DNA from: Deltaproteobacteria bacterium ADurb.Bin207 | GTDB taxonomy: Bacteria > Myxococcota_A > Polyangia > Polyangiales > Polyangiaceae | Assembly (NCBI GenBank): GCA_002070115.1 | Contig: MWCO01000013.1 | Span: forward strand, 1 to 64,000 | Direction: 5' to 3' | Length of the DNA stretch: 64,000 nucleotides | Part shown: positions 1 to 64,000 of the stretch, in pieces | How the letters are laid out: every line of letters starts with the position of its first letter | Position numbering within the stretch: position 1 is the first letter of the stretch | Program-made: the position numbers and the translations under genes | The notes under the pieces: model-generated | Databases searched by the model: none | Told to the model about the DNA's origin: nothing | Seen by the model: only the letters and a program-made list of their open reading frames with translations

Positions 1-2
1 CG

Positions 3-2162
3 GTTATTTCGACACCGACGATTACGGTTCCATCCAACGGGCATCGCTTGTTTGGTCGTCAGCAAGCCCTGGACATCGTGCATACGATTGCGTTGATGCC
101 GGTGGCGTATGGGACTGAGGATCAGGGGCATCCCCGCGGAGCGGTGGCGGTGGTCGTGGGCAGCGCGGGTGTGGGAAAAACGGCTTTGCTACGCGCTGTC
201 AGGGACCGATTGGAAGGAAGCCCGGTGGCCGTGTTGCGCGTGGATGGTCGACGTGCCCTCACACGTCCCCTCGAGCCTTTCATTACGTTGGTGCAGGACG
301 TTTTGGGGGTGCGTCGTGGTGATGAGCCAAAGACTATCGACGAAGTGAGAAAGGCGCTCGTGTTGCGCTTTGGAATCGAAGAACAAGACTGCCTTCGTTT
401 GCTCGAGCGTGTGACGGATCGTGAATCGTCGTTGAGTCTTACCCCCGACATCATCGAACGGGAGCAGGTTCGTTCGCTTCGGGCTTTTTTGGGTCGAATG
501 CTTGCCTCACGGCCGACAGTATTGGTGGTGGAAGACGCGGATGCGATGGATACGGCATCGCTCGAGTTGACGCGGGACTTGATGGAAGCATCGTCGACGC
601 TTGCGTTATCGGTTCTTGTTTCGTGCCGGAGCGATCCTTATCCGGATTGGGATGCTGGGTACGTGACGCGACTTCATCTCGATGCTTTGGATGAGATGGC
701 ATCGAAGTCGATGTTGGAGCATCGGACGATGGGAATGGTAGTTCCGTCGGATGCGATGGCGATGGCGGTTCAATGGTCCAAGGGGGTGCCGTTGTTGTTG
801 GAGCTTACGAGCCGGGCGATGCGTCAACGTGAGTTTTTGGTGGAGCCTGATGGTACTTTCAAAGCGCCATCTACCTCGCAGGATTTATTTGGAGGGTTGA
901 GACAACTCGTATCGATAGCGTTGCGGGATCGCCCGGTGTGTGTGCGGCAGTGGATATTCGTCGTGGCGATAGCGGGGGGTGCTCCGATCGAATTGCTGGA
1001 AGCTTATGAGTCGTCGCAAGGGGCGATCGAAGAGACGATCGGGGCATGTTTGGAAACGGGATGGGTGAGTTATTCGGATGAGGTGATGGAGTTTGATAAC
1101 GAGGGGGTCCGAGACGTCGTTCGTTCGATGATTCCGGAAGGGACGAAGCGGCAGATGCACGCGTTTGTGGCGAAGTGGTTACAACAGACGACACCGGCAC
1201 GGGCACCTGGGGAGGTGATTGCTTCGCATCTTGTGATGGGGGGAGATGTATTGGGAGCGGCGCAAGCGTATGAAAAAGAAGCGATAGCCTTGTCTTCGCG
1301 CGAGGAGCATGTAGCCGCGACGGTGATATGGGGTCGAGCGGCGCAGGCATGGCAGATGCTTCGGGATGAGCAAGCGTTATGTCGCGTGGCGATAGCGCGG
1401 ACGGAAGCGTTTTTGGCGGCGGGAAATGGCAAAGCCGCCACGGAGGAGCTTTCGGCGTTGGAGAGGTTCGAGCCGGCAGGATTGGATGGTTTACGCGCGC
1501 GGGCGATGGCCGCGGTGGCAAGTAGCCAGAGCAATTGGGATCTTGCGATTCAATCGTTGCTTCGCGCCAGTGCGTTGGCTGTGGACAATCTCGACCAACA
1601 GGCTTGGTTCGATGTGGAATTTTGTCTCGGGGAATTGCTGTATCGTCGGGGTGAATTGGGAGCTGCGGAATCCCACGCAACCACCTGTTTGGATTTGGCC
1701 ATCTCGATTGCCGACAGCCGGGGCGAGCGCGCCACGCTGGTGGATGGTGCGCGAATCGCGCAAGCGGCGACCTTTTTATCCAAACTCAGGATAGAAACGA
1801 ACCGCATGGATAAGGCGCGGAATGCTTTGGCCATGTCGTTGGAACATACGGCCATCCTGGGGGATGAAGCATCCGCTTCGCGTTTGCTTGCGAATCTGGC
1901 TTATGCCTGTGAACCGGAAGATTTGGAGGCCTCGCTTTCGTATGCGAAACGTGCGCTCGAGTTGGCGCTTCGCGCCGGTGATCGCATGGCAGCAGCCCGT
2001 ATCGCGATCAACTTGGGCGCCTATCAAGCGCAATCCCATGCGTTTGAAGATGCGCTTGCGTCGTATGCGATGGCGAAAAAACTGGCGCTGGCTGTCGGCT
2101 GGGCCCGAGGCGTGCGGTTGGCCAAGTCCGCGGCCGAAAAAATCCATTCCACGTCATCTTGA
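3..2162 (+). CDS. AAA ATPase with TPR-like C-terminal repeats (5' end cut by window edge)
   Basis: The reading frame is open to the left edge, and the in-frame residues before the first possible start (TTG at 48) read ...NGHRLFGRQQAL. This is the FGR-x-x-x-L motif that begins AAA/STAND modules, so the real start lies upstream, possibly after a Ser/Thr kinase or other sensor domain (inference). Counting from 48, the Walker A is GSAGVGKT at about residues 38-45 and the Walker B is TVLVVEDAD near 160. The C-terminal half, from about residue 400, is Ala/Leu-rich helical repeat of TPR type. Likely a cytoplasmic signalling ATPase of the kind common in Myxococcota; its partner or ligand is not visible. 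It converges with the receiver-XRE gene downstream, 36 bp away. Confidence 0.75.
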   Translation, partial: VISTPTITVPSNGHRLFGRQQALDIVHTIALMPVAYGTEDQGHPRGAVAVVVGSAGVGKTALLRAVRDRLEGSPVAVLRVDGRRALTRPLEPFITLVQDVLGVRRGDEPKTIDEVRKALVLRFGIEEQDCLRLLERVTDRESSLSLTPDIIEREQVRSLRAFLGRMLASRPTVLVVEDADAMDTASLELTRDLMEASSTLALSVLVSCRSDPYPDWDAGYVTRLHLDALDEMASKSMLEHRTMGMVVPSDAMAMAVQWSKGVPLLLELTSRAMRQREFLVEPDGTFKAPSTSQDLFGGLRQLVSIALRDRPVCVRQWIFVVAIAGGAPIELLEAYESSQGAIEETIGACLETGWVSYSDEVMEFDNEGVRDVVRSMIPEGTKRQMHAFVAKWLQQTTPARAPGEVIASHLVMGGDVLGAAQAYEKEAIALSSREEHVAATVIWGRAAQAWQMLRDEQALCRVAIARTEAFLAAGNGKAATEELSALERFEPAGLDGLRARAMAAVASSQSNWDLAIQSLLRASALAVDNLDQQAWFDVEFCLGELLYRRGELGAAESHATTCLDLAISIADSRGERATLVDGARIAQAATFLSKLRIETNRMDKARNALAMSLEHTAILGDEASASRLLANLAYACEPEDLEASLSYAKRALELALRAGDRMAAARIAINLGAYQAQSHAFEDALASYAMAKKLALAVGWARGVRLAKSAAEKIHSTSS

Positions 2163-2198
2163 GACAAGACGCGGGACATGGTGATTCGGGTTTTCGAA

Positions 2199-2807
2199 TC
2201 AATAATCTCCGAACAGGTCCTGAACGCGGACATCCAAGGCGGCGGCGATTTTATATAACGAGGACAAAGACGCCGAGGATTCCGCGCGCTCGATCTGCGA
2301 CAGCAAAGAAACGCTCAACCCTGTTCGTCGGGACATCTGTTTGAGCGTGAGTTCTTTTTCCTTACGAAGGCTTCGGATGCTTTCGCCGATCACTTTGTGG
2401 AGCTGCTCCTCGGGGGTGCGGCTCAAGCCTTTTTTTCGCATGACCCGATCCAGCACCTCACGGAATTCATCCACGTTGAAAGGCTTTTTTACGTAATCCA
2501 CGGCATCGAGTTTCATCGAAGCCACCGCGGTCTCGAGGTTGGGATATCCGGTGAAAATGACCACGGCAACGTCTTTGTCGATCTTTCGGATTCGCCCCAA
2601 TAGTTCGATGCCATCCATGTTCGGCATCATTAAATCCAGAATTATCAAGTGATAATGTCCCTGGCGGAGTTCGTCTTCCACCAGAAACGGATCATTGATG
2701 GTCTTGACCTCGAATCGATCGCGTTCGAGCAGCGTCTGCATATAGTCACAGATCGCTTTATCATCATCGACAATGAGAATTCTGACCGTAGGGAGTTCGA
2801 TGGGCAC
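2199..2807 (-). CDS. Response regulator: receiver domain fused to XRE-type helix-turn-helix
   Basis: A 202-residue protein with two parts. Residues 1-125 are a receiver with acidic D14-D16, phospho-acceptor D58 (in LDLMMPNMDG), T86 and K108 (KKPF). Residues about 136-202 are a Cro/C1 (XRE) helix-turn-helix with TLKQMSRRTGLSVSLLSQIE. Most DNA-binding response regulators carry OmpR, NarL or Fis-type output domains, so the phage-repressor-type output is less usual. No kinase gene is adjacent. It is divergent from a membrane protein gene, and the shared upstream region holds a spaced inverted repeat that could be its operator (inference). Confidence 0.88.
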   Translation of the reverse strand: MPIELPTVRILIVDDDKAICDYMQTLLERDRFEVKTINDPFLVEDELRQGHYHLIILDLMMPNMDGIELLGRIRKIDKDVAVVIFTGYPNLETAVASMKLDAVDYVKKPFNVDEFREVLDRVMRKKGLSRTPEEQLHKVIGESIRSLRKEKELTLKQMSRRTGLSVSLLSQIERAESSASLSSLYKIAAALDVRVQDLFGDY

Positions 2808-2871
2808 GACAACCTCCGTGATTGTAGGCCACCCAATGCTTGGTTTTCACTCATAGCACAATTTATGGTCG

Positions 2872-2988
2872 GCTCCTACGCTTGTTCGCAGGAAAGTATG
2901 ACCGAAATTCCCAGAATCGACGCCTGTGGGGCTTTGAGAAAAATGTGTTATTTCAATAACTTAGCCGATAATGGTTTGCGTAGGAGCG
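2872..2988. repeat. Spaced 10-bp inverted repeat in a divergent intergenic region
   Basis: GCTCCTACGC at 2872-2881 and its exact reverse complement GCGTAGGAGC at 2979-2988 lie about 100 bp apart between the divergent receiver-XRE gene and the membrane protein gene. The arms could be two operator half-sites for a dimeric repressor-type regulator. The match is seen directly; the regulatory role is inference. Confidence 0.4.
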
Positions 2989-3070
2989 GAAAACGCGAGG
3001 GCGTGATAGTTTGCCTCGGCGTTTTTTCCCGAACCTTATTCTCGAACCATCGACGAGTAGCCGCGCAGTC

Positions 3071-4666
3071 ATGATCCGGTTTGACAAGCATTCCCCATGG
3101 CTCGACCGTGCCATAGTTCTGGGGTTGTACCTCCTTGCGGTAGCCGTGTTGGCGTATCACGCGCGTCAAGCGGGAATAGGGGCCGATGAGTCGGCCTATC
3201 TCGACGCTGGCCGACGGGTTGGGGAATGGTTCGATCGGATTGGGTCCGCGGAGTCGTCGTTTTTTACCCAAGCGGATCGAGATGCTGTTTGGGCGCCCGT
3301 CCATGCGGTGGTGAATGCATCGACCTTACTATCCGCGTTGGTGTGGCACGTGGCTTTCAGCGGTTTCGATGTATTGGGCGAGTGTGTGTCGTTGCGATTG
3401 GGCACGGTGCTTCTGAACGCTTTCTCCGTACCTTTGCTGTATGCGCTTCTCACTCCTGGTTTGGGGAGAAAGGTGGGAGGTTTGTCGGTGTTGTTGTGGA
3501 TGCTCGTCGTTCGCGCGCAACATGAGGCATCGTTGGCAAATCCGGGCGTGGTGGCGATGACGGGAAGCCTTGCCGTGCTGGTGGCTCATGGGAGAGCAAG
3601 AAGCGCGGGCAGGGAAAACCGCATGGGGAAAAGCGCGGCGTGGATGGCGGTTGCGGGATTGTTGCTGGGCGTTGGCGTTGCGGTTTCACATGCCACGATC
3701 GTGGTATTGCTCGTTCTTTTCACCAATTCGCTTTGGCTTCAGCGAAAAAGGCTTCGAGAAATGCTGCGCGGGGGGGACGTTCCGGTTCCATCGTCCATGG
3801 TATTTTTCGCTATTTTCGCACCGTTGGCCTATGGCTTGGCAACGCCGTGGTTGTGGCATGATACGGCAGCGCGGATTCGGCCCATGCTTGTTCGGGCGTT
3901 CTCGCCAGGGACGCAGGCGCAGGGGATCGGGCATACCGCGTTGTCGCTCGTGCTATCCACACCGATGGTGATCGTGCTTGGGGCGCTGGTAGGGATCGCG
4001 GTAACGATAGGGCCTTCCCGGTGGCGAGGGTGGGGCAAAAAGGAGACGACAGGGGACGATGAGACTCCCGCGTTGCTCATCGTTGGGCTCCTGACAGGCC
4101 TTGGGTGGACATGGTTATTGCCGGGGTCGATGCAACCGAAGGCGCCGTTATGGCTGTTTTGTCTTCCGTTCATGGTTGGGCTAGCGGCGATGGGGTGGGA
4201 GCGTGCGCTGCGGTGGGGTCAACGTTTTCTTGCGGACCCAAGCTGGCGGCGCAGGGTCGGCGTGGGGTTGTGGGTAAGCCTTGCGGCAGGGGGAGTGTGG
4301 CTGACGGTGGGGCGGCCGTTGACAAGCTCCGCGGCCTTTTTCCCGGTCTTCCTTGGACCTAGAGTCGTGGCTTCTTCCCCCGCCGGACTGAGGTTGCACG
4401 ACGGTTCGGTCGTGCGCGCGTTCGTGCCTCTGATCGATGAGCTTGGGGTTTCCGAAACGACGGTGTACTCGCCTTCCGTACCGGAAGACGTGTGGGCGGG
4501 GTATCAGCGCTGGGCAGGAATGCGCACGAAGGTTCGAAGGGTGTCGGACCGCGAGCGTGCGCGGCTGTGGGTGCTCGACCCTGGGCAAGAGGGGGGAAAC
4601 GCAAGGCTCGTGGGTGCCGTTTCCCGCGATGCGGTGATGCTCGTGCGATTATACGATACGCGTTGA
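3071..4666 (+). CDS. Polytopic membrane protein, GT-C (ArnT/PMT-like) glycosyltransferase candidate
   Basis: About 531 residues with many hydrophobic segments. The first segment follows a short basic N-terminus and is followed by GIGADESAYLDAGR, which resembles the first-loop acidic (DE) motif of GT-C lipid-linked sugar transferases (GT39/GT83 type). A soluble C-terminal tail of about 100 residues follows the last segment. I chose ATG 3071 over the upstream TTG at 3011 because the first hydrophobic segment then starts near the N-terminus. Likely an inner membrane enzyme that transfers a sugar from a polyprenyl-phosphate donor, but donor and acceptor cannot be read from the sequence. It stands alone, facing the Ser/Thr kinase gene. 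Confidence 0.55.
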   Translation: MIRFDKHSPWLDRAIVLGLYLLAVAVLAYHARQAGIGADESAYLDAGRRVGEWFDRIGSAESSFFTQADRDAVWAPVHAVVNASTLLSALVWHVAFSGFDVLGECVSLRLGTVLLNAFSVPLLYALLTPGLGRKVGGLSVLLWMLVVRAQHEASLANPGVVAMTGSLAVLVAHGRARSAGRENRMGKSAAWMAVAGLLLGVGVAVSHATIVVLLVLFTNSLWLQRKRLREMLRGGDVPVPSSMVFFAIFAPLAYGLATPWLWHDTAARIRPMLVRAFSPGTQAQGIGHTALSLVLSTPMVIVLGALVGIAVTIGPSRWRGWGKKETTGDDETPALLIVGLLTGLGWTWLLPGSMQPKAPLWLFCLPFMVGLAAMGWERALRWGQRFLADPSWRRRVGVGLWVSLAAGGVWLTVGRPLTSSAAFFPVFLGPRVVASSPAGLRLHDGSVVRAFVPLIDELGVSETTVYSPSVPEDVWAGYQRWAGMRTKVRRVSDRERARLWVLDPGQEGGNARLVGAVSRDAVMLVRLYDTR

Positions 4667-4700
4667 GGCCAGGGCGCGGAACACGTTGATAACCATATGA

Positions 4701-4721
4701 ATTAATTGATCATTAATTGAT
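4701..4721. repeat. AT-rich tandem 10-bp repeat
   Basis: ATTAATTGAT occurs at 4701-4710 and again at 4712-4721, separated by one C, in the gap between the convergent membrane protein and kinase genes. It is an AT-rich island in otherwise GC-rich DNA. No function is evident; no GC stem or T-tract marks it as a terminator. Confidence 0.5.
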
Positions 4722-4815
4722 TGTGGCGGCGATGGGGTTCGCTCGTATGCTCCGAGGCCCTACGGGGGAAAGCGCGTTGGATAGTGATTGGGCAACCGGG
4801 TAGTATCGATTGGGT

Positions 4816-5691
4816 TCAGTGTTGAAGGACGGACCGCAGGGCGCGCCACAGGGCGACGACGGTTTGGAAGCGGTTGTCCGGGTCGATGGCGAGGGCTTGT
4901 TGCGCCCAATCATCGATATGGGTGGGCAAGGAGGGGCGCAAGGCATGGAGGCTGGCCAAGTTGCCGGGGGTGGTGACGGCCACGAGCATCTGCACGAGTT
5001 CTTTGCGATAAACGGGGACTTGGAAGCAGAGGGTTTCGAAAATCACCACGGCGAGCGAGTAGATATCCGACCGGGAGTCGGCTTCTTTGGCGCCTCGTTG
5101 CCAGATTTCGGGTGCGATGTAGGAAGGGGAGCCGGCGAGCATCTGGTCGGCGGTGATGGAGGACAAGTCCTCTGCTTTTGCCAGTCCGAAGTCCATGATT
5201 CGTGAATCGTCGACTTCGCCGCCGCATAAAAAAATATTCGAAGGTTTCAAATCACGGTGGACGATACCTTTTGCGTGGGCCGCATCCAGGGTTCGCACGA
5301 TGGGAGCAAACAGTCTTATGACCTCATCGATCGAAAAATAATCTTCGTTTTTCTGTCTTTCTGACAATACATCGGAAAGATCTTTACCATCCATGAGTTC
5401 CATGACCACGCAGGGGGCACCGTCATCGGCACCGATGACGCCGTGGATTGTCACGGTGGCGAGGCCTTTCAAGGCCGACATGATGCGTGCTTCGCGAACG
5501 AGTCGAAGCCGATAATCCGTATCATGGGCGAGATGGTGGGCCAGGAATTTGATGGCGACGTCTTGTTGGTCGATGGTGTCGCGAGCGCGATAGACTTCGC
5601 CATGGGCGCCATGTCCGAGGCGTGGTCCCACGAGATAGCGTCCCCCGATCATTTCTCCCGTTCGTGTGTCATCCATATTCATGGCGATCAT
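4816..5691 (-). CDS. Eukaryotic-type Ser/Thr protein kinase, catalytic domain only
   Basis: A 291-residue kinase domain with the full catalytic set: glycine loop GHGAHGEVY (26-34), Lys48 in VAIK, alpha-C Glu67, HRDLKPSN with Asp147, DFG at 167-169 and the APE motif in SYIAPE. There is no transmembrane segment, PASTA or other sensor domain, so it is a soluble kinase of minimal length. The start is uncertain among M1, M4 and M6. It is divergent from a single-domain receiver gene 163 bp away, which hints at a shared signalling role but does not prove it. Confidence 0.92.
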   Translation of the reverse strand: MIAMNMDDTRTGEMIGGRYLVGPRLGHGAHGEVYRARDTIDQQDVAIKFLAHHLAHDTDYRLRLVREARIMSALKGLATVTIHGVIGADDGAPCVVMELMDGKDLSDVLSERQKNEDYFSIDEVIRLFAPIVRTLDAAHAKGIVHRDLKPSNIFLCGGEVDDSRIMDFGLAKAEDLSSITADQMLAGSPSYIAPEIWQRGAKEADSRSDIYSLAVVIFETLCFQVPVYRKELVQMLVAVTTPGNLASLHALRPSLPTHIDDWAQQALAIDPDNRFQTVVALWRALRSVLQH

Positions 5692-5854
5692 GATTCTATC
5701 GACTTATTGGGTGAGAAGTGAAGGAACCGCAAAGCGCGTACGTATTTGGAATAGGGGAGGAAAATAAGCTGTCTAAAATCGCCCATGGGTGGCGTGGTGC
5801 GGTATAAGACAAAAGGTGGGCTTCGGTGGACACCGTGTGGGCGGTTTTTGAACC

Positions 5855-6247
5855 ATGGATAATGCAACCAATCCTAGGTCGAAGGTCAGCATACTCATCG
5901 TGGATGACAACACGATGGTGTTGGGACTGATCAAAATGGTGCTTGAAGACATGGATTTTCTGGTCGATACGGCGGGCACCGCGAAGCAAGCCATGGCTTG
6001 TATCGACGAGCGGCGTGGATTGTTCGATCTGGTGATTCTCGATCAACAGCTTCCTGACAGCCGGGGCATCGATATGATGCGGCGTGTGAAAGAGCAATAC
6101 CCGGCTTTGCGCTTCATGATGGTGAGCGGATTGATGACGGAAGATGTGATACAGGAAATCAAGGATGCGGGAGGGGAATCCGTGTTGGGCAAGCCTTTCG
6201 ATGTCGCCGAACTCATGACCGCGGTGGAGAAGGCTCTTGGCGAATGA
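5855..6247 (+). CDS. Single-domain (CheY-like) response regulator
   Basis: A 130-residue receiver with acidic pair D17/D18, phospho-acceptor D63 in LVILDQQLPD, and the conserved lysine in LGKPFD. There is no output domain, so it probably acts by protein contact or as a phosphorelay intermediate. Its last 35 bp overlap the 3' end of the convergent rlmN gene. The Ser/Thr kinase gene lies divergently upstream. Confidence 0.9.
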   Translation: MDNATNPRSKVSILIVDDNTMVLGLIKMVLEDMDFLVDTAGTAKQAMACIDERRGLFDLVILDQQLPDSRGIDMMRRVKEQYPALRFMMVSGLMTEDVIQEIKDAGGESVLGKPFDVAELMTAVEKALGE

Positions 6248-7406
6248 GTGAGGTTGGATGGCCCGCCAACTGACCGCAGGCGGCGCTGATATCATCGCCC
6301 CGACGTCGTCGAATGAAGCAGGATAGACCGGATCGGGTTAGCACTTCTTGAAACGCTTCGACGCGTTGCTCCGAAGGAGGACGCAAGGCAGTGTGGGGCA
6401 CGGGATTGAGGGGGATCAAGTTGATTTTGACGGGAATTCCACGAAGCAAGGCGACCAGCGATCGTGCCATCTGCTCGCTATCGTTGACGCCGTCGATGAG
6501 AGCGATTTCGATTGTCAACCGGCGACGTGGAGGCAACGGATATCGTCGAAGGGCTTGCATCAACATCTGCAGCGGGTAGCGTCGGTTGATGGGAAGAAGG
6601 CGTGTGCGAACAGCGTCGTCGGCGGCATGAAGCGAGATGGCTAGTCCGATTCGTCCTTGAAAGTCTTTGCCCAATTGGTCGATTTGCGGCACGAGCCCCA
6701 CGGTGCTGATGGTGATACGTCGGGAAGACAGGGCGAGTCCTTCCTGGCAATTCATGAGTTGAATGGCGTGAACGGTAGCGTCGTAGTTGTGCAATGGCTC
6801 GCCCATGCCCATGAGCACGATATTGGAGAGACGTTGGGAAGGCTTGAGCAAGGCTCGGCCAATCAGCACTTGGGCGATGATTTCATCGGGAGTGAGGTGA
6901 CGGAGCAATCCTGGATGTCCGCTGGCACAGAACACGCACCCCATGGCGCAGCCTGCTTGGGTAGAAACGCATTCGGTGACCCGCTGTTTTTGGGCGCAAG
7001 CCTGGTCTTGTTCGTCTTCGAGTTCAGTGTCGTCCTCTCCCTTATCCTCGGCGTCCATGGGGATGAGAACCGATTCCACGGCGGAATGATCCGTCAAACG
7101 CAAGACGAGTTTTCGGGTTCCATCGGCGGCTTCGTGAACTCGTTCGAGGGTGGGAACATGCTGTTCGAGTTCGGTTTTCAACAGGGCACGCACAGCTTTG
7201 GGAACGTCCGTCATGCCGTCGGGGTCGAGTTGTTGTCTGGCATGCAACCACTGAAAAATTTGTGTTCCTCGAAAAGGCCGCTGACCGATGGTTAGTGCCC
7301 ACGCTTTCCACTGCTCTGGTGTTCGAGCCAAAGGCCCAACCGGATCGCCGTGGCGAAAGCGACGTTGTGCGTTCACTGTGGCTCCTTTTGCTTTGCCTGT
7401 TGCCAA
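6213..7406 (-). CDS. rlmN: 23S rRNA (adenine2503-C2)/tRNA methyltransferase RlmN, radical SAM
   Basis: A 397-residue radical SAM enzyme that methylates C2 of A2503 in 23S rRNA and of A37 in some tRNAs. The cluster motif C-x3-C-x2-C is in GCAMGCVFCASG near residues 150-160. The two mechanistic cysteines are in TECVSTQ and in ISAACGQ near the C-terminus. The product has an acidic insertion (EDKGEDDTELEDEQ) just before the radical SAM core. The gene starts inside the end of mazG: ATG at 7406 gives a 34-bp overlap, while a GTG at 7376 gives a GTGA stop-start overlap. Translation is probably coupled to mazG. Confidence 0.95.
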   Translation of the reverse strand: MATGKAKGATVNAQRRFRHGDPVGPLARTPEQWKAWALTIGQRPFRGTQIFQWLHARQQLDPDGMTDVPKAVRALLKTELEQHVPTLERVHEAADGTRKLVLRLTDHSAVESVLIPMDAEDKGEDDTELEDEQDQACAQKQRVTECVSTQAGCAMGCVFCASGHPGLLRHLTPDEIIAQVLIGRALLKPSQRLSNIVLMGMGEPLHNYDATVHAIQLMNCQEGLALSSRRITISTVGLVPQIDQLGKDFQGRIGLAISLHAADDAVRTRLLPINRRYPLQMLMQALRRYPLPPRRRLTIEIALIDGVNDSEQMARSLVALLRGIPVKINLIPLNPVPHTALRPPSEQRVEAFQEVLTRSGLSCFIRRRRGDDISAACGQLAGHPTSLIRQEPSPPRS

Positions 7407-8194
7407 TAACGTTCGAGGGTATCGATATCGATCGGGCCCGATTCGAAGCCGCCGTGGTCGACCCGAACGCGCTGTTCGACTTGTTGGAATCGTCGAACGA
7501 ATTTTTCGTTGGTTTCTCGCAGGGCCATTTCCGCATCGACTCCGATATGGCGTGCGAGATTGGCAAGGGCGAACAGCAGGTCGCCGAGTTCCTCCGCCGC
7601 CGACTCCCTATCGTGGGCAGCCAAGGCATCATCGAGTTCGGACAGTTCTTCGTTGACTTTCTCGCGACAGCCTTCGAGATGCGGCCAATCGAACCCCACC
7701 CGTGCGGATTTTTCGCCGAGACGTTGTGCGCGAGCAAGCGCGGGCAGACTCGTGGGAATCCCGTCGAGGATGCTCATTCGTTGTTTTTCCGTCGCTTTGA
7801 TGCGCTCCCAATTCTGATGGACTTGCTCGGCGTTTTTCACCTTGGTGTCGCTGAAAATATGGGGATGTCGTCGAACGAGCTTGTCACAGATGCCGTCGAT
7901 CACCCTATCGATGTCAAAATCCCCTTTATTTCTGGATAGTTCTGACTGGAAGGCAATTTGAAGCAACAAGTCACCGAGTTCTTCGCGCAGGGCGTCGGGA
8001 TCGTTTTCATCGATGGCGTCGATCACCTCACAAGCTTCTTCGAGCACGTATCTTCTAAGGGAAGAGAGGGTTTGCTGTTGGTCCCAAGGGCAGCCTTGGG
8101 GCCCGAGGAGCTTTCGCATGATCAGGAGCAAACGAGGAAGGTTTCCGCCTAATCCGTTTCGAGGTTCGAGAAAAGGGGGCATGGAGGGTGCCAT
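7373..8194 (-). CDS. mazG: MazG nucleoside triphosphate pyrophosphohydrolase
   Basis: About 273 residues from ATG 8194; the frame could extend to 8299, but the extra N-terminus is unlike MazG. Two MazG repeats are visible. The first has GPQGCPWDQQQT and the helix EEACEVIDAI. The second has the metal-binding pattern NEELSELDDAL...EELGDLLFALAN. The enzyme hydrolyses NTPs to NMPs and pyrophosphate, clearing aberrant nucleotides and affecting (p)ppGpp stress responses. It is followed by and overlaps rlmN in the same operon. Confidence 0.93.
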   Translation of the reverse strand: MAPSMPPFLEPRNGLGGNLPRLLLIMRKLLGPQGCPWDQQQTLSSLRRYVLEEACEVIDAIDENDPDALREELGDLLLQIAFQSELSRNKGDFDIDRVIDGICDKLVRRHPHIFSDTKVKNAEQVHQNWERIKATEKQRMSILDGIPTSLPALARAQRLGEKSARVGFDWPHLEGCREKVNEELSELDDALAAHDRESAAEELGDLLFALANLARHIGVDAEMALRETNEKFVRRFQQVEQRVRVDHGGFESGPIDIDTLERYWQQAKQKEPQ

Positions 8195-8403
8195 AGCATG
8201 GTCCGTGAGGTGTTCTGCAGCGCGAAACGAGAGCGAGGATCGAAAGAACCGGAATACCGACCGATGGGGGGTAACGGAGGTGGAGCAGGAATCTCTCATG
8301 ATTTCGCGCTATTGGTTTGGCAAGGATCGGTTGGGCAGAGTCGAGCTGCGAAGACTGCCATTCACGTTGCAGGAAGCTCTTCTCTCGACTACTTCACCGA
8401 CAG

Positions 8404-8454
8404 CCTCCGCGGAGGACCCACGGTTTTGGGGTTCCCCTAGGTCTGAGGAGACCT
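8404..8454 (+). other. gyrA leader with two short hairpins
   Basis: Upstream of gyrA are a perfect 12-bp palindrome CCTCCGCGGAGG (8404-8415) and a stem AGGTCT-GAGG-AGACCT (8439-8454), the latter about 30 bp before the start codon. They could shape a leader RNA or mark a supercoiling-sensitive control region. The structures are seen; the role is inference. Confidence 0.35.
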
Positions 8455-8482
8455 ACCTGAGGACGGCCGGAGAAGCCGCACG

Positions 8483-11158
8483 ATGTCCGATCAGGATTCA
8501 ACGCCCACCTCCAATATATTGCAACGTGTTCCCACCAGCATCCTCGACGAGATGCGATCGTCGTATCTCGACTATGCGATGAGCGTCATCATCGGTCGCG
8601 CGATCCCTGACGTGCGCGACGGTCTCAAGCCGGTGCATCGTCGGATCATGTATTCGATGCACGAACAGAAGATTGGGCCTTCGGGACCGCATAAGAAGTG
8701 TGCGCGCGTGGTGGGTGATGTGATTGCGAAGTATCACCCGCATGGTGATGCGGCGGTATACGACGCGTTGGTGCGCATGGCGCAGGATTTTCGCATGCGT
8801 CATCCCTTGGTGGATGGGCAGGGAAACTTTGGTTCGATCGACGGCGATCCTCCTGCGGCTTATCGATATACGGAATGTCGGTTGGAGCGCATATCGACGG
8901 AGTTGCTGCTGGATCTGGAGAAGGACACCGTGGATTTGGCGCCGAACTTCGACTCCTCGGAGTCCGAGCCGGTGGTGTTACCCGCGAAGTTTCCGAATTT
9001 GCTCGTCAACGGATCGGAGGGGATTGCGGTCGGGATGGCCACCAATATTCCACCGCACAATCTTGGGGAGGTCGTGACTGCGACGATCGAGTTGATTCGC
9101 AATCCTGACTTATCGATCGAACAACTCATGCAGTACATTCCGGGTCCTGATTTTCCCACGGGAGGACTCATCTACGGGCGCACGGGTATCGAACAAGCCT
9201 ATCAGACCGGCCGTGGTTCGATCATCATGCGTGCCAAGACGGACTTCGAGCAGATACCGGGCAAGGACCGCGAGCAAATCGTGGTTACGGAGATTCCATT
9301 TCAGGTCAACAAAGCGCGTCTCCACGCCAAGATCGGTGAACTGATACGCGAGCGAAAGATCGAAGGAGTTGCCGAAGTTCGAGACGAAAGCGATCGAGAA
9401 GGGATGAGGCTCGTCATCGAACTGAAGAAAGATGCTCATGGGCCTGTGGTGCTCAATCAGTTGTATCGAAAAACGGATCTTCAATCGTCGTATGGTGTCA
9501 TCAATCTCGCCATCGTCAAAGGGCGTCCCGAAGTCCTCGATCTCAAGTCTGCGCTGAATCATTTCGTGGAGCATCGTCGTGAGGTGGTGACACGGCGAAC
9601 CCGTTTCGAATTGCACAAAGCGGAAGCCGAGCGGGAAATCGTCGAAGGTCTCGGCATGGCGATTACGCAGGTCGATCTGGTCATCAAAACCATCCGGGAA
9701 TCACCGGATCCGGATACCGCGCGGCTGCGGCTCATGGGGGTGCCGTTGCAAGGGCTCGAGCAATTCGTTCGTCGCGCTGGAAGACCCGAAGAAGAAATAC
9801 AGGCGGCTGCACAACGCAAGGAGTACCTGCTTTCCGAGCGTCAAGCGCGCGCCATCCTCGAGATGCGGCTCGCGCGATTGACCGGCCTCGAGCAGGAAAA
9901 GCTGGCCGTGCAATACGGCAAGCTTTGTGAAGATATCGAGCGATTTCGGTCTATTTTGGCCGATGATTCCGTGCTCATGAATGTCATCGTCACGGAACTG
10001 GAAGACATTCGCGAACGGTTTGCCAATCCACGCCGAACGGTCATCGTTTCCACGGAAGTCGAAATCAACGTGGAAGACCTCATTCAAGAAGAGGATATGG
10101 TCGTGACGGTATCCCATCTCGGATACATCAAACGTACGAGTGCGGCCGCTTACCGGGCGCAACGACGAGGTGGAAAAGGCAAGCTTGGCATGCAAGCGCG
10201 GGACGAGGATTTCGTGCAGCGGCTATTTGTCGCCAGTACGCATGCCACGGTGTTTTTCTTCTCGGACAAGGGAAAAGTCTATCGAAAGCGTGTGTTTGAG
10301 ATTCCCGAGGCGGCCAGCAATGCCCGAGGTCGTGCGGTCGTGAACTTCGTGGGCATGGAGCCCGGCGAAAAAATTGCCGCTATTACGCTCGTCAGCGACT
10401 TTGAAGAAGGACAATTCGTCGTCACCTTGACGAAAAAAGGGCAGATCAAAAAAACGTCGGTGGTGGAGTTCCAAAACGTTCGGGAAAAGGGGATTATTGG
10501 CGTTCGTATCGAGGACGATGACGAATTGCTTTCGGCAGCGGTGACCGACGGCCAGCGGGAGTTCATCATTGCCACGCGAGGAGGCCAGTCCATTCGTTTT
10601 CCAGAAGAGCAGGTTCGCGCCACCGGACGAGCTACGATGGGGGTCAAGGCGGTGGACTTGGACGACGGGGACGAAGTGGTGGGGATGGTGGTGACCATGG
10701 AAACGTGCGGTCACGTGTTGGCGGTGTGTGAGAATGGCTATGGTAAACGGACCGTATTGCAGGAGTTCCGCGTTCAGAATCGAGGTGGCAAGGGCGTGCG
10801 GTTGATCGAAACGAGCGAGCGCAATGGCCCGGTGGTGGGTATTGGGTTGGTATGCGATGCGGATGAACTGATGATGGTCACGGATCGCGGGCAGATGATT
10901 CGTACCAAGGTAGCGGAAATCCGCGAGACGGGTCGATACGCGCAAGGCGTGAAAATCATGACCTTGGGCGAAAGCGAGCGGGTCGTGGCCCTCGAACGAA
11001 TTGCCGAACGAGAAGAAGAGTATGAGGGGGACGGCAACGGTACGGATGGCGAGGAGGGAAATCGAAATGGCAACGGCTCTTCGCGGACGTACCGTTCCAC
11101 ACGCCCGCCTTCGCGGTATTCCGAACGTCCGCCGGACAGCGGTTCCGATGACGGCTGA
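8483..11158 (+). CDS. gyrA: DNA gyrase subunit A
   Basis: An 891-residue type II topoisomerase subunit that cuts and rejoins DNA while GyrB supplies ATP hydrolysis, introducing negative supercoils. The catalytic tyrosine is Y129 in [10 protein letters not shown]. The GyrA box QRRGGKG is present in the C-terminal beta-pinwheel, which separates it from ParC. In the quinolone-binding helix the sequence is [10 protein letters not shown]: the position of E. coli Ser83 is Ala90, while the Asp87 equivalent (D94) is kept. The C-terminus ends in a long acidic, Gly/Asn/Ser-rich tail. nth follows within 7 bp. Confidence 0.97.
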
Positions 11159-11164
11159 GTGTTC

Positions 11165-11857
11165 ATGGCTCCAAAATCCAAAGCGATCCGTTATGCCCTA
11201 ACGACGTTCGAGCGTCTTCGGGCGCATCATGCGGATGCGGATTGTGAACTCGTTCCGCGCGATCCATTTCAGTTGCTCGTGGCGGTGGTGCTCAGCGCGC
11301 AAACCACCGATGCCGCCGTGAATCGGGTGCTTCCGGATCTGTTTGCCACGATGCCCGATGCGGCGAGTTTTGCGACGGCGCAGCCCGAGCAGGTGGCCGA
11401 GAAAATCAAAACGATCGGCATGTATCGTCAGAAGGCCAAGCACCTGGTGGGACTTGCAAAACAAATCATGGAACATCACCAGGGGCAGGTACCGCGACAG
11501 TTCGACGCGTTGGTGCAATTGCCTGGTGTCGGAAGAAAGACCGCCAATGTGGTGATGGGAGTGGCGTTTGGTATCCCTTCGGGGGTGGTGGTCGATACCC
11601 ATGTGCAGCGTCTTTCCCAGCGGTTGGGCTGGACGAAGCAGCAGCAGCCCGAATCGATCGAGAAGGAGTTATCGGCCGTTTTTCCGAAAGAGGTTTGGAT
11701 AATTCTATCGCATGTATTGATTTTTCATGGTCGAAGGGTGTGTACGGCGCGCGCTCCTGCTTGTGAACGGTGTGTGGTTTCGGACGTTTGTCCGAGTGCG
11801 GGAAAAGCGGAGAACGTGGGGAGAAAGCCTTCGAGGATGAGATCGTTGCGGGAATAG
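11165..11857 (+). CDS. nth: Endonuclease III (DNA glycosylase/AP lyase)
   Basis: About 230 residues. The helix-hairpin-helix LPGVGRKTA carries the catalytic lysine, VVDTHVQRL carries the catalytic aspartate, and the C-terminal 4Fe-4S loop has the spacing C-x6-C-x2-C-x5-C (CTARAPACERCVVSDVC). It removes oxidised pyrimidines in base excision repair and nicks the abasic site. I chose ATG 11165; a GTG at 11159 sits directly after the gyrA stop. It is probably co-transcribed with gyrA. Confidence 0.95.
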   Translation: MAPKSKAIRYALTTFERLRAHHADADCELVPRDPFQLLVAVVLSAQTTDAAVNRVLPDLFATMPDAASFATAQPEQVAEKIKTIGMYRQKAKHLVGLAKQIMEHHQGQVPRQFDALVQLPGVGRKTANVVMGVAFGIPSGVVVDTHVQRLSQRLGWTKQQQPESIEKELSAVFPKEVWIILSHVLIFHGRRVCTARAPACERCVVSDVCPSAGKAENVGRKPSRMRSLRE

Positions 11858-11966
11858 CCTCGATCGTGAACGTTGATGGTTAATGAAATGGAAAGAGATT
11901 GCATACTATCCGCATATGGATAGCCTACGATACGGGGCTGATCAGAAACGAACGGTGGTGCAACGA

Positions 11967-13793
11967 TTATGCGTTCGCTTTGGCATGGGGGTGTGGTGGA
12001 CGATACAAACCCGACCGCAAGATTTCTTTTTCTCCGGATCGACCAAGCCAGGTGAGGACAATCGTGTTTTTGCCGATGTTGGCTTCGACTTGTCCATCCG
12101 CAGGCCAGCGGGCGGGTGCGGGAAGATGCAATACGTTGCCATCGTGAAGATCTTGAACGCAAGGGAGACGGAACGCGGCGATTCCGAGGCCGCCGAGCCA
12201 TAGCGCGATTTCGGTGGGAATGTGTTCAGCGACGACAGCGCGGACGGCACCGAGCCATGAGGTAGCCAATGACTCGACACGTCGAATCTCGTGGTCATTT
12301 CTTGCCACGAGGGCGATCTTGTTGTGTTCGAAGGAATCGGCTTCCGGCACGCCAACATGGACCGTCAGGTCAAGCTCGGAGTCGAAGCCGACCGCGGGTA
12401 CGGTAGCAACCACCAGTTTTTTCCCGATGGTCGCTAACGTGCTTTTTCGAGGGCGGGCAATGAGAACGTCGTCGGTGGGGAAAACACGGGGCACGGTGAC
12501 ACGAACCGGGCGTTTGAAGCTTCGGGGATCGTCGAGCTGGCCGTTAGCGATCGCGAAAGCGAGAGTTTCGGCGGAAGCGACGAGGAAAGAGGGCTCGGTG
12601 CGAGCGGTGGGTTCGGGATCGAACGTGCGCAGAGAGTTTTCGCCATGGGCAGGGGAGTAGAGTCGTCCGGTCAGGATACGATGGTCAGGTTCGATCAGAC
12701 GAGCGCCCGTGGCGATGAGGTCGAGAAGGGCGCCGGTTGTGGTGAGAATTTCGAGGATTTGGCGCGAAGGGGGAGCTAGCAAAAACTCGAGCCGTGAAGG
12801 AATCCGTTTGGACTTGAGCAAGGCCGCGGCCGCGAGCATGTCCCGCAACGTGATGCCGCTATCACCACCAAGAATGACTTGATGAATGGGCGTGCCGGCC
12901 ATGTCCCTTACGGGTTTGATCTCACCGTTGGCATCCATCAACAACGGATCGACCGTGGCGATATCCAGCGATACGACGTCATCGCAAGGAGCCCCCGCAT
13001 CGGGGAAAAGGGCGCGATGGGCTTTGGAACGTCGCTGGTCTCGAAGAAAGGCCTCACATTTTTCATCGCTGATGAAGACCGCGGAAGCTGCCCCCACCGT
13101 GGGAGCAATGGCGCAAAGCACGGCTCGCTCCGGCACCGATAACAACTTGGCGCTGGGGCCGGCGAATTCGAGCACCACGGGGGCACCAAAACGTTGATCG
13201 ATGCGACGAACCACCTCGGCAAGGCCGCCACGCAATAGTTCGAGGGCCACGTCCCGTGCGCAGACAAACGGCCTCATTTTTCCGGACAGAAGGATTTGGA
13301 CGCTGCGCGGAGGTCGAAGGGCTACCGAACCCGTGGTCAATGCGGCCGCCAAATGGCTTGGGGGCAGCACGAAGCAGAGCATTCCCAAACCGCCGGTAAA
13401 AGAAAGGCGCGGATCATCGGTTACGGCAAGACGAGCGGGCGAAGCGAAGCGCTCGAGATGAAGGGGCGCGGGAAAGCCAACGCCCGGACGACCAATCAAC
13501 ACGCTGTGGTGCAAGGCTTCCGGAGGAACCGTGGCGGACGCTCCCGACGCCCGTTGTTGATGGATCAAAGCATCGGTGACGCAGGCCCCGTCATAAGCTA
13601 CAGCCACTTCGACAGGCGATTTTTTGAGTCCGAGGGCCAACGCGTGGGATAGGACTCGCGCGGGCGAACGGGACAAGATGACCTGATCGACTTTGACCTG
13701 TACCTCGTCTCCACGGAGGAGCGGATCCGCGGTTCGTGCTGCTAGCACCTTTTGAGGCATCGTGCGGGGAGGATCCCCGGCTCGTGCGCGCAT
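11967..13793 (-). CDS. Aconitase-family protein lacking all Fe-S cluster cysteine motifs (probable pseudoenzyme)
   Basis: About 608 residues that follow Aquifex-type aconitate hydratase from end to end: MPQKVLAAR at the start, LHLERFA, FTGGLGML, LSGKMRPFV, LSVPERAVL, PVRDMAGTPI, SLRTF and a C-terminal swivel domain with WLGAVRAVVAE. The active-site motifs are gone. The usual GSDSH position reads VTDDPRL, the GSCTN position reads GGDSGIT (about 12850-12869), and the SACGPC position reads EPDHRILTG (about 12666-12695). It therefore cannot hold a normal 4Fe-4S cluster, yet the frame is intact over 1.8 kb. The start could be 13847, 13793 or 13760; 13793 has GGAAGG and GAGAG upstream. Function unknown; a regulatory or binding role is possible. 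Confidence 0.8.
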   Translation of the reverse strand: MRARAGDPPRTMPQKVLAARTADPLLRGDEVQVKVDQVILSRSPARVLSHALALGLKKSPVEVAVAYDGACVTDALIHQQRASGASATVPPEALHHSVLIGRPGVGFPAPLHLERFASPARLAVTDDPRLSFTGGLGMLCFVLPPSHLAAALTTGSVALRPPRSVQILLSGKMRPFVCARDVALELLRGGLAEVVRRIDQRFGAPVVLEFAGPSAKLLSVPERAVLCAIAPTVGAASAVFISDEKCEAFLRDQRRSKAHRALFPDAGAPCDDVVSLDIATVDPLLMDANGEIKPVRDMAGTPIHQVILGGDSGITLRDMLAAAALLKSKRIPSRLEFLLAPPSRQILEILTTTGALLDLIATGARLIEPDHRILTGRLYSPAHGENSLRTFDPEPTARTEPSFLVASAETLAFAIANGQLDDPRSFKRPVRVTVPRVFPTDDVLIARPRKSTLATIGKKLVVATVPAVGFDSELDLTVHVGVPEADSFEHNKIALVARNDHEIRRVESLATSWLGAVRAVVAEHIPTEIALWLGGLGIAAFRLPCVQDLHDGNVLHLPAPARWPADGQVEANIGKNTIVLTWLGRSGEKEILRSGLYRPPHPHAKANA

Positions 13794-14039
13794 GGAACTC
13801 TCGATAGCCTTCCTTCGGTGAAAATGGCAGCAGCCCGCCGCCGTCAACTTCGCCCCACAGGTTAGTCGCTCCCCCCAATGAGGGTCAAGCAGTCAGACAC
13901 CCGATACCAAAGACAATCCCATGACACAGCGAAATCGTAGGCGACCACCTGCCCGGAAAGGCCGCGCCGTCCTCACCGAAACTGGGATATGTCGCGGGAA
14001 TCTTGACCCGGAGCCAACCCCACCCCTACTCTCTAGGCC

Positions 14040-14405
14040 ATGTTCGTCGAGGCCCTGAAAGAAGTCGTCGAGAACACCGACGGCGCGGTCGCCAGCTTGC
14101 TCATGGACGTGGAAGGAATTCCCGTCGAAAGCTATATCAAAGAAGGCATGGCCATCCCCTTCGATATCGAAGTGGTCGGCGCCGAATTCAGCGTCATCGT
14201 CAAATCCGTGCAACGAACCGTCGAATCCTTGGAAGCCGGCGAAACCCGGGAGCTTTCCGTACAATCGGAGCGCGTCATCACCCTTATCCGGGTTCTTACC
14301 CACGAATACTTCGTGGCCCTGGCCCTCGAACCCACGGGAAATATCGGCAAAGGCCGGTACATGCTGCGCGTGCAAGCCCCCAAACTCTTGGCGGATCTTG
14401 CTTGA
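14040..14405 (+). CDS. Roadblock/LC7 domain protein
   Basis: A 121-residue single-domain protein of the roadblock/LC7 (MglB-like) fold: an N-terminal helix, then SLLMDVEGIPVESYI, the central EFSVIVKSV strand and helix, and the final ALALEPTGNIGKGRYMLR strand pair. In myxobacteria such proteins regulate small Ras-like GTPases (for example MglB with MglA in polarity control). No MglA-like GTPase is adjacent, so any partner must be encoded elsewhere. Confidence 0.85.
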   Translation: MFVEALKEVVENTDGAVASLLMDVEGIPVESYIKEGMAIPFDIEVVGAEFSVIVKSVQRTVESLEAGETRELSVQSERVITLIRVLTHEYFVALALEPTGNIGKGRYMLRVQAPKLLADLA

Positions 14406-14427
14406 GACATGCCTCGCGAAATCGGGT

Positions 14428-14453
14428 TAACCTGTTGTAATTATTAGATAATA
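14428..14453. repeat. 26-bp AT-rich dispersed repeat, copy 1
   Basis: TAACCTGTTGTAATTATTAGATAATA differs at two positions from the copy at 18885-18910. The core ATTAT-TAG-ATAAT is a small palindrome. This copy lies between the roadblock gene and the 3' end of the ornithine aminotransferase gene. It may be a regulator or nucleoid-protein binding site; no GC stem typical of a terminator is present. Confidence 0.6.
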
Positions 14454-14494
14454 CTGATTTGCCAGAGAAGGGCGCGCGAGTGTGGACGCGTGGC

Positions 14495-15724
14495 TCAGGA
14501 TGATTTCGTCGACGCCACCTGCCGAATCGTTGCGATTACCGTATCCACGGCTTCGAAAAGATCGCTTTCGTCAATCGTGAGAGCGGGGGCCAAACGCATG
14601 GTGTTCACACGAGTGTCTTTGGCAAGCACTCCTTTGTGCATCAACGCTTGCGCTACGTTCATGGCACCGCCCATGAAGTCCTCAAACTCGATGCCGATGA
14701 GCAATCCACGCCCACGAATCTCTCGCACTCCCGGAGCCTTGGCCTGACGAAGTCGCGCGACGACTTCCGCACCCAAACGCGCCGAGCGTTCCGCAAGCTC
14801 GTCTTGAATCAATACATCGAGGGCTTCGTTGGCGACCGCCATCGATAGCGGCATGCCTCCAAAGGTCGAACCATGCTCCCCTGGCTGGAACGTCGACATC
14901 ACCTCGCGTGTCCCCACGCAAGCACTCACCGGAAGAAGTCCTCCACCCAACGCTTTTCCCAAGATGAGTACGTCTGGCTTGACGCCCGGTTCATGCTCGA
15001 ACGCGAACATCTTGCCGGTGCGCGCCAACCCCGTCTGCACTTCGTCGAGCATCATCAACACATTGTGCTTGGTGCAGATTTCTCGCACGCGTTTCAAGTA
15101 GCCGTCCGGCGGAATGATGATGCCTCCTTCCCCTTGAATCGGTTCGACCAAGAAGGCGACGGTCTCAGGGGTGATTGCATTTTCCAAAGCATCGGCATCG
15201 CCAAAGGGAACCATGTCGAATCCGGGGGCCATCGGGCCGAATGGTTCGCGATACGCTTGTTCGGTGGAAAATGAGACGATGGCGATCGTGCGACCGTGAA
15301 AATTTCCTTTGGCGGCGATGATGCGAGCCTTGTCCTGAGGGACTTTCTTGATGCGATAGCCCCATGCACGCGCGGCTTTCAACGCCGTCTCCACGGCCTC
15401 CGCTCCCGAGTTCATCGGAAGCGCCATGTCGAGCCCCGACAGTCTCGATATCTTTTCGCAAAACTCGGCGTAGGGAACGTTGTGAAAGGCACGCGATGTG
15501 AGCGTGATCTGCTCCATCTGTTTTTGCGCCGCGGCAAGGATACGCGGGTGGCAGTGCCCGTGACTCAATGCCGAGTAGCACGACAGCATGTCCAAGTACT
15601 TTTTGCCCTCGATATCCCAAACGAAAGCCCCTTGCCCTTTCGTCAGAACCACCGGCAACGGATGATAATTATGGGCTCCCCAATGCTCGGATCGTTCGAT
15701 GACGTCTTGCGTTCGACTCGTCAT
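14495..15724 (-). CDS. rocD: Ornithine--oxo-acid aminotransferase
   Basis: A 409-residue class III PLP aminotransferase. The N-terminal stretch SEHWGAHNYHPLPVVL is characteristic of ornithine aminotransferase. The PLP region includes MLDEVQTGLARTG and the Schiff-base lysine K257 in ILGKALGGGLLP. It transfers the delta-amino group of ornithine to 2-oxoglutarate, giving glutamate semialdehyde for proline and arginine turnover. ATG 15724 is preceded by AAGGAG with good spacing, so the longer frame to 15802 is not the start. It stands alone, convergent with the roadblock gene. Confidence 0.94.
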   Translation of the reverse strand: MTSRTQDVIERSEHWGAHNYHPLPVVLTKGQGAFVWDIEGKKYLDMLSCYSALSHGHCHPRILAAAQKQMEQITLTSRAFHNVPYAEFCEKISRLSGLDMALPMNSGAEAVETALKAARAWGYRIKKVPQDKARIIAAKGNFHGRTIAIVSFSTEQAYREPFGPMAPGFDMVPFGDADALENAITPETVAFLVEPIQGEGGIIIPPDGYLKRVREICTKHNVLMMLDEVQTGLARTGKMFAFEHEPGVKPDVLILGKALGGGLLPVSACVGTREVMSTFQPGEHGSTFGGMPLSMAVANEALDVLIQDELAERSARLGAEVVARLRQAKAPGVREIRGRGLLIGIEFEDFMGGAMNVAQALMHKGVLAKDTRVNTMRLAPALTIDESDLFEAVDTVIATIRQVASTKSS

Positions 15725-16073
15725 GCGCTGCTCCTTTTTTGGCGTGAAACGGCCAAAAGGGTCGTGAATGGTTGCCCGACGATACGTCAAGGGCTTGCTC
15801 ATCGGGGGTCCGACGAAACGTCCAGGACCTTCCCTTTCGCCAGTCGGAAGCTGCCCTTTGCCTGTTCAATAGTCAACCCCAACCGGCTTCGAATGATGGA
15901 ACATCCACAAAGCCTTGTGTGTCGCGAAATGAGAAAACACGTGCGACGATGCTCATCGAATTCGGCATGACGAATAGGAAACGTAAGCGAGGCTCGAACG
16001 GTCGGGAAGATTTCTGCTAAGCTGTTGTTTCGCTTATAGAATCCGTTGAATAGGGCAGGCCCGGGAACTCGTT
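15725..16073. other. Intergenic stretch without a recognised gene
   Basis: This 349-bp stretch runs between the rocD start and the end of the TPR/PEGA gene, both on the minus strand. It should hold the rocD promoter. I see no tRNA, convincing ORF or terminator hairpin in it. Confidence 0.5.
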
Positions 16074-17084
16074 TCAGAAAGTTCCGCGCAACAGCAGGGA
16101 GCCCAGACCAGGCTCTACGACCAGAGCGCGTTGATCGGCGGTGTCCGCGGACTCATCCCACAAGAGAAACGCACCCGTGCCGGCAGCGATTGCCGCCACG
16201 CCCAGGCTGACACCCGCGATGATGGCCGCATTTTTTGCTTCATCATCCAAATTCGCGATCCGTTGTCGCTCCTCTTTCGAACACACCCGAGGGTCGCATT
16301 GATCGAATAGGTCATTGGCTTCCCTATTCTTGCCATTGCGCTTCATCCACAACAGCGCGCCCGTCACGACACCCGCGCCCGCCACGACAAACGATCCAAC
16401 GGCCACGGGCCGTCGCCACGCGCTCGAAGAGCTTGTGACCGGCACGGACGGCACCGGATCTGGAGTCGAGTCGAGGCGAAGCGTGACGAGAAGTTCATGG
16501 GGCGAGGCTTCGAGCAATGTGGTTTGTTCTTCGGCGGTGAGAAAGCCTGGTGCGGAAACGCGTACGGAATGCGGACCAGGATCGAGTTGATGAACGCTGC
16601 CTTCCTTCTTTTCGCCGTCGATTTCGACGCTAGCCACGCCAGGGGCGGGTCCACTGACTTGAATTCGAAGCGTGGGGATTCGAGCCTCGAGTTCGTCGCG
16701 TGCGGCTTCGAGATAATAACGCTGCTCTGGCCTGGCTTTTTCGATTGCCTTCGAGAGCAGTTGCCGTGCGCGAAGTAACTGGCCCGAAGCCGCAATCGCT
16801 CTCGCCAATTCGACCGTCCATCGCGGACCAGGTTCGAGGTCTCTGGCACGGGTCATTAGCGAGATCGCCTCTTCGTAGCGAGAGGCTTTCAATGCATCAC
16901 GAGCTTGTTGTGCAAGTTCTTCCGCCCTGGATTTGGGAGCCAGGGTGAGGTGAACAGGCGACGCGAAAGCTGCAGTGGATAGCGCAACCTGCGCGATAGC
17001 CGGTCCGCCGCCAAGACAAAAAAGAAGGATGAATCGATGAAGGATGCCGTGCTTGGGCTCAGAGAAGGGAACCATCGTTCGCAT
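16074..17084 (-). CDS. TPR and PEGA domain membrane protein
   Basis: 336 residues. An N-terminal hydrophobic segment (about 17-35) looks like a signal sequence. TPR-like helices follow at about 50-135 (ARDALKASRYEEAISLMTRARDLEP). Then comes a PEGA-like beta domain (IQVSGPAPGVASVEIDGEKKEGSVHQLDPGPHSV split here by its usual turns), a Ser/Pro linker, and two further hydrophobic segments at about 230-250 and 285-310 that flank a small Cys-containing loop. Proteins of this build are common, mostly uncharacterised envelope proteins in Myxococcota. No operon partner is evident. Confidence 0.65.
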   Translation of the reverse strand: MRTMVPFSEPKHGILHRFILLFCLGGGPAIAQVALSTAAFASPVHLTLAPKSRAEELAQQARDALKASRYEEAISLMTRARDLEPGPRWTVELARAIAASGQLLRARQLLSKAIEKARPEQRYYLEAARDELEARIPTLRIQVSGPAPGVASVEIDGEKKEGSVHQLDPGPHSVRVSAPGFLTAEEQTTLLEASPHELLVTLRLDSTPDPVPSVPVTSSSSAWRRPVAVGSFVVAGAGVVTGALLWMKRNGKNREANDLFDQCDPRVCSKEERQRIANLDDEAKNAAIIAGVSLGVAAIAAGTGAFLLWDESADTADQRALVVEPGLGSLLLRGTF

Positions 17085-17269
17085 GGGTCGTAGGAAACAC
17101 TAAGAAAACACGAAAAGACCAATAGATCCATGTTTTCGTCGGTTTGCATTTCCTTCGATCGAGGGTTTTCGATTGGGTTGCATCGACGCCCTGGCGATAC
17201 ATTCGTTAGCATCAAGCCATGGCACAAGATCATGACAGTGGCGCGTGAGGAAATATAAGGGAGAAGGGA

Positions 17270-18589
17270 TCAGAGTTTCGTGACGAGATCCGCGAGCGTG
17301 GGCGAGCCGATTTCTTCGAGTTCGTAACTAGCCCGCACGATCGGCACGGTAGTGGTCACGAGTTTGCCAAGGTCGATCGGAGTTGCCGAAAGCACGGCGT
17401 CGGGCTTTTCGGCCTGGACCGTCTTGGCAATGGTTTCGTTCAAGTCGGCAAGCTGCTGTTTGGAGTATCCCATCGCGGGCAGCACATTCTCTGTTTGACT
17501 GTATTTTTCGTAGGTTTCCTTGATCGTGCCCACCGCGTACTTGCGCGGAGATACGATGGTGCATTGCAGATCCTGGGCGGCCACCCAGCCGGCGCCAATG
17601 GCCATGCCGCCATGGGTGAGCGTGGGACCGTCTTCGACCACGATGATGCGCTTGCCCTTCACCGCGGCCTCGTTGTCCAAGGTGACCGGCGAGTTGGCGT
17701 TGATCACGGTCGCCTTTGGGTTGACCGAAGCGATGTTCTTGCGCAATAGCTCGATGTCTTCGGGCTTCGCTTGTTTGTATTTGTTGATCACGACGACGTG
17801 AGCGCGTCGAAGCACGGTCTCTCCCGGGTGGTAGGCAAGTTCATGACCTGCGCGAAGGGGGTCCACGACGACGATTTCCAGGTCCGGATGGTAGAAGGAA
17901 AAGTCGTTGTTGCCGCCGTCCCAGATGATGATATCGGCTTCTTTCTCGGCTTCCGCGAGGATCGCGGCATAATCGACTCCTGAGAAAATCACGGCACCCG
18001 CCGCGACATGAGGCTCGTACTCCTCGCGCTCCTCGATGGTGCAGTTGTGCTTGTCCATGTCTTCGAACGTGGCAAACCGCTGCACACGTTGCGCCGCCAG
18101 ATCGCCGTAAGGCATGGGATGGCGAATCGATACGACCTTTTTTCCCGCACTTCGCAATGCTTTGACCACACGACGAGACGTTTGGCTCTTTCCGCATCCG
18201 GTGCGCACGGCGCAAATGCTCACGACCGGTTTGGAAGACTTGAGCATCGTTTCATTCGGTCCCATCAGACGGAACGAAGGACCAGCCGCTTGAATACGGC
18301 TTGCTAGGTGCATCACGTACTCATGGGTCACATCGCTATAAGCAAATACGCATTCGTCGACCTTCATGTCGCGGATGATGTTTTCGAGCTGGTCTTCGGC
18401 CTCGATGGGAATACCCTCGGGATAGCGAGGCCCCGCAAGGGATGCGGGAAACCTCCGACCATCGATATCCGGGATCTGGGTCGCCGTGAAAGCTACCACC
18501 CGCTGATTGGGATCGTCTTTGCAGGCAACCAGAAAGTTGTGGAAGTCACGCCCTGCAGCACCCAGGATCACTACACGCTTTTCGCTCAT
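17270..18589 (-). CDS. P-loop protein similar to cyclic 2,3-diphosphoglycerate synthetase
   Basis: A 439-residue protein. The N-terminus begins with a Rossmann-like strand-loop (VVILGAAGRDFHNF), followed near residue 125 by the P-loop VRTGCGKSQTSR and then IIWDGGNNDF and VVINKYKQA, the latter an NKxD-like motif. This order matches the family named after archaeal cyclic 2,3-diphosphoglycerate synthetase, which in bacteria has no settled function. The start ATG 18589 follows GGAGGAG. It may phosphorylate a small phosphorylated substrate using a nucleotide triphosphate, but cDPG production here is unproven. Confidence 0.7.
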   Translation of the reverse strand: MSEKRVVILGAAGRDFHNFLVACKDDPNQRVVAFTATQIPDIDGRRFPASLAGPRYPEGIPIEAEDQLENIIRDMKVDECVFAYSDVTHEYVMHLASRIQAAGPSFRLMGPNETMLKSSKPVVSICAVRTGCGKSQTSRRVVKALRSAGKKVVSIRHPMPYGDLAAQRVQRFATFEDMDKHNCTIEEREEYEPHVAAGAVIFSGVDYAAILAEAEKEADIIIWDGGNNDFSFYHPDLEIVVVDPLRAGHELAYHPGETVLRRAHVVVINKYKQAKPEDIELLRKNIASVNPKATVINANSPVTLDNEAAVKGKRIIVVEDGPTLTHGGMAIGAGWVAAQDLQCTIVSPRKYAVGTIKETYEKYSQTENVLPAMGYSKQQLADLNETIAKTVQAEKPDAVLSATPIDLGKLVTTTVPIVRASYELEEIGSPTLADLVTKL

Positions 18590-18884
18590 GACCGATCACT
18601 CCTCCGTGTGCTCGCGAGCCATACGCGAGACCGGTGGCCGAGGCGACTCTGCCGGTGTCGAGACTCCGACGGTCAAGCCCGGGCTGTCCCCATGGGACAA
18701 AGGTGGACGTTGATGCCTGGCCGCGTCGGATGCGACCAAGCGATGATTGCGAACCGGCCGATCACCACCCGAGAAAGCGAGGATGATGGCGGCAAAGCCA
18801 CGCTCGCACCGGTTTGCACACAACCTCTTACTACGAAATGCCACCTGAGCAAATACCGTCGTTTCTAGTTTGCCGGCATCGAGA
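18590..18884. other. Leader region of the cDPGS-like gene, no gene recognised
   Basis: This region separates the cDPGS-like gene from the upstream histidine kinase gene and, with the repeat at its end, spans 321 bp. It contains the Shine-Dalgarno for 18589 and must contain the promoter or be part of the kinase operon transcript. A minus-strand frame of 82 codons ends 6 bp before the gene but its composition is not protein-like. Confidence 0.45.
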
Positions 18885-18910
18885 TAATCTGTTGAAATTA
18901 TTAGATAATA
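18885..18910. repeat. 26-bp AT-rich dispersed repeat, copy 2
   Basis: TAATCTGTTGAAATTATTAGATAATA, 24 of 26 bases identical to 14428-14453, abuts the stop codon of the receiver-kinase gene on its 3' side. Both copies sit just downstream of minus-strand genes and share the ATTAT-TAG-ATAAT palindrome. Confidence 0.6.
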
Positions 18911-20044
18911 TCATGATCCGTCGCCGTTGAGGGTGGGGGCGGCGATGAAGGTAACGTGAAACTGGCTTCCTTTTCCTTCCCGGGGCAAGCAGGAGATATA
19001 GCCTCCGTGCGCCTCCACCACGGTGCGGCTGAACGCCAGACCCAAGCCGGTTTGGGGTCCCCCGGCCGCTCGCACTTTCACGATTTCATATTTCTCGAAA
19101 ATTCGTTTGCGCATATGCTCCGGTACCCCAGGACCCTCGTCGAGGACGTCGAGCGCTACCTGCCCCCCTTGCACGCTTACCCGGACCTCGATCAGACTCT
19201 CGGGCGGACTGAACTTGATGCCATTGGTGAGCAAGTTATCCACCACACGACGCAACAACGCGGCGTCGCCCAAGATGACCGCCGCGCCTTGCGGTGCGGG
19301 TTCCAACACGATCCGTTGCTTTCTGGCCTTCGCAACGGGCATGAGCGCATGAATGGTTTCTCGTGTCAGTTCCGATAGATCGACACGAGAAAAAGAAAGG
19401 CTGAGACGTCCCTCTTCTTTGCGCGCGAGCAACAGAATCTCCTCGAGGTAGTTTCCTACTCGTCGCGCTTCTTCCTTGATGAGGGTCAAGTCCCCATCGG
19501 TATCCGCTCGCGCCACGGCCTCATTGGCCAACAACGCCGAGGCGGCGAGTTGGACAGCGGTCACCGGGGACCGCAAGTCATGGACAACCATTCTCACCAA
19601 GTCCTCGCGTTGATTGTTCAACTCTTCGAGCTGATTGGCTTGTTGAACGATAGCCATGTGTTGTTGTCGAATCCGAAGCATCGAACGCACGCGCGCGCGA
19701 AGCTCCAGTCGACGCGCTGGCTTGGTGATGAAGTCATCAGCCCCCGCATCCAATCCTTTCGCTACTTCATTGGGATTATCCAAAGCCGTCAGCATGATAA
19801 TGGGCAGATAGGCTTGCGTATTTCGTTGCCGGATGAGGCGGCATACTTCGAAGCCATCGATTCCTGGCATCATGACATCAAGCAAGATGAGGTCCGGTTC
19901 CTGCTCCTCGACCGAGGAAAGAGCAGCTTCGCCGCCGGCGGCGTGTCGAAACGTGTAGCCTTCCCGGGAAAGAAACGCTTGGGCAACCTGACGAGCAGTC
20001 GCATCATCGTCGACGATAAGCAATAGCGGAGAGTCCGTAGTCAT
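18911..20044 (-). CDS. Receiver-first hybrid histidine kinase
   Basis: 377 residues: receiver domain at 1-125 with phospho-acceptor D56 (LILLDVMMPG), a short coiled coil, HisKA with HDLRSP (about H155), and a HATPase_c domain with NLLTNGIKF, DEGPGVP and TGLGLAF. A kinase controlled by its own N-terminal receiver fits a relay in which the upstream kinase phosphorylates it. Its ATG overlaps the stop of that upstream kinase gene by 4 bp (ATGA), so the two are made together. Confidence 0.92.
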   Translation of the reverse strand: MTTDSPLLLIVDDDATARQVAQAFLSREGYTFRHAAGGEAALSSVEEQEPDLILLDVMMPGIDGFEVCRLIRQRNTQAYLPIIMLTALDNPNEVAKGLDAGADDFITKPARRLELRARVRSMLRIRQQHMAIVQQANQLEELNNQREDLVRMVVHDLRSPVTAVQLAASALLANEAVARADTDGDLTLIKEEARRVGNYLEEILLLARKEEGRLSLSFSRVDLSELTRETIHALMPVAKARKQRIVLEPAPQGAAVILGDAALLRRVVDNLLTNGIKFSPPESLIEVRVSVQGGQVALDVLDEGPGVPEHMRKRIFEKYEIVKVRAAGGPQTGLGLAFSRTVVEAHGGYISCLPREGKGSQFHVTFIAAPTLNGDGS

Positions 20045-22224
20045 TTGTCCTCATCGTCAAGGCAAGTGCCATCGGTTCGTGGATGACGTGGCAGCGTCAC
20101 GGGCTCGATGTCATCGGCTGAATACACATCGACATCCGGTTCCACACGAGGCAGCACAATCGTAAAACGGCTTCCCTGGCCGGGCTCCGAAACCACATCG
20201 ATGTGCCCCTGATGCAATTCAGCGAGGCGTCGCACGAGCGCAAGACCAAGCCCCGTGCCTTCATGCTGTCGCGCCAGAGAGCTATCGATTTGTGTGAATG
20301 GCTCAAAAATTCTGCGTAAATCCGGTGGTGAAATTCCAATGCCCGTATCGCAGACAGAGAAAAAAACACTGTCGTTTTCCATCCAAGCTTCCAATCCCAC
20401 CTGACCTCCGGCGGGCGTGAACTTCACCGCGTTCACGAGCAAGTTGACGAGCATTTGCTTGAGACGACGTTCATCCGCCACCGCCACGGGGCAACGTGGA
20501 TCGACGCGCATCCACGAACCGATCCTTTTATCCAACGCGAGGGGACGGATCATACGCAATGAGACTTGACACACTTCGCTGATACGAATCGGTCGAAGAT
20601 CGAGGGTCAATCGTCCGGCCTCGATTTTGGAAAGATCCAAAATATCATTGATGAGATCGAGCAAGTGATGTCCGCTGTCACGCATCGTTTGCACGATTTG
20701 TTGTTGCTGCTCATCGACGTCTCCGAAGACGCCTTCGAGCAAGGCATCCGCAAGTCCAAGCACGGAATTGAGAGGGGTCCGAAGCTCATGACTCATGTTG
20801 GCGAGAAACTCGTCCTTCATGCGTCCTGCATGTTCGATCTTCGCATAAGCTTCTTTGAGTTGCGCCGTTCTCGCAGCGACCTTTTCTTCCAACTGATCAT
20901 TGAGCGCGCGCAATTTTTCTTGCGCTTCGAGCCGTGACTCGATGTTTCTCGCGAGCACCTGCCAGAGCTGTGGACCAAGCGATGTGCCATGCACTTCGGT
21001 CGGGATCGTATGTTCTGCCGTTCTTCGAAACCGTACCAAAGGCCGATACATCGTTCCTCGCTGCCGCATGATCGATAATGCCTCCACCATGGAAGGCATC
21101 TCGGAAGGCTCGAGCAATTCCGTCATTTCGCGGCCAAGGAGCTGGTCACGAGCAAGTCCGGTCAGTCCCGTAGCGGCAGGGTTCGCATCCACCACGTTGC
21201 GTTTGGCATCGAGCACGAGGATCGCATCCGGGTTGTTGTAAAACACCGCTCGATACCGTTGTTCGCTTTCTCGATAGGCAAACGCCGCCTCTCGCTCCGC
21301 CACCGTGTCGCGCAAGATTGCAACGGTGCCGGTCGATTTGCCATTGCGATCACGTATCGGTGCCACACTCAAGCGAACGGGAATGCGGAACCCATCGCTG
21401 CGCACCACATCCTTGTCATATTCGGAAGGCAAGCCTGAAGAAAGCACTCGCTGCACAATCGTCCGCTCGTATTCTCGGAAATCGGGCGATGACACCACCT
21501 GGTACGATTGCCCCACCGTATCGTCTCGTTGGCGACCCACCAACCGAAGGAAAGCGTCGTTGCAAAGCAACAATTTGCCTTCCGCTGTGGCGTAGTAGAT
21601 GGCGACCGTGGCGCTATCGAATACCGCGCGCAATAGTTCACGCTGGCTCGCAAGGGCTTGTTCGGCATTGATTCGACCAGCGTTGGCCGACAGAGAGCGG
21701 CCAAGCTCGATGAGCATCGCGGTCACTTCCCTGTCGAAACTCCGGGGGTCGTTGGTCGCTACGCACAACACGCCAAGCACGCCGGAATCGCTTTCCACCG
21801 GAACGTATAACGCTGAGGAGCAGGCGAGATGGTCGAGGATCGGATCCCGACGTTGCGGGGGATCATCCGGACGCACGACTGTAGTTTGATGCAGGGATGT
21901 GGACTGGACCCACGCTTGCTCAGGGGAAGCGGCGACAAGAGTCTCGGGGGGCGAATGTTGGAAAGAGCCCGCGACAGCCAGGACATGAAGCAGCCCATCG
22001 TTGCGGAACCGGCCTGCCCAAGCGCCTCGGAAAACGTGCTGTTCAACGATGGCTTGGCATGCGCGACCGAACATATCGGTGACGGATTTGGATTCGCTGA
22101 CGGAGGCGTGGACGGCGGACAGCGCGGAATAGATGGCGGCAAGGCGAGAGCTTCGCGCTTGTGCGCGAGCGAGAGCCAGGGCACGGACGGAACGCTTGAT
22201 GCGAGGTCGCCGCTCGGCGGGCAT
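20041..22224 (-). CDS. GAF-PAS-PAS sensor histidine kinase
   Basis: 727 residues from ATG 22224. An N-terminal GAF domain (about 25-170) is followed by two PAS domains (about 190-300 and 310-430), a coiled coil, HisKA with FLANMSHELRTPLN (about H476), and HATPase_c with NLLVNAVKF, DTGIGI and GTGLGLAL. No membrane segment is visible, so it senses an intracellular signal. A longer frame runs to 22386 but would cross the tRNA gene, which decides the start. It forms a two-gene operon with the receiver-first kinase. Confidence 0.92.
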   Translation of the reverse strand: MPAERRPRIKRSVRALALARAQARSSRLAAIYSALSAVHASVSESKSVTDMFGRACQAIVEQHVFRGAWAGRFRNDGLLHVLAVAGSFQHSPPETLVAASPEQAWVQSTSLHQTTVVRPDDPPQRRDPILDHLACSSALYVPVESDSGVLGVLCVATNDPRSFDREVTAMLIELGRSLSANAGRINAEQALASQRELLRAVFDSATVAIYYATAEGKLLLCNDAFLRLVGRQRDDTVGQSYQVVSSPDFREYERTIVQRVLSSGLPSEYDKDVVRSDGFRIPVRLSVAPIRDRNGKSTGTVAILRDTVAEREAAFAYRESEQRYRAVFYNNPDAILVLDAKRNVVDANPAATGLTGLARDQLLGREMTELLEPSEMPSMVEALSIMRQRGTMYRPLVRFRRTAEHTIPTEVHGTSLGPQLWQVLARNIESRLEAQEKLRALNDQLEEKVAARTAQLKEAYAKIEHAGRMKDEFLANMSHELRTPLNSVLGLADALLEGVFGDVDEQQQQIVQTMRDSGHHLLDLINDILDLSKIEAGRLTLDLRPIRISEVCQVSLRMIRPLALDKRIGSWMRVDPRCPVAVADERRLKQMLVNLLVNAVKFTPAGGQVGLEAWMENDSVFFSVCDTGIGISPPDLRRIFEPFTQIDSSLARQHEGTGLGLALVRRLAELHQGHIDVVSEPGQGSRFTIVLPRVEPDVDVYSADDIEPVTLPRHPRTDGTCLDDEDK

Positions 22225-22304
22225 GGGCCGAGTGTACGGCAGAACGACGAAGGGGCCTAGCGCTCGCCGAAAAGGTTGGGAGGAGAGAAAAATGAAACAA
22301 GCGC

Positions 22305-22332
22305 TTGACAGTGGTGGGTTCGGGAGTAGATT
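22305..22332 (+). promoter_or_regulatory. Sigma-70-type promoter of the initiator tRNA gene
   Basis: TTGACA at 22305-22310 and TAGATT at 22327-22332 are separated by 16 bp and lie just upstream of the tRNA 5' end at 22350. The -35 box is a perfect consensus match and the position suits a stable RNA promoter. Confidence 0.75.
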
Positions 22333-22349
22333 GCCTGCCACTTCATCGA

Positions 22350-22426
<77 letters not shown>

Positions 22427-22449
22427 TCGTTTCCTTGTTGCAGGAGAAG

Positions 22450-22480
22450 CCTCGATTCCCTTTGGAATTCGAGGTTTTTT
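22450..22480 (+). terminator. Rho-independent terminator after tRNA-fMet
   Basis: The arms CCTCGATTCC and GGAATTCGAGG form a stem with one bulged T and a short loop, followed by six T residues at 22475-22480. It sits 23 bp after the tRNA end and would terminate that short transcript. Confidence 0.85.
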
Positions 22481-22796
22481 CGATTTCATCGACGGCTGCG
22501 CAAGACCCTAGCACGGGGAAAGAGGGCGATGCTCCGGCAAATCCGCGGGGCTGTCCACGATACGGAACAGCGCACGCGGTGGGCGCATCGAAACGTCCCG
22601 GCTTTTCTTGTCGGCCGCTACTTGTTGCTCTCGTCTGGCGGTTGCACACCCAGGACCCCAGGTGCCAGCCATGGGCATGGGATAGTAGCGAGTTGGTTCA
22701 TCGTTCCATGAGAATCACTCCCGCCTGCCGTATGCTTTCGGGACATCTTCTTGTCGGGGGGTGTAGATTATTCAGGAGAAAGAAAGAGCGATTGCC
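22481..22796. other. Intergenic stretch before the dipeptidase gene
   Basis: This 316-bp stretch between the tRNA terminator and the dipeptidase start shows no convincing ORF or RNA gene. It should contain the dipeptidase promoter. AGGAGAAAGAAAGAG near 22771-22790 is a purine-rich ribosome-binding region. Confidence 0.5.
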
Positions 22797-23927
22797 GTGA
22801 CACGACACCAATGTCTCATGCCCTTGTACGCGCTGCTGCTCCTGGCATGGCCCGGGTGCTGCCCTCCTGAATTTAAAACGTCACAAGGCGATTCCGCGGC
22901 CGACTCGGCAGTCGATCCCGCGCCGCAAGCGAGCACGGTCACCAGTGTCCCCTCTGCTCCTTTGGAACCTGAGTTTCCTTTTATTACCATGCTCATGCAC
23001 GCCGATACCCCGTACCAATTGATGAAAGGTAAAAACATTGGGAACGAAACGGCCGTACACCTGAGTCTTCCTCGTCTTCGCCAAGGAAAAATCGATGCTT
23101 TTAGCGCCGTGCTTTTTGTAGAATCCGCATCGCAAAACGAGAACACTGCCCTTTATTGCCAACGGGCCACCAAAAAAATCGATGCTCTGCTCGAAGACCA
23201 CTCTGGTCTACTCCGCCTCGCCTTGACCCCCGAAGACTTCAAAACTAACCGATATTCCGGCCATATTTCCGTATTTCGCACCCTCGAAGGCTCTTTCTGC
23301 CTTCGCCATGGGATCTATCGCATCGAGGACCTGTATGCTTCAGGTATACGTATGATCGGCTTGACCTGGGAAAATGACCATGATTTTGCCACAAGTTGGG
23401 TCTACCACGGCCCCATCGGCCTTACGGAACGAGGCAAAAATGCCGTCGTGCGCATGAATCACCTCGGTATCATCGTGGATGTCTCGCATATGAGTGACCG
23501 CGCCATCGACGATGTTTTGGCGATTTCCCAAGCGCCTATTGTGGCTTCCCATTCCAATGCCAGGAGCGTATGCCCTCACCCCCGGAACCTGAATGATGCG
23601 CATATTCGTGCTATTGCCGAAAAAGGGGGACTCATAGGTGTCAATTTTTATCCTCCGCATCTCGTCCAATCTGGAAAGGCGACTCTGGCCCATGTGGTGC
23701 AGCATATTCGATATCTTCGCGATGTGGGCGGCATCGGCTGTGTGGGCTTGGGCTCGGACTTCGATGGCATCTCCAAAGGGCCGTCGGGACTGGAGACCGC
23801 GGCCGAGTTGCCCAGACTTCGCGAGACTTTGCTCGCGGAAGGATTCTCAGAGCCAGAGGTGGCGGCGATTTTTGGAGGCAATTTCCTGCGTCTTTTCAAT
23901 AAGGTGCAGGCTTTGGGCAAGCATTGA
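22797..23927 (+). CDS. Membrane dipeptidase (renal dipeptidase family, peptidase M19), lipoprotein
   Basis: 376 residues from GTG 22797; ATG 22818 is an alternative. The N-terminus is a lipoprotein-type signal (LLLLAWPGCC). The catalytic domain carries the M19 binuclear zinc pattern: HAD near residue 68, DVSHMS, the ASHSNAR motif and GSDFDG. LTWENDH and GLTERGKNAVVRMN are also family landmarks. It hydrolyses dipeptides, including D-amino-acid-containing ones, at the cell envelope. It lies alone downstream of tRNA-fMet and faces the WD40 lipoprotein gene. Confidence 0.9.
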   Translation: MTRHQCLMPLYALLLLAWPGCCPPEFKTSQGDSAADSAVDPAPQASTVTSVPSAPLEPEFPFITMLMHADTPYQLMKGKNIGNETAVHLSLPRLRQGKIDAFSAVLFVESASQNENTALYCQRATKKIDALLEDHSGLLRLALTPEDFKTNRYSGHISVFRTLEGSFCLRHGIYRIEDLYASGIRMIGLTWENDHDFATSWVYHGPIGLTERGKNAVVRMNHLGIIVDVSHMSDRAIDDVLAISQAPIVASHSNARSVCPHPRNLNDAHIRAIAEKGGLIGVNFYPPHLVQSGKATLAHVVQHIRYLRDVGGIGCVGLGSDFDGISKGPSGLETAAELPRLRETLLAEGFSEPEVAAIFGGNFLRLFNKVQALGKH

Positions 23928-24112
23928 TCCCACGATGGTTAGCGCCATAGTATCGTTCGGCGGGAAATCTTGACAACGATGGATGGAAAATCTTCTTTCA
24001 GGACCCGTTCCGGCAACGATAGCCTCCCGGTGGTAATCACCAAAAAGGACCGTGCCGCTCCGCAAGCCTCGAAGGGAAATCTTATGCGGATGTCATTCAG
24101 GTTTCTCTCTTC

Positions 24113-25993
24113 TCATCGGGCTATGAGTTCAATCGTAAAACGTCCCCGACTGTCCGAAAACGGCGCGTCCGCCGGCAAAGGAACCGGGTTGAGGATGTCG
24201 TCCTGACTCAGCGCATACGCCAATACCCCTTGCCATCGGTTTCCCACTTTCCGAAATACGGCATGAAGCGGCTGGGAGAGACATTGCCGGATGCGATCGG
24301 GAGGTTCCGGACGACAAGAGCAACTATCATCAAACAAATAGCACCGGTCCTGACAAGCCATGCACGCAAATGGTCGAACCGCCGTGGAAGCCCCTTCGAA
24401 ACGAACGACAGGCCCATCGTCGAATAACACCCCCCGCATCGGAATGATGTTGCCCTCCAACACCTCCAATAGGACATGACCCGCGGAATCCTTCTGAACG
24501 ATGCAGTCGCGTAGCTTGTAAAGGCTGCCTACCCGACATGCATAATTTCCAGGAACGATAGCCGAGGGGGAGGGGGGACCATCGAGCCGAGCAGGACGGT
24601 GACGAGGTTCAGCACGCAATTCGCCAAAAAGTTTCGCCCGCGCCTCGCGGTCGAGCGCGCTCCAATCAAAAGGCCTTTCCAATCCACCAGCCCCGGCCAT
24701 GGGCTCCACCACCACCAGCGGTTTCCATTGGCCTTGCTGCCATGGGTTTTTCAAAGGTTGTCGTCCAGCAGGGCCGCTCCAAAACCGCACCGTCTGATCC
24801 CCGGACGATGACATCAGCGTGTCGCCATCATCGAGAAAATGAAGGGCATACACGTTGGCGGTGCCCGTATGGGATAGTGTTTTGGTGAGTGTCAGCGAGA
24901 GGCTGTCGAGATCCCAGCTAAATATCCGGACTTTCCCATCGTACGAGGAAACCGCAAGGGCGTCTCCACTGGGAGAAAAACGCACCCGGGCCACGTTATT
25001 GCCAAAACCCGTGTACTTCGTGCGGCGTGTGGGACGTGTGGCATCCAGGAGCACGACTCCTGCCCCTCCCGCGGCCACTGCCTGGCCGTCAGGCGAAAAA
25101 CTCACGTCCGAGGCGAACTCCGGCGCAGGCACCCGCCATAAAATCCGCCCTTCCCGCAGGTCCGCCAGCACCATCGTATTCGAGGGATATAGCGAGAGCA
25201 GCAAATGACGATTATCACGGCTCAGATCGAGTCCTTCCACCCGTTCGGGTAGATTGTATGCGCCGACCCTTTCTAGCTTGTCAGGAGACGTGCGACGGTA
25301 AAAGTACAAGACGGAGGTTTGCGATTTCGTGTCGGAACTGGCTCCCAGCAAGACCGTTTGATCGGGAGACCACCGCATGGTCCAGAGAAAAGCGTCGTCC
25401 AAGCGCTGGGGGGCTCGCGTCGATGTGGCATCATAGAGCCAGAGCCCGTCTTTTCGCCCGGCCAAAAAGCCGTGCAGAGCGCTGCCCTCCGGCCACGGAG
25501 CCATCGCGCTACGCCCGAAATCATCGAGATTTGCCACGGAAACGACGTGTTTCAGCGAGCGTGTCGCTCGATCATACACTTGGACCGTGCCTTCGGTCGT
25601 GCTCATGGCTAACACAAGACGTTGCGTGTCTATGGCTTCTGCGTAGTGAAGGTTTCCCTTGCCAACGTGAAGCCGTCCGGACTCCCTCCAACCCGCGTAA
25701 CGAGCGGGATTGGCAGGCGAAAAGGGGGTTGAAAGAAAAGCATCATCACGAGGAAGAACCAGCCGAATGAACTCGGCCACGGGCTCCCGCGAGGGGCTCG
25801 CTTCAGAGTTTGTGGTGATCAGGTTCGGAGCCGGTGGCTCGAATGCCTGGCCATCGCCCGGCTTCTGGTCGTCCACAGCGCTTGGAGGCTCGCTCGCTTG
25901 CGGCCCGGTGACCTGTGGCCTTGCACAGGCAGCTACAAGAGCCCAGCCAAACACCAAGCTCCAACCCAATCGATAGGCTCGGGAAGTCTTCAT
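24113..25993 (-). CDS. Lipoprotein with WD40-type beta-propeller
   Basis: About 626 residues from ATG 25993; ATG 26014 is an alternative. The signal ends in a lipobox-like LVAAC. A low-complexity linker (about 30-80) leads to a series of WD40-like blades, clearest in VRFSPSGDALAVSSYDGKV, LMSSSGDQTVRFW and VSFSPDGQAVAAGG. The C-terminal 150 residues, rich in cysteine (ACMACQDRCYLFDDSCSCR), form a separate uncharacterised domain. Likely an outer-envelope scaffold or sensor; the ligand is unknown. Its upstream region contains a duplicated AACGTT-centred sequence. Confidence 0.75.
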   Translation of the reverse strand: MKTSRAYRLGWSLVFGWALVAACARPQVTGPQASEPPSAVDDQKPGDGQAFEPPAPNLITTNSEASPSREPVAEFIRLVLPRDDAFLSTPFSPANPARYAGWRESGRLHVGKGNLHYAEAIDTQRLVLAMSTTEGTVQVYDRATRSLKHVVSVANLDDFGRSAMAPWPEGSALHGFLAGRKDGLWLYDATSTRAPQRLDDAFLWTMRWSPDQTVLLGASSDTKSQTSVLYFYRRTSPDKLERVGAYNLPERVEGLDLSRDNRHLLLSLYPSNTMVLADLREGRILWRVPAPEFASDVSFSPDGQAVAAGGAGVVLLDATRPTRRTKYTGFGNNVARVRFSPSGDALAVSSYDGKVRIFSWDLDSLSLTLTKTLSHTGTANVYALHFLDDGDTLMSSSGDQTVRFWSGPAGRQPLKNPWQQGQWKPLVVVEPMAGAGGLERPFDWSALDREARAKLFGELRAEPRHRPARLDGPPSPSAIVPGNYACRVGSLYKLRDCIVQKDSAGHVLLEVLEGNIIPMRGVLFDDGPVVRFEGASTAVRPFACMACQDRCYLFDDSCSCRPEPPDRIRQCLSQPLHAVFRKVGNRWQGVLAYALSQDDILNPVPLPADAPFSDSRGRFTIELIAR

Positions 25994-26131
25994 TCGAAAG
26001 GGAGCATGACGCATTTTGAAGCCGACGTACAGTGGCTTTTTCCTTGTGGTTGAACTGTTCATGGAAACCATTGTCCGAGCCGTACGCAAGCGGTGCCCCG
26101 GACAAGACCACGAGTCGACAGAGAGCATAAG

Positions 26132-26262
26132 CATATAACGTTGTGCCTATATGATGCTTGGCAAAGGCTTTGGAGGGGACAGGACTGATAGAGTCGCAAA
26201 AGAAAGAAACAACGTTTCATGAATGAATCCAAAACCTGAATCTCATAACATATAACGTTGTG
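26132..26262. repeat. Duplicated 14-bp motif with AACGTT core
   Basis: CATATAACGTTGTG occurs identically at 26132-26145 and 26249-26262, and the match extends left (CATAAGCATATAACG against CATAACATATAACG). A third partial copy GATAACGTTG lies near 26288. The spacing and the position upstream of the WD40 lipoprotein gene suggest paired operator sites, but the first copy overlaps the longest possible reading frame of that gene. Confidence 0.55.
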
Positions 26263-26392
26263 TGTACAAAACTATGGATGGGCAGGGGATAACGTTGACG
26301 CCTCGGAGCCCTGAACCATGCGCTCTCGCGGTCGACCAAACCACAAGGAATAGTCCCGGGCCATCACCCTCCGATAATAGGCACTCCTTGCC

Positions 26393-29300
26393 TCACAACA
26401 CCTCAATCACCTCATCGCCCCGAATCACAAGCCTCGACCGCTCTACCATCAACGCCAACGATGCCTCCAAGCGCTCCCTGGCCTGGGCTGTCAACCGCTG
26501 AATTCCAAATACGCCCAGAGTCTGACGGAATAGCTCTTCTTTGAATCCCCCTCCCAGTTTTTTCCCAAGATCCGCCATCGCATTGCCAAGTTCCACAAGC
26601 TCTATCTGATGCAGCGCACGCTTATATTCCGGATCCGGCCGGTAATCTACCCAAGTGGCTTCGTCCATCCCCGCAGGCCAGAAAAAATCCCGCTCCTTTC
26701 GAATATGCTTCTCCACCACCCCAAGCACTTCATCCTTGCGCTTCTTGTGCAATTGCTGAATCCCAAAACTCACCATCAAAAACCTGGCCAAACGCTCCTC
26801 ATGAACCGGCCCCTCTACCTCCAGCATCCGATTCGCCAGTTCTACAACCATCTTCTGCACGCCGTAGGACTCCTGCAACGCATCCAATTGCTCTTTATTC
26901 CCTACCTTCTGCCCAATCGCTTCCTGAAAAGGCGTCTGTCCGAGCAACGACGGCTCCACGGTCGTCTGAATCGCTGGCTGCTCTGGCTTCGATGCAGAAA
27001 AATCCGTCGACATTACAAGGGTTTGAGACCTTTTCTTCTCCACCGCTCTGGCCGGTGGGGCGTGAACCGCCTTCGCCAATCGCGCGATCACCGCTTCCGG
27101 ATCCGCCAGCCACTCGGGCATCCACACCCGCTCCACGACCGGCCATCGCATCATCTTGCCCAACACCAGCGCGGGCATCCCATCCCGATCCGATACCGTC
27201 GAACGCGCATACCAGCTTTCCCCATCGAGAAGCAAAGCAACACACGGCTGCTCCGGTCTTTCCTGCAACGCAAGCTCGATATCCACACGAAAACTCGATA
27301 TTCCCACGTCTTTGCGCACCGCAAGCCCCGCTTGCCCCAAACGCCTCGCCATCTCGTCCCGATGATGGTCCACCAAAGGACGTCGGCTGGCGACCCTCAT
27401 CGCATCCGCCCCCCGCTGCGCCGCGTCGAGATAGGCACGCAAAAGCTGAATCCCCACCGACGATGTCTCCTCCGCCCGAAGCTGCGACGGATCGAACGAA
27501 CTGAAAACAATCACCTGACGACGCGCCCGCGTTACCGCCACATTCAACCGTCGCTCCCCCCCTTGACGATTCAACGGGCCAAATTGCAGCGGCAATACGC
27601 CCTTGTCATTCACACTGAACGCCGTCGAAAAGAGAATCACATCCCGCTCGTCTCCCTGCACGTTCTCGAGGTTTTTCACAAACAACCCCTCGTGCCTGCT
27701 CTCGAGAGCCTCGATGATCCGCTCATCGTCCGTGTCTCGCAATAGCGCCTCGATATGAGCGCGCTGCTGAATGTTGAAGGTGATAATCCCAAGGGAGGGA
27801 CAGGAATCCGGCGAATTATTGAAACGACGCTTCACCTCGTCGACGATCGCCTGCGCTTCGACCGGGTTGGTTCGAAGCAACTTACTCGGCCCCGTGCGGT
27901 AAAATACACCTTGAACACGCCGCAACGACACCCCCAATTCCTCCTCCGGCGACGGAGGCGTGGGAAAGGAACAAAGCCTCCCTTCGTAATAATGCTGATT
28001 CGAAAAGGCAATCAGCCCTTCATCCTGCGAACGATAATGCCACGTGAGCCATTGTTGCTCGACACCAGCCTGGACGCATTCGACAAGGATCGATTCCTCA
28101 TCATCGACCACGTCCTGTTCTTGCTCGCTGTCGTCGGCCTTCCACTCGGTTTGCAAAAAACTGGTGGGCGGCATTTGCTTCGAATCGCCCACCACGACCA
28201 CCGAACGCGCCCGGCCAATGGCACCAATCGCATCCGAGACGCGCACCTGGGAAGCCTCGTCAAAAACGATGATGTCGAATAACGGGCCATCGAGAGAGAA
28301 AAATCGGGATAATGAATCCGGACTGACCAGCACCACGGGCATGGCTTCCGTGATGAGATCTCCGTACTCGCTCATCAGGTCCCGAACACTTTTCCTTCGT
28401 CGTTGCTTGTTCAATTCTCGCTTGAGGGCACCGATGCGACCGGCCTGCGCATTTCCGTCAAAGCTGCGTTTTTCCACAACTTTTCCTGCCATTACCTCAG
28501 CCAGCAGGGCGCGGCTCTTGTCCTGGCTGTCCGTGAAACGCTCGACGCTGCGGTTATGGGCTTGCGCGTTGAAAACCTCGAGACCTGCCGTGCGCGATCT
28601 TTCGCTTCGCGACGCCATCTCGAGCCCGCGCTTCCACGCACGAACCGCGTCGTTCGAAGAAATCGCGCCATCGAGAATCGCCGCCCGGGCGCTCGTCATT
28701 CCCGCCTCAACAAGGGGTGTAAGATGGTCCACCAAAGCAAGCCACTGCGAAAGAGAACCGAGATTGGGGTCATCCATCCGACGGTGCGCGGAGCTGTCGA
28801 GCCACCGACCCACAAACCCCCGTTCCCCGACCCAGGCCTGCATCGCCGCGGGATGAACAACGCCGCCAAGTCTTCCGAGCGCCCACGAAAGGTTTCTTAG
28901 CGCTCCATGATGCTCCGGCGAAAGCCGTGCCCCCGAAGCCAACCACTCCCGAAGCCGCAACGCAAACGCGCCGCCTTGCCCAAGGCGTAACACTAAACGT
29001 TGCATCAACCCAAACCGGTACGACATCGCTTCCCGATGGGCCTGCCGCAACGGAGTCCAACCTGCGCCCAACGACATGGTCGGTATCCGATTCAACTCGG
29101 AAGCGATGGCCATCGACGCGTTCTTCACCGCCCCCAACTGACCGATAAGAACCTCCGCGGCATCCTTGTCGAGATCCGGTGTCTGCATTCCGCAGGCACG
29201 AAGTCTTGCGCAAAGCTGTTGGAGCAAACCCCGTCGGCTGAAAAAACCCGCGTTCCGAATCTCCCCCCCCAAGCCGAGAATCTCCGCCACGGCAGCGTCC

Positions 29301-32182
29301 CAAAAATCCTCCCGCAACCCCGGCCACGCCGCCTGCTGAACAGTGATCTGGCGTACTCGTTCCCCCAACGCGTTGACCGCCGCTTGCCATGAGGGCGCCG
29401 CCAATACCTGAAGCGTATCCGGACCGATGGTATAACCCACGAGTTCCGCCGTCAGCATCGCCTCGGCCGCATTGCCTATCGCCAGAACCACGGCTGGTCC
29501 CGACGCAAGGGCCACCGCGGAGGGATGAAGATAACGGGCGGCTTCTACGACAATAGCCCGATTGATGTCCCCACTGGCACGCGGTTCCAGAAACCGCCAC
29601 GGTGCATGCGGGGATGGGAAAACCGGGTCTGCCACCGCCGGAAGCCAACGCAATACCTCTTCCAATCGCTGGATGACCTGGGCAGGGGCTTGCAGCAAAT
29701 GCTCCGGGATGGGCATGGCCCGCACGCTTGGATCCGCGGCAATGCACGCTTCCGTGGCGCTATACAGGGAATATCCCGCGCTATTGCGGGCATGAAGCCG
29801 CCGCGCGTACTGCGCAAGGATGGATTGTGCGGACTTGAGGGTTTCCATGGCGTTGGAAAGGCCAATGGGGTCCCCCCGGGATTCGGATGAGGATTCCAAT
29901 GCCGCGCGCACCTGGGATTGAACCGCCGAGGGCTTGCTCTTCTGATCGTGAAGATCAAGCATGAACTCCCCGAGCCCCAATTCCCTGACTCGATTCGAAA
30001 CCACTTCGAGGGCCACCCGCTTTTCCGCCACAAATAGCACTCTTTTCCCTTGAAATATCGCTTGTGCCAGAAGATTGGAGATGGTTTGGGATTTGCCCGT
30101 TCCCGGAGGCCCTTCGAGAACGAAAGTCCGTCCCGCGAGCGCATGCCCTATCGCCTTCAACTGTGAACCATCCGCGGGAATCGGACAGGTATTGCCAAGT
30201 TCGTCCAGGTCCAAATGCGAAGGAGCCTTTACGGGATCCACGAACGGTTCCGTCGGATGAAGCGCCAGATGCCGAGCCAAAGGCGCCTGCAATATCTTCT
30301 CCCAATGCTCGTCGAGGTCTTTCCAAAGACGAAACTTATTGAACTGCAAGGAACCAAGATAGGCGACGGGGCGGACTTGAAAGTCCGCTTTGGTTTCGAG
30401 GGAAACCTGGCGAACGGCATCAAAAGCGGCCTGAAGATCGATGCCGGAAGCGTCTTCCACGGGCTGCTGAAGACCCGGAATCTCGATGCCGAATTCCAGA
30501 CGAAGTTTCTCTAATAGACAATAGTTCGGGGTCGACTCCCCCGCTTCGTCAATGACGATACTGTAGGTCCCCCCCCGGCGTCGTGAAGCCACGAGGCGGA
30601 CGGGCACGAGGATCAGGGGCGACAAGAGCACGCGCTCTTTGAGCTTCCATTCGAGCAGGCCGAGGGTAATATACAGGTTATTGGCACCCGTCTCTTCCTC
30701 GAGGCTGCGAGCCCGATACGCAACTTTCTGAAGCTCGTTTTGATACGATTCGGATGAAATATCTCCGTACAGGATTTTTCTGCTCTTGAAGGCTTCGGAA
30801 CAGACCGAAAGAGGCATGTCTTTCACCGAATCCGCATCATGACGCTGTTTGATGGTGTCATCGATGGCGTCGGCCGGATGCAAGGGAAGAGCGTGCCCGG
30901 CGTTGAGCAGATCTTCGACTAGCGGCAGATCATCGGCAGAAAGAATGAGTTCGATAGACGAGCGAGGCGTAAAGTGAATGAGTCGGTTGCGCAAAGAAAG
31001 GTCGAGAAGACGGTTTTTCCAGTGGCGTACGCGCGTTGGGGGCTCTTTTTCCGCTTTGCGAGGGTGGGTTGTGCGGGACAGGGGCGCAGGCACCTCGGCA
31101 AGCCTTGGGCGAGAATGTACAGCGGGCTTGTATTCATGGACCTGAATGACACCGTTACCATGGGATATGGCAGGCAAAGGGCGTATGCCAAGTTGACGGG
31201 CCGCGACAATATCGCTGGCTCCGAGAAGACCGTCCTGAATACGCGTTTTGGCTTCCGCGACAGCCTCGAAAAACGGGGTTTTATGAGGGATACACGTTGT
31301 CTCTACCACGCCGATCATGCCAAGATCCACGCGGTTCACCAGATCCCCGGATTCGGCCAAAAAAGCGCTGCCCGAATTCACTTCTTCACGCCAATAGCCC
31401 ACGAGGGCATGCTCCTCGAGCATCAGCAAAAGAGGATGCAAACCGCATTGTTCGAGCACGGCAGCCAGCACCACGCTCAGGTCCAGGCAAGTGCCCAATC
31501 TTCCCCCAAGAACTTCCGCGGGAGTTCGTACTTTCTGCCCCGCCTGTTCCCAACTCGCCGGAGGATTGGCGTAGTTGATTCCCTTTTCTGCCATGGCCGC
31601 GTACGACGCCGCAACGATCTGATCCACGCGCTGAGGATCACCGGACTGATACCCATCGATGCTGGAGTCGGATGTAAATTGTTGGAGATAGTCGGCCACA
31701 CGAACCATGAGCGAGGCGATTTCCGGGGCATTGGGCATCACGTGGGCGGAAAGCATTTCCATGGCGAGCCCAAACGGGCTCCCCAGCCAATGGCTATGAG
31801 CCAATACGGTCAGAGGCAAGCGTTGGGTGGCAAGGGTTTGCTGGCCTTTCACCAGCCACACGGCGACCTCCCCCTGGCGTGTTTCCTCCACCTGACGCAT
31901 CTTTTCCGGGGCGAGGATGTTGATAAAGTCCGTAAATTCAACCTGTTGGAGAGGTTCGAGGTGGATGTCGCGCGTGACCGGATGGGAAAGAGGCGTGATG
32001 GCGTCGCGAACCTGCACGATGAGTTGGGCAGACTCGAGCGTGGCGTCTTCGCTCGACACGCGAATGGCCCGAATCGGGTTGATCCCGCTGTTCGCCATCG
32101 CGAAACTCACGACCGGTTTTGCCTCTATCTCGATGTTCACGATCTCTCCCTGGGGCTGGTATCCGCTGAGGATATACTCCAA
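26393..32182 (-). CDS. Giant DUF4011/SF1 helicase/Vsr-like nuclease/DUF3320 protein
   Basis: 1929 residues. An N-terminal beta-rich region (1-150) precedes a transglutaminase-like segment (about 205-295) with GGRLGTCLDLSVVLAA and EEHALVGYW. DUF4011 follows (about 385-530; WKNRLLDLSLRNRLIHF). The SF1 helicase has Walker A GPPGTGKSQT near 690, DEASQ near 1307, GDSKQMPP near 1338 and RLNVAVTRARRQV near 1545. A Vsr/MTES_1575-like nuclease module (about 1605-1700) has FRVDIEL and VALLLDGESW. DUF3320 forms the C-terminus. Such proteins cluster in defence and accessory islands; nucleic-acid unwinding with cleavage is expected. Frame intact; no methylase or partner gene adjacent. Confidence 0.9.
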   Translation of the reverse strand: MEYILSGYQPQGEIVNIEIEAKPVVSFAMANSGINPIRAIRVSSEDATLESAQLIVQVRDAITPLSHPVTRDIHLEPLQQVEFTDFINILAPEKMRQVEETRQGEVAVWLVKGQQTLATQRLPLTVLAHSHWLGSPFGLAMEMLSAHVMPNAPEIASLMVRVADYLQQFTSDSSIDGYQSGDPQRVDQIVAASYAAMAEKGINYANPPASWEQAGQKVRTPAEVLGGRLGTCLDLSVVLAAVLEQCGLHPLLLMLEEHALVGYWREEVNSGSAFLAESGDLVNRVDLGMIGVVETTCIPHKTPFFEAVAEAKTRIQDGLLGASDIVAARQLGIRPLPAISHGNGVIQVHEYKPAVHSRPRLAEVPAPLSRTTHPRKAEKEPPTRVRHWKNRLLDLSLRNRLIHFTPRSSIELILSADDLPLVEDLLNAGHALPLHPADAIDDTIKQRHDADSVKDMPLSVCSEAFKSRKILYGDISSESYQNELQKVAYRARSLEEETGANNLYITLGLLEWKLKERVLLSPLILVPVRLVASRRRGGTYSIVIDEAGESTPNYCLLEKLRLEFGIEIPGLQQPVEDASGIDLQAAFDAVRQVSLETKADFQVRPVAYLGSLQFNKFRLWKDLDEHWEKILQAPLARHLALHPTEPFVDPVKAPSHLDLDELGNTCPIPADGSQLKAIGHALAGRTFVLEGPPGTGKSQTISNLLAQAIFQGKRVLFVAEKRVALEVVSNRVRELGLGEFMLDLHDQKSKPSAVQSQVRAALESSSESRGDPIGLSNAMETLKSAQSILAQYARRLHARNSAGYSLYSATEACIAADPSVRAMPIPEHLLQAPAQVIQRLEEVLRWLPAVADPVFPSPHAPWRFLEPRASGDINRAIVVEAARYLHPSAVALASGPAVVLAIGNAAEAMLTAELVGYTIGPDTLQVLAAPSWQAAVNALGERVRQITVQQAAWPGLREDFWDAAVAEILGLGGEIRNAGFFSRRGLLQQLCARLRACGMQTPDLDKDAAEVLIGQLGAVKNASMAIASELNRIPTMSLGAGWTPLRQAHREAMSYRFGLMQRLVLRLGQGGAFALRLREWLASGARLSPEHHGALRNLSWALGRLGGVVHPAAMQAWVGERGFVGRWLDSSAHRRMDDPNLGSLSQWLALVDHLTPLVEAGMTSARAAILDGAISSNDAVRAWKRGLEMASRSERSRTAGLEVFNAQAHNRSVERFTDSQDKSRALLAEVMAGKVVEKRSFDGNAQAGRIGALKRELNKQRRRKSVRDLMSEYGDLITEAMPVVLVSPDSLSRFFSLDGPLFDIIVFDEASQVRVSDAIGAIGRARSVVVVGDSKQMPPTSFLQTEWKADDSEQEQDVVDDEESILVECVQAGVEQQWLTWHYRSQDEGLIAFSNQHYYEGRLCSFPTPPSPEEELGVSLRRVQGVFYRTGPSKLLRTNPVEAQAIVDEVKRRFNNSPDSCPSLGIITFNIQQRAHIEALLRDTDDERIIEALESRHEGLFVKNLENVQGDERDVILFSTAFSVNDKGVLPLQFGPLNRQGGERRLNVAVTRARRQVIVFSSFDPSQLRAEETSSVGIQLLRAYLDAAQRGADAMRVASRRPLVDHHRDEMARRLGQAGLAVRKDVGISSFRVDIELALQERPEQPCVALLLDGESWYARSTVSDRDGMPALVLGKMMRWPVVERVWMPEWLADPEAVIARLAKAVHAPPARAVEKKRSQTLVMSTDFSASKPEQPAIQTTVEPSLLGQTPFQEAIGQKVGNKEQLDALQESYGVQKMVVELANRMLEVEGPVHEERLARFLMVSFGIQQLHKKRKDEVLGVVEKHIRKERDFFWPAGMDEATWVDYRPDPEYKRALHQIELVELGNAMADLGKKLGGGFKEELFRQTLGVFGIQRLTAQARERLEASLALMVERSRLVIRGDEVIEVL

Positions 32183-32645
32183 AAAGTGTCGTTTTACATC
32201 CTCGAATGATCCATGGGATGCGTGTTGGGTCGAGCGCTAGGGGACGATGCGTAGAAGGCGGTCACCATGGATCTATCAGCTCGAATATCCACGGTTTTCA
32301 TGATGGGTGTCGAGGGTGGCAAGCGGATGCGACAGCGACTCGCTACGGTTTCGTTTCCACCGAAGAGCCAGCTTTCCGCTCGCTCCGCCTCCGAAGCGGC
32401 GTCCAGGCCTGCCAATCCATCCCGCTGTTACTCCCCCCATCGATGGCACCAGCATTGAAATACCCCGGTTCTTCACGCAAGTAAGGCAAGAACCTCCGGG
32501 GGGCATCACCAGGGCGCGGCAGGACGCATGCACATTCTGTCCCAAAAAAAGGGGCGATTGGAATGATGGGAGCGCGGAGGAAGGTCGATTCGAGGGGCGC
32601 TGCTTTTGCGGCATCATCAAAAACATAGAGTTAGCATAAGGGGTT
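32183..32645. other. Intergenic stretch upstream of the giant helicase gene
   Basis: These 463 bp separate the start of the helicase gene from the MITE-like repeat. Several frames of about 100 codons exist on both strands, but none has protein-like composition or a clear ribosome-binding site. The promoter of the helicase gene must lie here. Confidence 0.5.
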
Positions 32646-32930
32646 GGCGCTGAGCCATCCCCTCATTTTTCCCGAGTCTTTCCTTCACGATCACGGTCCC
32701 GGTCACGGCCCACGCAAACCGGTCACGGTCACGGTCACGGCGCACGGCACACGGCACACAATACCGGTTCCGGTAATCCCTTATCGTCCACCGCAGAACG
32801 CCAGTCCAATGTATAGTAGCCCGGGGCAACTGTTGAGAGTGCTCCAAGGAGGGCAAGGGCCGAACCAAAATCAACACCCAAGAATCCCAGCTCGTATCCC
32901 TTTAGAATTCAGGAAATAATGAGGGGATCT
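32646..32930. mobile_element. MITE-like repeat element, long copy
   Basis: The left end (32646-32673, GGCGCTGAGCCATCCCCTCA onward) and the right end (32888-32930, CAGCTCGTATCCCTTTAGAA onward to GAGGGGATCT) match the two ends of the element at 61978-62066. Its terminal inverted repeats ATCCCCTCATTTTT / AATAATGAGGGGAT agree at 15 of 18 positions. Between the ends lie 214 bp, including tandem GGTCAC-type repeats (about 32687-32759), that are absent from the short copy. It encodes no protein. No clear target-site duplication is visible. Confidence 0.6.
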
Positions 32931-33005
32931 TTCAGGGTTTGGCGTAGCCCGGATGGGATGCGATGCTGCCGGAGGTTCTCTCACGCATCACAGACAGCAA
33001 GAGTC

Positions 33006-34862
33006 TTAGCACAGGGATGCCTTTTTTCTCGACAGGTCCAACAACCCCTCTGCCAACTCCAGCGCATCCGTGGGCCAGTACGTCACGGGTCTTGGCCGTC
33101 GCACGCCTCGGAATCCCGCCATGGGACGACACGTGAGCACGCGATCCACCCACGGAAATGGCACGGCTTCGATTCCATACACCGCCCCCATCAACGCCCC
33201 TGCAATACAGGCATTGGTGTCCGTATCTCCCCCTCGCAGGACTGTATCCTCCACGCCCTCCGCCAGGCAACTGGCATGCAACAACTGATAGAAAGCGTTT
33301 TGAAAGGCAATTTTGCACCAACCCATCTGCGACTGATAATCGGATGGCGCCGACGTCTCCGCGGCCCGAAGCCAATCCATGACCGCGTTGTCGAGATCTT
33401 GTGTCTTCGCCCACGCGCGCACGAAACGATATACTTTTTCGCCCGGATCTCCGCTTTTCAGCGCATGCTGAATGGCAACCACGTATACCGCGTTGACGTC
33501 CTGACACACCTTGTGCGGATGCGACAGGGAAGCATCATATCTAGCTAATTTTACAAGTATTTCCTTGGGTAGGGAGCAGCCGAAGATGGCGAGGGGAGAG
33601 ATGCGCATGAGCGCGCCGTTGGCCTGACTCTGCTTGTTCGCGGCGTTTTGAGCCGCCAAGGCCGCCTCCGATGTCGCCCGAGCCGCCGCGGAAAACGCCA
33701 TCGACGTGGTGGACCCCATATCGAACGGGGAAGACGAATACCACGTGGCGTACGCACGGGCTACCGCATCACCCTCATAATCTCCCACTTCGATGAGGCT
33801 GCGCGCAAGGGCCAGCGCAAGTTCGCTGTCATCCGTGGGTTGTCCTGGCAATGTGCCCCAGGTGCCGCCGTCCTGGAGTTCGCGGATTCCATGGGGATAC
33901 GATGCCTTGATCCGCTCGGAAGACTGGAATTCGACGAGGGAACCGAGGCTATCTCCCGCGAGTTGCCCGAGCAAACAACCTTGCGCTCTCGATAGTTGGC
34001 CCGCGTCCTCGATTGTCCGACCGCGCAAATCCAGCGTTTTTCGGCTTGATGAGCGATGGCCCCCCAGCCTTCTCTGACGTAGCCTTTCCAGCAACTCGTT
34101 CGCCACCGTCGATGTCCCCCCCACGCAGATGCCACCGCAGCCGCCCCGGCCATCGTGCCCATACACGACCGGTTTGCCATCGGCGTCGAATAAATCGCCG
34201 CCAACTCCACGCAACAGCGCATGCCCCCCCGCGTAATCCCAAGACACCGGCCCGTTGATCGAATAGCTGGCTTCCGCTTCTCCCACCGCGAGCAACGCGA
34301 GCCGATACGCGATCGATGGCATCCCCCGAAAACGCGCGGGACTGACGATTTCTGCATTTCCTTTCACGTCACGCTCGGCTCCTGGCGCTGTCAGCACGGT
34401 ATGGCCGCTCGAGAGCGCGGATGCCAGGGGACGTCGGTGAACGGGAACGCCGTTGCGAATAAGCCCTTGCCCTTCGCACCACGCGATCATATCCCCCTTA
34501 TCATTGGGATAGAGAGGGCTGAACACGACCCCGAGGACAGGCTCGCCGGCCCGCAAAAGGGCGATGGAAAGGGCCGCTCCCCGCCGACATTTCTCGAAAT
34601 GGGTGCTGCCATCGAGCGGATCGATGACCCAGACATGCGCTTGTTCGTCGGTAGCCAGACGATCGGCTTGCGGCAACTCCTCACCGAGTTGGCCATAAGA
34701 AGGGAAAGCTGCCCCCAGCGGTTCGCGGATCATGGCCTCCAGGGAAGCATCGAGTCCGTGCTCTGTCAGCGTGTGGCCGGTAGCATGAAATGCGGTTCGC
34801 ATGGCTCGTCCCGCGATGCTGGCGGTCTCGATCGCAACCTGCAACTCCCGTGAATAACGCAT
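33006..34862 (-). CDS. Fusion of inositol-monophosphatase-family phosphatase and ADP-ribosylglycohydrolase
   Basis: 618 residues in two complete enzymes. Residues about 1-265 are an IMPase/CysQ-type phosphatase with metal-binding GEE (YGQLGEELP), VIDPLDGSTHF and SWDYAGGHAL. Residues about 285-600 are an ADP-ribosylglycohydrolase (DraG/ARH type) with GCLLGQLAGDSLGS, PTDDSELALAL and LRGGDTDTNA. All the metal-binding motifs are kept, so both halves are probably active. IMPase-family members act on inositol phosphate, PAP or NADP; ADPRH removes ADP-ribose from proteins or nucleic acids. It is divergent from an operon with pnuC and nadR, which favours an NAD(P)/ADP-ribose role (inference). Confidence 0.9.
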   Translation of the reverse strand: MRYSRELQVAIETASIAGRAMRTAFHATGHTLTEHGLDASLEAMIREPLGAAFPSYGQLGEELPQADRLATDEQAHVWVIDPLDGSTHFEKCRRGAALSIALLRAGEPVLGVVFSPLYPNDKGDMIAWCEGQGLIRNGVPVHRRPLASALSSGHTVLTAPGAERDVKGNAEIVSPARFRGMPSIAYRLALLAVGEAEASYSINGPVSWDYAGGHALLRGVGGDLFDADGKPVVYGHDGRGGCGGICVGGTSTVANELLERLRQRRLGGHRSSSRKTLDLRGRTIEDAGQLSRAQGCLLGQLAGDSLGSLVEFQSSERIKASYPHGIRELQDGGTWGTLPGQPTDDSELALALARSLIEVGDYEGDAVARAYATWYSSSPFDMGSTTSMAFSAAARATSEAALAAQNAANKQSQANGALMRISPLAIFGCSLPKEILVKLARYDASLSHPHKVCQDVNAVYVVAIQHALKSGDPGEKVYRFVRAWAKTQDLDNAVMDWLRAAETSAPSDYQSQMGWCKIAFQNAFYQLLHASCLAEGVEDTVLRGGDTDTNACIAGALMGAVYGIEAVPFPWVDRVLTCRPMAGFRGVRRPRPVTYWPTDALELAEGLLDLSRKKASLC

Positions 34863-35131
34863 AGATCACGGATACTACAGCTCCGAACCCCCCGTAAATC
34901 AAAATGAATACCGTCGATATCCTCGAAAACGAGGGAGTGGTGGACCATCGTCGAGCGGTATTTTGCTTGGTTATTCTGTTTTTCCTTCTTCGAAGAAAAT
35001 ATTTAACGAGCGTGAGATTGTGGTTCTAGGCAACCCCCCAAAACATGGTACTTATTCCATCCACCATCGTTTCAGCCACAACGTCATGATCGTCCAGGCT
35101 ACCATCGTCAACTCCCATGAGAGAAGCAGAG
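34863..35131. promoter_or_regulatory. Divergent control region between the fusion gene and the MoxR-NadR operon
   Basis: This 269-bp region separates two divergent transcription units with related themes and so should hold both promoters. It contains an AT-rich stretch (about 34955-35010) suitable for a promoter of the rightward operon. I see no recognisable riboswitch or NrtR/NadR-type operator in it. Confidence 0.4.
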
Positions 35132-36721
35132 ATGAGCCATCTATCCGATTTCGCCAGGGCGATGCTGGGTAAGATCCCGGCGTCTCCTACCAACCCGCGT
35201 TCGGTTGACCATCAGCCAGGATTCAAGATTGAGGACCTGTTTTCCGACGATCCGGCGGCAGGGACGATCGAGGTTGGAGGTCTCGACGAAAAACTGCGTC
35301 AGGCGTATTTTTGGGTGACCAATACCGCTATCATCAGCCCATTTTATGATATTGAATATCATGAGGAGGCCCCGCGCACCTTTCAGTTTGGCGACAGCAA
35401 ATTCGAACTGACCCTTCCGACCGGTCAAAGCTATTCCAGTTTCGTACTGATTCCTTTGTTGAATTTGGCGGTGCGGGGGCGTTGTCTGATTGTGGGCGGG
35501 CCTGGACGGGGGAAAACGGCCACCGCGGTCTTGATGGGTCTTCTGGCGGGCTACTCCCAGCTCGAGGTAAAAAGGGCGATTCAACACGGACAGCCACAAA
35601 TGACGATTGCGGACCTGCTGGGGAATCCGTTGCCCTCGGATATGATGAAAGCCGAAAATATCGGCGATATTCGCATTTCTTGGCGTAAGTGGCTGTCGAT
35701 GCGCGTAAAAATCATCGATGAATACAACCGGATTCCCACCCGGACCCAATCGGCTTTGCTGACAGTCTTGGCCGACAACTATGCGGAGATTCTCGACCAG
35801 GTCTATGAATGCCCCGAGGCGGCGTGGTATCTGACGGCGAACGACGATGGCGGGGGCGGTACGTATCAGGTCATCGAGGCCTTGCGCGACCGCATCGATG
35901 TGGTCATTCGGGCATTTCACTTCAACACCCGATTCATCGCTGACTTGCAGCAGCGTATCGAACTGTCCTTCCGGCCCGAGGAGGTCATTCCCAGGGAGAT
36001 CATTTTCAGCGAAGAAGAGTTGACGCGGATGAATCGCGCGATTCGAAACGTACCCATCGACACCTCCGTACGGCGTGCGCTCGAGTTTTTCTGCCGTCAT
36101 TTCGAATACTTCGAGCCATCTTCCCCACGCCTGGAATATATGACCAAAGATACCGCCAAACTGTCGGGGCGCGATTTTGGTTTGCTATTGAAAGAAATCA
36201 CCGGAAAAGACCTGATCAAAGACCTGGGCGCGCAAACCCATAATGGCCTTTCCGTCCGAAAACTAATGACCATCATCATGTTTTCCAAAGCCCTGGCTTT
36301 CTTTCGAGGCTCGTCTTTCGTAGGCATGGAAGACATGCGTCAGATGATCCCCTTCGTTCTTCACGATACGTTGGTTCCCCATCTCGAAGCGCCGTTTTTC
36401 GACCAGCCCGGCCACGACTCCTACCGAATCGACCGCATCAGTTGGCTGCGAAAGCTATTCGATCTATCCAATGCGGAATACTATCGGCTCAATTTGCAAA
36501 ACGACGATCCTGTGGGTGTTTTCGAAGAGGAATTCAGGGCTGGCCTCGATGGTTTGTCGTTGAAAGAGGTCGAAAAACGCTTGAACGCCATCGAAAGATA
36601 TCTGGGGACATTGGCGAAAACAGGCAAAATGTTCGGCCACCTTGCCGATGATATTCTCACGCTCAAATACCTGCATCAGCGTTATACGAATTATCGGAGA
36701 TGGTTGAAATGGAACAGTTGA
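35132..36721 (+). CDS. MoxR-type AAA+ ATPase
   Basis: About 529 residues. Walker A is GGPGRGKT near residue 121, Walker B is IIDEYNRIP near 194 (MoxR family DEINR-like), sensor 1 lies around YLTANDDGG and an arginine-finger segment is LRDRIDVV. The C-terminal 200 residues are a helical extension longer than in basic MoxR proteins. I prefer ATG 35132, preceded by AGAGAAGCAGAG, over ATG 35117, which has no ribosome-binding site. MoxR ATPases remodel proteins together with vWA partners, and a vWA gene is two genes downstream. First gene of the operon; overlaps the next gene. Confidence 0.88.
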   Translation: MSHLSDFARAMLGKIPASPTNPRSVDHQPGFKIEDLFSDDPAAGTIEVGGLDEKLRQAYFWVTNTAIISPFYDIEYHEEAPRTFQFGDSKFELTLPTGQSYSSFVLIPLLNLAVRGRCLIVGGPGRGKTATAVLMGLLAGYSQLEVKRAIQHGQPQMTIADLLGNPLPSDMMKAENIGDIRISWRKWLSMRVKIIDEYNRIPTRTQSALLTVLADNYAEILDQVYECPEAAWYLTANDDGGGGTYQVIEALRDRIDVVIRAFHFNTRFIADLQQRIELSFRPEEVIPREIIFSEEELTRMNRAIRNVPIDTSVRRALEFFCRHFEYFEPSSPRLEYMTKDTAKLSGRDFGLLLKEITGKDLIKDLGAQTHNGLSVRKLMTIIMFSKALAFFRGSSFVGMEDMRQMIPFVLHDTLVPHLEAPFFDQPGHDSYRIDRISWLRKLFDLSNAEYYRLNLQNDDPVGVFEEEFRAGLDGLSLKEVEKRLNAIERYLGTLAKTGKMFGHLADDILTLKYLHQRYTNYRRWLKWNS

Positions 36722-37656
36722 CGTTCAGCCCATTGATCGAACACCTTCGGGAGCATGCGGCGGAACTCAATCAACTGCGAAAGGCTTGTATTCCCGACGC
36801 GAGCCGCATGGACACGGCGATGGCCGTACGCTGGTTCCACGAAGTCATCGAACCGGTTTTTGTCGCCGTATGTCAGTATGACCCGGCCCGGGCTCCCCAG
36901 GTTTTCCGAATTCTTTACATCGATATGTTGCGCGTGTTCGCCGCTGGACGCGCCCAGGCCGACCCGCTGGTGATTCAATGCCGTCGTTTGCTCGCTCATA
37001 ACCCGAAATTGACTGCCTCTGAACCGCAACGAATCCTCGAATTGTTGGATCATGCCCTGCGGCATATCGTCTCGCATTCCCCCAAAGCCGCCATGCCGTG
37101 GCTAGAGTTGATGGAAAAGGTCCTTGGGAAGGTAGCGGATATCGACCTTATGATCCTTGCCGCTAGATTCGCGGCCTGGCGGTGTGGCATGGCGCATTTG
37201 CGGCACCTGTTGGACCCCTGGCCCGCCCTGCCCGTGGCGCTTCGAGAAATCATCTTTGCCGGCGAGCCAATCGGCGAACAGGAAGTGCAGACGGGCTGGA
37301 CGAAAGGAGCGCCGGTGTACGCGTGGACGATTGGCGCCTTCAAGGGTTTCCAAGGGAAATTCCGAAGACCCCCTCGCGTCACGTTGCACGATGGTCTTGT
37401 CGTCGCCACGGATGGCGAGGTTCAAGCGGTTGTCTTTGCCGATCGATTTGGGGTGGTGCTGCATGATGCAATGAGACTTGCCCCACCTTCCTTTCCGAAA
37501 AAACCGCCGCCACACTCGTCCCTACGAGCGGATATTGCAAGAATTATTGGCAGTTATAGCGATTGCACCTCGTGGGTGTTGCATGACTCTGCGTTGTATC
37601 TGACCACGGCGTGTTCCCATGCCATTTTCCTGTTCGGAGCCTTTCATGACTCGTGA
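36709..37656 (+). CDS. Unknown protein between MoxR and vWA genes
   Basis: About 315 residues from ATG 36709, which has CGGAG nine bases upstream and lies inside the end of the MoxR gene. The N-terminal 200 residues are helical (LIEHLREHAAELNQLRKA, ILELLDHALRHIV). The C-terminal 110 residues are beta-rich with a basic, proline-containing loop (GKFRRPPRVTLHDGLVV). No known motif is recognised. Position and overlap suggest it acts as an adaptor or substrate-binding partner of the MoxR-vWA pair. Confidence 0.75.
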   Translation: MEQLTFSPLIEHLREHAAELNQLRKACIPDASRMDTAMAVRWFHEVIEPVFVAVCQYDPARAPQVFRILYIDMLRVFAAGRAQADPLVIQCRRLLAHNPKLTASEPQRILELLDHALRHIVSHSPKAAMPWLELMEKVLGKVADIDLMILAARFAAWRCGMAHLRHLLDPWPALPVALREIIFAGEPIGEQEVQTGWTKGAPVYAWTIGAFKGFQGKFRRPPRVTLHDGLVVATDGEVQAVVFADRFGVVLHDAMRLAPPSFPKKPPPHSSLRADIARIIGSYSDCTSWVLHDSALYLTTACSHAIFLFGAFHDS

Positions 37657-39466
37657 AACGTCCGAACAACCGCCAGAGATCGCGGAGGTTCTTGCCCGTT
37701 GGCAAGAAACCTGGCCGACGGCGTTGCAGCTCTGGAACCCTTATGTGAGTCTGCGGGAACCGCAATGGTGTCTTACGACCGCCGAGGCGCGAGAAGCAGG
37801 TTTGCAGGATAGTTTTGCGATGATCCGTCTTCGGGGCCTTGCGGTCGTCGTCGATCTCGAAACCGTACGAAAGCTGCGTGTCGAAAACTATGCACTCCAG
37901 GTATTGGCGCATGAAATTGGTCATCACCTTCTCGTGCCGGCCAATCTATACGATTATGCGGGCTTGATGATGCGGGTGCGGTTGGCCTTGGCGGGTATCG
38001 AAGACCGGGCTCCGCTGGTCGCCAACCTCTATGCCGACCTTCTCATCAATGACAGGTTGCAGCGCACCATGGGCCAGGACATGGCATCGCTGTATCGGCA
38101 TTTGCGGGAAAAGGGTATCGGTGAAACACGAATTTTCCTTTGGTATATGCGGATTTACGAGCTTCTCTGGAGCCTGCCCCGCGGCTTTTTGTCGTGCGAC
38201 AAGAGTGAACCGGTATTGGATGCGGATGCCTCGTTGGGAGCCTCCGTCCTACGAAGCTTCGCGCGAGATTGGCTCGATGGAGCCGGTCGGTTTGCCATGC
38301 TCGCTTATCCCTATCTCATCGAAGATGCCCTACACCAGCAGGCCCTTCGCGAATTTGCACATCTTTCGGACATCACGAGCGCGGGAGTTGGCGCCGAATT
38401 GCCCGCGGGCATGGCAGAAATCCCGTCATCCGTATTCGATGGTATCGTCGATCCCCGGGAGGAAGTCCTCCAAAATGCGCCGAATCACCAGGAGGCAGAC
38501 TCGCCCGGTCGCGCCAAGCCCGGTTCTTTGACCGCGATAATCCCAGGCTCGGATGCCTCGACCGGGCCACAACAGCGTTATATGCAGCCTGGCATCTATG
38601 TGGACTTGATGCGGCAGATTCATCCAGACGTCGACGAAGATCGGTTGATTGGACGTTATTATCGCGATGTGGTCACCCCCCATCTCGTGCCGTTTCCCGT
38701 CGAAGCCTTGGGCGAGCTTTCGGGGGATGTCTTGCCAGAGGGAACCGATCCCTGGGAGCCCGGCGACCCGATCGAAGACCTGGACTGGTTCGAATCCGCG
38801 CTACTTTCCCCAATCGTGATTCCCGGAGTCACGACCCGCCGTCGCGTGTACGCAGAAGATATCGCGGAGCCGGAAAAAGAGAAACCTTATCATCTTTATG
38901 TGGGTATCGATTGTTCCGGATCCATGCATAACCCCCGTCGCACCTTCTCCTGGCCAGTTTGTGCTGGGGCATTGGTTTCGTTGTCCGCCTTGCGGGTGGG
39001 AGCGCGGGTGATGGCTTGCCTGTCGGGGGAACCGGGCTCGTTCATGGAAACCCGGGGATTCATCAAGGAAGAAAACGAAGTGCTGCGCGTATTGACATCC
39101 TATCTCGGTACAGGCTACGCCTTCGGGATTCCTCGATTGGAGACCGAGCATCTCCAAAACGCCAAAGAAAAAACGCATTTGCTGATCGTGACCGACGACG
39201 ATATTTTTTCGATGCTTGCAGCGCCACGATCGGACGGTCAAACCAATTACGATATTGCCGAACAGGCTCTACGGCGGGCGGGGGGCGGAGGAACCCTGGT
39301 CTTGCACGCACGGGCCGAGTGGCGTCCCCAAGAAGCCGAACGCTTGCGGCAGATGGGATGGGTCATTCATTATGTCACCGATGAAAACGCCCTATTTGAT
39401 TTTGCAAAAGCCTTTGCGAATCGTTTCTATCGCTCACAAGGAAACCCAACATGCAAAAGGCCGTGA
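37646..39466 (+). CDS. vWA domain protein with HEIGHH metallopeptidase-like motif
   Basis: 606 residues from ATG 37646, with GGAGC just upstream; it overlaps the previous gene by 11 bp. An N-terminal domain carries AHEIGHHLL at H89-H94, an HExxH zinc-peptidase signature, followed by NLYADLLINDRLQ, as in DUF2201-type putative peptidases. The C-terminal vWA domain has an intact MIDAS: DCSGS (D422, S424, S426), a threonine near 488 in GTGYAFG, and TDDD. Together with the MoxR ATPase it matches the MoxR/vWA remodelling pair. The combined peptidase-like domain could cut a client protein (inference). Confidence 0.82.
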   Translation: MTRETSEQPPEIAEVLARWQETWPTALQLWNPYVSLREPQWCLTTAEAREAGLQDSFAMIRLRGLAVVVDLETVRKLRVENYALQVLAHEIGHHLLVPANLYDYAGLMMRVRLALAGIEDRAPLVANLYADLLINDRLQRTMGQDMASLYRHLREKGIGETRIFLWYMRIYELLWSLPRGFLSCDKSEPVLDADASLGASVLRSFARDWLDGAGRFAMLAYPYLIEDALHQQALREFAHLSDITSAGVGAELPAGMAEIPSSVFDGIVDPREEVLQNAPNHQEADSPGRAKPGSLTAIIPGSDASTGPQQRYMQPGIYVDLMRQIHPDVDEDRLIGRYYRDVVTPHLVPFPVEALGELSGDVLPEGTDPWEPGDPIEDLDWFESALLSPIVIPGVTTRRRVYAEDIAEPEKEKPYHLYVGIDCSGSMHNPRRTFSWPVCAGALVSLSALRVGARVMACLSGEPGSFMETRGFIKEENEVLRVLTSYLGTGYAFGIPRLETEHLQNAKEKTHLLIVTDDDIFSMLAAPRSDGQTNYDIAEQALRRAGGGGTLVLHARAEWRPQEAERLRQMGWVIHYVTDENALFDFAKAFANRFYRSQGNPTCKRP

Positions 39467-40026
39467 CCATTTCTGAATTGATTCATCATATCAAGCAGTG
39501 CCCGTCGGAATTTCTCGACATGCCCGCCCGCGGCGAAAATGACGACGGAGTTCATACGCTTGCGTTGGTCAACGATATCCTGCGTTATATATGCCATTGT
39601 CCAACGACGCCCTGCCTGCTGACGGTGGAGGGCAAAGCCGACAAGACTGCGGAATGGCGTTTATGGCAAGTCTGCTGTTGGGCTTTGTCCCATCCCGTGT
39701 TTTTCGAGGCAGGCCCCGCCGCCCAATGGATACCTCTATTTTCCGGCAGGCTCGACGAGGTTTCGACGTTGGTGGAGACGGAAAAGTGGGTGACGGACGA
39801 AGAGCGCGCGGAGGAATTGGCCCGAATTCTTCTCTCCCATGCGGCAATCATTCCGGAGGGGGAAGATGCGACCATCGCAGCCGACCGTCTGGATGCCATC
39901 GATACGGTCAAGCGAATGAAGGTCATCGAGCAGACTCGTCAAGCAGAGCTGCGAACGCAAGAAATCAGGCGTCAGATGGCGGCGCGGGCAGCCCGGGAAG
40001 CCGCCAATGCCTACGGGAGGGAATGA
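39451..40026 (+). CDS. Small unknown operon protein with charged C-terminal helix
   Basis: 191 residues. ATG 39451 lies inside the end of the vWA gene, with AAGGA eight bases upstream; the stop overlaps the next start (ATGATGA). The N-terminal 120 residues are mixed and contain several cysteines and tryptophans (RYICHCPTTPC, WRLWQVCCWAL). The C-terminal 60 residues form a long charged helix or coiled coil (KRMKVIEQTRQAELRTQEIR). No family recognised. Its place between the vWA and ligase genes suggests a linking or carrier role, but this is inference. Confidence 0.7.
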   Translation: MQKAVTISELIHHIKQCPSEFLDMPARGENDDGVHTLALVNDILRYICHCPTTPCLLTVEGKADKTAEWRLWQVCCWALSHPVFFEAGPAAQWIPLFSGRLDEVSTLVETEKWVTDEERAEELARILLSHAAIIPEGEDATIAADRLDAIDTVKRMKVIEQTRQAELRTQEIRRQMAARAAREAANAYGRE

Positions 40027-41372
40027 TGAACCCCGTCGAGGGCCTTACGGATCGACAGAGATTCCCGCTGATCGACGATTTGCGACTGCTGCATCGTCTG
40101 CGGCAGGACGAAAGCGCCCCACGCTTCAATTTTGCCTCGGGGGACCGACTCGATGGCGCCGGACTCGAGAAGGTACACGAGTATCGTCGGTCGCTGGACA
40201 CGCAGCCATTTTGGCTGCCAGGACAACTGCCGGCGTGGATGACGACGTTTCTGGATTGGTGTCAACGACAGGTGCCCGCGTATAGGGATATTGGCTCTTG
40301 CTTTCAGGCCATTCCCACCTTGCGGCGACCGCAGATCGCTGCCCGTCCTTGGCAATACGTGGCGGCGGAAGCACGTCTGGAGGACATGCTGGTTTTTTGT
40401 ACCTCCGGAACGACGGAGGCGCCCATGGACGTCCTGGCAGATCCGGTATCGCAGGCGTGTTGGCTTCCGCAACTCGAATCCATTCTTGAACGGGATCGGA
40501 TTCGTTTCGACCGGGAGGGGCAGAAGGTGGCGATTTGTCTGGTATGCGATCAAAAGGATACGCTCACGTACGCTTCGCTCTCGACGTGGCTCGGCGGGGC
40601 GGGGGTTCTCAAAATCAACCTCAATCCCGAAGAATGGAGCAAGCCCGAGGATCGTTGTGTCTATCTCGAACGGTACAACCCTGAAATCATCACGGGCGAT
40701 CCGTTTTCGCTGTGGAGCATGGCTCGTGTAGCGCCTCGTATCAGACCCAAAGCGATGGTTTCGTCGGCGATGACGTTGCACCAGGGGGCCAGGCAGCTTT
40801 TGCAGCAACAATTTGGTTGCCCGGTTTATGACATTTATTCCCTTACGGAATGCCGTATGATTGCGGTATCCACCGAGCCGGCTAGGTATCGTTTGATTCG
40901 CCCCGAACTCTATGTGGAGATCCTTTCGCCAGACAGCGATATTGCCGTGCCCGAGGGCGCGGTCGGCGAAATCACGGTGACAGGGGGGAACAATCCCTTT
41001 TTGCCGCTCGTGCGGTATCGAACCGGTGATTTTGCTTCGCTGAAATATGTGGATGGACACCCATGTCTTTGCGATCTCGAAGGCCGCTCCCCCGTCATTT
41101 TTTTGCGTCAGAATCGGGAATTCCTCAATCCCATCGATATCTCACGCGCGTTGAGCAAGGTTGCGCTGGCGGGCTTTACTCTGCATCAGCGTGAGGATTT
41201 ATCCCTGGAATTTTCCGCCTGGGGTGCGGAACTCGAGGCCAGGTCCTTGGAAACGACCCTGAAGCAGCTTTTTGGTGATGCCATTCCGCTGCAAATGACC
41301 CTTTCCGTCGAATCGCCCCCAAGCCCCCAAAAAGTAAAATATACTAGTGAAATCAATGAGATAGAAATATAA
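40023..41372 (+). CDS. Adenylate-forming enzyme, phenylacetate-CoA ligase (PaaK)-like
   Basis: 449 residues. Motifs of the AMP-binding superfamily are in order: phosphate loop CTSGTTEAP near 125, adenine/acyl motif YSLTECRM, the hinge-region RYRTGDF, and a C-terminal lysine in PQKVKYTSE. It activates a carboxylate as acyl-AMP and may pass it to CoA or another nucleophile. No aromatic-degradation genes lie nearby, so the PaaK pathway role is unlikely. It starts inside the previous stop codon, and pnuC follows two bases after its own stop, so it belongs to the NAD-linked operon. Confidence 0.85.
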   Translation: MMNPVEGLTDRQRFPLIDDLRLLHRLRQDESAPRFNFASGDRLDGAGLEKVHEYRRSLDTQPFWLPGQLPAWMTTFLDWCQRQVPAYRDIGSCFQAIPTLRRPQIAARPWQYVAAEARLEDMLVFCTSGTTEAPMDVLADPVSQACWLPQLESILERDRIRFDREGQKVAICLVCDQKDTLTYASLSTWLGGAGVLKINLNPEEWSKPEDRCVYLERYNPEIITGDPFSLWSMARVAPRIRPKAMVSSAMTLHQGARQLLQQQFGCPVYDIYSLTECRMIAVSTEPARYRLIRPELYVEILSPDSDIAVPEGAVGEITVTGGNNPFLPLVRYRTGDFASLKYVDGHPCLCDLEGRSPVIFLRQNREFLNPIDISRALSKVALAGFTLHQREDLSLEFSAWGAELEARSLETTLKQLFGDAIPLQMTLSVESPPSPQKVKYTSEINEIEI

Positions 41373-41374
41373 CC

Positions 41375-41983
41375 ATGTCGGTCCTCGAACTCGTTGCCGT
41401 GATTTGTGGCTTTCTTTGCGTCTTGTTGACCATTCGGGAAAACATCTGGTGTTGGCCGGCGGGCCTCGTTCAGGTCACGCTCTATGTCTTCATTTTTTTC
41501 GAGGCCAAGCTTTATTCCGATGTTCTTTTGCATATCATCTATATTTTCATGAATCTTTATGGCTGGTATTTCTGGCTTCATGGGGGCCGCGAGCGTCAGA
41601 AAGCCAAGGTTACCGGACTAGGGCTGCCACTTTTTGTGGCTTCTGCGGCGTTGTCCGCGGCTGGCACACTTGCGCTTGGCTATATGATGGAAAGTCGTAC
41701 GGATGCTTCTTATCCCTATGCGGATGCTTTCACCACCGCGTTCAGTCTGATGGCGCAATGGCTCATGTCCCGAAAAAAGTATGAATCATGGGATTTTTGG
41801 ATCAGCGTGGATGTGGTGGCCATTTATATATATGGTGCAAAAGGGCTGTATGCGACTGCGCTGCTTTATGTTGCGTTTTTGGTGATGGCCGTCCTTGGAC
41901 GCCGCAAGTGGTATCATTCGATGCGACAGTCTGAGGAAATCCGGCGTGTCGAATCGCGCCCGGAATGGGAGCCGGCATCATGA
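41375..41983 (+). CDS. pnuC: Nicotinamide riboside transporter PnuC
   Basis: 202 residues with about seven hydrophobic segments. Landmarks of PnuC are RENIWCWPAGLVQ, NLYGWYFW, LMAQWLMSRKKYESWDFWISVD and the final IYGAKGLYATALLYVAF. It carries nicotinamide riboside across the inner membrane by facilitated diffusion, drawn by phosphorylation inside the cell. Its stop overlaps the nadR start (ATGA), so importer and kinase are made together. Confidence 0.93.
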   Translation: MSVLELVAVICGFLCVLLTIRENIWCWPAGLVQVTLYVFIFFEAKLYSDVLLHIIYIFMNLYGWYFWLHGGRERQKAKVTGLGLPLFVASAALSAAGTLALGYMMESRTDASYPYADAFTTAFSLMAQWLMSRKKYESWDFWISVDVVAIYIYGAKGLYATALLYVAFLVMAVLGRRKWYHSMRQSEEIRRVESRPEWEPAS

Positions 41984-42984
41984 AAATCGGGCTGACCCTG
42001 GGCAAGTTTTCCCCCTTGCATAAGGGGCATCAATTCTTGATTGAGACCGCTCTGGGCGAAGTGGACAAGCTTTACCTACTACTTTATGACAGTCCGGAAA
42101 CGACAACGATTCCGCTATCGGTTCGGGCGGGCTGGGTGCGGCGTATGTATCCGCAAGTGCAGGTGGTGGAAGCCTGGGATGGACCTTCCGATGCCGGATA
42201 TACCCCCGAGGTAATTCGTATTCAGGATACCTTTGTTCTTTCGCATTTTCACGATAAAAACATTACTCACTTTTACTCCAGCGAGCGCTATGGGGAACAC
42301 GTCAGCAAAGCCCTGCGAGCGGTCAATCGTGTGGTCGATAGGGCGCGTCGGAAAGTGCCGATTTCAGGCACGCAAATTCGTGAAAATCCTTATGCCGCGC
42401 GGCAATATCTATCGGATGTGGTCTATCGAGACCTCATCGTCAATGTGGTGCTGATGGGTGCGCCTTCCACGGGAAAAACGGTGTTGGCCGAATATCTTGC
42501 CCAACGTTTCCATACCGTTTGGATGCCGGAATACGGGCGAGAATACTGGGATGCCCACCAAATAGACCGTCGCTTGACCCAAGCACAATTGGTGGAAATC
42601 GCAGAAGGTCATCTCGAGCGGGAAGAACGACAGTTGCTACGGGCCAATCGCTATCTATTTACGGACACCAACGCTCTGACGACGCGTCTGTTTTCGTATC
42701 ATTACCACGGAACCGCCGATCCAACGCTCGAGGCGCTCGCCGACCGATGCGCGAGCCGCTACGATCTTTATTGCGTTTGCGTTCCCGACTTTCCTTATGT
42801 GGTTTGTCCGGACCGCTCCGGAGAGGGGAGTCGTCTCATTCTGCAAAAACAGTGTCTTGCGGACTTGCATTGCCGGAAAATTCCGTATTTGCTGGTAGCT
42901 GGCAGCGTGGCCGAGCGCGCCGACCAGATCGCCCGCGCCCTCGAAGGGTTGCAGAAATACACGAACCCCTGGCGGCTCGGGTAG
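41980..42984 (+). CDS. nadR: Bifunctional NMN adenylyltransferase / ribosylnicotinamide kinase NadR
   Basis: 334 residues. An N-terminal nucleotidyltransferase domain has FSPLHKGH (H14-H17) and PISGTQIRENP. A C-terminal P-loop kinase domain has GAPSTGKT near residue 160. It phosphorylates nicotinamide riboside to NMN and adenylates NMN to NAD. There is no N-terminal helix-turn-helix, so it is not the E. coli-type repressor. ATG 41980 overlaps the pnuC stop by 4 bp. Last gene of the seven-gene operon. Confidence 0.94.
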   Translation: MKIGLTLGKFSPLHKGHQFLIETALGEVDKLYLLLYDSPETTTIPLSVRAGWVRRMYPQVQVVEAWDGPSDAGYTPEVIRIQDTFVLSHFHDKNITHFYSSERYGEHVSKALRAVNRVVDRARRKVPISGTQIRENPYAARQYLSDVVYRDLIVNVVLMGAPSTGKTVLAEYLAQRFHTVWMPEYGREYWDAHQIDRRLTQAQLVEIAEGHLEREERQLLRANRYLFTDTNALTTRLFSYHYHGTADPTLEALADRCASRYDLYCVCVPDFPYVVCPDRSGEGSRLILQKQCLADLHCRKIPYLLVAGSVAERADQIARALEGLQKYTNPWRLG

Positions 42985-43294
42985 TTTGACGAGCCCACAT
43001 GGTTCACGGCGGGCGGTACGGATCCATCTCACGGGGGTGGGGAGGCACCGGGTCGGGCAAGCCGTGCGAGGGCGAAAGAAAACGACGAAGCGAGGGCCGG
43101 GAGCATCGGTGGGGTGATGGCGGGATAGGTTGGCTCGACAAAGGTGAAAAAGTTAAGAAATCGGCGCGGTGGGAACACTCGGCCCACGGAAGCGTCAGGG
43201 GTTTCGAGTCACAAAATTTTCTGAATGGAATACCGTTGAAAATCGTCTATGCACGAGGCTGCTTTCCCTATGCGCGCGTGCTAATCAAGAGGTC
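42985..43294. other. Intergenic stretch after nadR
   Basis: A 310-bp region following the operon. A frame with one start codon runs through it into the LolA-like gene, but its composition is not protein-like. There is no clear terminator. AGAGG at 43288 serves the next gene. Confidence 0.45.
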
Positions 43295-44053
43295 ATGATG
43301 CTTCATCGCCTAGCCCGATGCCTGGTCATTGTCGTCGTAGGAGCTGGTTTGTCGCTCGTTTCGCCGGTCGCGACTTCGGATGGCGTTCCCGAAGCTCAGG
43401 CCGCGGAAATATCAGCCGCGGAGATTGTGCGCAAAGCCGATGAGGTGAGAAATCCAGACGAGTCGTACTTCTTGCGGGTGGAGGTGCAGACGTCGGAGCA
43501 TCCGGACCGTCCTTCGGAATTCGAGGTTTCTTTGTTGGGCAATGATAAAACGCTCATCAAGACGGTGAAACCCAGCCGTGATCGGGGGCGCAATATGCTG
43601 ATGCGTGGCACGGAGATGTGGGCTTATATACCCAATCTCAAGCGGGCGGTGCGGGTCAGTTTGAGTCAGCGATTGGTGGGGCAGGCGGCGAACGGGGATA
43701 TAAGCCGGATGCGATGGTCTGGGGATTACGATGCCGTGATCGAGTCGCAGACCGAGCGGCATTGGACGTTGCTGTTGACGGCAAACAAGACTGGGCTGAC
43801 GTATGCCAAGCTCCGCGTGGTGGTGGCGAAAGGGACCTATCATCCGGAGAAGGCGGAATATCTGACGGCTACGGGAAGACTCCTAAAAAAAGCTGAATTT
43901 GCGGCTTACCGCGAGTTGTGTGGGCGTCAGCGGCCTACCGAGATACGGATTCAGGATGGGGTTCGTCCCGACGAGCGCGCGGTGATCAAGGTGTTGGCCA
44001 TGGAGGTGCGCAAGTTCCCGGCCTCATTGTTCGTGCCCGAGAATCTCGAGTAG
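43295..44053 (+). CDS. Outer-membrane lipoprotein-sorting (LolA/LolB-like) family protein
   Basis: About 252 residues from ATG 43295, preceded by AGAGG. A signal peptide ends near AEAQAAE. The body matches the COG2834-type fold: VRKADEVRNPDESYFLRVEV, MRGTEMWAYIPNLKRAVRVS and SRMRWSGDYDAV. Such periplasmic lipid-binding proteins are usually encoded with an outer-membrane barrel and an RND/MMPL exporter. Here a barrel-like gene follows, but no exporter is present in the window. Confidence 0.8.
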   Translation: MMLHRLARCLVIVVVGAGLSLVSPVATSDGVPEAQAAEISAAEIVRKADEVRNPDESYFLRVEVQTSEHPDRPSEFEVSLLGNDKTLIKTVKPSRDRGRNMLMRGTEMWAYIPNLKRAVRVSLSQRLVGQAANGDISRMRWSGDYDAVIESQTERHWTLLLTANKTGLTYAKLRVVVAKGTYHPEKAEYLTATGRLLKKAEFAAYRELCGRQRPTEIRIQDGVRPDERAVIKVLAMEVRKFPASLFVPENLE

Positions 44054-44099
44054 CCGGACGGCTTGGGGCGACGAAATCACCCTATCGTGATACAAGGGG

Positions 44100-45347
44100 G
44101 TGGTGCGTCTTGGTGTATTTTCGTTCATGGTATGCGGTGGGGGGTGTGTGGCTTCGACGGTTTTCGCGGGGGATTGGGAGCATTCCGACGATTTCGAATT
44201 GGGGTATCAAGGGTCTTATGTATTCGAGGCCAGGACGCTATCGCGAAACCGTCCCTATGCTTCGGCAGCGCATCGGACTTCGGTGTATTCCGAGGAGAGC
44301 CCGACCCGTTGGCGTTTGGATGCATCGCTGCGAGGCTGGGTGGATGTTCGGGGAGACCTGGAAAACGAGGTGCAGCCCGAACTCGATGTGCGGGAGCTGA
44401 GCCTTTCTCGCGCCGATGACTACACGGATATTCGGCTCGGGCTTCAACAGATCGCGTGGGGAGAAACCTTTGGGGTGCCCATCGCGGATGTCGTCAACCC
44501 AAGGGATTTGCGCGACCCTCTGTTTCTGGAAATGGATTGGGTGCGTCGTCCGACCTGGACAGCCAATGTGCAGGTCATGGTGGAGTCGTTGCGGTTGCAA
44601 GCCGTGGCGACGCCACTGCCGAGAAACAACGAGTTGCCGGAGCGAGGTTCTGCCTACGACCCTTTTCCGCCGGTTCTTAAGGGCGTCGAGGTGGAGCCGC
44701 AGCGTGAGTTTTCGCTTGGTCGATTCGGTCGTGATGGGGAATATGGGGGACGATTGGGGTATTTATTCGATTTTGGCCTCGATGTGGGGCTATTGTACTT
44801 TTTCCATTGGAATCGTGTTCCGGTGTACGAGCTGGCGATGCAGGGGGGGCGGCCCGTGGTGGTGCCGTTTCAGGATCGGATTCACACGGCAGGGATAACG
44901 GTTTCCATGGCGTTCGAGGATTGGGTGTTGCGAGGCGATGGGGTGATGCATGGGAATGTGCCGTGGATGACGCGGGATCTGCAAGGGACGCGGCGTATCG
45001 ACTATCTCCAGGCGATTGTGGGGGTAGACAGAACGACGGAATCCGGATGGACCCTGGGAGCGCAATTTCACATTGATTATCGAGGGGATAGGATGCTCAC
45101 GTGGGGCAGCGGACGGATTCAGAAATCGCTATGGGATGGCGATTTGGAGCCACAGATTTTTGCGTATATTGGGGTGGACAATACGGATCGATGGGTGCAG
45201 CCGCGGATTGACTGGCATGTGTTGTCGTTATGGACGCTTTCCGTGCGCGCGGATCTGGTGTGGGGGACGACGGGTGATCGTGCTGGAGATCTGGGGTTCA
45301 TCGATGGGCGTCATCGCGTCATGATGTGGACGAGTTTACGGCTGTGA
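44100..45347 (+). CDS. Outer-membrane beta-barrel protein (DUF1302-like)
   Basis: About 415 residues starting at GTG 44100 or ATG 44127. A signal sequence is followed by alternating beta strands. LGLQQIAWGETFGVPIADVVNPRDLRDP contains the WGE...VNPRD motif of DUF1302-type barrels; the C-terminal strand ends in a short aromatic-free LRL. It lies 46 bp after the LolA-like gene, so the two probably act together at the outer membrane. Confidence 0.75.
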   Translation: MVRLGVFSFMVCGGGCVASTVFAGDWEHSDDFELGYQGSYVFEARTLSRNRPYASAAHRTSVYSEESPTRWRLDASLRGWVDVRGDLENEVQPELDVRELSLSRADDYTDIRLGLQQIAWGETFGVPIADVVNPRDLRDPLFLEMDWVRRPTWTANVQVMVESLRLQAVATPLPRNNELPERGSAYDPFPPVLKGVEVEPQREFSLGRFGRDGEYGGRLGYLFDFGLDVGLLYFFHWNRVPVYELAMQGGRPVVVPFQDRIHTAGITVSMAFEDWVLRGDGVMHGNVPWMTRDLQGTRRIDYLQAIVGVDRTTESGWTLGAQFHIDYRGDRMLTWGSGRIQKSLWDGDLEPQIFAYIGVDNTDRWVQPRIDWHVLSLWTLSVRADLVWGTTGDRAGDLGFIDGRHRVMMWTSLRL

Positions 45348-45590
45348 GGGGAGGCTGGGGGGGGGAAGCAGGCAGCGGGGAGTTCGTCGATTCGGTGGTG
45401 GAAAGGCTTGCACAACCGCTCGATGTCCATTACCAGAACGGACGCAGCGCGTCCTTGCGCGGCATCGATTCGATGCGGAAGTACTCTGCCTGTGGCGGAG
45501 GTATCCAGCGCAGGAATAGGAAACGCCTCGGCGATTCGAAAGGCAGGCTGCAACAATCGAACGCGAACCTATCGCTTAAGGGAGAACGCC

Positions 45591-46667
45591 ATGAAAGAGG
45601 TCGTCGTTGTCGGAGCAGGTCGTATCGGCTCTACCATCGCGCATATGCTCGCGCATTGTGGGGACTATCGAATTACGCTCGTGGATCGCAGCCAGGAGCC
45701 GCTTTCCGAGATTGAAACGGGGCCAGCGCTGACGACCGCGGTGTTGGACATCACGGATGAAGCGTCGCTTGTTCGTCTTCTCACTGGGAAGTACGCTGTC
45801 GTGAGTGCCGCTCCGTTTCAGCTTACGGTGGCGATAGCGACGGTGGCGGCCAAGGCGGGGGTTCATTATCTCGACTTGACGGAGGATGTGGAGTCGACGC
45901 GCAAGGTGATCGAGATTGCGGCATCCGCGAAGACGGCGTTCATTCCGCAAAGCGGTCTTGCGCCAGGGTTCATTTCCATCGTGGCCAATGATCTGGCGGG
46001 GCGTTTCGATTCTCTCGATACGATCCGCATGCGCGTTGGGGCGTTGCCGCAGTACCCGAGCAACGCGTTGAAGTACAGTCTGACCTGGAGCACGGATGGG
46101 GTCATCAACGAATACATTCAACCGTGCGAAGCGATCGTGGATGGCAAGCGTATGGAAGTTGCCGCCCTCGAAGGCTTGGAGGAGTTCTCGCTGGACGGCG
46201 TGCAATATGAAGCTTTCAACACGTCGGGCGGGTTGGGTTCCCTCACCGATACCTACAAGGGAAAGGTGCAAACGCTGAACTACCGAACCATTCGTTATCC
46301 GGGTCATGCGGCGATCATGCGAATGTTGTTGCAAGACTTGCGGCTCAAGGATCGTCGTGAGGTGCTCAAGGACGTGCTGGAAGCCGCGGTACCGATGACA
46401 TCCCAGGACGTGGTGGTGATACTCGTGACCGTATTGGGTCAGCGTCAAGGCCGATTGATGCAAGAAACGTACGCCAATAAGATTTACAGTGGGCTGGTCG
46501 CGGGTCGACAGATGACGGCGATTCAGATTACGACGGCGACGAGTGCGTGTGCGGTATTTGATTTGTTGGCTACCGGCAAGCTGCCGCAGAAGGGTTTCAT
46601 TCGCCAGGAGGACATCACGCTGGAAGCATTTTTGGAAAATCGCTTCGGCGCGCCTTATCGTCAGTAG
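45591..46667 (+). CDS. Saccharopine dehydrogenase / lysine 6-dehydrogenase-like oxidoreductase
   Basis: 358 residues from ATG 45591, preceded by AAGGGAG. The N-terminal dinucleotide-binding fold has VVGAGRIGSTIA; it continues with VVSAAPFQLTVAI, HYLDLTED and GLAPGFISI, the landmarks of the saccharopine dehydrogenase/lysine 6-dehydrogenase family. It probably oxidises or reduces an amino acid at its epsilon-amino group with NAD(P). Substrate cannot be told from the sequence. A longer frame to 45408 has no support. Confidence 0.85.
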   Translation: MKEVVVVGAGRIGSTIAHMLAHCGDYRITLVDRSQEPLSEIETGPALTTAVLDITDEASLVRLLTGKYAVVSAAPFQLTVAIATVAAKAGVHYLDLTEDVESTRKVIEIAASAKTAFIPQSGLAPGFISIVANDLAGRFDSLDTIRMRVGALPQYPSNALKYSLTWSTDGVINEYIQPCEAIVDGKRMEVAALEGLEEFSLDGVQYEAFNTSGGLGSLTDTYKGKVQTLNYRTIRYPGHAAIMRMLLQDLRLKDRREVLKDVLEAAVPMTSQDVVVILVTVLGQRQGRLMQETYANKIYSGLVAGRQMTAIQITTATSACAVFDLLATGKLPQKGFIRQEDITLEAFLENRFGAPYRQ

Positions 46668-46744
46668 ATCGTTGCTTTCCCCCTGCGCTTCCCACGCCAT
46701 GCAAGCAGCGCACATCTAGTAATCACAAGCTGTCTTGGTGCCCG

Positions 46745-46783
46745 CTCGACCTGCCCTCGGTCGAGATCCGGGGTCAGGCCCCG
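46745..46783. terminator. Tandem hairpins between convergent genes
   Basis: Two stems lie between convergent genes: CTCGACC (46745-46751)/GGTCGAG (46759-46765) and CGGGG (46769-46773)/CCCCG (46779-46783). No T-tract follows, so efficiency as a Rho-independent terminator is doubtful. The second stem overlaps the stop codon of the minus-strand gene. Confidence 0.4.
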
Positions 46784-47556
46784 ACAGAGTCAGCCGTGGT
46801 TTGTCCTGAAATCTTGAGGTACACGAAGGCGAAAGCGATCTGGAGCAAGGGGGCCGTGACGATCGTGCCAATGCAGCAGGCGAGAATACCGACCAAAGAT
46901 ACGACGGCAGCCATCAACCACCACAGGAAAACGTTCAACTTATGCCCGTTCATGAGCCGCCAGCTCTGTTGGAGGGCCTCGATGGCGCCGCATCGACGAT
47001 CGACGATGATGAGAGTCGTCAGACACAATCCGAGAGCGATGATGATGCCTGGGACAATCAACAGCATAGTTCCGAACATCACGCCGAGGCCGATGAGCAG
47101 GTTGGCGCCGAGGATGCTCAAAAAAAACGGCCCGCCTTGGAAAATATCGTTCAACCGATAGAAGCTTCCACGCGCTACGTTGAGGGTAAATAGCGTCATG
47201 CCTCCCATCATGAACGTGGAAAACAAACCACCGAGGAGGGCGAGCACGATAGTGACTATCAAAGAGGTTTCGTCGCTAGGTTCGTCGGACGGGATGAACC
47301 TGGCTATGGTCGAAGGGAGATTGGAGATGAAGTAGCCGAGCAGCATCGTGCCGATGATCGTGCCGGGGTCGGCTTTGATCCGATTCCAGGCGAAAGCGAA
47401 GGAGTCGGTGACGTTCCAAGGTTGTGGCATTCCAGGTTCGGAGCCAAACGGAACACCAGGGGCAGCACCTGGAAATCCGCCTACCGGTTGCTCTGGATAC
47501 GCGAAAGGTGTTGCTCCCTTGTCGTCGGGGGGAGCCCCCCATCCTTGATGATTCAT
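46774..47556 (-). CDS. Polytopic membrane protein with proline-rich N-terminus
   Basis: 260 residues. An N-terminal Gly/Pro-rich cytoplasmic tail of about 45 residues precedes a hydrophobic region with five or six segments. The central sequence RRCGAIEALQQSWRLMNGHKLNVF is shared by DUF975/YciC-like integral membrane proteins. Function unknown. ATG 47556 follows AAAGGG. Confidence 0.75.
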   Translation of the reverse strand: MNHQGWGAPPDDKGATPFAYPEQPVGGFPGAAPGVPFGSEPGMPQPWNVTDSFAFAWNRIKADPGTIIGTMLLGYFISNLPSTIARFIPSDEPSDETSLIVTIVLALLGGLFSTFMMGGMTLFTLNVARGSFYRLNDIFQGGPFFLSILGANLLIGLGVMFGTMLLIVPGIIIALGLCLTTLIIVDRRCGAIEALQQSWRLMNGHKLNVFLWWLMAAVVSLVGILACCIGTIVTAPLLQIAFAFVYLKISGQTTADSVGA

Positions 47557-47707
47557 AATGACCCTTTCGGTGCGTGGACGAGTGTCAGGATTCTAACTGA
47601 TTTGACGTTCGTTCGTGAGAATCACCCGGTTTCGACCAGCGATTTCGCAACCGTTTGCTGGCATGCAGGTTGCAATAATCGCAAGGCTATTCGCAGGGAG
47701 ATGGATC

Positions 47708-48100
47708 ATGGGTGACCTTATCGGTTCGCTTCGGGGTGGTTCGTTCCAGCGTTGGTGGGCGTTTGGAGCATCGGTGTGCGTGGCTATGGCTGGATGCGGC
47801 GGGATTGTCGCGGAGCCAGAGGAGGGCCAAGATTCCGACCAGGAAGAATCATCAGCTCCTTCCACGGGCGGGAATGCTTCTGGGACGGGCAAGAGTGCTG
47901 GCGCGAAAGGACCGGGAAAAACCGGTGATTGCCAGTCTTGCGAGGGCCAGCCGGTATGTGCCTTCTGTCTCGTCCAGAGCTACGAAGCTACGATTATCTG
48001 TCCCATAGGCAAGAAACCCTCGCGTTCCGGCTGCATGAGTCTTGGGGAGCGCTATAGCTCTTCCGACGGGCAGACCGTTTCTTGTCATTATTGTCGATGA
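47708..48100 (+). CDS. Small cysteine-rich lipoprotein
   Basis: 130 residues from ATG 47708, with AGGGAG upstream. The signal ends in a lipobox (VAMAGC). A low-complexity Ser/Gly/Asp/Glu linker (about 25-65) leads to a Cys-rich C-terminal module with eight cysteines (GDCQSCEGQPVCAFC ... HYC), which may form disulfides or bind metal. No family recognised. Confidence 0.75.
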   Translation: MGDLIGSLRGGSFQRWWAFGASVCVAMAGCGGIVAEPEEGQDSDQEESSAPSTGGNASGTGKSAGAKGPGKTGDCQSCEGQPVCAFCLVQSYEATIICPIGKKPSRSGCMSLGERYSSSDGQTVSCHYCR

Positions 48101-48554
48101 CATAAATATTATTGTAAATTCAGTATGTTAGCGTTGCCTGGGAAGGTGGGTTTTCGTTTTCCCTCAAGGAGCAGGAAAAACGGTAAGATTTGTCCATAGC
48201 CGATGGGCTAGGGTATGCGAAGCATGGCGAGGCGACCTTTCGGGGAAAAGGGTGCGTGTCAGTGCGCGGTGAAACGGTCATGAATCATGGCGTCATGGTT
48301 CAGGGGAGGGAAAAACGTGAAGTGACGGGGGGCTGCGATCGGCGATCGCGGTTTGCCGTGGGTTTTTGCGGGGTGAAGACGTGGCCATCAGGGGAATTGG
48401 GCATTGAAATACGAGGCTACGACAACAAATCACCGAAATATGCAGATTGTCTCCTCGGCGGTGCGAGCAAATGGAGTGGTCGAGCATCGGAAGGGTCATT
48501 CCCAAACCTTTTCTGCCGGTGCGATGGCGTACCGTGGCATGACGCTCGAGAGGC
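48101..48554. other. Intergenic stretch upstream of the YceI gene
   Basis: 454 bp. It begins with an AT-rich stretch (about 48103-48126). A 122-codon frame (48190-48558) whose stop overlaps the YceI start has no convincing protein character. No RNA gene is seen. Confidence 0.45.
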
Positions 48555-49217
48555 ATGATGAAAACAAGCAAATACGTTGGATGGATGATGGGCTTGGTGT
48601 TGGTGGGGGCGCTTGCGGGCTGTGATAATGAGCCTGCCAAGGGGGCTGCGAAAGCGGTGACGTCGGCGGTGCAGCCGGTGAAAGAGGAGCCTGCCAAGGA
48701 GGCCACCACCAGCACGGTCAAATACAAATTCGACCAGGCGGAATCCAAAGTGCAATGGGTGGGGGCCAAGATCACGGGAAAGCACGATGGCGGGTTTGGC
48801 ACCTTCGAAGGCACGATCGATCTGGTGGATGCCGATCCCACGAAAAGCCGTGTATCGGTTGAAATCACGATGGACTCGTTGACCGCGGACGCCGAGCAGC
48901 TCGTCGGTCATCTCAAAAGCAAGGACTTTTTCGAGGTGGAGACGTATCCCAAGTCGAGGTTTACTTCGACGGCGGTCGTGGCGGGTGGTGATGGTGGGGC
49001 ATCGCATACGGTGACGGGCAATCTCGAGTTACACGGTGTGACCAAGTCCATCACGTTCCCGGCCACCATCACCGTGCAGGGCGATACGGTGGCGGTGAAG
49101 GCGGAGTTTGCGATCAACCGCAAGGACTTCGGGATCGTGTATCCGGGCAAGCCCGACGATCTCATCAAGGACGACGTGTTGCTTCGGCTGAATATTTCCG
49201 CAAAAAAATCGCAGTAA
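48555..49217 (+). CDS. YceI-family lipoprotein
   Basis: 220 residues from ATG 48555, with GAGAGG upstream. A lipoprotein signal (LVGALAGC) is followed by an Ala/Lys/Glu-rich linker and a YceI lipocalin-like domain: SKVQWVGAKITGKHDGGF, LVGHLKSKDFFEVETYPKS and DFGIVYPGKPDDLIKDDV. YceI proteins bind isoprenoid or polyisoprenoid lipids in the periplasm. Here it would be attached to a membrane. Confidence 0.9.
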   Translation: MMKTSKYVGWMMGLVLVGALAGCDNEPAKGAAKAVTSAVQPVKEEPAKEATTSTVKYKFDQAESKVQWVGAKITGKHDGGFGTFEGTIDLVDADPTKSRVSVEITMDSLTADAEQLVGHLKSKDFFEVETYPKSRFTSTAVVAGGDGGASHTVTGNLELHGVTKSITFPATITVQGDTVAVKAEFAINRKDFGIVYPGKPDDLIKDDVLLRLNISAKKSQ

Positions 49218-49402
49218 TACTCCCATTTTTCGCGCTTCCTCGCGCTGCTTGATTCAATCCTCACGCTTGATTATGAGAAACGGGCGCTCTTGTGATGGGT
49301 TATTGCGGGAGTGTGGGAGTCGTGGTTCATCCATGGGGGATGCGGCGCGATTCCGATGTGCGGCCATCAAGCCGGGAGCCTGCTTTCCAGCGCGAGGAGA
49401 CG

Positions 49403-51631
49403 ATGATGACAGCGAAGATCGTTTGGACGAAGATCGATGAAGCGCCAGCTCTGGCAACCTACTCTTTGCTCCCTATCGTGCAAGCTTACACGAAAGGCAC
49501 GGGGGTCATCGTTGAAACGCGTGACATCTCTCTTACCGGACGAATCATCGCCAATTTTCCGGACCGTTTGAGAGACGATCAGAAGATTCCCGATCATCTT
49601 GCGCAGCTTGGTGAGTTGGCGAAGACGCCGCAGGCCAACATCATCAAGCTTCCCAACATCAGCGCGTCGATTCCCCAGCTCCATGCAGCCATTCGAGAGC
49701 TTCAAGACAAGGAATATGACATCCCGAGCTTTCCGGAGGAGCCGAAAAACGAGGCGGAAAAAGCCTTACAAACGCGCTTTGCCAAGGTCCTTGGTTCCGC
49801 CGTCAACCCCGTGCTGCGGGAGGGAAACTCGGATCGCCGCGCCGCTGCTTCGGTCAAGTCGTTTGCGAAAAAAAATCCGCATAAGATGATGCAACCGTGG
49901 CCGTCATCGGGTTCGAAAACTCGTGTCGTTCACATGCAAGAGAACGATTTTTACGGCAGCGAAAAGTCCGTCACCATGTCGAAGGCGGACGTGCTTCGCA
50001 TCGAATTCGTGGCGGAGGATGGTTCGGTCACCGTACTCAAGGAACAGTTGCCGGTGCAGATGGGGGAAGTGGTCGACGCGACGGTGATGAATGTGGCCTC
50101 GCTGCGCGCGTATTATGCGGACACGATCGACCAGGCGCGAAAACAGGGGGTGCTACTGAGTTTGCACTTGAAGGCGACGATGATGAAGGTGTCGGATCCC
50201 ATCTTGTTTGGCCATGCGGTGTCGGTTTTTTATGCCGATGCTCTGGACAAACATGCGGATCTGCTTCGTGAGGTGGGCGCCAACGTCAACAACGGTCTCG
50301 CGGATGTTCTGGAGAAAATCGAGCGACTTCCGGCGGATAAAAAAGCGCAGATCGAGGCTGATATCCAGGCCGTTTCCGAGCGACAACCGGCGCTGGCCAT
50401 GGTCGATTCCCGTAAAGGAATCACTAACTTACACGTGCCCAACAACGTCATCATCGACGCTTCCATGCCCAATGTCGTTCGCGATGGCGGCAAGATGTGG
50501 AACAAGCACGACCAGCTTCAAGACACCTGGGCCATGATTCCCGACCGTTGCTATGCGACGATTTATCAAACGATCATCGAGGATTGTCAGCAGCGTGGAC
50601 AATTCGATCCAGCGACGATGGGCAGTGTGTCGAACGTGGGATTGATGGCGCAGAAGGCGGAGGAATATGGCTCCCATGACAAAACGTTCGAGGCCAAGGG
50701 TCGGGGAGTGATTCGCCTGGTGGATAGCGCGGGCCAGACGTTGCTCGAGCAATCGGTGCAGAAGGGTGATGTATTTCGGGCTTGTCAGGTGAAAGACGCG
50801 CCAATTCGAGATTGGGTGCGGCTGGCGGTTCGTCGTGCGAAAGCCTCGGGGGCTCCGGCCATCTTTTGGTTGGACGAACGTCGTGCGCACGACGCTCAGG
50901 TCATTGCGAAGGTCAAGGCGTATCTTCCGGACCACGACACGACGGGATTGGACATTCGCATCATGCGACCGGACGATGCGATGCGGTTTTCTCTCGAACG
51001 AATTCGTCGTGGGCAGGATACGATTTCGGTGACGGGCAACGTGCTTCGCGATTATCTCACGGACCTATTTCCGATTTTGGAGCTTGGAACGAGTGCGCGG
51101 ATGCTTTCGATCGTGCCGTTGATGCAAGGAGGGGGATTGTTCGAGACGGGAGCGGGAGGATCGGCGCCCAAGCATGTGCAGCAATTCCTCAAGGAGGGGC
51201 ATTTGCGTTGGGACTCGTTGGGTGAGTATTGCGCCTTGGTGCCATCGCTCGAGCTTGCGGCCACGCAAGGCAACAACCCCACGGCGTCGTTGTTGGCCGA
51301 AACGTTGGACCAGGCGATCGGGGTTTATCTCGAGCAAGGCCGTTCGCCATCGCGGAAAGTGAACGAGATCGACAATCGGGGAAGCACGTATTATCTGGCG
51401 TTGTATTGGGCGCGGGCGTTGGCGGAGCAGGACAAAGATAACGTCTTGAAGCAGCGATTTATGCCCGTGGCGAAGGCGTTGGAAGAACACGAAGCCACGA
51501 TCACCCAGGAGTTGCTTGCGGCGCAGGGCAAGCCCGTCGACATCGGCGGGTACTACTTACCGGACGCAGAAAAAACCACGGCGGCCATGCGTCCGAGCCG
51601 CACATTCAACGCCATCATCGACGCGCTATAG
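49403..51631 (+). CDS. icd: Isocitrate dehydrogenase (NADP), monomeric type
   Basis: 742 residues, the usual length for monomeric IDH (about 740). Landmarks are [51 protein letters not shown] and the C-terminal [14 protein letters not shown]. It oxidises isocitrate to 2-oxoglutarate with NADP in the TCA cycle. ATG 49403 is preceded by GAGGAG; a longer frame to 49292 is ignored. Confidence 0.96.
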
Positions 51632-51756
51632 GCAACGCCGATGCAGTGCTCGCGCTCTTTCGGGGGCGCGAGATGCTGCCACCATGACTGCGAGGGCGCT
51701 CATGAAGTTGTGCTTTATGCTTTACGTTTCGGGTCGTCGAATGCTTTGATGACCGG

Positions 51757-52725
51757 GTGAATCGCACGATATTTCTGCTCGTTTTGGTGTCCGTCGTGGC
51801 CTGCCTCACACCTGGTTCGGCGACGGCTGGATGGGTTTCGTTTTCCGTGGTTCCGAAAGCGGTGGATATCAAGGGGCTTGTGGTATCTGACGAAGGGCAA
51901 GCTCGTTCTGCCGCGATCGCCTCGGCCATGTGTATGGGAAAAGGGGAAGGCTGGCGATTGGCGAAGGTGGAAGAACTTCGGGCGATGCTTCTTTCTTGTA
52001 ACGATATGACCAACAGTTCGTGCCGTGCGGTGGAAGGAGCGGAAGCATCCGCGCGCTGTGAGGGGTGTGGACGACACAAGGGGCCGTATCAAGGAGCGGG
52101 AACCAAGGGTTGTTATGTCGATCTTGATATGTATCCGGGGGCGTGTCGTGCGATTTGGTCTTCGACGGAAGTACGGAACAGCAACCCGAAAGCGAATTGG
52201 ACAGTCGATTTCGCATCGGGAGCCGTGGAAGCGCGAGCGAGCGGGGTGTTGGGAGTCAAGTGTGTCAAGCCGAAGTCGGCGGCGACGGCGTCAGGGGGAT
52301 CGGAACCTGGGGCGGGCGCATTTTCCTCTCTGGATTGGGACAATCCGCCCGGCGATCCTTCGCAGGGAGAGATATGCATCGGGCAGTATCAGGATGTGGA
52401 GGCGTGCTGTAAGCGAAAAGGAAAGCGATTGCCATCGTTGGATGAACTTCGCTCGTTGATGGATGGATGCAATCCTCCCCCGGACCATGTGTGTACCCCG
52501 GGAGGTCATCCGACCCGGCGGGACGGATGTTATTTGAAAACGGGGTACCAATCCTTTAAGGGATATTCATGTGGAGCGGAGGATACGGTGCATCAGTTTT
52601 GGGCGTCTGATCCAACACCACAGCAACAGCCGCTATCCGCGCCTTTCGTCAACGTATCGAATGGCCACGTCAGCGCCCGCGAGAAACCCTATACGGATAT
52701 TCGCGTGGGACGGTGTGTCAAGTAG
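51757..52725 (+). CDS. Secreted Cys-rich protein with two DUF1566-like repeats
   Basis: 322 residues from GTG 51757 with an N-terminal signal peptide ending near SATAG. Two similar halves each hold WRLAKVEELRAMLLSC / RLPSLDELRSLMDGC, matching the LPT..EL motif of DUF1566 and formylglycine-type lectin-like folds, and CRAIWSST / VHQFWASD. Many cysteines suggest disulfides in the periplasm or outside. Likely ligand-binding; function unknown. Confidence 0.7.
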   Translation: MNRTIFLLVLVSVVACLTPGSATAGWVSFSVVPKAVDIKGLVVSDEGQARSAAIASAMCMGKGEGWRLAKVEELRAMLLSCNDMTNSSCRAVEGAEASARCEGCGRHKGPYQGAGTKGCYVDLDMYPGACRAIWSSTEVRNSNPKANWTVDFASGAVEARASGVLGVKCVKPKSAATASGGSEPGAGAFSSLDWDNPPGDPSQGEICIGQYQDVEACCKRKGKRLPSLDELRSLMDGCNPPPDHVCTPGGHPTRRDGCYLKTGYQSFKGYSCGAEDTVHQFWASDPTPQQQPLSAPFVNVSNGHVSAREKPYTDIRVGRCVK

Positions 52726-52790
52726 AGGAAACACACGAGGCGAGACGGGAAGGATGTGTTGAAAAGCGGCTTGTTGGTGGGAATCAGACG

Positions 52791-53645
52791 ATGCATCCGT
52801 GGGTCGTGATCTCCATTTCGGCGATTTTTTCTGGGCTTGTTGCCATTGCCGTGACGCTTGCCATTGAAAAATGGGGAGGTGTCATCGGCGGGGGCATGGG
52901 TACGATGCCGACGACGATTGTGCCCGCTGCTTTTGGGTTGAGGATGAACCTTGGGGCGTCGGAAGCGTTTTCGGAAGCGATGTGGACAGCGCCTGTGGGT
53001 ATGCTCGTCAATGCAGGATTTTTGTTGTTGTGGCGAGTGATTCCGAGGCATCTGCCGCGCTGGTCGTTATTCGCTCGCTTGACGGTCATGGTGGTGTTGT
53101 CGCTGGCGGCATGGTTCGTGGGGGCGATGGTTGTTGTTCACGTGATGAGCGGATTACGCGGGATGACAAAGGTCATGGCTGGGGTAGGGATTGCGGTCAC
53201 GGCAGTGATCGCGCTGATGGGGGTGATCACGTGTTTTCAGCCGGTGGCTGCTCCCAAAGGTCGGCATGCGGTAGGTATGATGACGATGCTGGCGCGAGGA
53301 GGTTTGGCGGCTGCAGCGGTGGCGTTGAGCGTCGGGCTGGCATCGGTGGGCGGGACGGTATCCGCTGGTATTGCCTCAGTATTTCCTGCTATTTTTTTGA
53401 CGACGATGGTTGGGTTATGGGTGGCGCAGGGCGAAGCGGTGCCAGCGGGAGCGGTGGGACCGATGATGCTAGGATCGACGAGTGTGGCGGTATTTGCGCT
53501 GGTATCATCGCAAAGCATGCGGTGGTTGGGCGCTGGGTGGGGCGCGTTGTTGGCGTGGGTCGTTGCCGTCCTGTTTGTGACGATTCCCACGGTTTTGTGG
53601 TTATCGCATGGAGGACGAATGCGAATGAGTCGTATGGCGCGTTGA
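52791..53645 (+). CDS. Hydrophobic membrane protein of unknown function
   Basis: About 284 residues from ATG 52791. Roughly eight hydrophobic segments rich in Val, Ala, Gly and Met, with almost no soluble loops. No transporter motif is recognised. It lies 65 bp after the DUF1566-like gene and ahead of the coiled-coil protein gene, all in one direction. Confidence 0.65.
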   Translation: MHPWVVISISAIFSGLVAIAVTLAIEKWGGVIGGGMGTMPTTIVPAAFGLRMNLGASEAFSEAMWTAPVGMLVNAGFLLLWRVIPRHLPRWSLFARLTVMVVLSLAAWFVGAMVVVHVMSGLRGMTKVMAGVGIAVTAVIALMGVITCFQPVAAPKGRHAVGMMTMLARGGLAAAAVALSVGLASVGGTVSAGIASVFPAIFLTTMVGLWVAQGEAVPAGAVGPMMLGSTSVAVFALVSSQSMRWLGAGWGALLAWVVAVLFVTIPTVLWLSHGGRMRMSRMAR

Positions 53646-53714
53646 GTTGACGTTCGTTTTTGTCATTATCAGATTTTCGAGAGATACTAACGATTCATCG
53701 AAGGGGCATGACGC

Positions 53715-54920
53715 ATGAAGTACTTATACGGTGACTCCGTTCCCTCTCCAATTCGATTCGATTTTCTCACCGCTTTCGAAACGTTTGTAGACGTCGCGGT
53801 GAAAGCCGTTCGGATCGAGCAAGAAATTGGTCAAGCGCAGGCGGCCGTCGATCTGGCGGTCGAGGCACGAGAAGAGGCTTTGAGCATCGTGGAGTCATTT
53901 CATCAAAAGGTCATGGTGTATTTGGATGCTCTTCTCGACGAGCAGCAGGATCCGAACACTTCGGTGTATGTTCGGCAACTTCGGGAGCATGGGGACAAAG
54001 TGGTGGCGGAAGCTCGAAACAATTGTCGGGTTGCCATGGAGCTTGCGGTCAAGGAGCGCGGCGCCGAATTTGGGGCGCGACGCAACGAGCTTATGTCCTT
54101 GATCGAGCGTTTTCTCATCACCGAGTTGGTGACGCCGGTCCATGTCTCCAGTGTGATGCGCTTGTCGGAAGGGCAGAATCAGATGACGACGATCATGCGT
54201 CATCCGGGGGGGATCGTCGCCACGTATTCGGCGGTACCGGTGGCTGGGTCTGTCTGGCAAGGGCCGGTGCGACTGGCGTCGTTGGTGCAAGGTCTCGATC
54301 TTCAACTCGGTACGCGAAAAAGCTGGATTACGGGTTCTGTGGCGAAAAGCGCTGTTTCGCTTGATGACTTCATCGTCGGAGGCTTTGAGCTTGCGGACGA
54401 GTCCGCGGAAATACGTCTTCGTAAACGGGTCGATCAGGCGGATAGCTTTCAGTTCAACATCTCGCGTCAAGGGGAGAAGTTGCTCGTGCAGGTGGAGCGC
54501 AAGGGGGAGGCGGAAGCGGATGCGATGCTCGATCTCGATGAAGGCGAGCGTCTTCGCATCGAGAAATTATGGCAAATGTTGCGACAGTCGGTTCGAAACA
54601 CCGTCCGTTCGCGGGGTGGGCTTTTGAGTGTGACGATGGACGGTGAGGATCTATGGGTTGGCCGTGGTGTACGGGTATTTTTCAATCGAATCGTCGAGCA
54701 CCTGGCGCCCACGGTCACGCAAATCATCCAGCACAGTCCTAACCCCGCGGAGCTTTCGATGAAGATCGAAAATGAGGAAGGGCGAAGAGAAGAGGTGTAT
54801 GTGCGTCGACAATCTTTGATGGCGAAAATCGAGTCGCTCGATGACGATGGGAGGTCGGTTTTTTCGCCGTTCGGTTTGGCTGGCGACGAATTGACATCGG
54901 AGGATGTGGATATCGTATGA
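53715..54920 (+). CDS. Unknown cytoplasmic protein with coiled-coil region
   Basis: 401 residues from ATG 53715. A helical, coiled-coil-prone segment (about 35-130; EQEIGQAQAAVDLAVEAREE, RQLREHGDKVVAEARNN) is followed by a mixed alpha/beta C-terminal half. The product begins MKYLYGDSVPSPIRFDFL, an unusual and probably conserved N-terminus. No signal peptide, no known catalytic motif and no family recognised. Confidence 0.75.
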   Translation: MKYLYGDSVPSPIRFDFLTAFETFVDVAVKAVRIEQEIGQAQAAVDLAVEAREEALSIVESFHQKVMVYLDALLDEQQDPNTSVYVRQLREHGDKVVAEARNNCRVAMELAVKERGAEFGARRNELMSLIERFLITELVTPVHVSSVMRLSEGQNQMTTIMRHPGGIVATYSAVPVAGSVWQGPVRLASLVQGLDLQLGTRKSWITGSVAKSAVSLDDFIVGGFELADESAEIRLRKRVDQADSFQFNISRQGEKLLVQVERKGEAEADAMLDLDEGERLRIEKLWQMLRQSVRNTVRSRGGLLSVTMDGEDLWVGRGVRVFFNRIVEHLAPTVTQIIQHSPNPAELSMKIENEEGRREEVYVRRQSLMAKIESLDDDGRSVFSPFGLAGDELTSEDVDIV

Positions 54921-55130
54921 CCGTTCGACCTAGGGGGACCCACGAAAAAAAACTAAAATAGTCTATATTGTCAATAAGTTACGTCTATCTGGATCCTGGG
55001 TTTCGGCAGTGGATGCGAGCATGCCATGGGGGGCGTGGACGAGTTGTTGTGATGGGAGGCAGGCGCCGTGCGTGCTTCGGTGTTGATCATGGCGCTCCCG
55101 GCAGAGCGATGAGGGAATGATGAGGAGGTG

Positions 55131-55454
55131 ATGGAAAGACGAACCAAGGCCAGTCGACGCATGCGCGGGAAGGTGGATACGAGCACGATGGCTGGTTGTG
55201 CGGAGGACTACCTCGAAGTGCGGATCGTTCTCAGGACTTCGGCCGATAGTCTTTGGAATGATCGCTTTGGCGATCATGCGCGCATCCATCGTGGAAATGG
55301 ACAAGGGCAATTCGGGGCGAGGATGCGCTATCCATCGTTTGCTGCCCATCAAACGGAGGCAACGTGGAGCGAATCTTGCTTTGTATCCCATCTATGGGCA
55401 TTCTTCGACGCTATTCTCCACCTTCCACAGCTATTTCACCCGCCAGGACCATGA
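55131..55454 (+). CDS. Possible short ORF coupled to the secreted NlpC/P60 gene
   Basis: A 107-codon frame with a very strong Shine-Dalgarno (GAGGAGGTG directly before ATG 55131) whose TGA overlaps the next ATG (ATGA at 55451). The peptide looks unlike a folded protein and has no recognised domain, so it may be a leader or chance frame. The preceding 54921-55130 holds an AT-rich stretch and nothing else I can name. Confidence 0.25.
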   Translation: MERRTKASRRMRGKVDTSTMAGCAEDYLEVRIVLRTSADSLWNDRFGDHARIHRGNGQGQFGARMRYPSFAAHQTEATWSESCFVSHLWAFFDAILHLPQLFHPPGP

Positions 55455-57709
55455 TTCGGGATCGCACTGAGATCGCCAGGATCATACCCAGGATGCCCAG
55501 AGCGTCTGGTCTGTCCTTTCTCATTGCCCTGTCCGTGCTCGCATCGTCCTTGACGGCCCAGGCCATCACGCGCTGCGAGGTATTGCGTCGCGCCCAGGCC
55601 TGGGTCGATGACCCCAATTCATGGTATTCCTGGGATGCCACGTATACGGATCCGACGACGGGTGTATGTTGTTATCGGCCCGATTGTTCGGGCATGGTTT
55701 CGGCGGCCTGGGGGCTTCCGCACCCCGGGCATACGACCTATAGTTTCGCTCCGGGGCCCTGGGACGACGGTGTCTCCTACGTGATAAGCGCCAGTCAGCT
55801 CAAACCGGGGGATGCATTGAATTATCCAGGCAATCCAAGCGCCGGTTCCGGCCATATCATGCTTTACGTATCGGGTAATTTCAATAGTGGATATGTCGAG
55901 GTGATGGAGGAATATTCTTACGGACACACAGCTACACGACGCTGGAGAAATATCGATACATCGATCTATTATCCAATCAGATATAAAAATATCGTCGATG
56001 GAGAACCCGAGGTTTGTAACGGGATTGACGATGATTGTGATGGCTTGATCGATGAGGGCGGGGTGTGTGATCATGAATACTTGTTGAACGGGCAGGCGAG
56101 GGTGGCACCGGCCCGGACCACGGATATCGATGGGGATGGGCGAGCGGATGTATGTGGACGTGGGGGTGCTGGGGTATGGTGCCACTTGTCCAACGGTACC
56201 TCCTGGGCGGTAAGGGGGCCGGTTCTTGGCTTGTCAGATGATAGCGGATGGGGCGATTCCTCCAATTGGGGAACCTTTCGATTCGGCGATATCGACGGTG
56301 ATGGTCGAGCGGATTTATGTGCTCGTGCTGATAAGGGGATGAGTTGTTGGAAGTCCGATGGCGTGAGTCTGAGCAAGAAAGTGACGGGCCCCGAGCTTTC
56401 GGATGCGAAGGGATTCAGCAAAGTCGAATACTTCAGCACGATCCGCCTTCTGGATATGGATGGCGACGGCATGGACGACGTATGTGTGCGAGCGGCGAAG
56501 GGGATCGTATGCTACAAGTCCACGGGCGATGGTTTTGGAGCGGTGTTGAACGGTCCTCCGTGGTCGGATACCGCGGGACTCAAGGAGCCGAAGTATTATG
56601 GTACGCTCCAAACCGGGGATGTGAATGGGGATGGGCGCATGGACGTATGCATGCGCATCAAAGAGGGAATGGAATGTTGGCTTTCGGATGGCAATGGATT
56701 CCCTACCAAGGTAAAAGGACCGGAATGGTCCGATGCCATGGGGTGGGGAGCGCGGCAGTATTGGAGCACGATCCGGTTGGTAGACGTGAATGGGGATGGC
56801 AAAGCAGACCTTTGTGCAAGGAACAAAAGTTCCTTGCGCTGTCATTTCTCCACGGGAAAGGGATTTGAAAAAGCCGTGGAAGTCGCGGCTTTGTCGGATG
56901 AACAAGGCTGGAACAAGGAAGGAAACTATCTTACTTTGCGAACGGGAGATATCGACGGCGATGGGGCGCAGGACCTTTGCATTCGCTCCAACACGAAAAT
57001 GCTATGCTATTTGTGGAATGGCTCCCAGTTTACACGGGTGGAAGGCCCCGCCTGGTCCAATGACCAAGGTTGGAATAACGCGGAGTATTACAATACCATC
57101 CAGATGGGGGATTTCGATGGCGATGGCAAAGCCGATATTTGTGGTCGTCACGCGGACGGATGGCGCTGCCACTCCTCCACGGGCAAAGGTTTTGGCAACG
57201 CGGTGTTGCTCGATGAATTCAAAGACAAAAGCGGGTGGAAACAGTCCAAGTATTACGCAACCATTTTTCTGGGCGGCCCCATGTGCATTCCGTCCGACGA
57301 GATCTGCAACGGCAAGGATGACGATTGCGATGGGCTGATCGATGAGGACGGGGTTTGTGATGAGCCTGGCGTCCCCGAGGTGGATGGGGGAACGGGAGGT
57401 TCCGGAGGGGCTGTTGGTTCTGGAGGAGCCGGTGGTTCTGGTGGAGCCGGTGGTTCTGGTGGATCGAGTGATACCGATAGTGGGCAGGGGGAAGGGGGGG
57501 AGCAACGGGATGGGTCTGCCAATGGCCAAGATAGCGGGAAGAGTGGATTGGAAAGCTCTTGGGATGAGGACGCTGGTTCCGGATGTGCGTGTCGCGCCGC
57601 GCCTTCCAAGACGGCGAACGGGCAATTCTTGTGGTTCGCTCTCGTTGGGCTTCTTTTGGGGAAGCGAAAAATAGGCTCCTCCAAGCTGCGCATCCCGAAG
57701 GTCCCATGA
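55451..57709 (+). CDS. Secreted NlpC/P60-like hydrolase with seven-repeat propeller and MYXO-CTERM-like tail
   Basis: About 752 residues. After a signal peptide comes an NlpC/P60-like domain with RPDCSGMVSAAW (catalytic Cys) and GSGHIMLYV (His). Then a CNGIDDDCDGLIDE metal-binding motif, seven FG-GAP/VCBS-type repeats each with DxDGDGxxD Ca-binding loops (for example DIDGDGRADVC, DVNGDGKADLC), and a second CNGKDDDCDGLIDE. A Gly/Ser-rich linker leads to GCACRAAPS, a hydrophobic helix and a basic end, the MYXO-CTERM sorting pattern. It is probably a peptidoglycan or peptide hydrolase displayed or released at the cell surface. Confidence 0.85.
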   Translation: MIRDRTEIARIIPRMPRASGLSFLIALSVLASSLTAQAITRCEVLRRAQAWVDDPNSWYSWDATYTDPTTGVCCYRPDCSGMVSAAWGLPHPGHTTYSFAPGPWDDGVSYVISASQLKPGDALNYPGNPSAGSGHIMLYVSGNFNSGYVEVMEEYSYGHTATRRWRNIDTSIYYPIRYKNIVDGEPEVCNGIDDDCDGLIDEGGVCDHEYLLNGQARVAPARTTDIDGDGRADVCGRGGAGVWCHLSNGTSWAVRGPVLGLSDDSGWGDSSNWGTFRFGDIDGDGRADLCARADKGMSCWKSDGVSLSKKVTGPELSDAKGFSKVEYFSTIRLLDMDGDGMDDVCVRAAKGIVCYKSTGDGFGAVLNGPPWSDTAGLKEPKYYGTLQTGDVNGDGRMDVCMRIKEGMECWLSDGNGFPTKVKGPEWSDAMGWGARQYWSTIRLVDVNGDGKADLCARNKSSLRCHFSTGKGFEKAVEVAALSDEQGWNKEGNYLTLRTGDIDGDGAQDLCIRSNTKMLCYLWNGSQFTRVEGPAWSNDQGWNNAEYYNTIQMGDFDGDGKADICGRHADGWRCHSSTGKGFGNAVLLDEFKDKSGWKQSKYYATIFLGGPMCIPSDEICNGKDDDCDGLIDEDGVCDEPGVPEVDGGTGGSGGAVGSGGAGGSGGAGGSGGSSDTDSGQGEGGEQRDGSANGQDSGKSGLESSWDEDAGSGCACRAAPSKTANGQFLWFALVGLLLGKRKIGSSKLRIPKVP

Positions 57710-58097
57710 CGCAGCCCATCTGATCCTGGACCTGCTCAATTCCGCTGAATTCATGCCCTATTCGTGTGTGGTACGCCAATGTGTCCAGCTTCGGAGCGAG
57801 GGATCAGGCTCTCCGGCTGAACAGCCTCTCATGGTCGTGATAGGCGGGGAGCGATTGAGTCTGCTGAAGCTGGCCGCTCGGAAGGTGGCACCCAAGTCGG
57901 CCTGCCATGATTGCGGGCGTTGATGGTCCCCACGGATAGCGTTGGAGATCGAAACACGAATATTGTATTGTAATTTCACATACTTGGCATCTAGGCGTTC
58001 CTTGTCGCATGGCCCATGGCCCGTGGTACGTGGGATGTGTCCGCGGGCTTATGATTTGATGAGCGGCTTCGCTTGCGCGTTGTGGTATGCCGATGGC
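57710..58097. other. Intergenic stretch before the M28 peptidase
   Basis: 388 bp with an AT-rich patch near 57958-57985 (ATTGTATTGTAATTTC). The peptidase frame is open upstream to 57942, but the extra residues are not peptidase-like. No RNA gene or terminator is evident. Confidence 0.45.
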
Positions 58098-59330
58098 ATG
58101 AACCGAAGCCAGGAAAAAGAGCTTATCGACCAAATCGTTCGCCATCTGGTGCAAGCGTGTCCGAGACGGTATCCCACGAGCGAATCGGAGGACAAGGCGC
58201 AACAGCTTGTGCGTATCTATCTCGAAGAGGCGGGCTTACGAACGGAATTTCACTCCTTTTCGTTCAACGCAAGCGCGGCGGCCAATGTGGCGTTGCACTT
58301 TGGATTAGGCACCGTGGGCACGGTGCTTGGAGGTGTCGCACCGCGTTTGGCGTTTGCGCTTCATGCTGGTTCGGCCCTGTCCTATTATGCGGAGTCGATG
58401 CATCGGGGGTATCTGCTGCGGCGCCTTTTTCCGCATCGTCCATGCCGCAATGTCCTTGGCGTGCTTCCTTCCCACAAGGAGCCACGTTTGCGCGTGGTGT
58501 TCATGGCTCATACGGACGCGGCTTTTACTGGTCTCATCTTCGATTCACGGGTTGTTCAGGCCATCAGCCATCGGTTGCCCCCGGGATTGGGGTGGCTGCA
58601 TCGACCGCTTTCGCTTGCGACACGCGCGCATGTTGCCCTTTCGGGGATCGATCTTCTGCGGTCGGTGGTCGGCCCGCTGGCTTTTCCTTTACGGCCGCTG
58701 GAATTCCTGTTGACCTTGCCATCGGCAGCGGTTTTCCTTGCCAGTTTGGAGGTGGCGCTGCGCAACGAAGTGGTTCCAGGCGCCAATGACAACCTTTCTG
58801 GCGTGGCAGCGCTGCCCGTTCTTGCCCGCCGGTTGGCCGAAGATCAGCCTGAAGATGTGGAATTCGTTTTCGTTTCCACCGCCGCGGAGGAAGCCATGAT
58901 GGGTGGCGCCGATGCGTTGGCGCGGCACGTGGAATCATCGTGGGACAAGGCCAAAACCGTGCTTATCGTGCTCGACACCCTAAGCCTGGGAAGTCTTCGT
59001 TTCCTCGATCCCGAGGGGCAGATTGGGCCGTTGCCTGTGCCTTTTTGGCTTCGGGAAACGGTGGAGGCCGCGGCGGCAAGTGAGGCACGTTTTCACGATG
59101 TCCAGGCGTTTCGTCCGCCTGTGGGGGGCACCGATGCCGCTCCTTTTCTCGCTCGGGGCTGGGACGCGGTGGCTCTTACCTGCATCGATCCATCGCTCGG
59201 TTCCGCGCGTCATTATCACCAAATGACCGACGATCCGGACCATCTCGACCTCGATCAGGTGCTTCATGCGGTGGACTTCGCCGAGGCCCTCGCGCGCAGA
59301 ATCGTCCGCGATCGAAGCAGAGCCCAATGA
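58098..59330 (+). CDS. Zinc peptidase of family M28
   Basis: About 410 residues from ATG 58098. A lid-like N-terminal part with one or two hydrophobic stretches is followed by M28 metal-ligand motifs in order: AHTDA (H138, D140), GANDNLSGVA, TAAEEAMMGG, VLDTLSLG and RHYHQMTDDPDHLD. It removes N-terminal amino acids or is a carboxypeptidase-like relative. Start is uncertain, as no good ribosome-binding site is seen; ATG 58059 is an alternative. A GHR-type reductase gene follows 64 bp on. Confidence 0.85.
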   Translation: MNRSQEKELIDQIVRHLVQACPRRYPTSESEDKAQQLVRIYLEEAGLRTEFHSFSFNASAAANVALHFGLGTVGTVLGGVAPRLAFALHAGSALSYYAESMHRGYLLRRLFPHRPCRNVLGVLPSHKEPRLRVVFMAHTDAAFTGLIFDSRVVQAISHRLPPGLGWLHRPLSLATRAHVALSGIDLLRSVVGPLAFPLRPLEFLLTLPSAAVFLASLEVALRNEVVPGANDNLSGVAALPVLARRLAEDQPEDVEFVFVSTAAEEAMMGGADALARHVESSWDKAKTVLIVLDTLSLGSLRFLDPEGQIGPLPVPFWLRETVEAAAASEARFHDVQAFRPPVGGTDAAPFLARGWDAVALTCIDPSLGSARHYHQMTDDPDHLDLDQVLHAVDFAEALARRIVRDRSRAQ

Positions 59331-59394
59331 AAAAAGCCCGTTTTGTGAAGCGGAAGGGTGGTGCCTGGGGCTCGAGCCCACTACGTTGAGGTTC

Positions 59395-60369
59395 ATGGGA
59401 AGACTTGAAAACGGAGCATGGGTTGCGGATTGGTATGATACCAGCCGAACCGGTGGGCAATTCGTTCGTTCCACAACGACATTCCGTCATTGGATCACGC
59501 CGGATGGTTCTGCGGGGCCTTCGGGCGAAGGCGGTTTTCCCGCGGAGTTGGGACGGTATCATCTCTATGTATCCCTGGCGTGCCCCTGGGCGCACCGCAC
59601 CTTGATTTACCGCGTGCGCAAGAGACTCGAGGAACATATTTCCTTATCCGTCGTTCATCCCGACATGCTTGAAGATGGTTGGACGTTTGCTACCGATTTC
59701 CCCGGAACGACAGGGGATACGTTGTACAACCTGCCGTTTTTACGTGATATTTATACGCGAGTATCCCCCACGATATCCGGCCGTGTGACGGTGCCCGTTC
59801 TTTGGGATAAAAAGCGGCATACCATCGTTTCCAACGAATCCTCCGAGATCATCCGCATGTTCAACTCCGCGTTTAATCATCTTACGGGGAATGAAGAAGA
59901 TGATTGGCCTTTGGAATTGCGCGACGAGATCGATGCCATGAACGATCGTATCTATCATGGATTGAACAATGGAGTCTATCGAGCGGGTTTTGCGACATCG
60001 CAACAAGCCTACGATGGCGCCGTGACCCAGGTATTTGCCACGCTTGACTGGCTGGAAGAACGCCTGAAGACGCATCGCTACTTGATGGGCGAGCGGATGA
60101 CGGAAGCGGACTGGCGGCTATTTCCCACCCTTATGCGTTTCGATTCCGTATATCACTTGCACTTCAAGTGCAATCGCAGGCGACTCATCGATTATCCCAA
60201 CCTATGGGGTTATACGAGGGAGCTTTATCAGAAAGAGGGAATCGCCCGGACGGTTCATCTGGACCATATCGTACGTCATTATCATAGGAGCCATACCACC
60301 ATCAACCCTTACCATATCATTCCTATCAATCCGATCATCGATTTCGAGGCGCCTCACGGCCGGGGATGA
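59395..60369 (+). CDS. Glutathionyl-hydroquinone reductase (Xi-class GST)
   Basis: 324 residues from ATG 59395, preceded by TTGAGG. The active-site motif is SLACPWAHRT (C63), as in YqjG/PcpF enzymes, which reduce glutathionyl-hydroquinones. FATDFPGTTGD, PVLWDKKRHTIVSNESSEI and a C-terminal alpha domain ending NPYHIIPINP also fit. It detoxifies quinone-glutathione adducts in the cytoplasm. Confidence 0.93.
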   Translation: MGRLENGAWVADWYDTSRTGGQFVRSTTTFRHWITPDGSAGPSGEGGFPAELGRYHLYVSLACPWAHRTLIYRVRKRLEEHISLSVVHPDMLEDGWTFATDFPGTTGDTLYNLPFLRDIYTRVSPTISGRVTVPVLWDKKRHTIVSNESSEIIRMFNSAFNHLTGNEEDDWPLELRDEIDAMNDRIYHGLNNGVYRAGFATSQQAYDGAVTQVFATLDWLEERLKTHRYLMGERMTEADWRLFPTLMRFDSVYHLHFKCNRRRLIDYPNLWGYTRELYQKEGIARTVHLDHIVRHYHRSHTTINPYHIIPINPIIDFEAPHGRG

Positions 60370-60567
60370 GGCCGTCGACGTATGGCACGTAGCGAGAAAG
60401 GCTCCACGCTTGCCATTTCCTAGGTTGGTGCCAATATGTGCCAACCGCGACGAGGATTTCTGCGCCATTCGGTCAAGGAGCTGGGTATTTGGGGCTTTGA
60501 TGGGGAAAAGCGGCTTTGGCACCAAGATTGCTCCGAGGCTTTTTCGACCCGATAGGAGAATCCAGTC

Positions 60568-61932
60568 ATGAACACTCGAGTCCCTTTTCTAGCTGCCACG
60601 TTGGCTTCGTTTCTGTTTGGTGCTTGCAGTTCCGAGGATACCTCGCCCGCCCACAAAGACCCGTCTCCCATAGAAAACGAAAATAACCAACCGGGTAAAG
60701 TCGCCCGTTCGACCTTACCGAGGGAAAGCGAACCGCAGATAAGCGAGCAGGCCAAAATCGAACTTGTCGAAGGCCACAATGCTTTCGCTTTGCAGATGTA
60801 CGATCTCATCCGCAAGGACGAAGGTGTTGGGGAGAATATGTTCTTTTCCCCCACGAGCATGCTTCTCGCCCTGTCCATGGCGTATGCTGGAGCGCAAGGG
60901 GACACGGCCAACGAGATGAAAAACGCGCTGCACTTTGCCCTTCCCCCCGAACAATTGGCCGCTGGCTTCAACTGGCTCGACCAGACTCTGGAAGGAAGAG
61001 AAGAAGCCGCCTATAAGGTAGCTGTTTCCGAAGCGGCAAAGTGGGACCTCGAGCCTCCGTCGCGCGACGATTTTCGGCTTCATATCGTCAATTCCATTTG
61101 GGGGGAGGCGAAAATGACCTTCGAACAGCCTTTCCTCGACACCTTGGCCCGGCACTATGATGCGGGCGTATTCCTTTCCGATTTCCGCAACAACCCTGAA
61201 GTCGAGCGCGTTCGCATCAACGATTGGGTTGCGGAAGAGACGTGGGACAGGATTCAGGATCTGCTGCCGCCAGGAACCATCGACACCATGACGCGCACCG
61301 TGCTCGTCAATGCCATTCACTTGAAGCTGCCGTGGGATGAGGAGTTCCGAGTCGTCGACGATATGTCTTTCCATCGACTCGATGGCTCTACGATGGCGGT
61401 TCCTACCATCGCCAATACGAAATATTGGCCTTATCTGGAAGAAGACGGCCTGCAAGCCGTACGAGTTCCTCTCAAAGGCGGCAATATCGATCTCGTCATC
61501 ATAGCTCCGGCCCAAGGTCAACTCGATGCATTCGAGTCGCGGCTGACGACCGACGGATTTGCCTCGATATTCGATAAGATGGAGACACGAGAGGTGGCTC
61601 TTCACTTGCCGAAAGTCAAGTTCACCACGCCATCCGTCTCGCTTACATCCAAGCTTCAGATCATGGGGATGAACGTTCATTTCACCTCGTCGGCCGACTT
61701 TTCAGGGATTACCAAGGATGAATCCCTGTTCATTTCAGACGTAGTACATAAAGCCATGCTCGGCATCGACGAACACGGCGTGGAGGCCGCGGCTGCCACA
61801 GCGGTGGTCATGGCGGGTTCAGGTGTTCCGGACCCGGTGGATTTCGATGTCGATCGCCCATTTTTCGTAGGTATCGTGGATAAAACCAATACCGTTCTGT
61901 TCGCGGGACATATCGTCGATCCTACCAAGTAA
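60568..61932 (+). CDS. Serpin (serine protease inhibitor), lipoprotein
   Basis: 454 residues from ATG 60568, preceded by AGGAGAA. An N-terminal lipoprotein signal (LFGAC) and a linker of about 45 residues precede a full serpin fold: NAFALQMYDLI, NMFFSPTSMLLALSMAYAGA, LVNAIHLKLPWDEEF and the C-terminal DRPFFVGIVDKTNTVLFAGHIVDP. The reactive-centre loop (about 400-425) has an inhibitory hinge GVEAAAATAVV, followed by small residues near P1 (MAGSG), suggesting an elastase- or subtilisin-like target. It probably guards the envelope against proteases. Confidence 0.93.
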   Translation: MNTRVPFLAATLASFLFGACSSEDTSPAHKDPSPIENENNQPGKVARSTLPRESEPQISEQAKIELVEGHNAFALQMYDLIRKDEGVGENMFFSPTSMLLALSMAYAGAQGDTANEMKNALHFALPPEQLAAGFNWLDQTLEGREEAAYKVAVSEAAKWDLEPPSRDDFRLHIVNSIWGEAKMTFEQPFLDTLARHYDAGVFLSDFRNNPEVERVRINDWVAEETWDRIQDLLPPGTIDTMTRTVLVNAIHLKLPWDEEFRVVDDMSFHRLDGSTMAVPTIANTKYWPYLEEDGLQAVRVPLKGGNIDLVIIAPAQGQLDAFESRLTTDGFASIFDKMETREVALHLPKVKFTTPSVSLTSKLQIMGMNVHFTSSADFSGITKDESLFISDVVHKAMLGIDEHGVEAAAATAVVMAGSGVPDPVDFDVDRPFFVGIVDKTNTVLFAGHIVDPTK

Positions 61933-61977
61933 TCACCGTTCTCGGGGAGCTTCACGTTCCCGCGGTAGTCGAGGCGG

Positions 61978-62066
61978 GGCGCTGAGCCATCCCCTCATTT
62001 TTCCCAGCGCCAAAAAAAATTCTCAGCTCGTATCCCTTTCCAATTCAGGAAAAAATGAGGGGATCT
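61978..62066. mobile_element. MITE-like repeat element, short copy
   Basis: An 89-bp element. Its ends (61978-62005 and 62024-62066) match those of the copy at 32646-32930. The terminal inverted repeats (61988-62005 and 62048-62065; core ATCCCCTCATTTTT) agree at 16 of 18 positions, so the RNA would fold into a strong hairpin and may also terminate the serpin transcript. Only 18 bp separate the ends. The rest of the gap to 62342 (276 bp) shows no recognisable gene. Confidence 0.65.
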
Positions 62067-62342
62067 GTTAGCCCTCCAGAGGATAGGAAAACCAGGGTGC
62101 GAAGCGCTCAAGCTGAGCCTGGTGGCGTATCGGAGTCTTTGGTGGCTTAGCGATTTCCACGGTTGCGGGTTGATTGGCTGGCGTCCGTAGCCCTCTTATG
62201 CTCCTCGACCCTCGATGCACCCTTGGAAAACGCGGTTATCGCGCGCGAGTTTCCGTCATTCCGACCGCCCTGGCCATCGGATTCTCAAAGATGTGCCGGT
62301 TCTGATTGCATCTCGGCGCTCAACCTGTGACAATTCAGCATC

Positions 62343-63221
62343 TTGGACCGGATCGATTTGCTTGCCAGCATACCTATGTTCGAAGGGCTCGAAAACGAGG
62401 ACCTGGAGGTGTTGGCGCGCGAGCTTCGGGTCCACCCGCTCGTGCCTGGCGACATGGTATTTCACGCGGGCGACGAGGGAAACTCGATGTTCATCGTTGC
62501 CGCGGGAGTGGTGGATATTTTTCTTCCCGGCTTGGATCCTTCTTCGAACCTGGTTGTGGCAACGCTGGAAGCGGGCACGTATTTCGGAGAGTTTGCTTTA
62601 TTCGATAATCAGCCTCGAAGCGCGAGCGCGCAGGTCACCTCCGACACCGTGTTGCTGGAGCTTGGCCGCGACGCGCTCATGAGATATTGGGAGGATCGTC
62701 CTAACGCAGCGTTGGGAATTCTGCGCACCATGTCCGAGCGGTTACGAGAAACCAATGCGATGCTTGGTGCGCGGGCGACGCGTAACGTCGTCGAAGAATA
62801 CGAGCAAGGCATGCGTTGGTCGGATCGAGTGGCCGATCAGGTAGCGCGGCTCAATGGCTCGTGGTCATTCATTTTTGTATTGTCGGCGGTGATGGTCATC
62901 TGGGCGCTGCTCAACGTGCATCACTTGCTTTTCGGACACCCTCCGGACCCTTATCCTTACATCTTTTTCAACTTGGTGCTGGCGGTTCTCATCGCCTTGC
63001 AGTGGCCTCTCATCGTCATGAGTCAGAACCGTCGCGCCGAAAAGGAAAGGCGCGCGGCGGAACTCGACTTCCAAGTGAACTTGAAAAACGAAACCCATTG
63101 CGAGGAGTTGTTGGGAGAACTCCGTGCTTTTCGCGCCGAATGGGAAGGGCGAGAGGAGCAACTTGCTGGCTTGCTGGCGCGACGACACCTTGGCGATTCT
63201 TACGAGGCGCGTGACCGATAG
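62343..63221 (+). CDS. Cyclic-nucleotide-binding domain protein with DUF1003 membrane domain
   Basis: 292 residues from TTG 62343, the earliest start in frame; the domain begins at once (LLASIPMFEGLENEDLEVLA). A cNMP-binding domain (about 1-125) has the phosphate-binding cassette YFGEFALFDNQPRSASA. DUF1003 follows (about 155-255): DRVADQVARLNGSWSFI and two transmembrane helices around VLSAVMVIWALLN and FNLVLAVLIALQW. A C-terminal coiled coil ends the protein. Probably an inner-membrane cAMP/cGMP-responsive regulator; partner unknown. Confidence 0.85.
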   Translation: MDRIDLLASIPMFEGLENEDLEVLARELRVHPLVPGDMVFHAGDEGNSMFIVAAGVVDIFLPGLDPSSNLVVATLEAGTYFGEFALFDNQPRSASAQVTSDTVLLELGRDALMRYWEDRPNAALGILRTMSERLRETNAMLGARATRNVVEEYEQGMRWSDRVADQVARLNGSWSFIFVLSAVMVIWALLNVHHLLFGHPPDPYPYIFFNLVLAVLIALQWPLIVMSQNRRAEKERRAAELDFQVNLKNETHCEELLGELRAFRAEWEGREEQLAGLLARRHLGDSYEARDR

Positions 63222-63258
63222 AGCACCCCCATCGCCCCCCCAGCGTCTGAGGCTCCCG

Positions 63259-64000
63259 ATGCCCTCTTCCTTTCGCCATCCACAAAGATTTCTGAAATTA
63301 TTCGCGTACTTGACTCTTGTCGGAGCCACCGCCTGCAGCGGATATGAACCGCCCTGTTCCACCGAACCATCCACATGGATCGTGGATGAATCGTTGGAGG
63401 AGCAAGCTCCCTTTTTTCCTTCCCTCGAGCCGAGCGATCGCGGGACCCTCGTGGCATCCTGGCTCATGACTCCTTTGGCCCAGACATCGCACGCGGGGGC
63501 ATTGCGCGACAGCGTGGTGGGGGTAGCCATCCTATCCCAGGAAGGCCGCTTGCTGGAGCGATACGCATTTCCGCTTTTCGAGGGGTGGGAAGACGACGAT
63601 CTGCCGCACGACAATTTCGGTTTCTGTTTTTCCCCTTACGGGCTCGTGCTTCGGTGGACGCGAATGTCAACGCTCAGTGCGGTCGGCGATCCCCCTCGTA
63701 TTCGAACGAGCTTGTGGGTGCAGCGAATTTTCCGAAACGGTCGAAATGAACCGCCGTATTCACCGGCCAATATGAATTGTGAACAATGTGTCGTTCAGCT
63801 TTCCGGTGCTTGTCGTGATGGCTTTGCGTCGGTATTGTTCTCGGCCCTGCCCGAGCCGTCTCAGGGGAGCGCGGATGAGCCGGAAATACTTGTTTTTTCA
63901 TGGGATTTGGCTGCGACCAGAAGTACCTCCGGACCGCTTGCCTGGCTCGACGCCACCCCCACGCAGGCGTCGGCGCCGTACTTGCTGGGGGACGAAAAGA
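63259..64000 (+). CDS. Putative lipoprotein, cut by the right window edge
   Basis: The plus-strand frame opens at ATG 63259 and stays open for at least 247 codons to the window end, so the C-terminus is missing. The N-terminus is a lipoprotein signal (FAYLTLVGATAC). The following sequence is a mixed globular region with several cysteines (STEPSTW, NMNCEQCVVQLSGAC). It begins 38 bp after the DUF1003 gene. No family recognised. Confidence 0.7.
   Translation, partial: MPSSFRHPQRFLKLFAYLTLVGATACSGYEPPCSTEPSTWIVDESLEEQAPFFPSLEPSDRGTLVASWLMTPLAQTSHAGALRDSVVGVAILSQEGRLLERYAFPLFEGWEDDDLPHDNFGFCFSPYGLVLRWTRMSTLSAVGDPPRIRTSLWVQRIFRNGRNEPPYSPANMNCEQCVVQLSGACRDGFASVLFSALPEPSQGSADEPEILVFSWDLAATRSTSGPLAWLDATPTQASAPYLLGDEK

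Follow-up and report, generated by a model that had tools for sequence, protein, structure and literature searches.

Introduction

PnuC and NadR are a known pair for the salvage of nicotinamide riboside. Ternary conflict systems built around pairs of MoxR and vWA proteins have been described (Kaur et al. 2020, PMC7159879), and RavA-ViaA, CoxD-CoxE and Mg-chelatase are listed in the same work as MoxR-vWA type machines. In the beta-propeller subsystem of the ternary systems the propeller lies C-terminal to the vWA domain and the P-loop of MoxR often reads GXXXTAKS (PMC7159879). A pair of MoxR and a metallopeptidase-vWA protein is known from jumbo phages (PMC7824862). In PMC9503650, genes for NAD and ADP-ribose are connected with conflict, and ARG-centred anti-ADP-ribosylation systems are described, in which an ADP-ribosylglycohydrolase is coupled to a phosphatase, sometimes together with a vWA chaperone.

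The window, i.e., the whole stretch of 64,000 nucleotides analysed here, contains a seven-gene cluster whose first five genes constitute a hitherto undescribed module. The ternary MoxR-vWA systems are its closest described kin, but the cluster is not a member of them. Shared features are a core of MoxR AAA+ and MIDAS-bearing vWA proteins, further conserved components, a patchy distribution, and a TCAD9 protein adjoining the cluster at one locus (L107), with homologues in four others. Unlike the ternary systems, the window cluster has a vWA protein whose length is constant and whose N-terminal part is a zincin domain, an adenylate ligase and NAD-synthesis genes, and no defence neighbourhood surrounds it. 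Membership in the ternary systems was not borne out by the features compared. No VMAP, iSTAND, FtsH or propeller-type third component was found when g2 and g4 were searched against Pfam, NCBIfam and PADLOC as whole libraries rather than with individual VMAP or iSTAND models, no FtsH gene is among the seven, and no variable effector domains are fused to the vWA protein, which is 564-626 aa long and aligned throughout in 45 relatives pre-filtered to 0.85-1.25 of the median length. The beta-propeller subsystem differs further: the MoxR proteins compared here have the P-loop G[GA]PG[RK]GKT in 78 of 78 sequences, and the window vWA protein terminates about 90 residues past D526.

RavA-ViaA, CoxD-CoxE and Mg-chelatase share with the present cluster a MoxR ring and a vWA partner for ATP-driven remodelling; the cluster adds the zincin domain, the ligase, g2, g4 and the NAD genes. 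The jumbo-phage pair likewise has a vWA protein with an N-terminal metallopeptidase adjoining MoxR, but the window vWA protein matched nothing in phage records at E 1e-5. The ARG-centred systems resemble the neighbouring IMPase-ADPRH fusion in joining glycohydrolase and phosphatase; the phosphatases given in the passage of PMC9503650 compared here are, however, R-P, calcineurin-like, HD or HAD enzymes and not IMPase, and the fusion is unlinked to the MoxR cluster in its relatives. By family, the last two genes of the operon belong to PnuC-NadR salvage. What sets them apart is their attachment to a MoxR-vWA operon, which has recruited them again and again in genomes that for the most part can also make NAD de novo. 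No literature on MoxR together with PnuC or NadR was found in a search that covered few subscription journals.

Organization of the gene cluster

The features are listed in Table 1. An ORF check found all operon genes and the fusion open at these coordinates, and the tightly packed one-strand cluster with a divergent fusion gene upstream stands as it had been read from the sequence. MoxR and g2 overlap by 22 bp, g2 and the vWA gene by 38 bp, the vWA gene and g4 by 16 bp, g4 and the ligase gene by 1 bp, and PnuC and NadR by 19 bp; a gap of 2 bp separates the ligase gene from PnuC. The MoxR reading frame is open from 35117, and the start at 35132 is favoured because the alignments of relatives begin at about residue 6. 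A search for the same gene order in other genomes recovered the identical seven genes in the identical order in three Riflebacteria loci (L044, L045 and L046; MoxR identity 75-76%), and the grouping is therefore not due to chance.

Table 1. Genes of the cluster and the neighbouring fusion gene in the window
Feature	Coordinates	Strand	Evidence
IMPase-ADPRH fusion, 618 aa; neighbour, judged outside the system	33006..34862	-	IMPase PF00459 (1.4e-31); ADPRH PF03747 (6.9e-62)
MoxR-clade AAA+ ATPase	35132..36721	+	PF07726 (2.1e-7)
g2, 318 aa	36700..37656	+	outside Pfam, NCBIfam and PADLOC families
vWA protein with predicted N-terminal zincin-like metallopeptidase domain	37619..39466	+	invariant zincin and MIDAS residues
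g4, 191 aa, all-helical	39451..40026	+	outside known families
PaaK-like adenylate-forming (ANL) ligase	40026..41372	+	NF045666 (1.6e-23)
PnuC nicotinamide riboside transporter	41375..41983	+	PF04973 (1e-56); TIGR01528 above cut-off
NadR: NMN adenylyltransferase and ribosylnicotinamide kinase	41965..42984	+	TIGR01526 (7.3e-50), below curated cut-off

Core proteins

The Walker A and B motifs of MoxR are present in 78 of 78 sequences checked, and the window protein is 57-60% identical to its nearest homologues in related genomes. Family-profile searches with the vWA protein gave no match. The residues H98, E99 and H102 of its zincin HExxH motif are the same in all 45 relatives compared, as are N136, D140 and N144, the MIDAS residues D431, S433 and S435 (DxSxS), and D526. 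The N-terminal domain is thus a predicted zincin-like metallopeptidase, for which proteolysis would be the expected activity.

Neither g2 nor g4 could be assigned to a family or fold. For g2, no match was obtained in Pfam, NCBIfam or PADLOC at E 0.1, and for g4 none in Pfam or PADLOC at the same threshold and one chance-level match in NCBIfam. The AF2 model of g2 (mean pLDDT 92.6) has a helical N-terminal and a small beta C-terminal part, and that of g4 is all-helical (93.1); fold searches gave no match at E 0.001, for g2 against the PDB. The g2 gene is present in 83 of the 88 loci gathered by MoxR similarity. In a sample of 284 Myxococcota genomes, g4 occurs in all 13 with a close-type vWA protein, is matched weakly in four with divergent vWA relatives, and is absent from the rest.

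The ligase aligns clearly to solved phenylacetate-CoA ligases (PaaK), with a whole-protein Pfam score of 26.5, below the cut-off of 29.9. The ANL motifs A3, A5, A7 and A8 are present, and the SGT(T), Y..TE, YRTGD and R354 positions are largely or fully conserved. Its C-terminal region aligns poorly, and the ANL catalytic lysine (A10) is not placeable there. The literature on the DVU_1553 ligase family yielded no lead. No recognisable NAD-consuming enzyme is among the core proteins.

Distribution and association with NAD genes

The 88 loci, including that of the window, were gathered by MoxR similarity alone; NAD genes were therefore not selected for. The five-gene core (MoxR, g2, zincin-vWA, g4 and ligase) is complete in 63 of them and occurs in at least eight bacterial phyla, with a patchy distribution and transfer between phyla. 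Incomplete loci are frequently cut by contig ends.

The assignment of PnuC is clear (PF04973, 192 bits against a cut-off of 27.3; TIGR01528, 111.6 against 42.45), and it is the only PnuC in the genome. Both halves of the window NadR, adenylyltransferase and kinase, align to solved NadRs; in the set used for the NadR tree, HxGH is present in 52 and Walker A in 50 of 53 sequences. The conservation of pnuC/nadR with MoxR-vWA genes, on which the sequence-only reading depended, was found: NadR lies near the core in 48 of the 63 complete loci. These NadRs belong to several lineages and stand in several arrangements, NadR and PnuC being located downstream, upstream, divergent or convergent depending on the lineage. 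Sister MoxR branches carry NadRs of different lineages (L057 and L062, 100/96; L053 and L069/L070). Within the Bacteroidota, NadR has been exchanged and its linkage to the core retained. Among the 284 Myxococcota genomes the core is found in 13, NadR in 29 and both in 10 (Fisher p 6e-9), i.e., NadR accompanies the core in 10 of 13 genomes (77%) versus 19 of 271 others (7%). This repeated, differently arranged and renewed co-localisation, together with the genome-wide co-occurrence, bears out the proposed functional tie between the MoxR-vWA genes and NAD synthesis.

Among 38 genomes with the cluster, 30 encode a two-domain NadR and three an adenylyltransferase-only form. The latter form is held by three clusters, and it therefore seems that the dinucleotide product, rather than the uptake of riboside, is what is needed. 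NadA is encoded in 30 of 39 genomes, so the salvage of nicotinamide riboside is mostly additional to de novo synthesis. In L119 the cluster is situated opposite a gene set of NAPRTase, NAD synthase, NMNAT-Nudix and ADPRH. A real NadR is absent genome-wide in four betaproteobacteria with clusters (L083, L093, L107 and L111) and in some Myxococcota (G099, G201 and G265); NadR is therefore not obligatory.

Neighbouring genes

A full-length IMPase-ADPRH fusion occurs in about 23 relatives, none of which has a close-type MoxR cluster, and the Riflebacteria operons, though closely similar, have no ADPRH next to the cluster. The fusion, which the sequence-only reading had counted as part of the system, was rejected as a member on these grounds and is judged, from these gene contents, a resident neighbour. 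A comparison of its flanks in relatives with the window gave no convincing synteny, and a point at which the cluster was inserted next to the fusion did not emerge from it. In three other lineages (L069, L100 and L119) ADPRH does adjoin the cluster, and a link to ADP-ribose is therefore possible elsewhere.

The genes flanking the clusters are largely of ordinary types. A scan of the neighbourhoods for defence genes found one PADLOC match at 1e-10 among 85 sampled flanking proteins, a count without a random-region baseline, and location in a defence island was rejected. Carriage by phages or plasmids was also rejected: the window vWA protein matched neither phage nor plasmid records, viral contigs contained no MoxR relative, and one remote MoxR was found on a Halorubrum plasmid. 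The earlier suggestion of a role under phage or toxin stress thus gained no positive support.

Proposed function and alternatives

We consider the seven genes to be one horizontally spread functional unit with a link to NAD (probability about 0.9). Gene content and order across the loci show a five-gene core to which genes for NAD synthesis have been joined repeatedly. Because the module keeps being joined to genes that make NAD, it probably relies on its own NAD supply. Beyond this need for NAD, we infer the steps as follows. The MoxR ring and the vWA protein would capture and remodel a client protein, which the built-in zinc-protease domain may clip, or for which it may serve as a peptide gate. 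The ligase with g4 would activate a carboxylic acid as an adenylate, for transfer onto either the client or a small molecule. PnuC and NadR would produce NAD+ locally, riboside being imported and converted to NMN and then NAD+; the reaction would consume NAD+ or proceed only where it is plentiful, hence the local supply. As a whole, this NAD-fed remodelling or modification machine is a tentative proposal that falls somewhat short of even odds. The conserved catalytic motifs of MoxR, the zincin, MIDAS and most of the ligase speak for it; the lack of a recognisable NAD-consuming enzyme in the core and the clusters in genomes devoid of a real NadR count against it.

That PnuC-NadR is an ordinary salvage pair travelling with the operon, with no joint work, is very improbable. 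Some clusters indeed lack NadR, others have it unlinked, and the pair is already known from salvage, but its repeated renewal at different positions, the co-occurrence in Myxococcota and the retention of adenylyltransferase-only NadR speak against mere neighbourhood. An unlikely but more substantial alternative is that an NAD-derived small molecule or modified cofactor is the product of the operon: the ligase would activate an acid, NadR supply or adenylylate the nucleotide, radical-SAM enzymes tailor the product, and MoxR-vWA insert it into a target enzyme in the manner of a chelatase. Many lineages have radical-SAM genes within the cluster or next to it (cluster 7 in nine, clusters 22 and 25 in four each), g4-ligase pairs are duplicated behind radical SAM in L091, L115 and L121, L084 and L105 have an inserted gene for a GNAT acetyltransferase or a proline racemase, and the three adenylyltransferase-only NadRs would fit as well. 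Radical SAM is, however, missing from the operon in the window and from those most closely related to it, neither a carrier protein nor the usual tailoring set was found, and this reading offers no explanation for the zincin that is invariant in the vWA protein.

A conflict or stress module, in which MoxR-vWA would act on a client under attack by phage or toxin, with PnuC/NadR replenishing NAD+ and ADPRH taking off ADP-ribose, is rather improbable. It would agree with the central place of MoxR-vWA pairs in conflict systems (PMC7159879), with the conflict-linked NAD and ADP-ribose genes in PMC9503650, with the ADPRH genes adjoining three clusters, and with the patchy distribution and inter-phylum transfer. 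MoxR in L107 adjoins a protein that combines TCAD9, phosphatase and isochorismatase domains and whose N-terminus weakly resembles nicotinamidase; homologues of this protein occur close to MoxR in L071, L083, L093 and L111. Against this, the sampled flanking proteins gave the single PADLOC match, the core proteins match no PADLOC model beyond weak P-loop noise, the vWA length in the length-pre-filtered set is constant where effectors would vary, close relatives are lacking in phages, viral contigs and plasmids, and the ADPRH fusion is unlinked in relatives.

Returning to the NAD-fed machine, its fullest form would be a new NAD+-consuming machine for protein modification or maturation, with a MoxR ring, a protease-bearing vWA protein, an acyl-adenylate ligase, two new families and its own NAD+ production, spread horizontally across many phyla; this we regard as doubtful, yet worth stating. 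MoxR-vWA machines are generally classified according to the clients they serve, and here a widespread group has NAD synthesis as its recurrent partner. Named carriers that are not metagenome-assembled, Flavobacterium saccharophilum, F. aquidurense, Pontibacter ramchanderi and Paucimonas lemoignei, make the system testable. If NAD+ is indeed a co-substrate or switch, the cluster would tie the remodelling of proteins to NAD metabolism in a new way, and g2 and g4, families without relatives in the libraries searched, would gain a function.

Operon structure and origin

In this Myxococcota genome, seven genes follow one another with junction overlaps of 22, 38, 16, 1 and 19 bases and a single gap of 2 bases. 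Gene positions and families confirmed the tightly packed cluster and the divergent IMPase-ADPRH fusion gene read from the sequence alone. The first five genes are referred to as the core. Predicted folds of g2 and g4 are confident (mean pLDDT 92.6 and 93.1, respectively) and matched no solved structure.

Features of the window and of other collected loci (L numbers; C, contig)
Feature	Location	Strand	Remarks
Seven-gene operon	35132-42984	+	
MoxR AAA+ ATPase		+	gene 1
g2		+	gene 2; 318 aa, no known family
vWA protein		+	gene 3; zincin motif in N-terminal part
g4		+	gene 4; 191 aa, no known family
PaaK-like adenylate ligase		+	gene 5
PnuC		+	gene 6
NadR		+	gene 7; two catalytic domains present
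IMPase-ADPRH fusion	33006-34862	-	divergent from operon
DUF4011/AAA helicase-nuclease	26393-32182	-	1929 aa; upstream of fusion
TCAD9 protein	L107:7609-9927		precedes MoxR; isochorismatase-like, TCAD9 and phosphatase (DSP-PTPase) domains
TCAD9 homologue	L071:6438-8747		phosphatase part also detected
Three ADPRH-matching ORFs	L100:6012-9952		Limisphaerales MAG; directly upstream of MoxR; two overlap, starts uncertain
Second vWA match and second g4	L153:13401-15592 (genome G151, C1)		vWA match in two pieces; behind core; single-contig genome

Riflebacteria proteins share 75-76% identity with the window MoxR, against 57-60% for the closest homologues of related genomes. The window groups with Riflebacteria in both the MoxR tree (support 100/99) and the NadR tree (98/99), and the G+C content is 55.2% in the cluster versus 56.7% in the window. 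Horizontal acquisition of the cluster is likely. Related genomes (L037-L042) carry a more distant MoxR and vWA family (MoxR 40-48% identical), with neither PnuC nor NadR nearby within the stretches examined. The clusters of L087 (MAG labelled Anaerolineae) and L092 (Alphaproteobacteria) are nearly identical, reflecting either recent transfer or a binning error.

Distribution of the core

A MoxR-alignment scan of 84,980 bacterial and archaeal species, one genome per species, yielded 406 MoxR relatives. The best 80 of the 406 were kept and related Myxococcota loci added. The profile census covered a set of 88 loci, the window among them. Presence was 83 for g2, 73 for vWA, 66 for g4 and 64 for the ligase; contig ends truncate many loci with missing core genes. 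The complete core was found in 63 of 88 loci (45 outside one Flavobacterium block), from Rifleibacteriota, Bacteroidota, Spirochaetota, Chloroflexota, Verrucomicrobiota, Acidobacteriota, Planctomycetota, Pseudomonadota and Myxococcota. Among 284 Myxococcota genomes, g4 was present in all 13 with a close-type vWA; four others, which have divergent vWA relatives, gave a weak g4 match, and the remainder none. The five-gene core is one unit. In Leptospira-like clusters (L073, L075, L076, L077; domains checked in L073), cation-efflux and ZIP-type transporter genes separate vWA from g4.

Linkage to NAD synthesis

Loci were gathered through MoxR similarity and NadR was no criterion. Of the 63 loci with the full core, 48 hold NadR (30/45 once the Flavobacterium block is left out) and 39 hold PnuC. 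The window, Riflebacteria, Sphingobacteriaceae and Verrucomicrobia have these genes downstream, Flavobacterium and Sporocytophaga upstream; a divergent arrangement is seen in a Planctomycetales MAG and the Myxococcota genome G046, a convergent one in G151 and the Myxococcota MAG KLAP118. A TonB receptor gene stands between ligase and PnuC in L071. Paucimonas (L119) carries NAPRTase, NAD synthase, NMNAT-Nudix and ADPRH genes divergent to the cluster. In L084, L105 and L115 NadR consists of the adenylyltransferase half only and PnuC is absent, suggesting that what the cluster needs is the dinucleotide product. NadA is encoded in 30 of 39 genomes, so riboside salvage mostly comes on top of de novo synthesis.

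Cluster-linked NadRs fall in several lineages of the NadR tree, with 8 label changes, of which well-supported branches force 6. The sister MoxRs of L057 and L062 (100/96), and likewise L053 and its sister L069/L070, are accompanied by NadRs differing in lineage and position; thus NadR was swapped over time while its linkage to the core lasted. NMNAT-bearing NadR was found in 10/13 Myxococcota core genomes versus 19/271 others (Fisher p 6e-9; the genomes are not independent, although five families contribute), and two-domain NadR in 30/38 cluster-bearing genomes, at times outside the cluster. Frequency, varied positions, renewed lineages and genome-wide co-occurrence uphold the proposed link between MoxR-vWA genes and NAD synthesis, which is real.

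The sequence-only reading had also counted the fusion as a member. This was rejected: about 23 of 145 relatives carry it nearly full length (40-56% identity), none with a MoxR 57-60% identical to the window's (one, G094, has a 48% relative), and no ADPRH lies beside the Riflebacteria operons, the closest to that of the window. ADPRH genes adjoining the cluster in L069 (2 bp downstream of NadR), L100 and L119 are suggestive of NAD or ADP-ribose turnover.

Relation to defence systems

The suggested control of NAD(P) or ADP-ribosylation during phage or toxin stress found no backing on the defence side. Against PADLOC defence models the core genes gave weak P-loop noise only, and 85 near flanking proteins, mostly of ordinary families, gave one match at 1e-10. 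The window vWA matched no phages or plasmids, and its MoxR no viral contigs. The DUF4011/AAA helicase-nuclease (PADLOC PDC-S37, 867 bits; Hhe similarity) is a candidate defence gene.

The ternary MoxR-vWA conflict systems (Kaur et al., PMC7159879) have a third component of a described type, but none was detected in the window operon; they have variable effectors, whereas this operon has none and its component lengths are constant. A GXXXTAKS P-loop has been described for their propeller and FtsH subsystems (PMC7159879), unlike the ordinary G[GA]PG[RK]GKT of MoxR here. The sole pointer to them is the TCAD9 protein, named in Pfam for a 'ternary complex associated domain', with homologues near MoxR in L071, L083, L093 and L111. 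Two-domain NadR is absent genome-wide from the betaproteobacterial L083, L093, L107 and L111. Judged by the features tested, the operon does not belong to the ternary systems.

Functional interpretation

Gene content, conserved catalytic motifs and the NAD linkage are established. A serious rival to client remodelling is that the operon is biosynthetic, as would be suggested by duplicated g4-ligase pairs and by the radical-SAM genes that many lineages have near the cluster. Under the remodelling reading, MoxR-vWA would remodel a client protein, the zincin domain may perform proteolysis, the adenylate ligase would activate an acyl group, and NAD+ may serve as co-substrate or switch.
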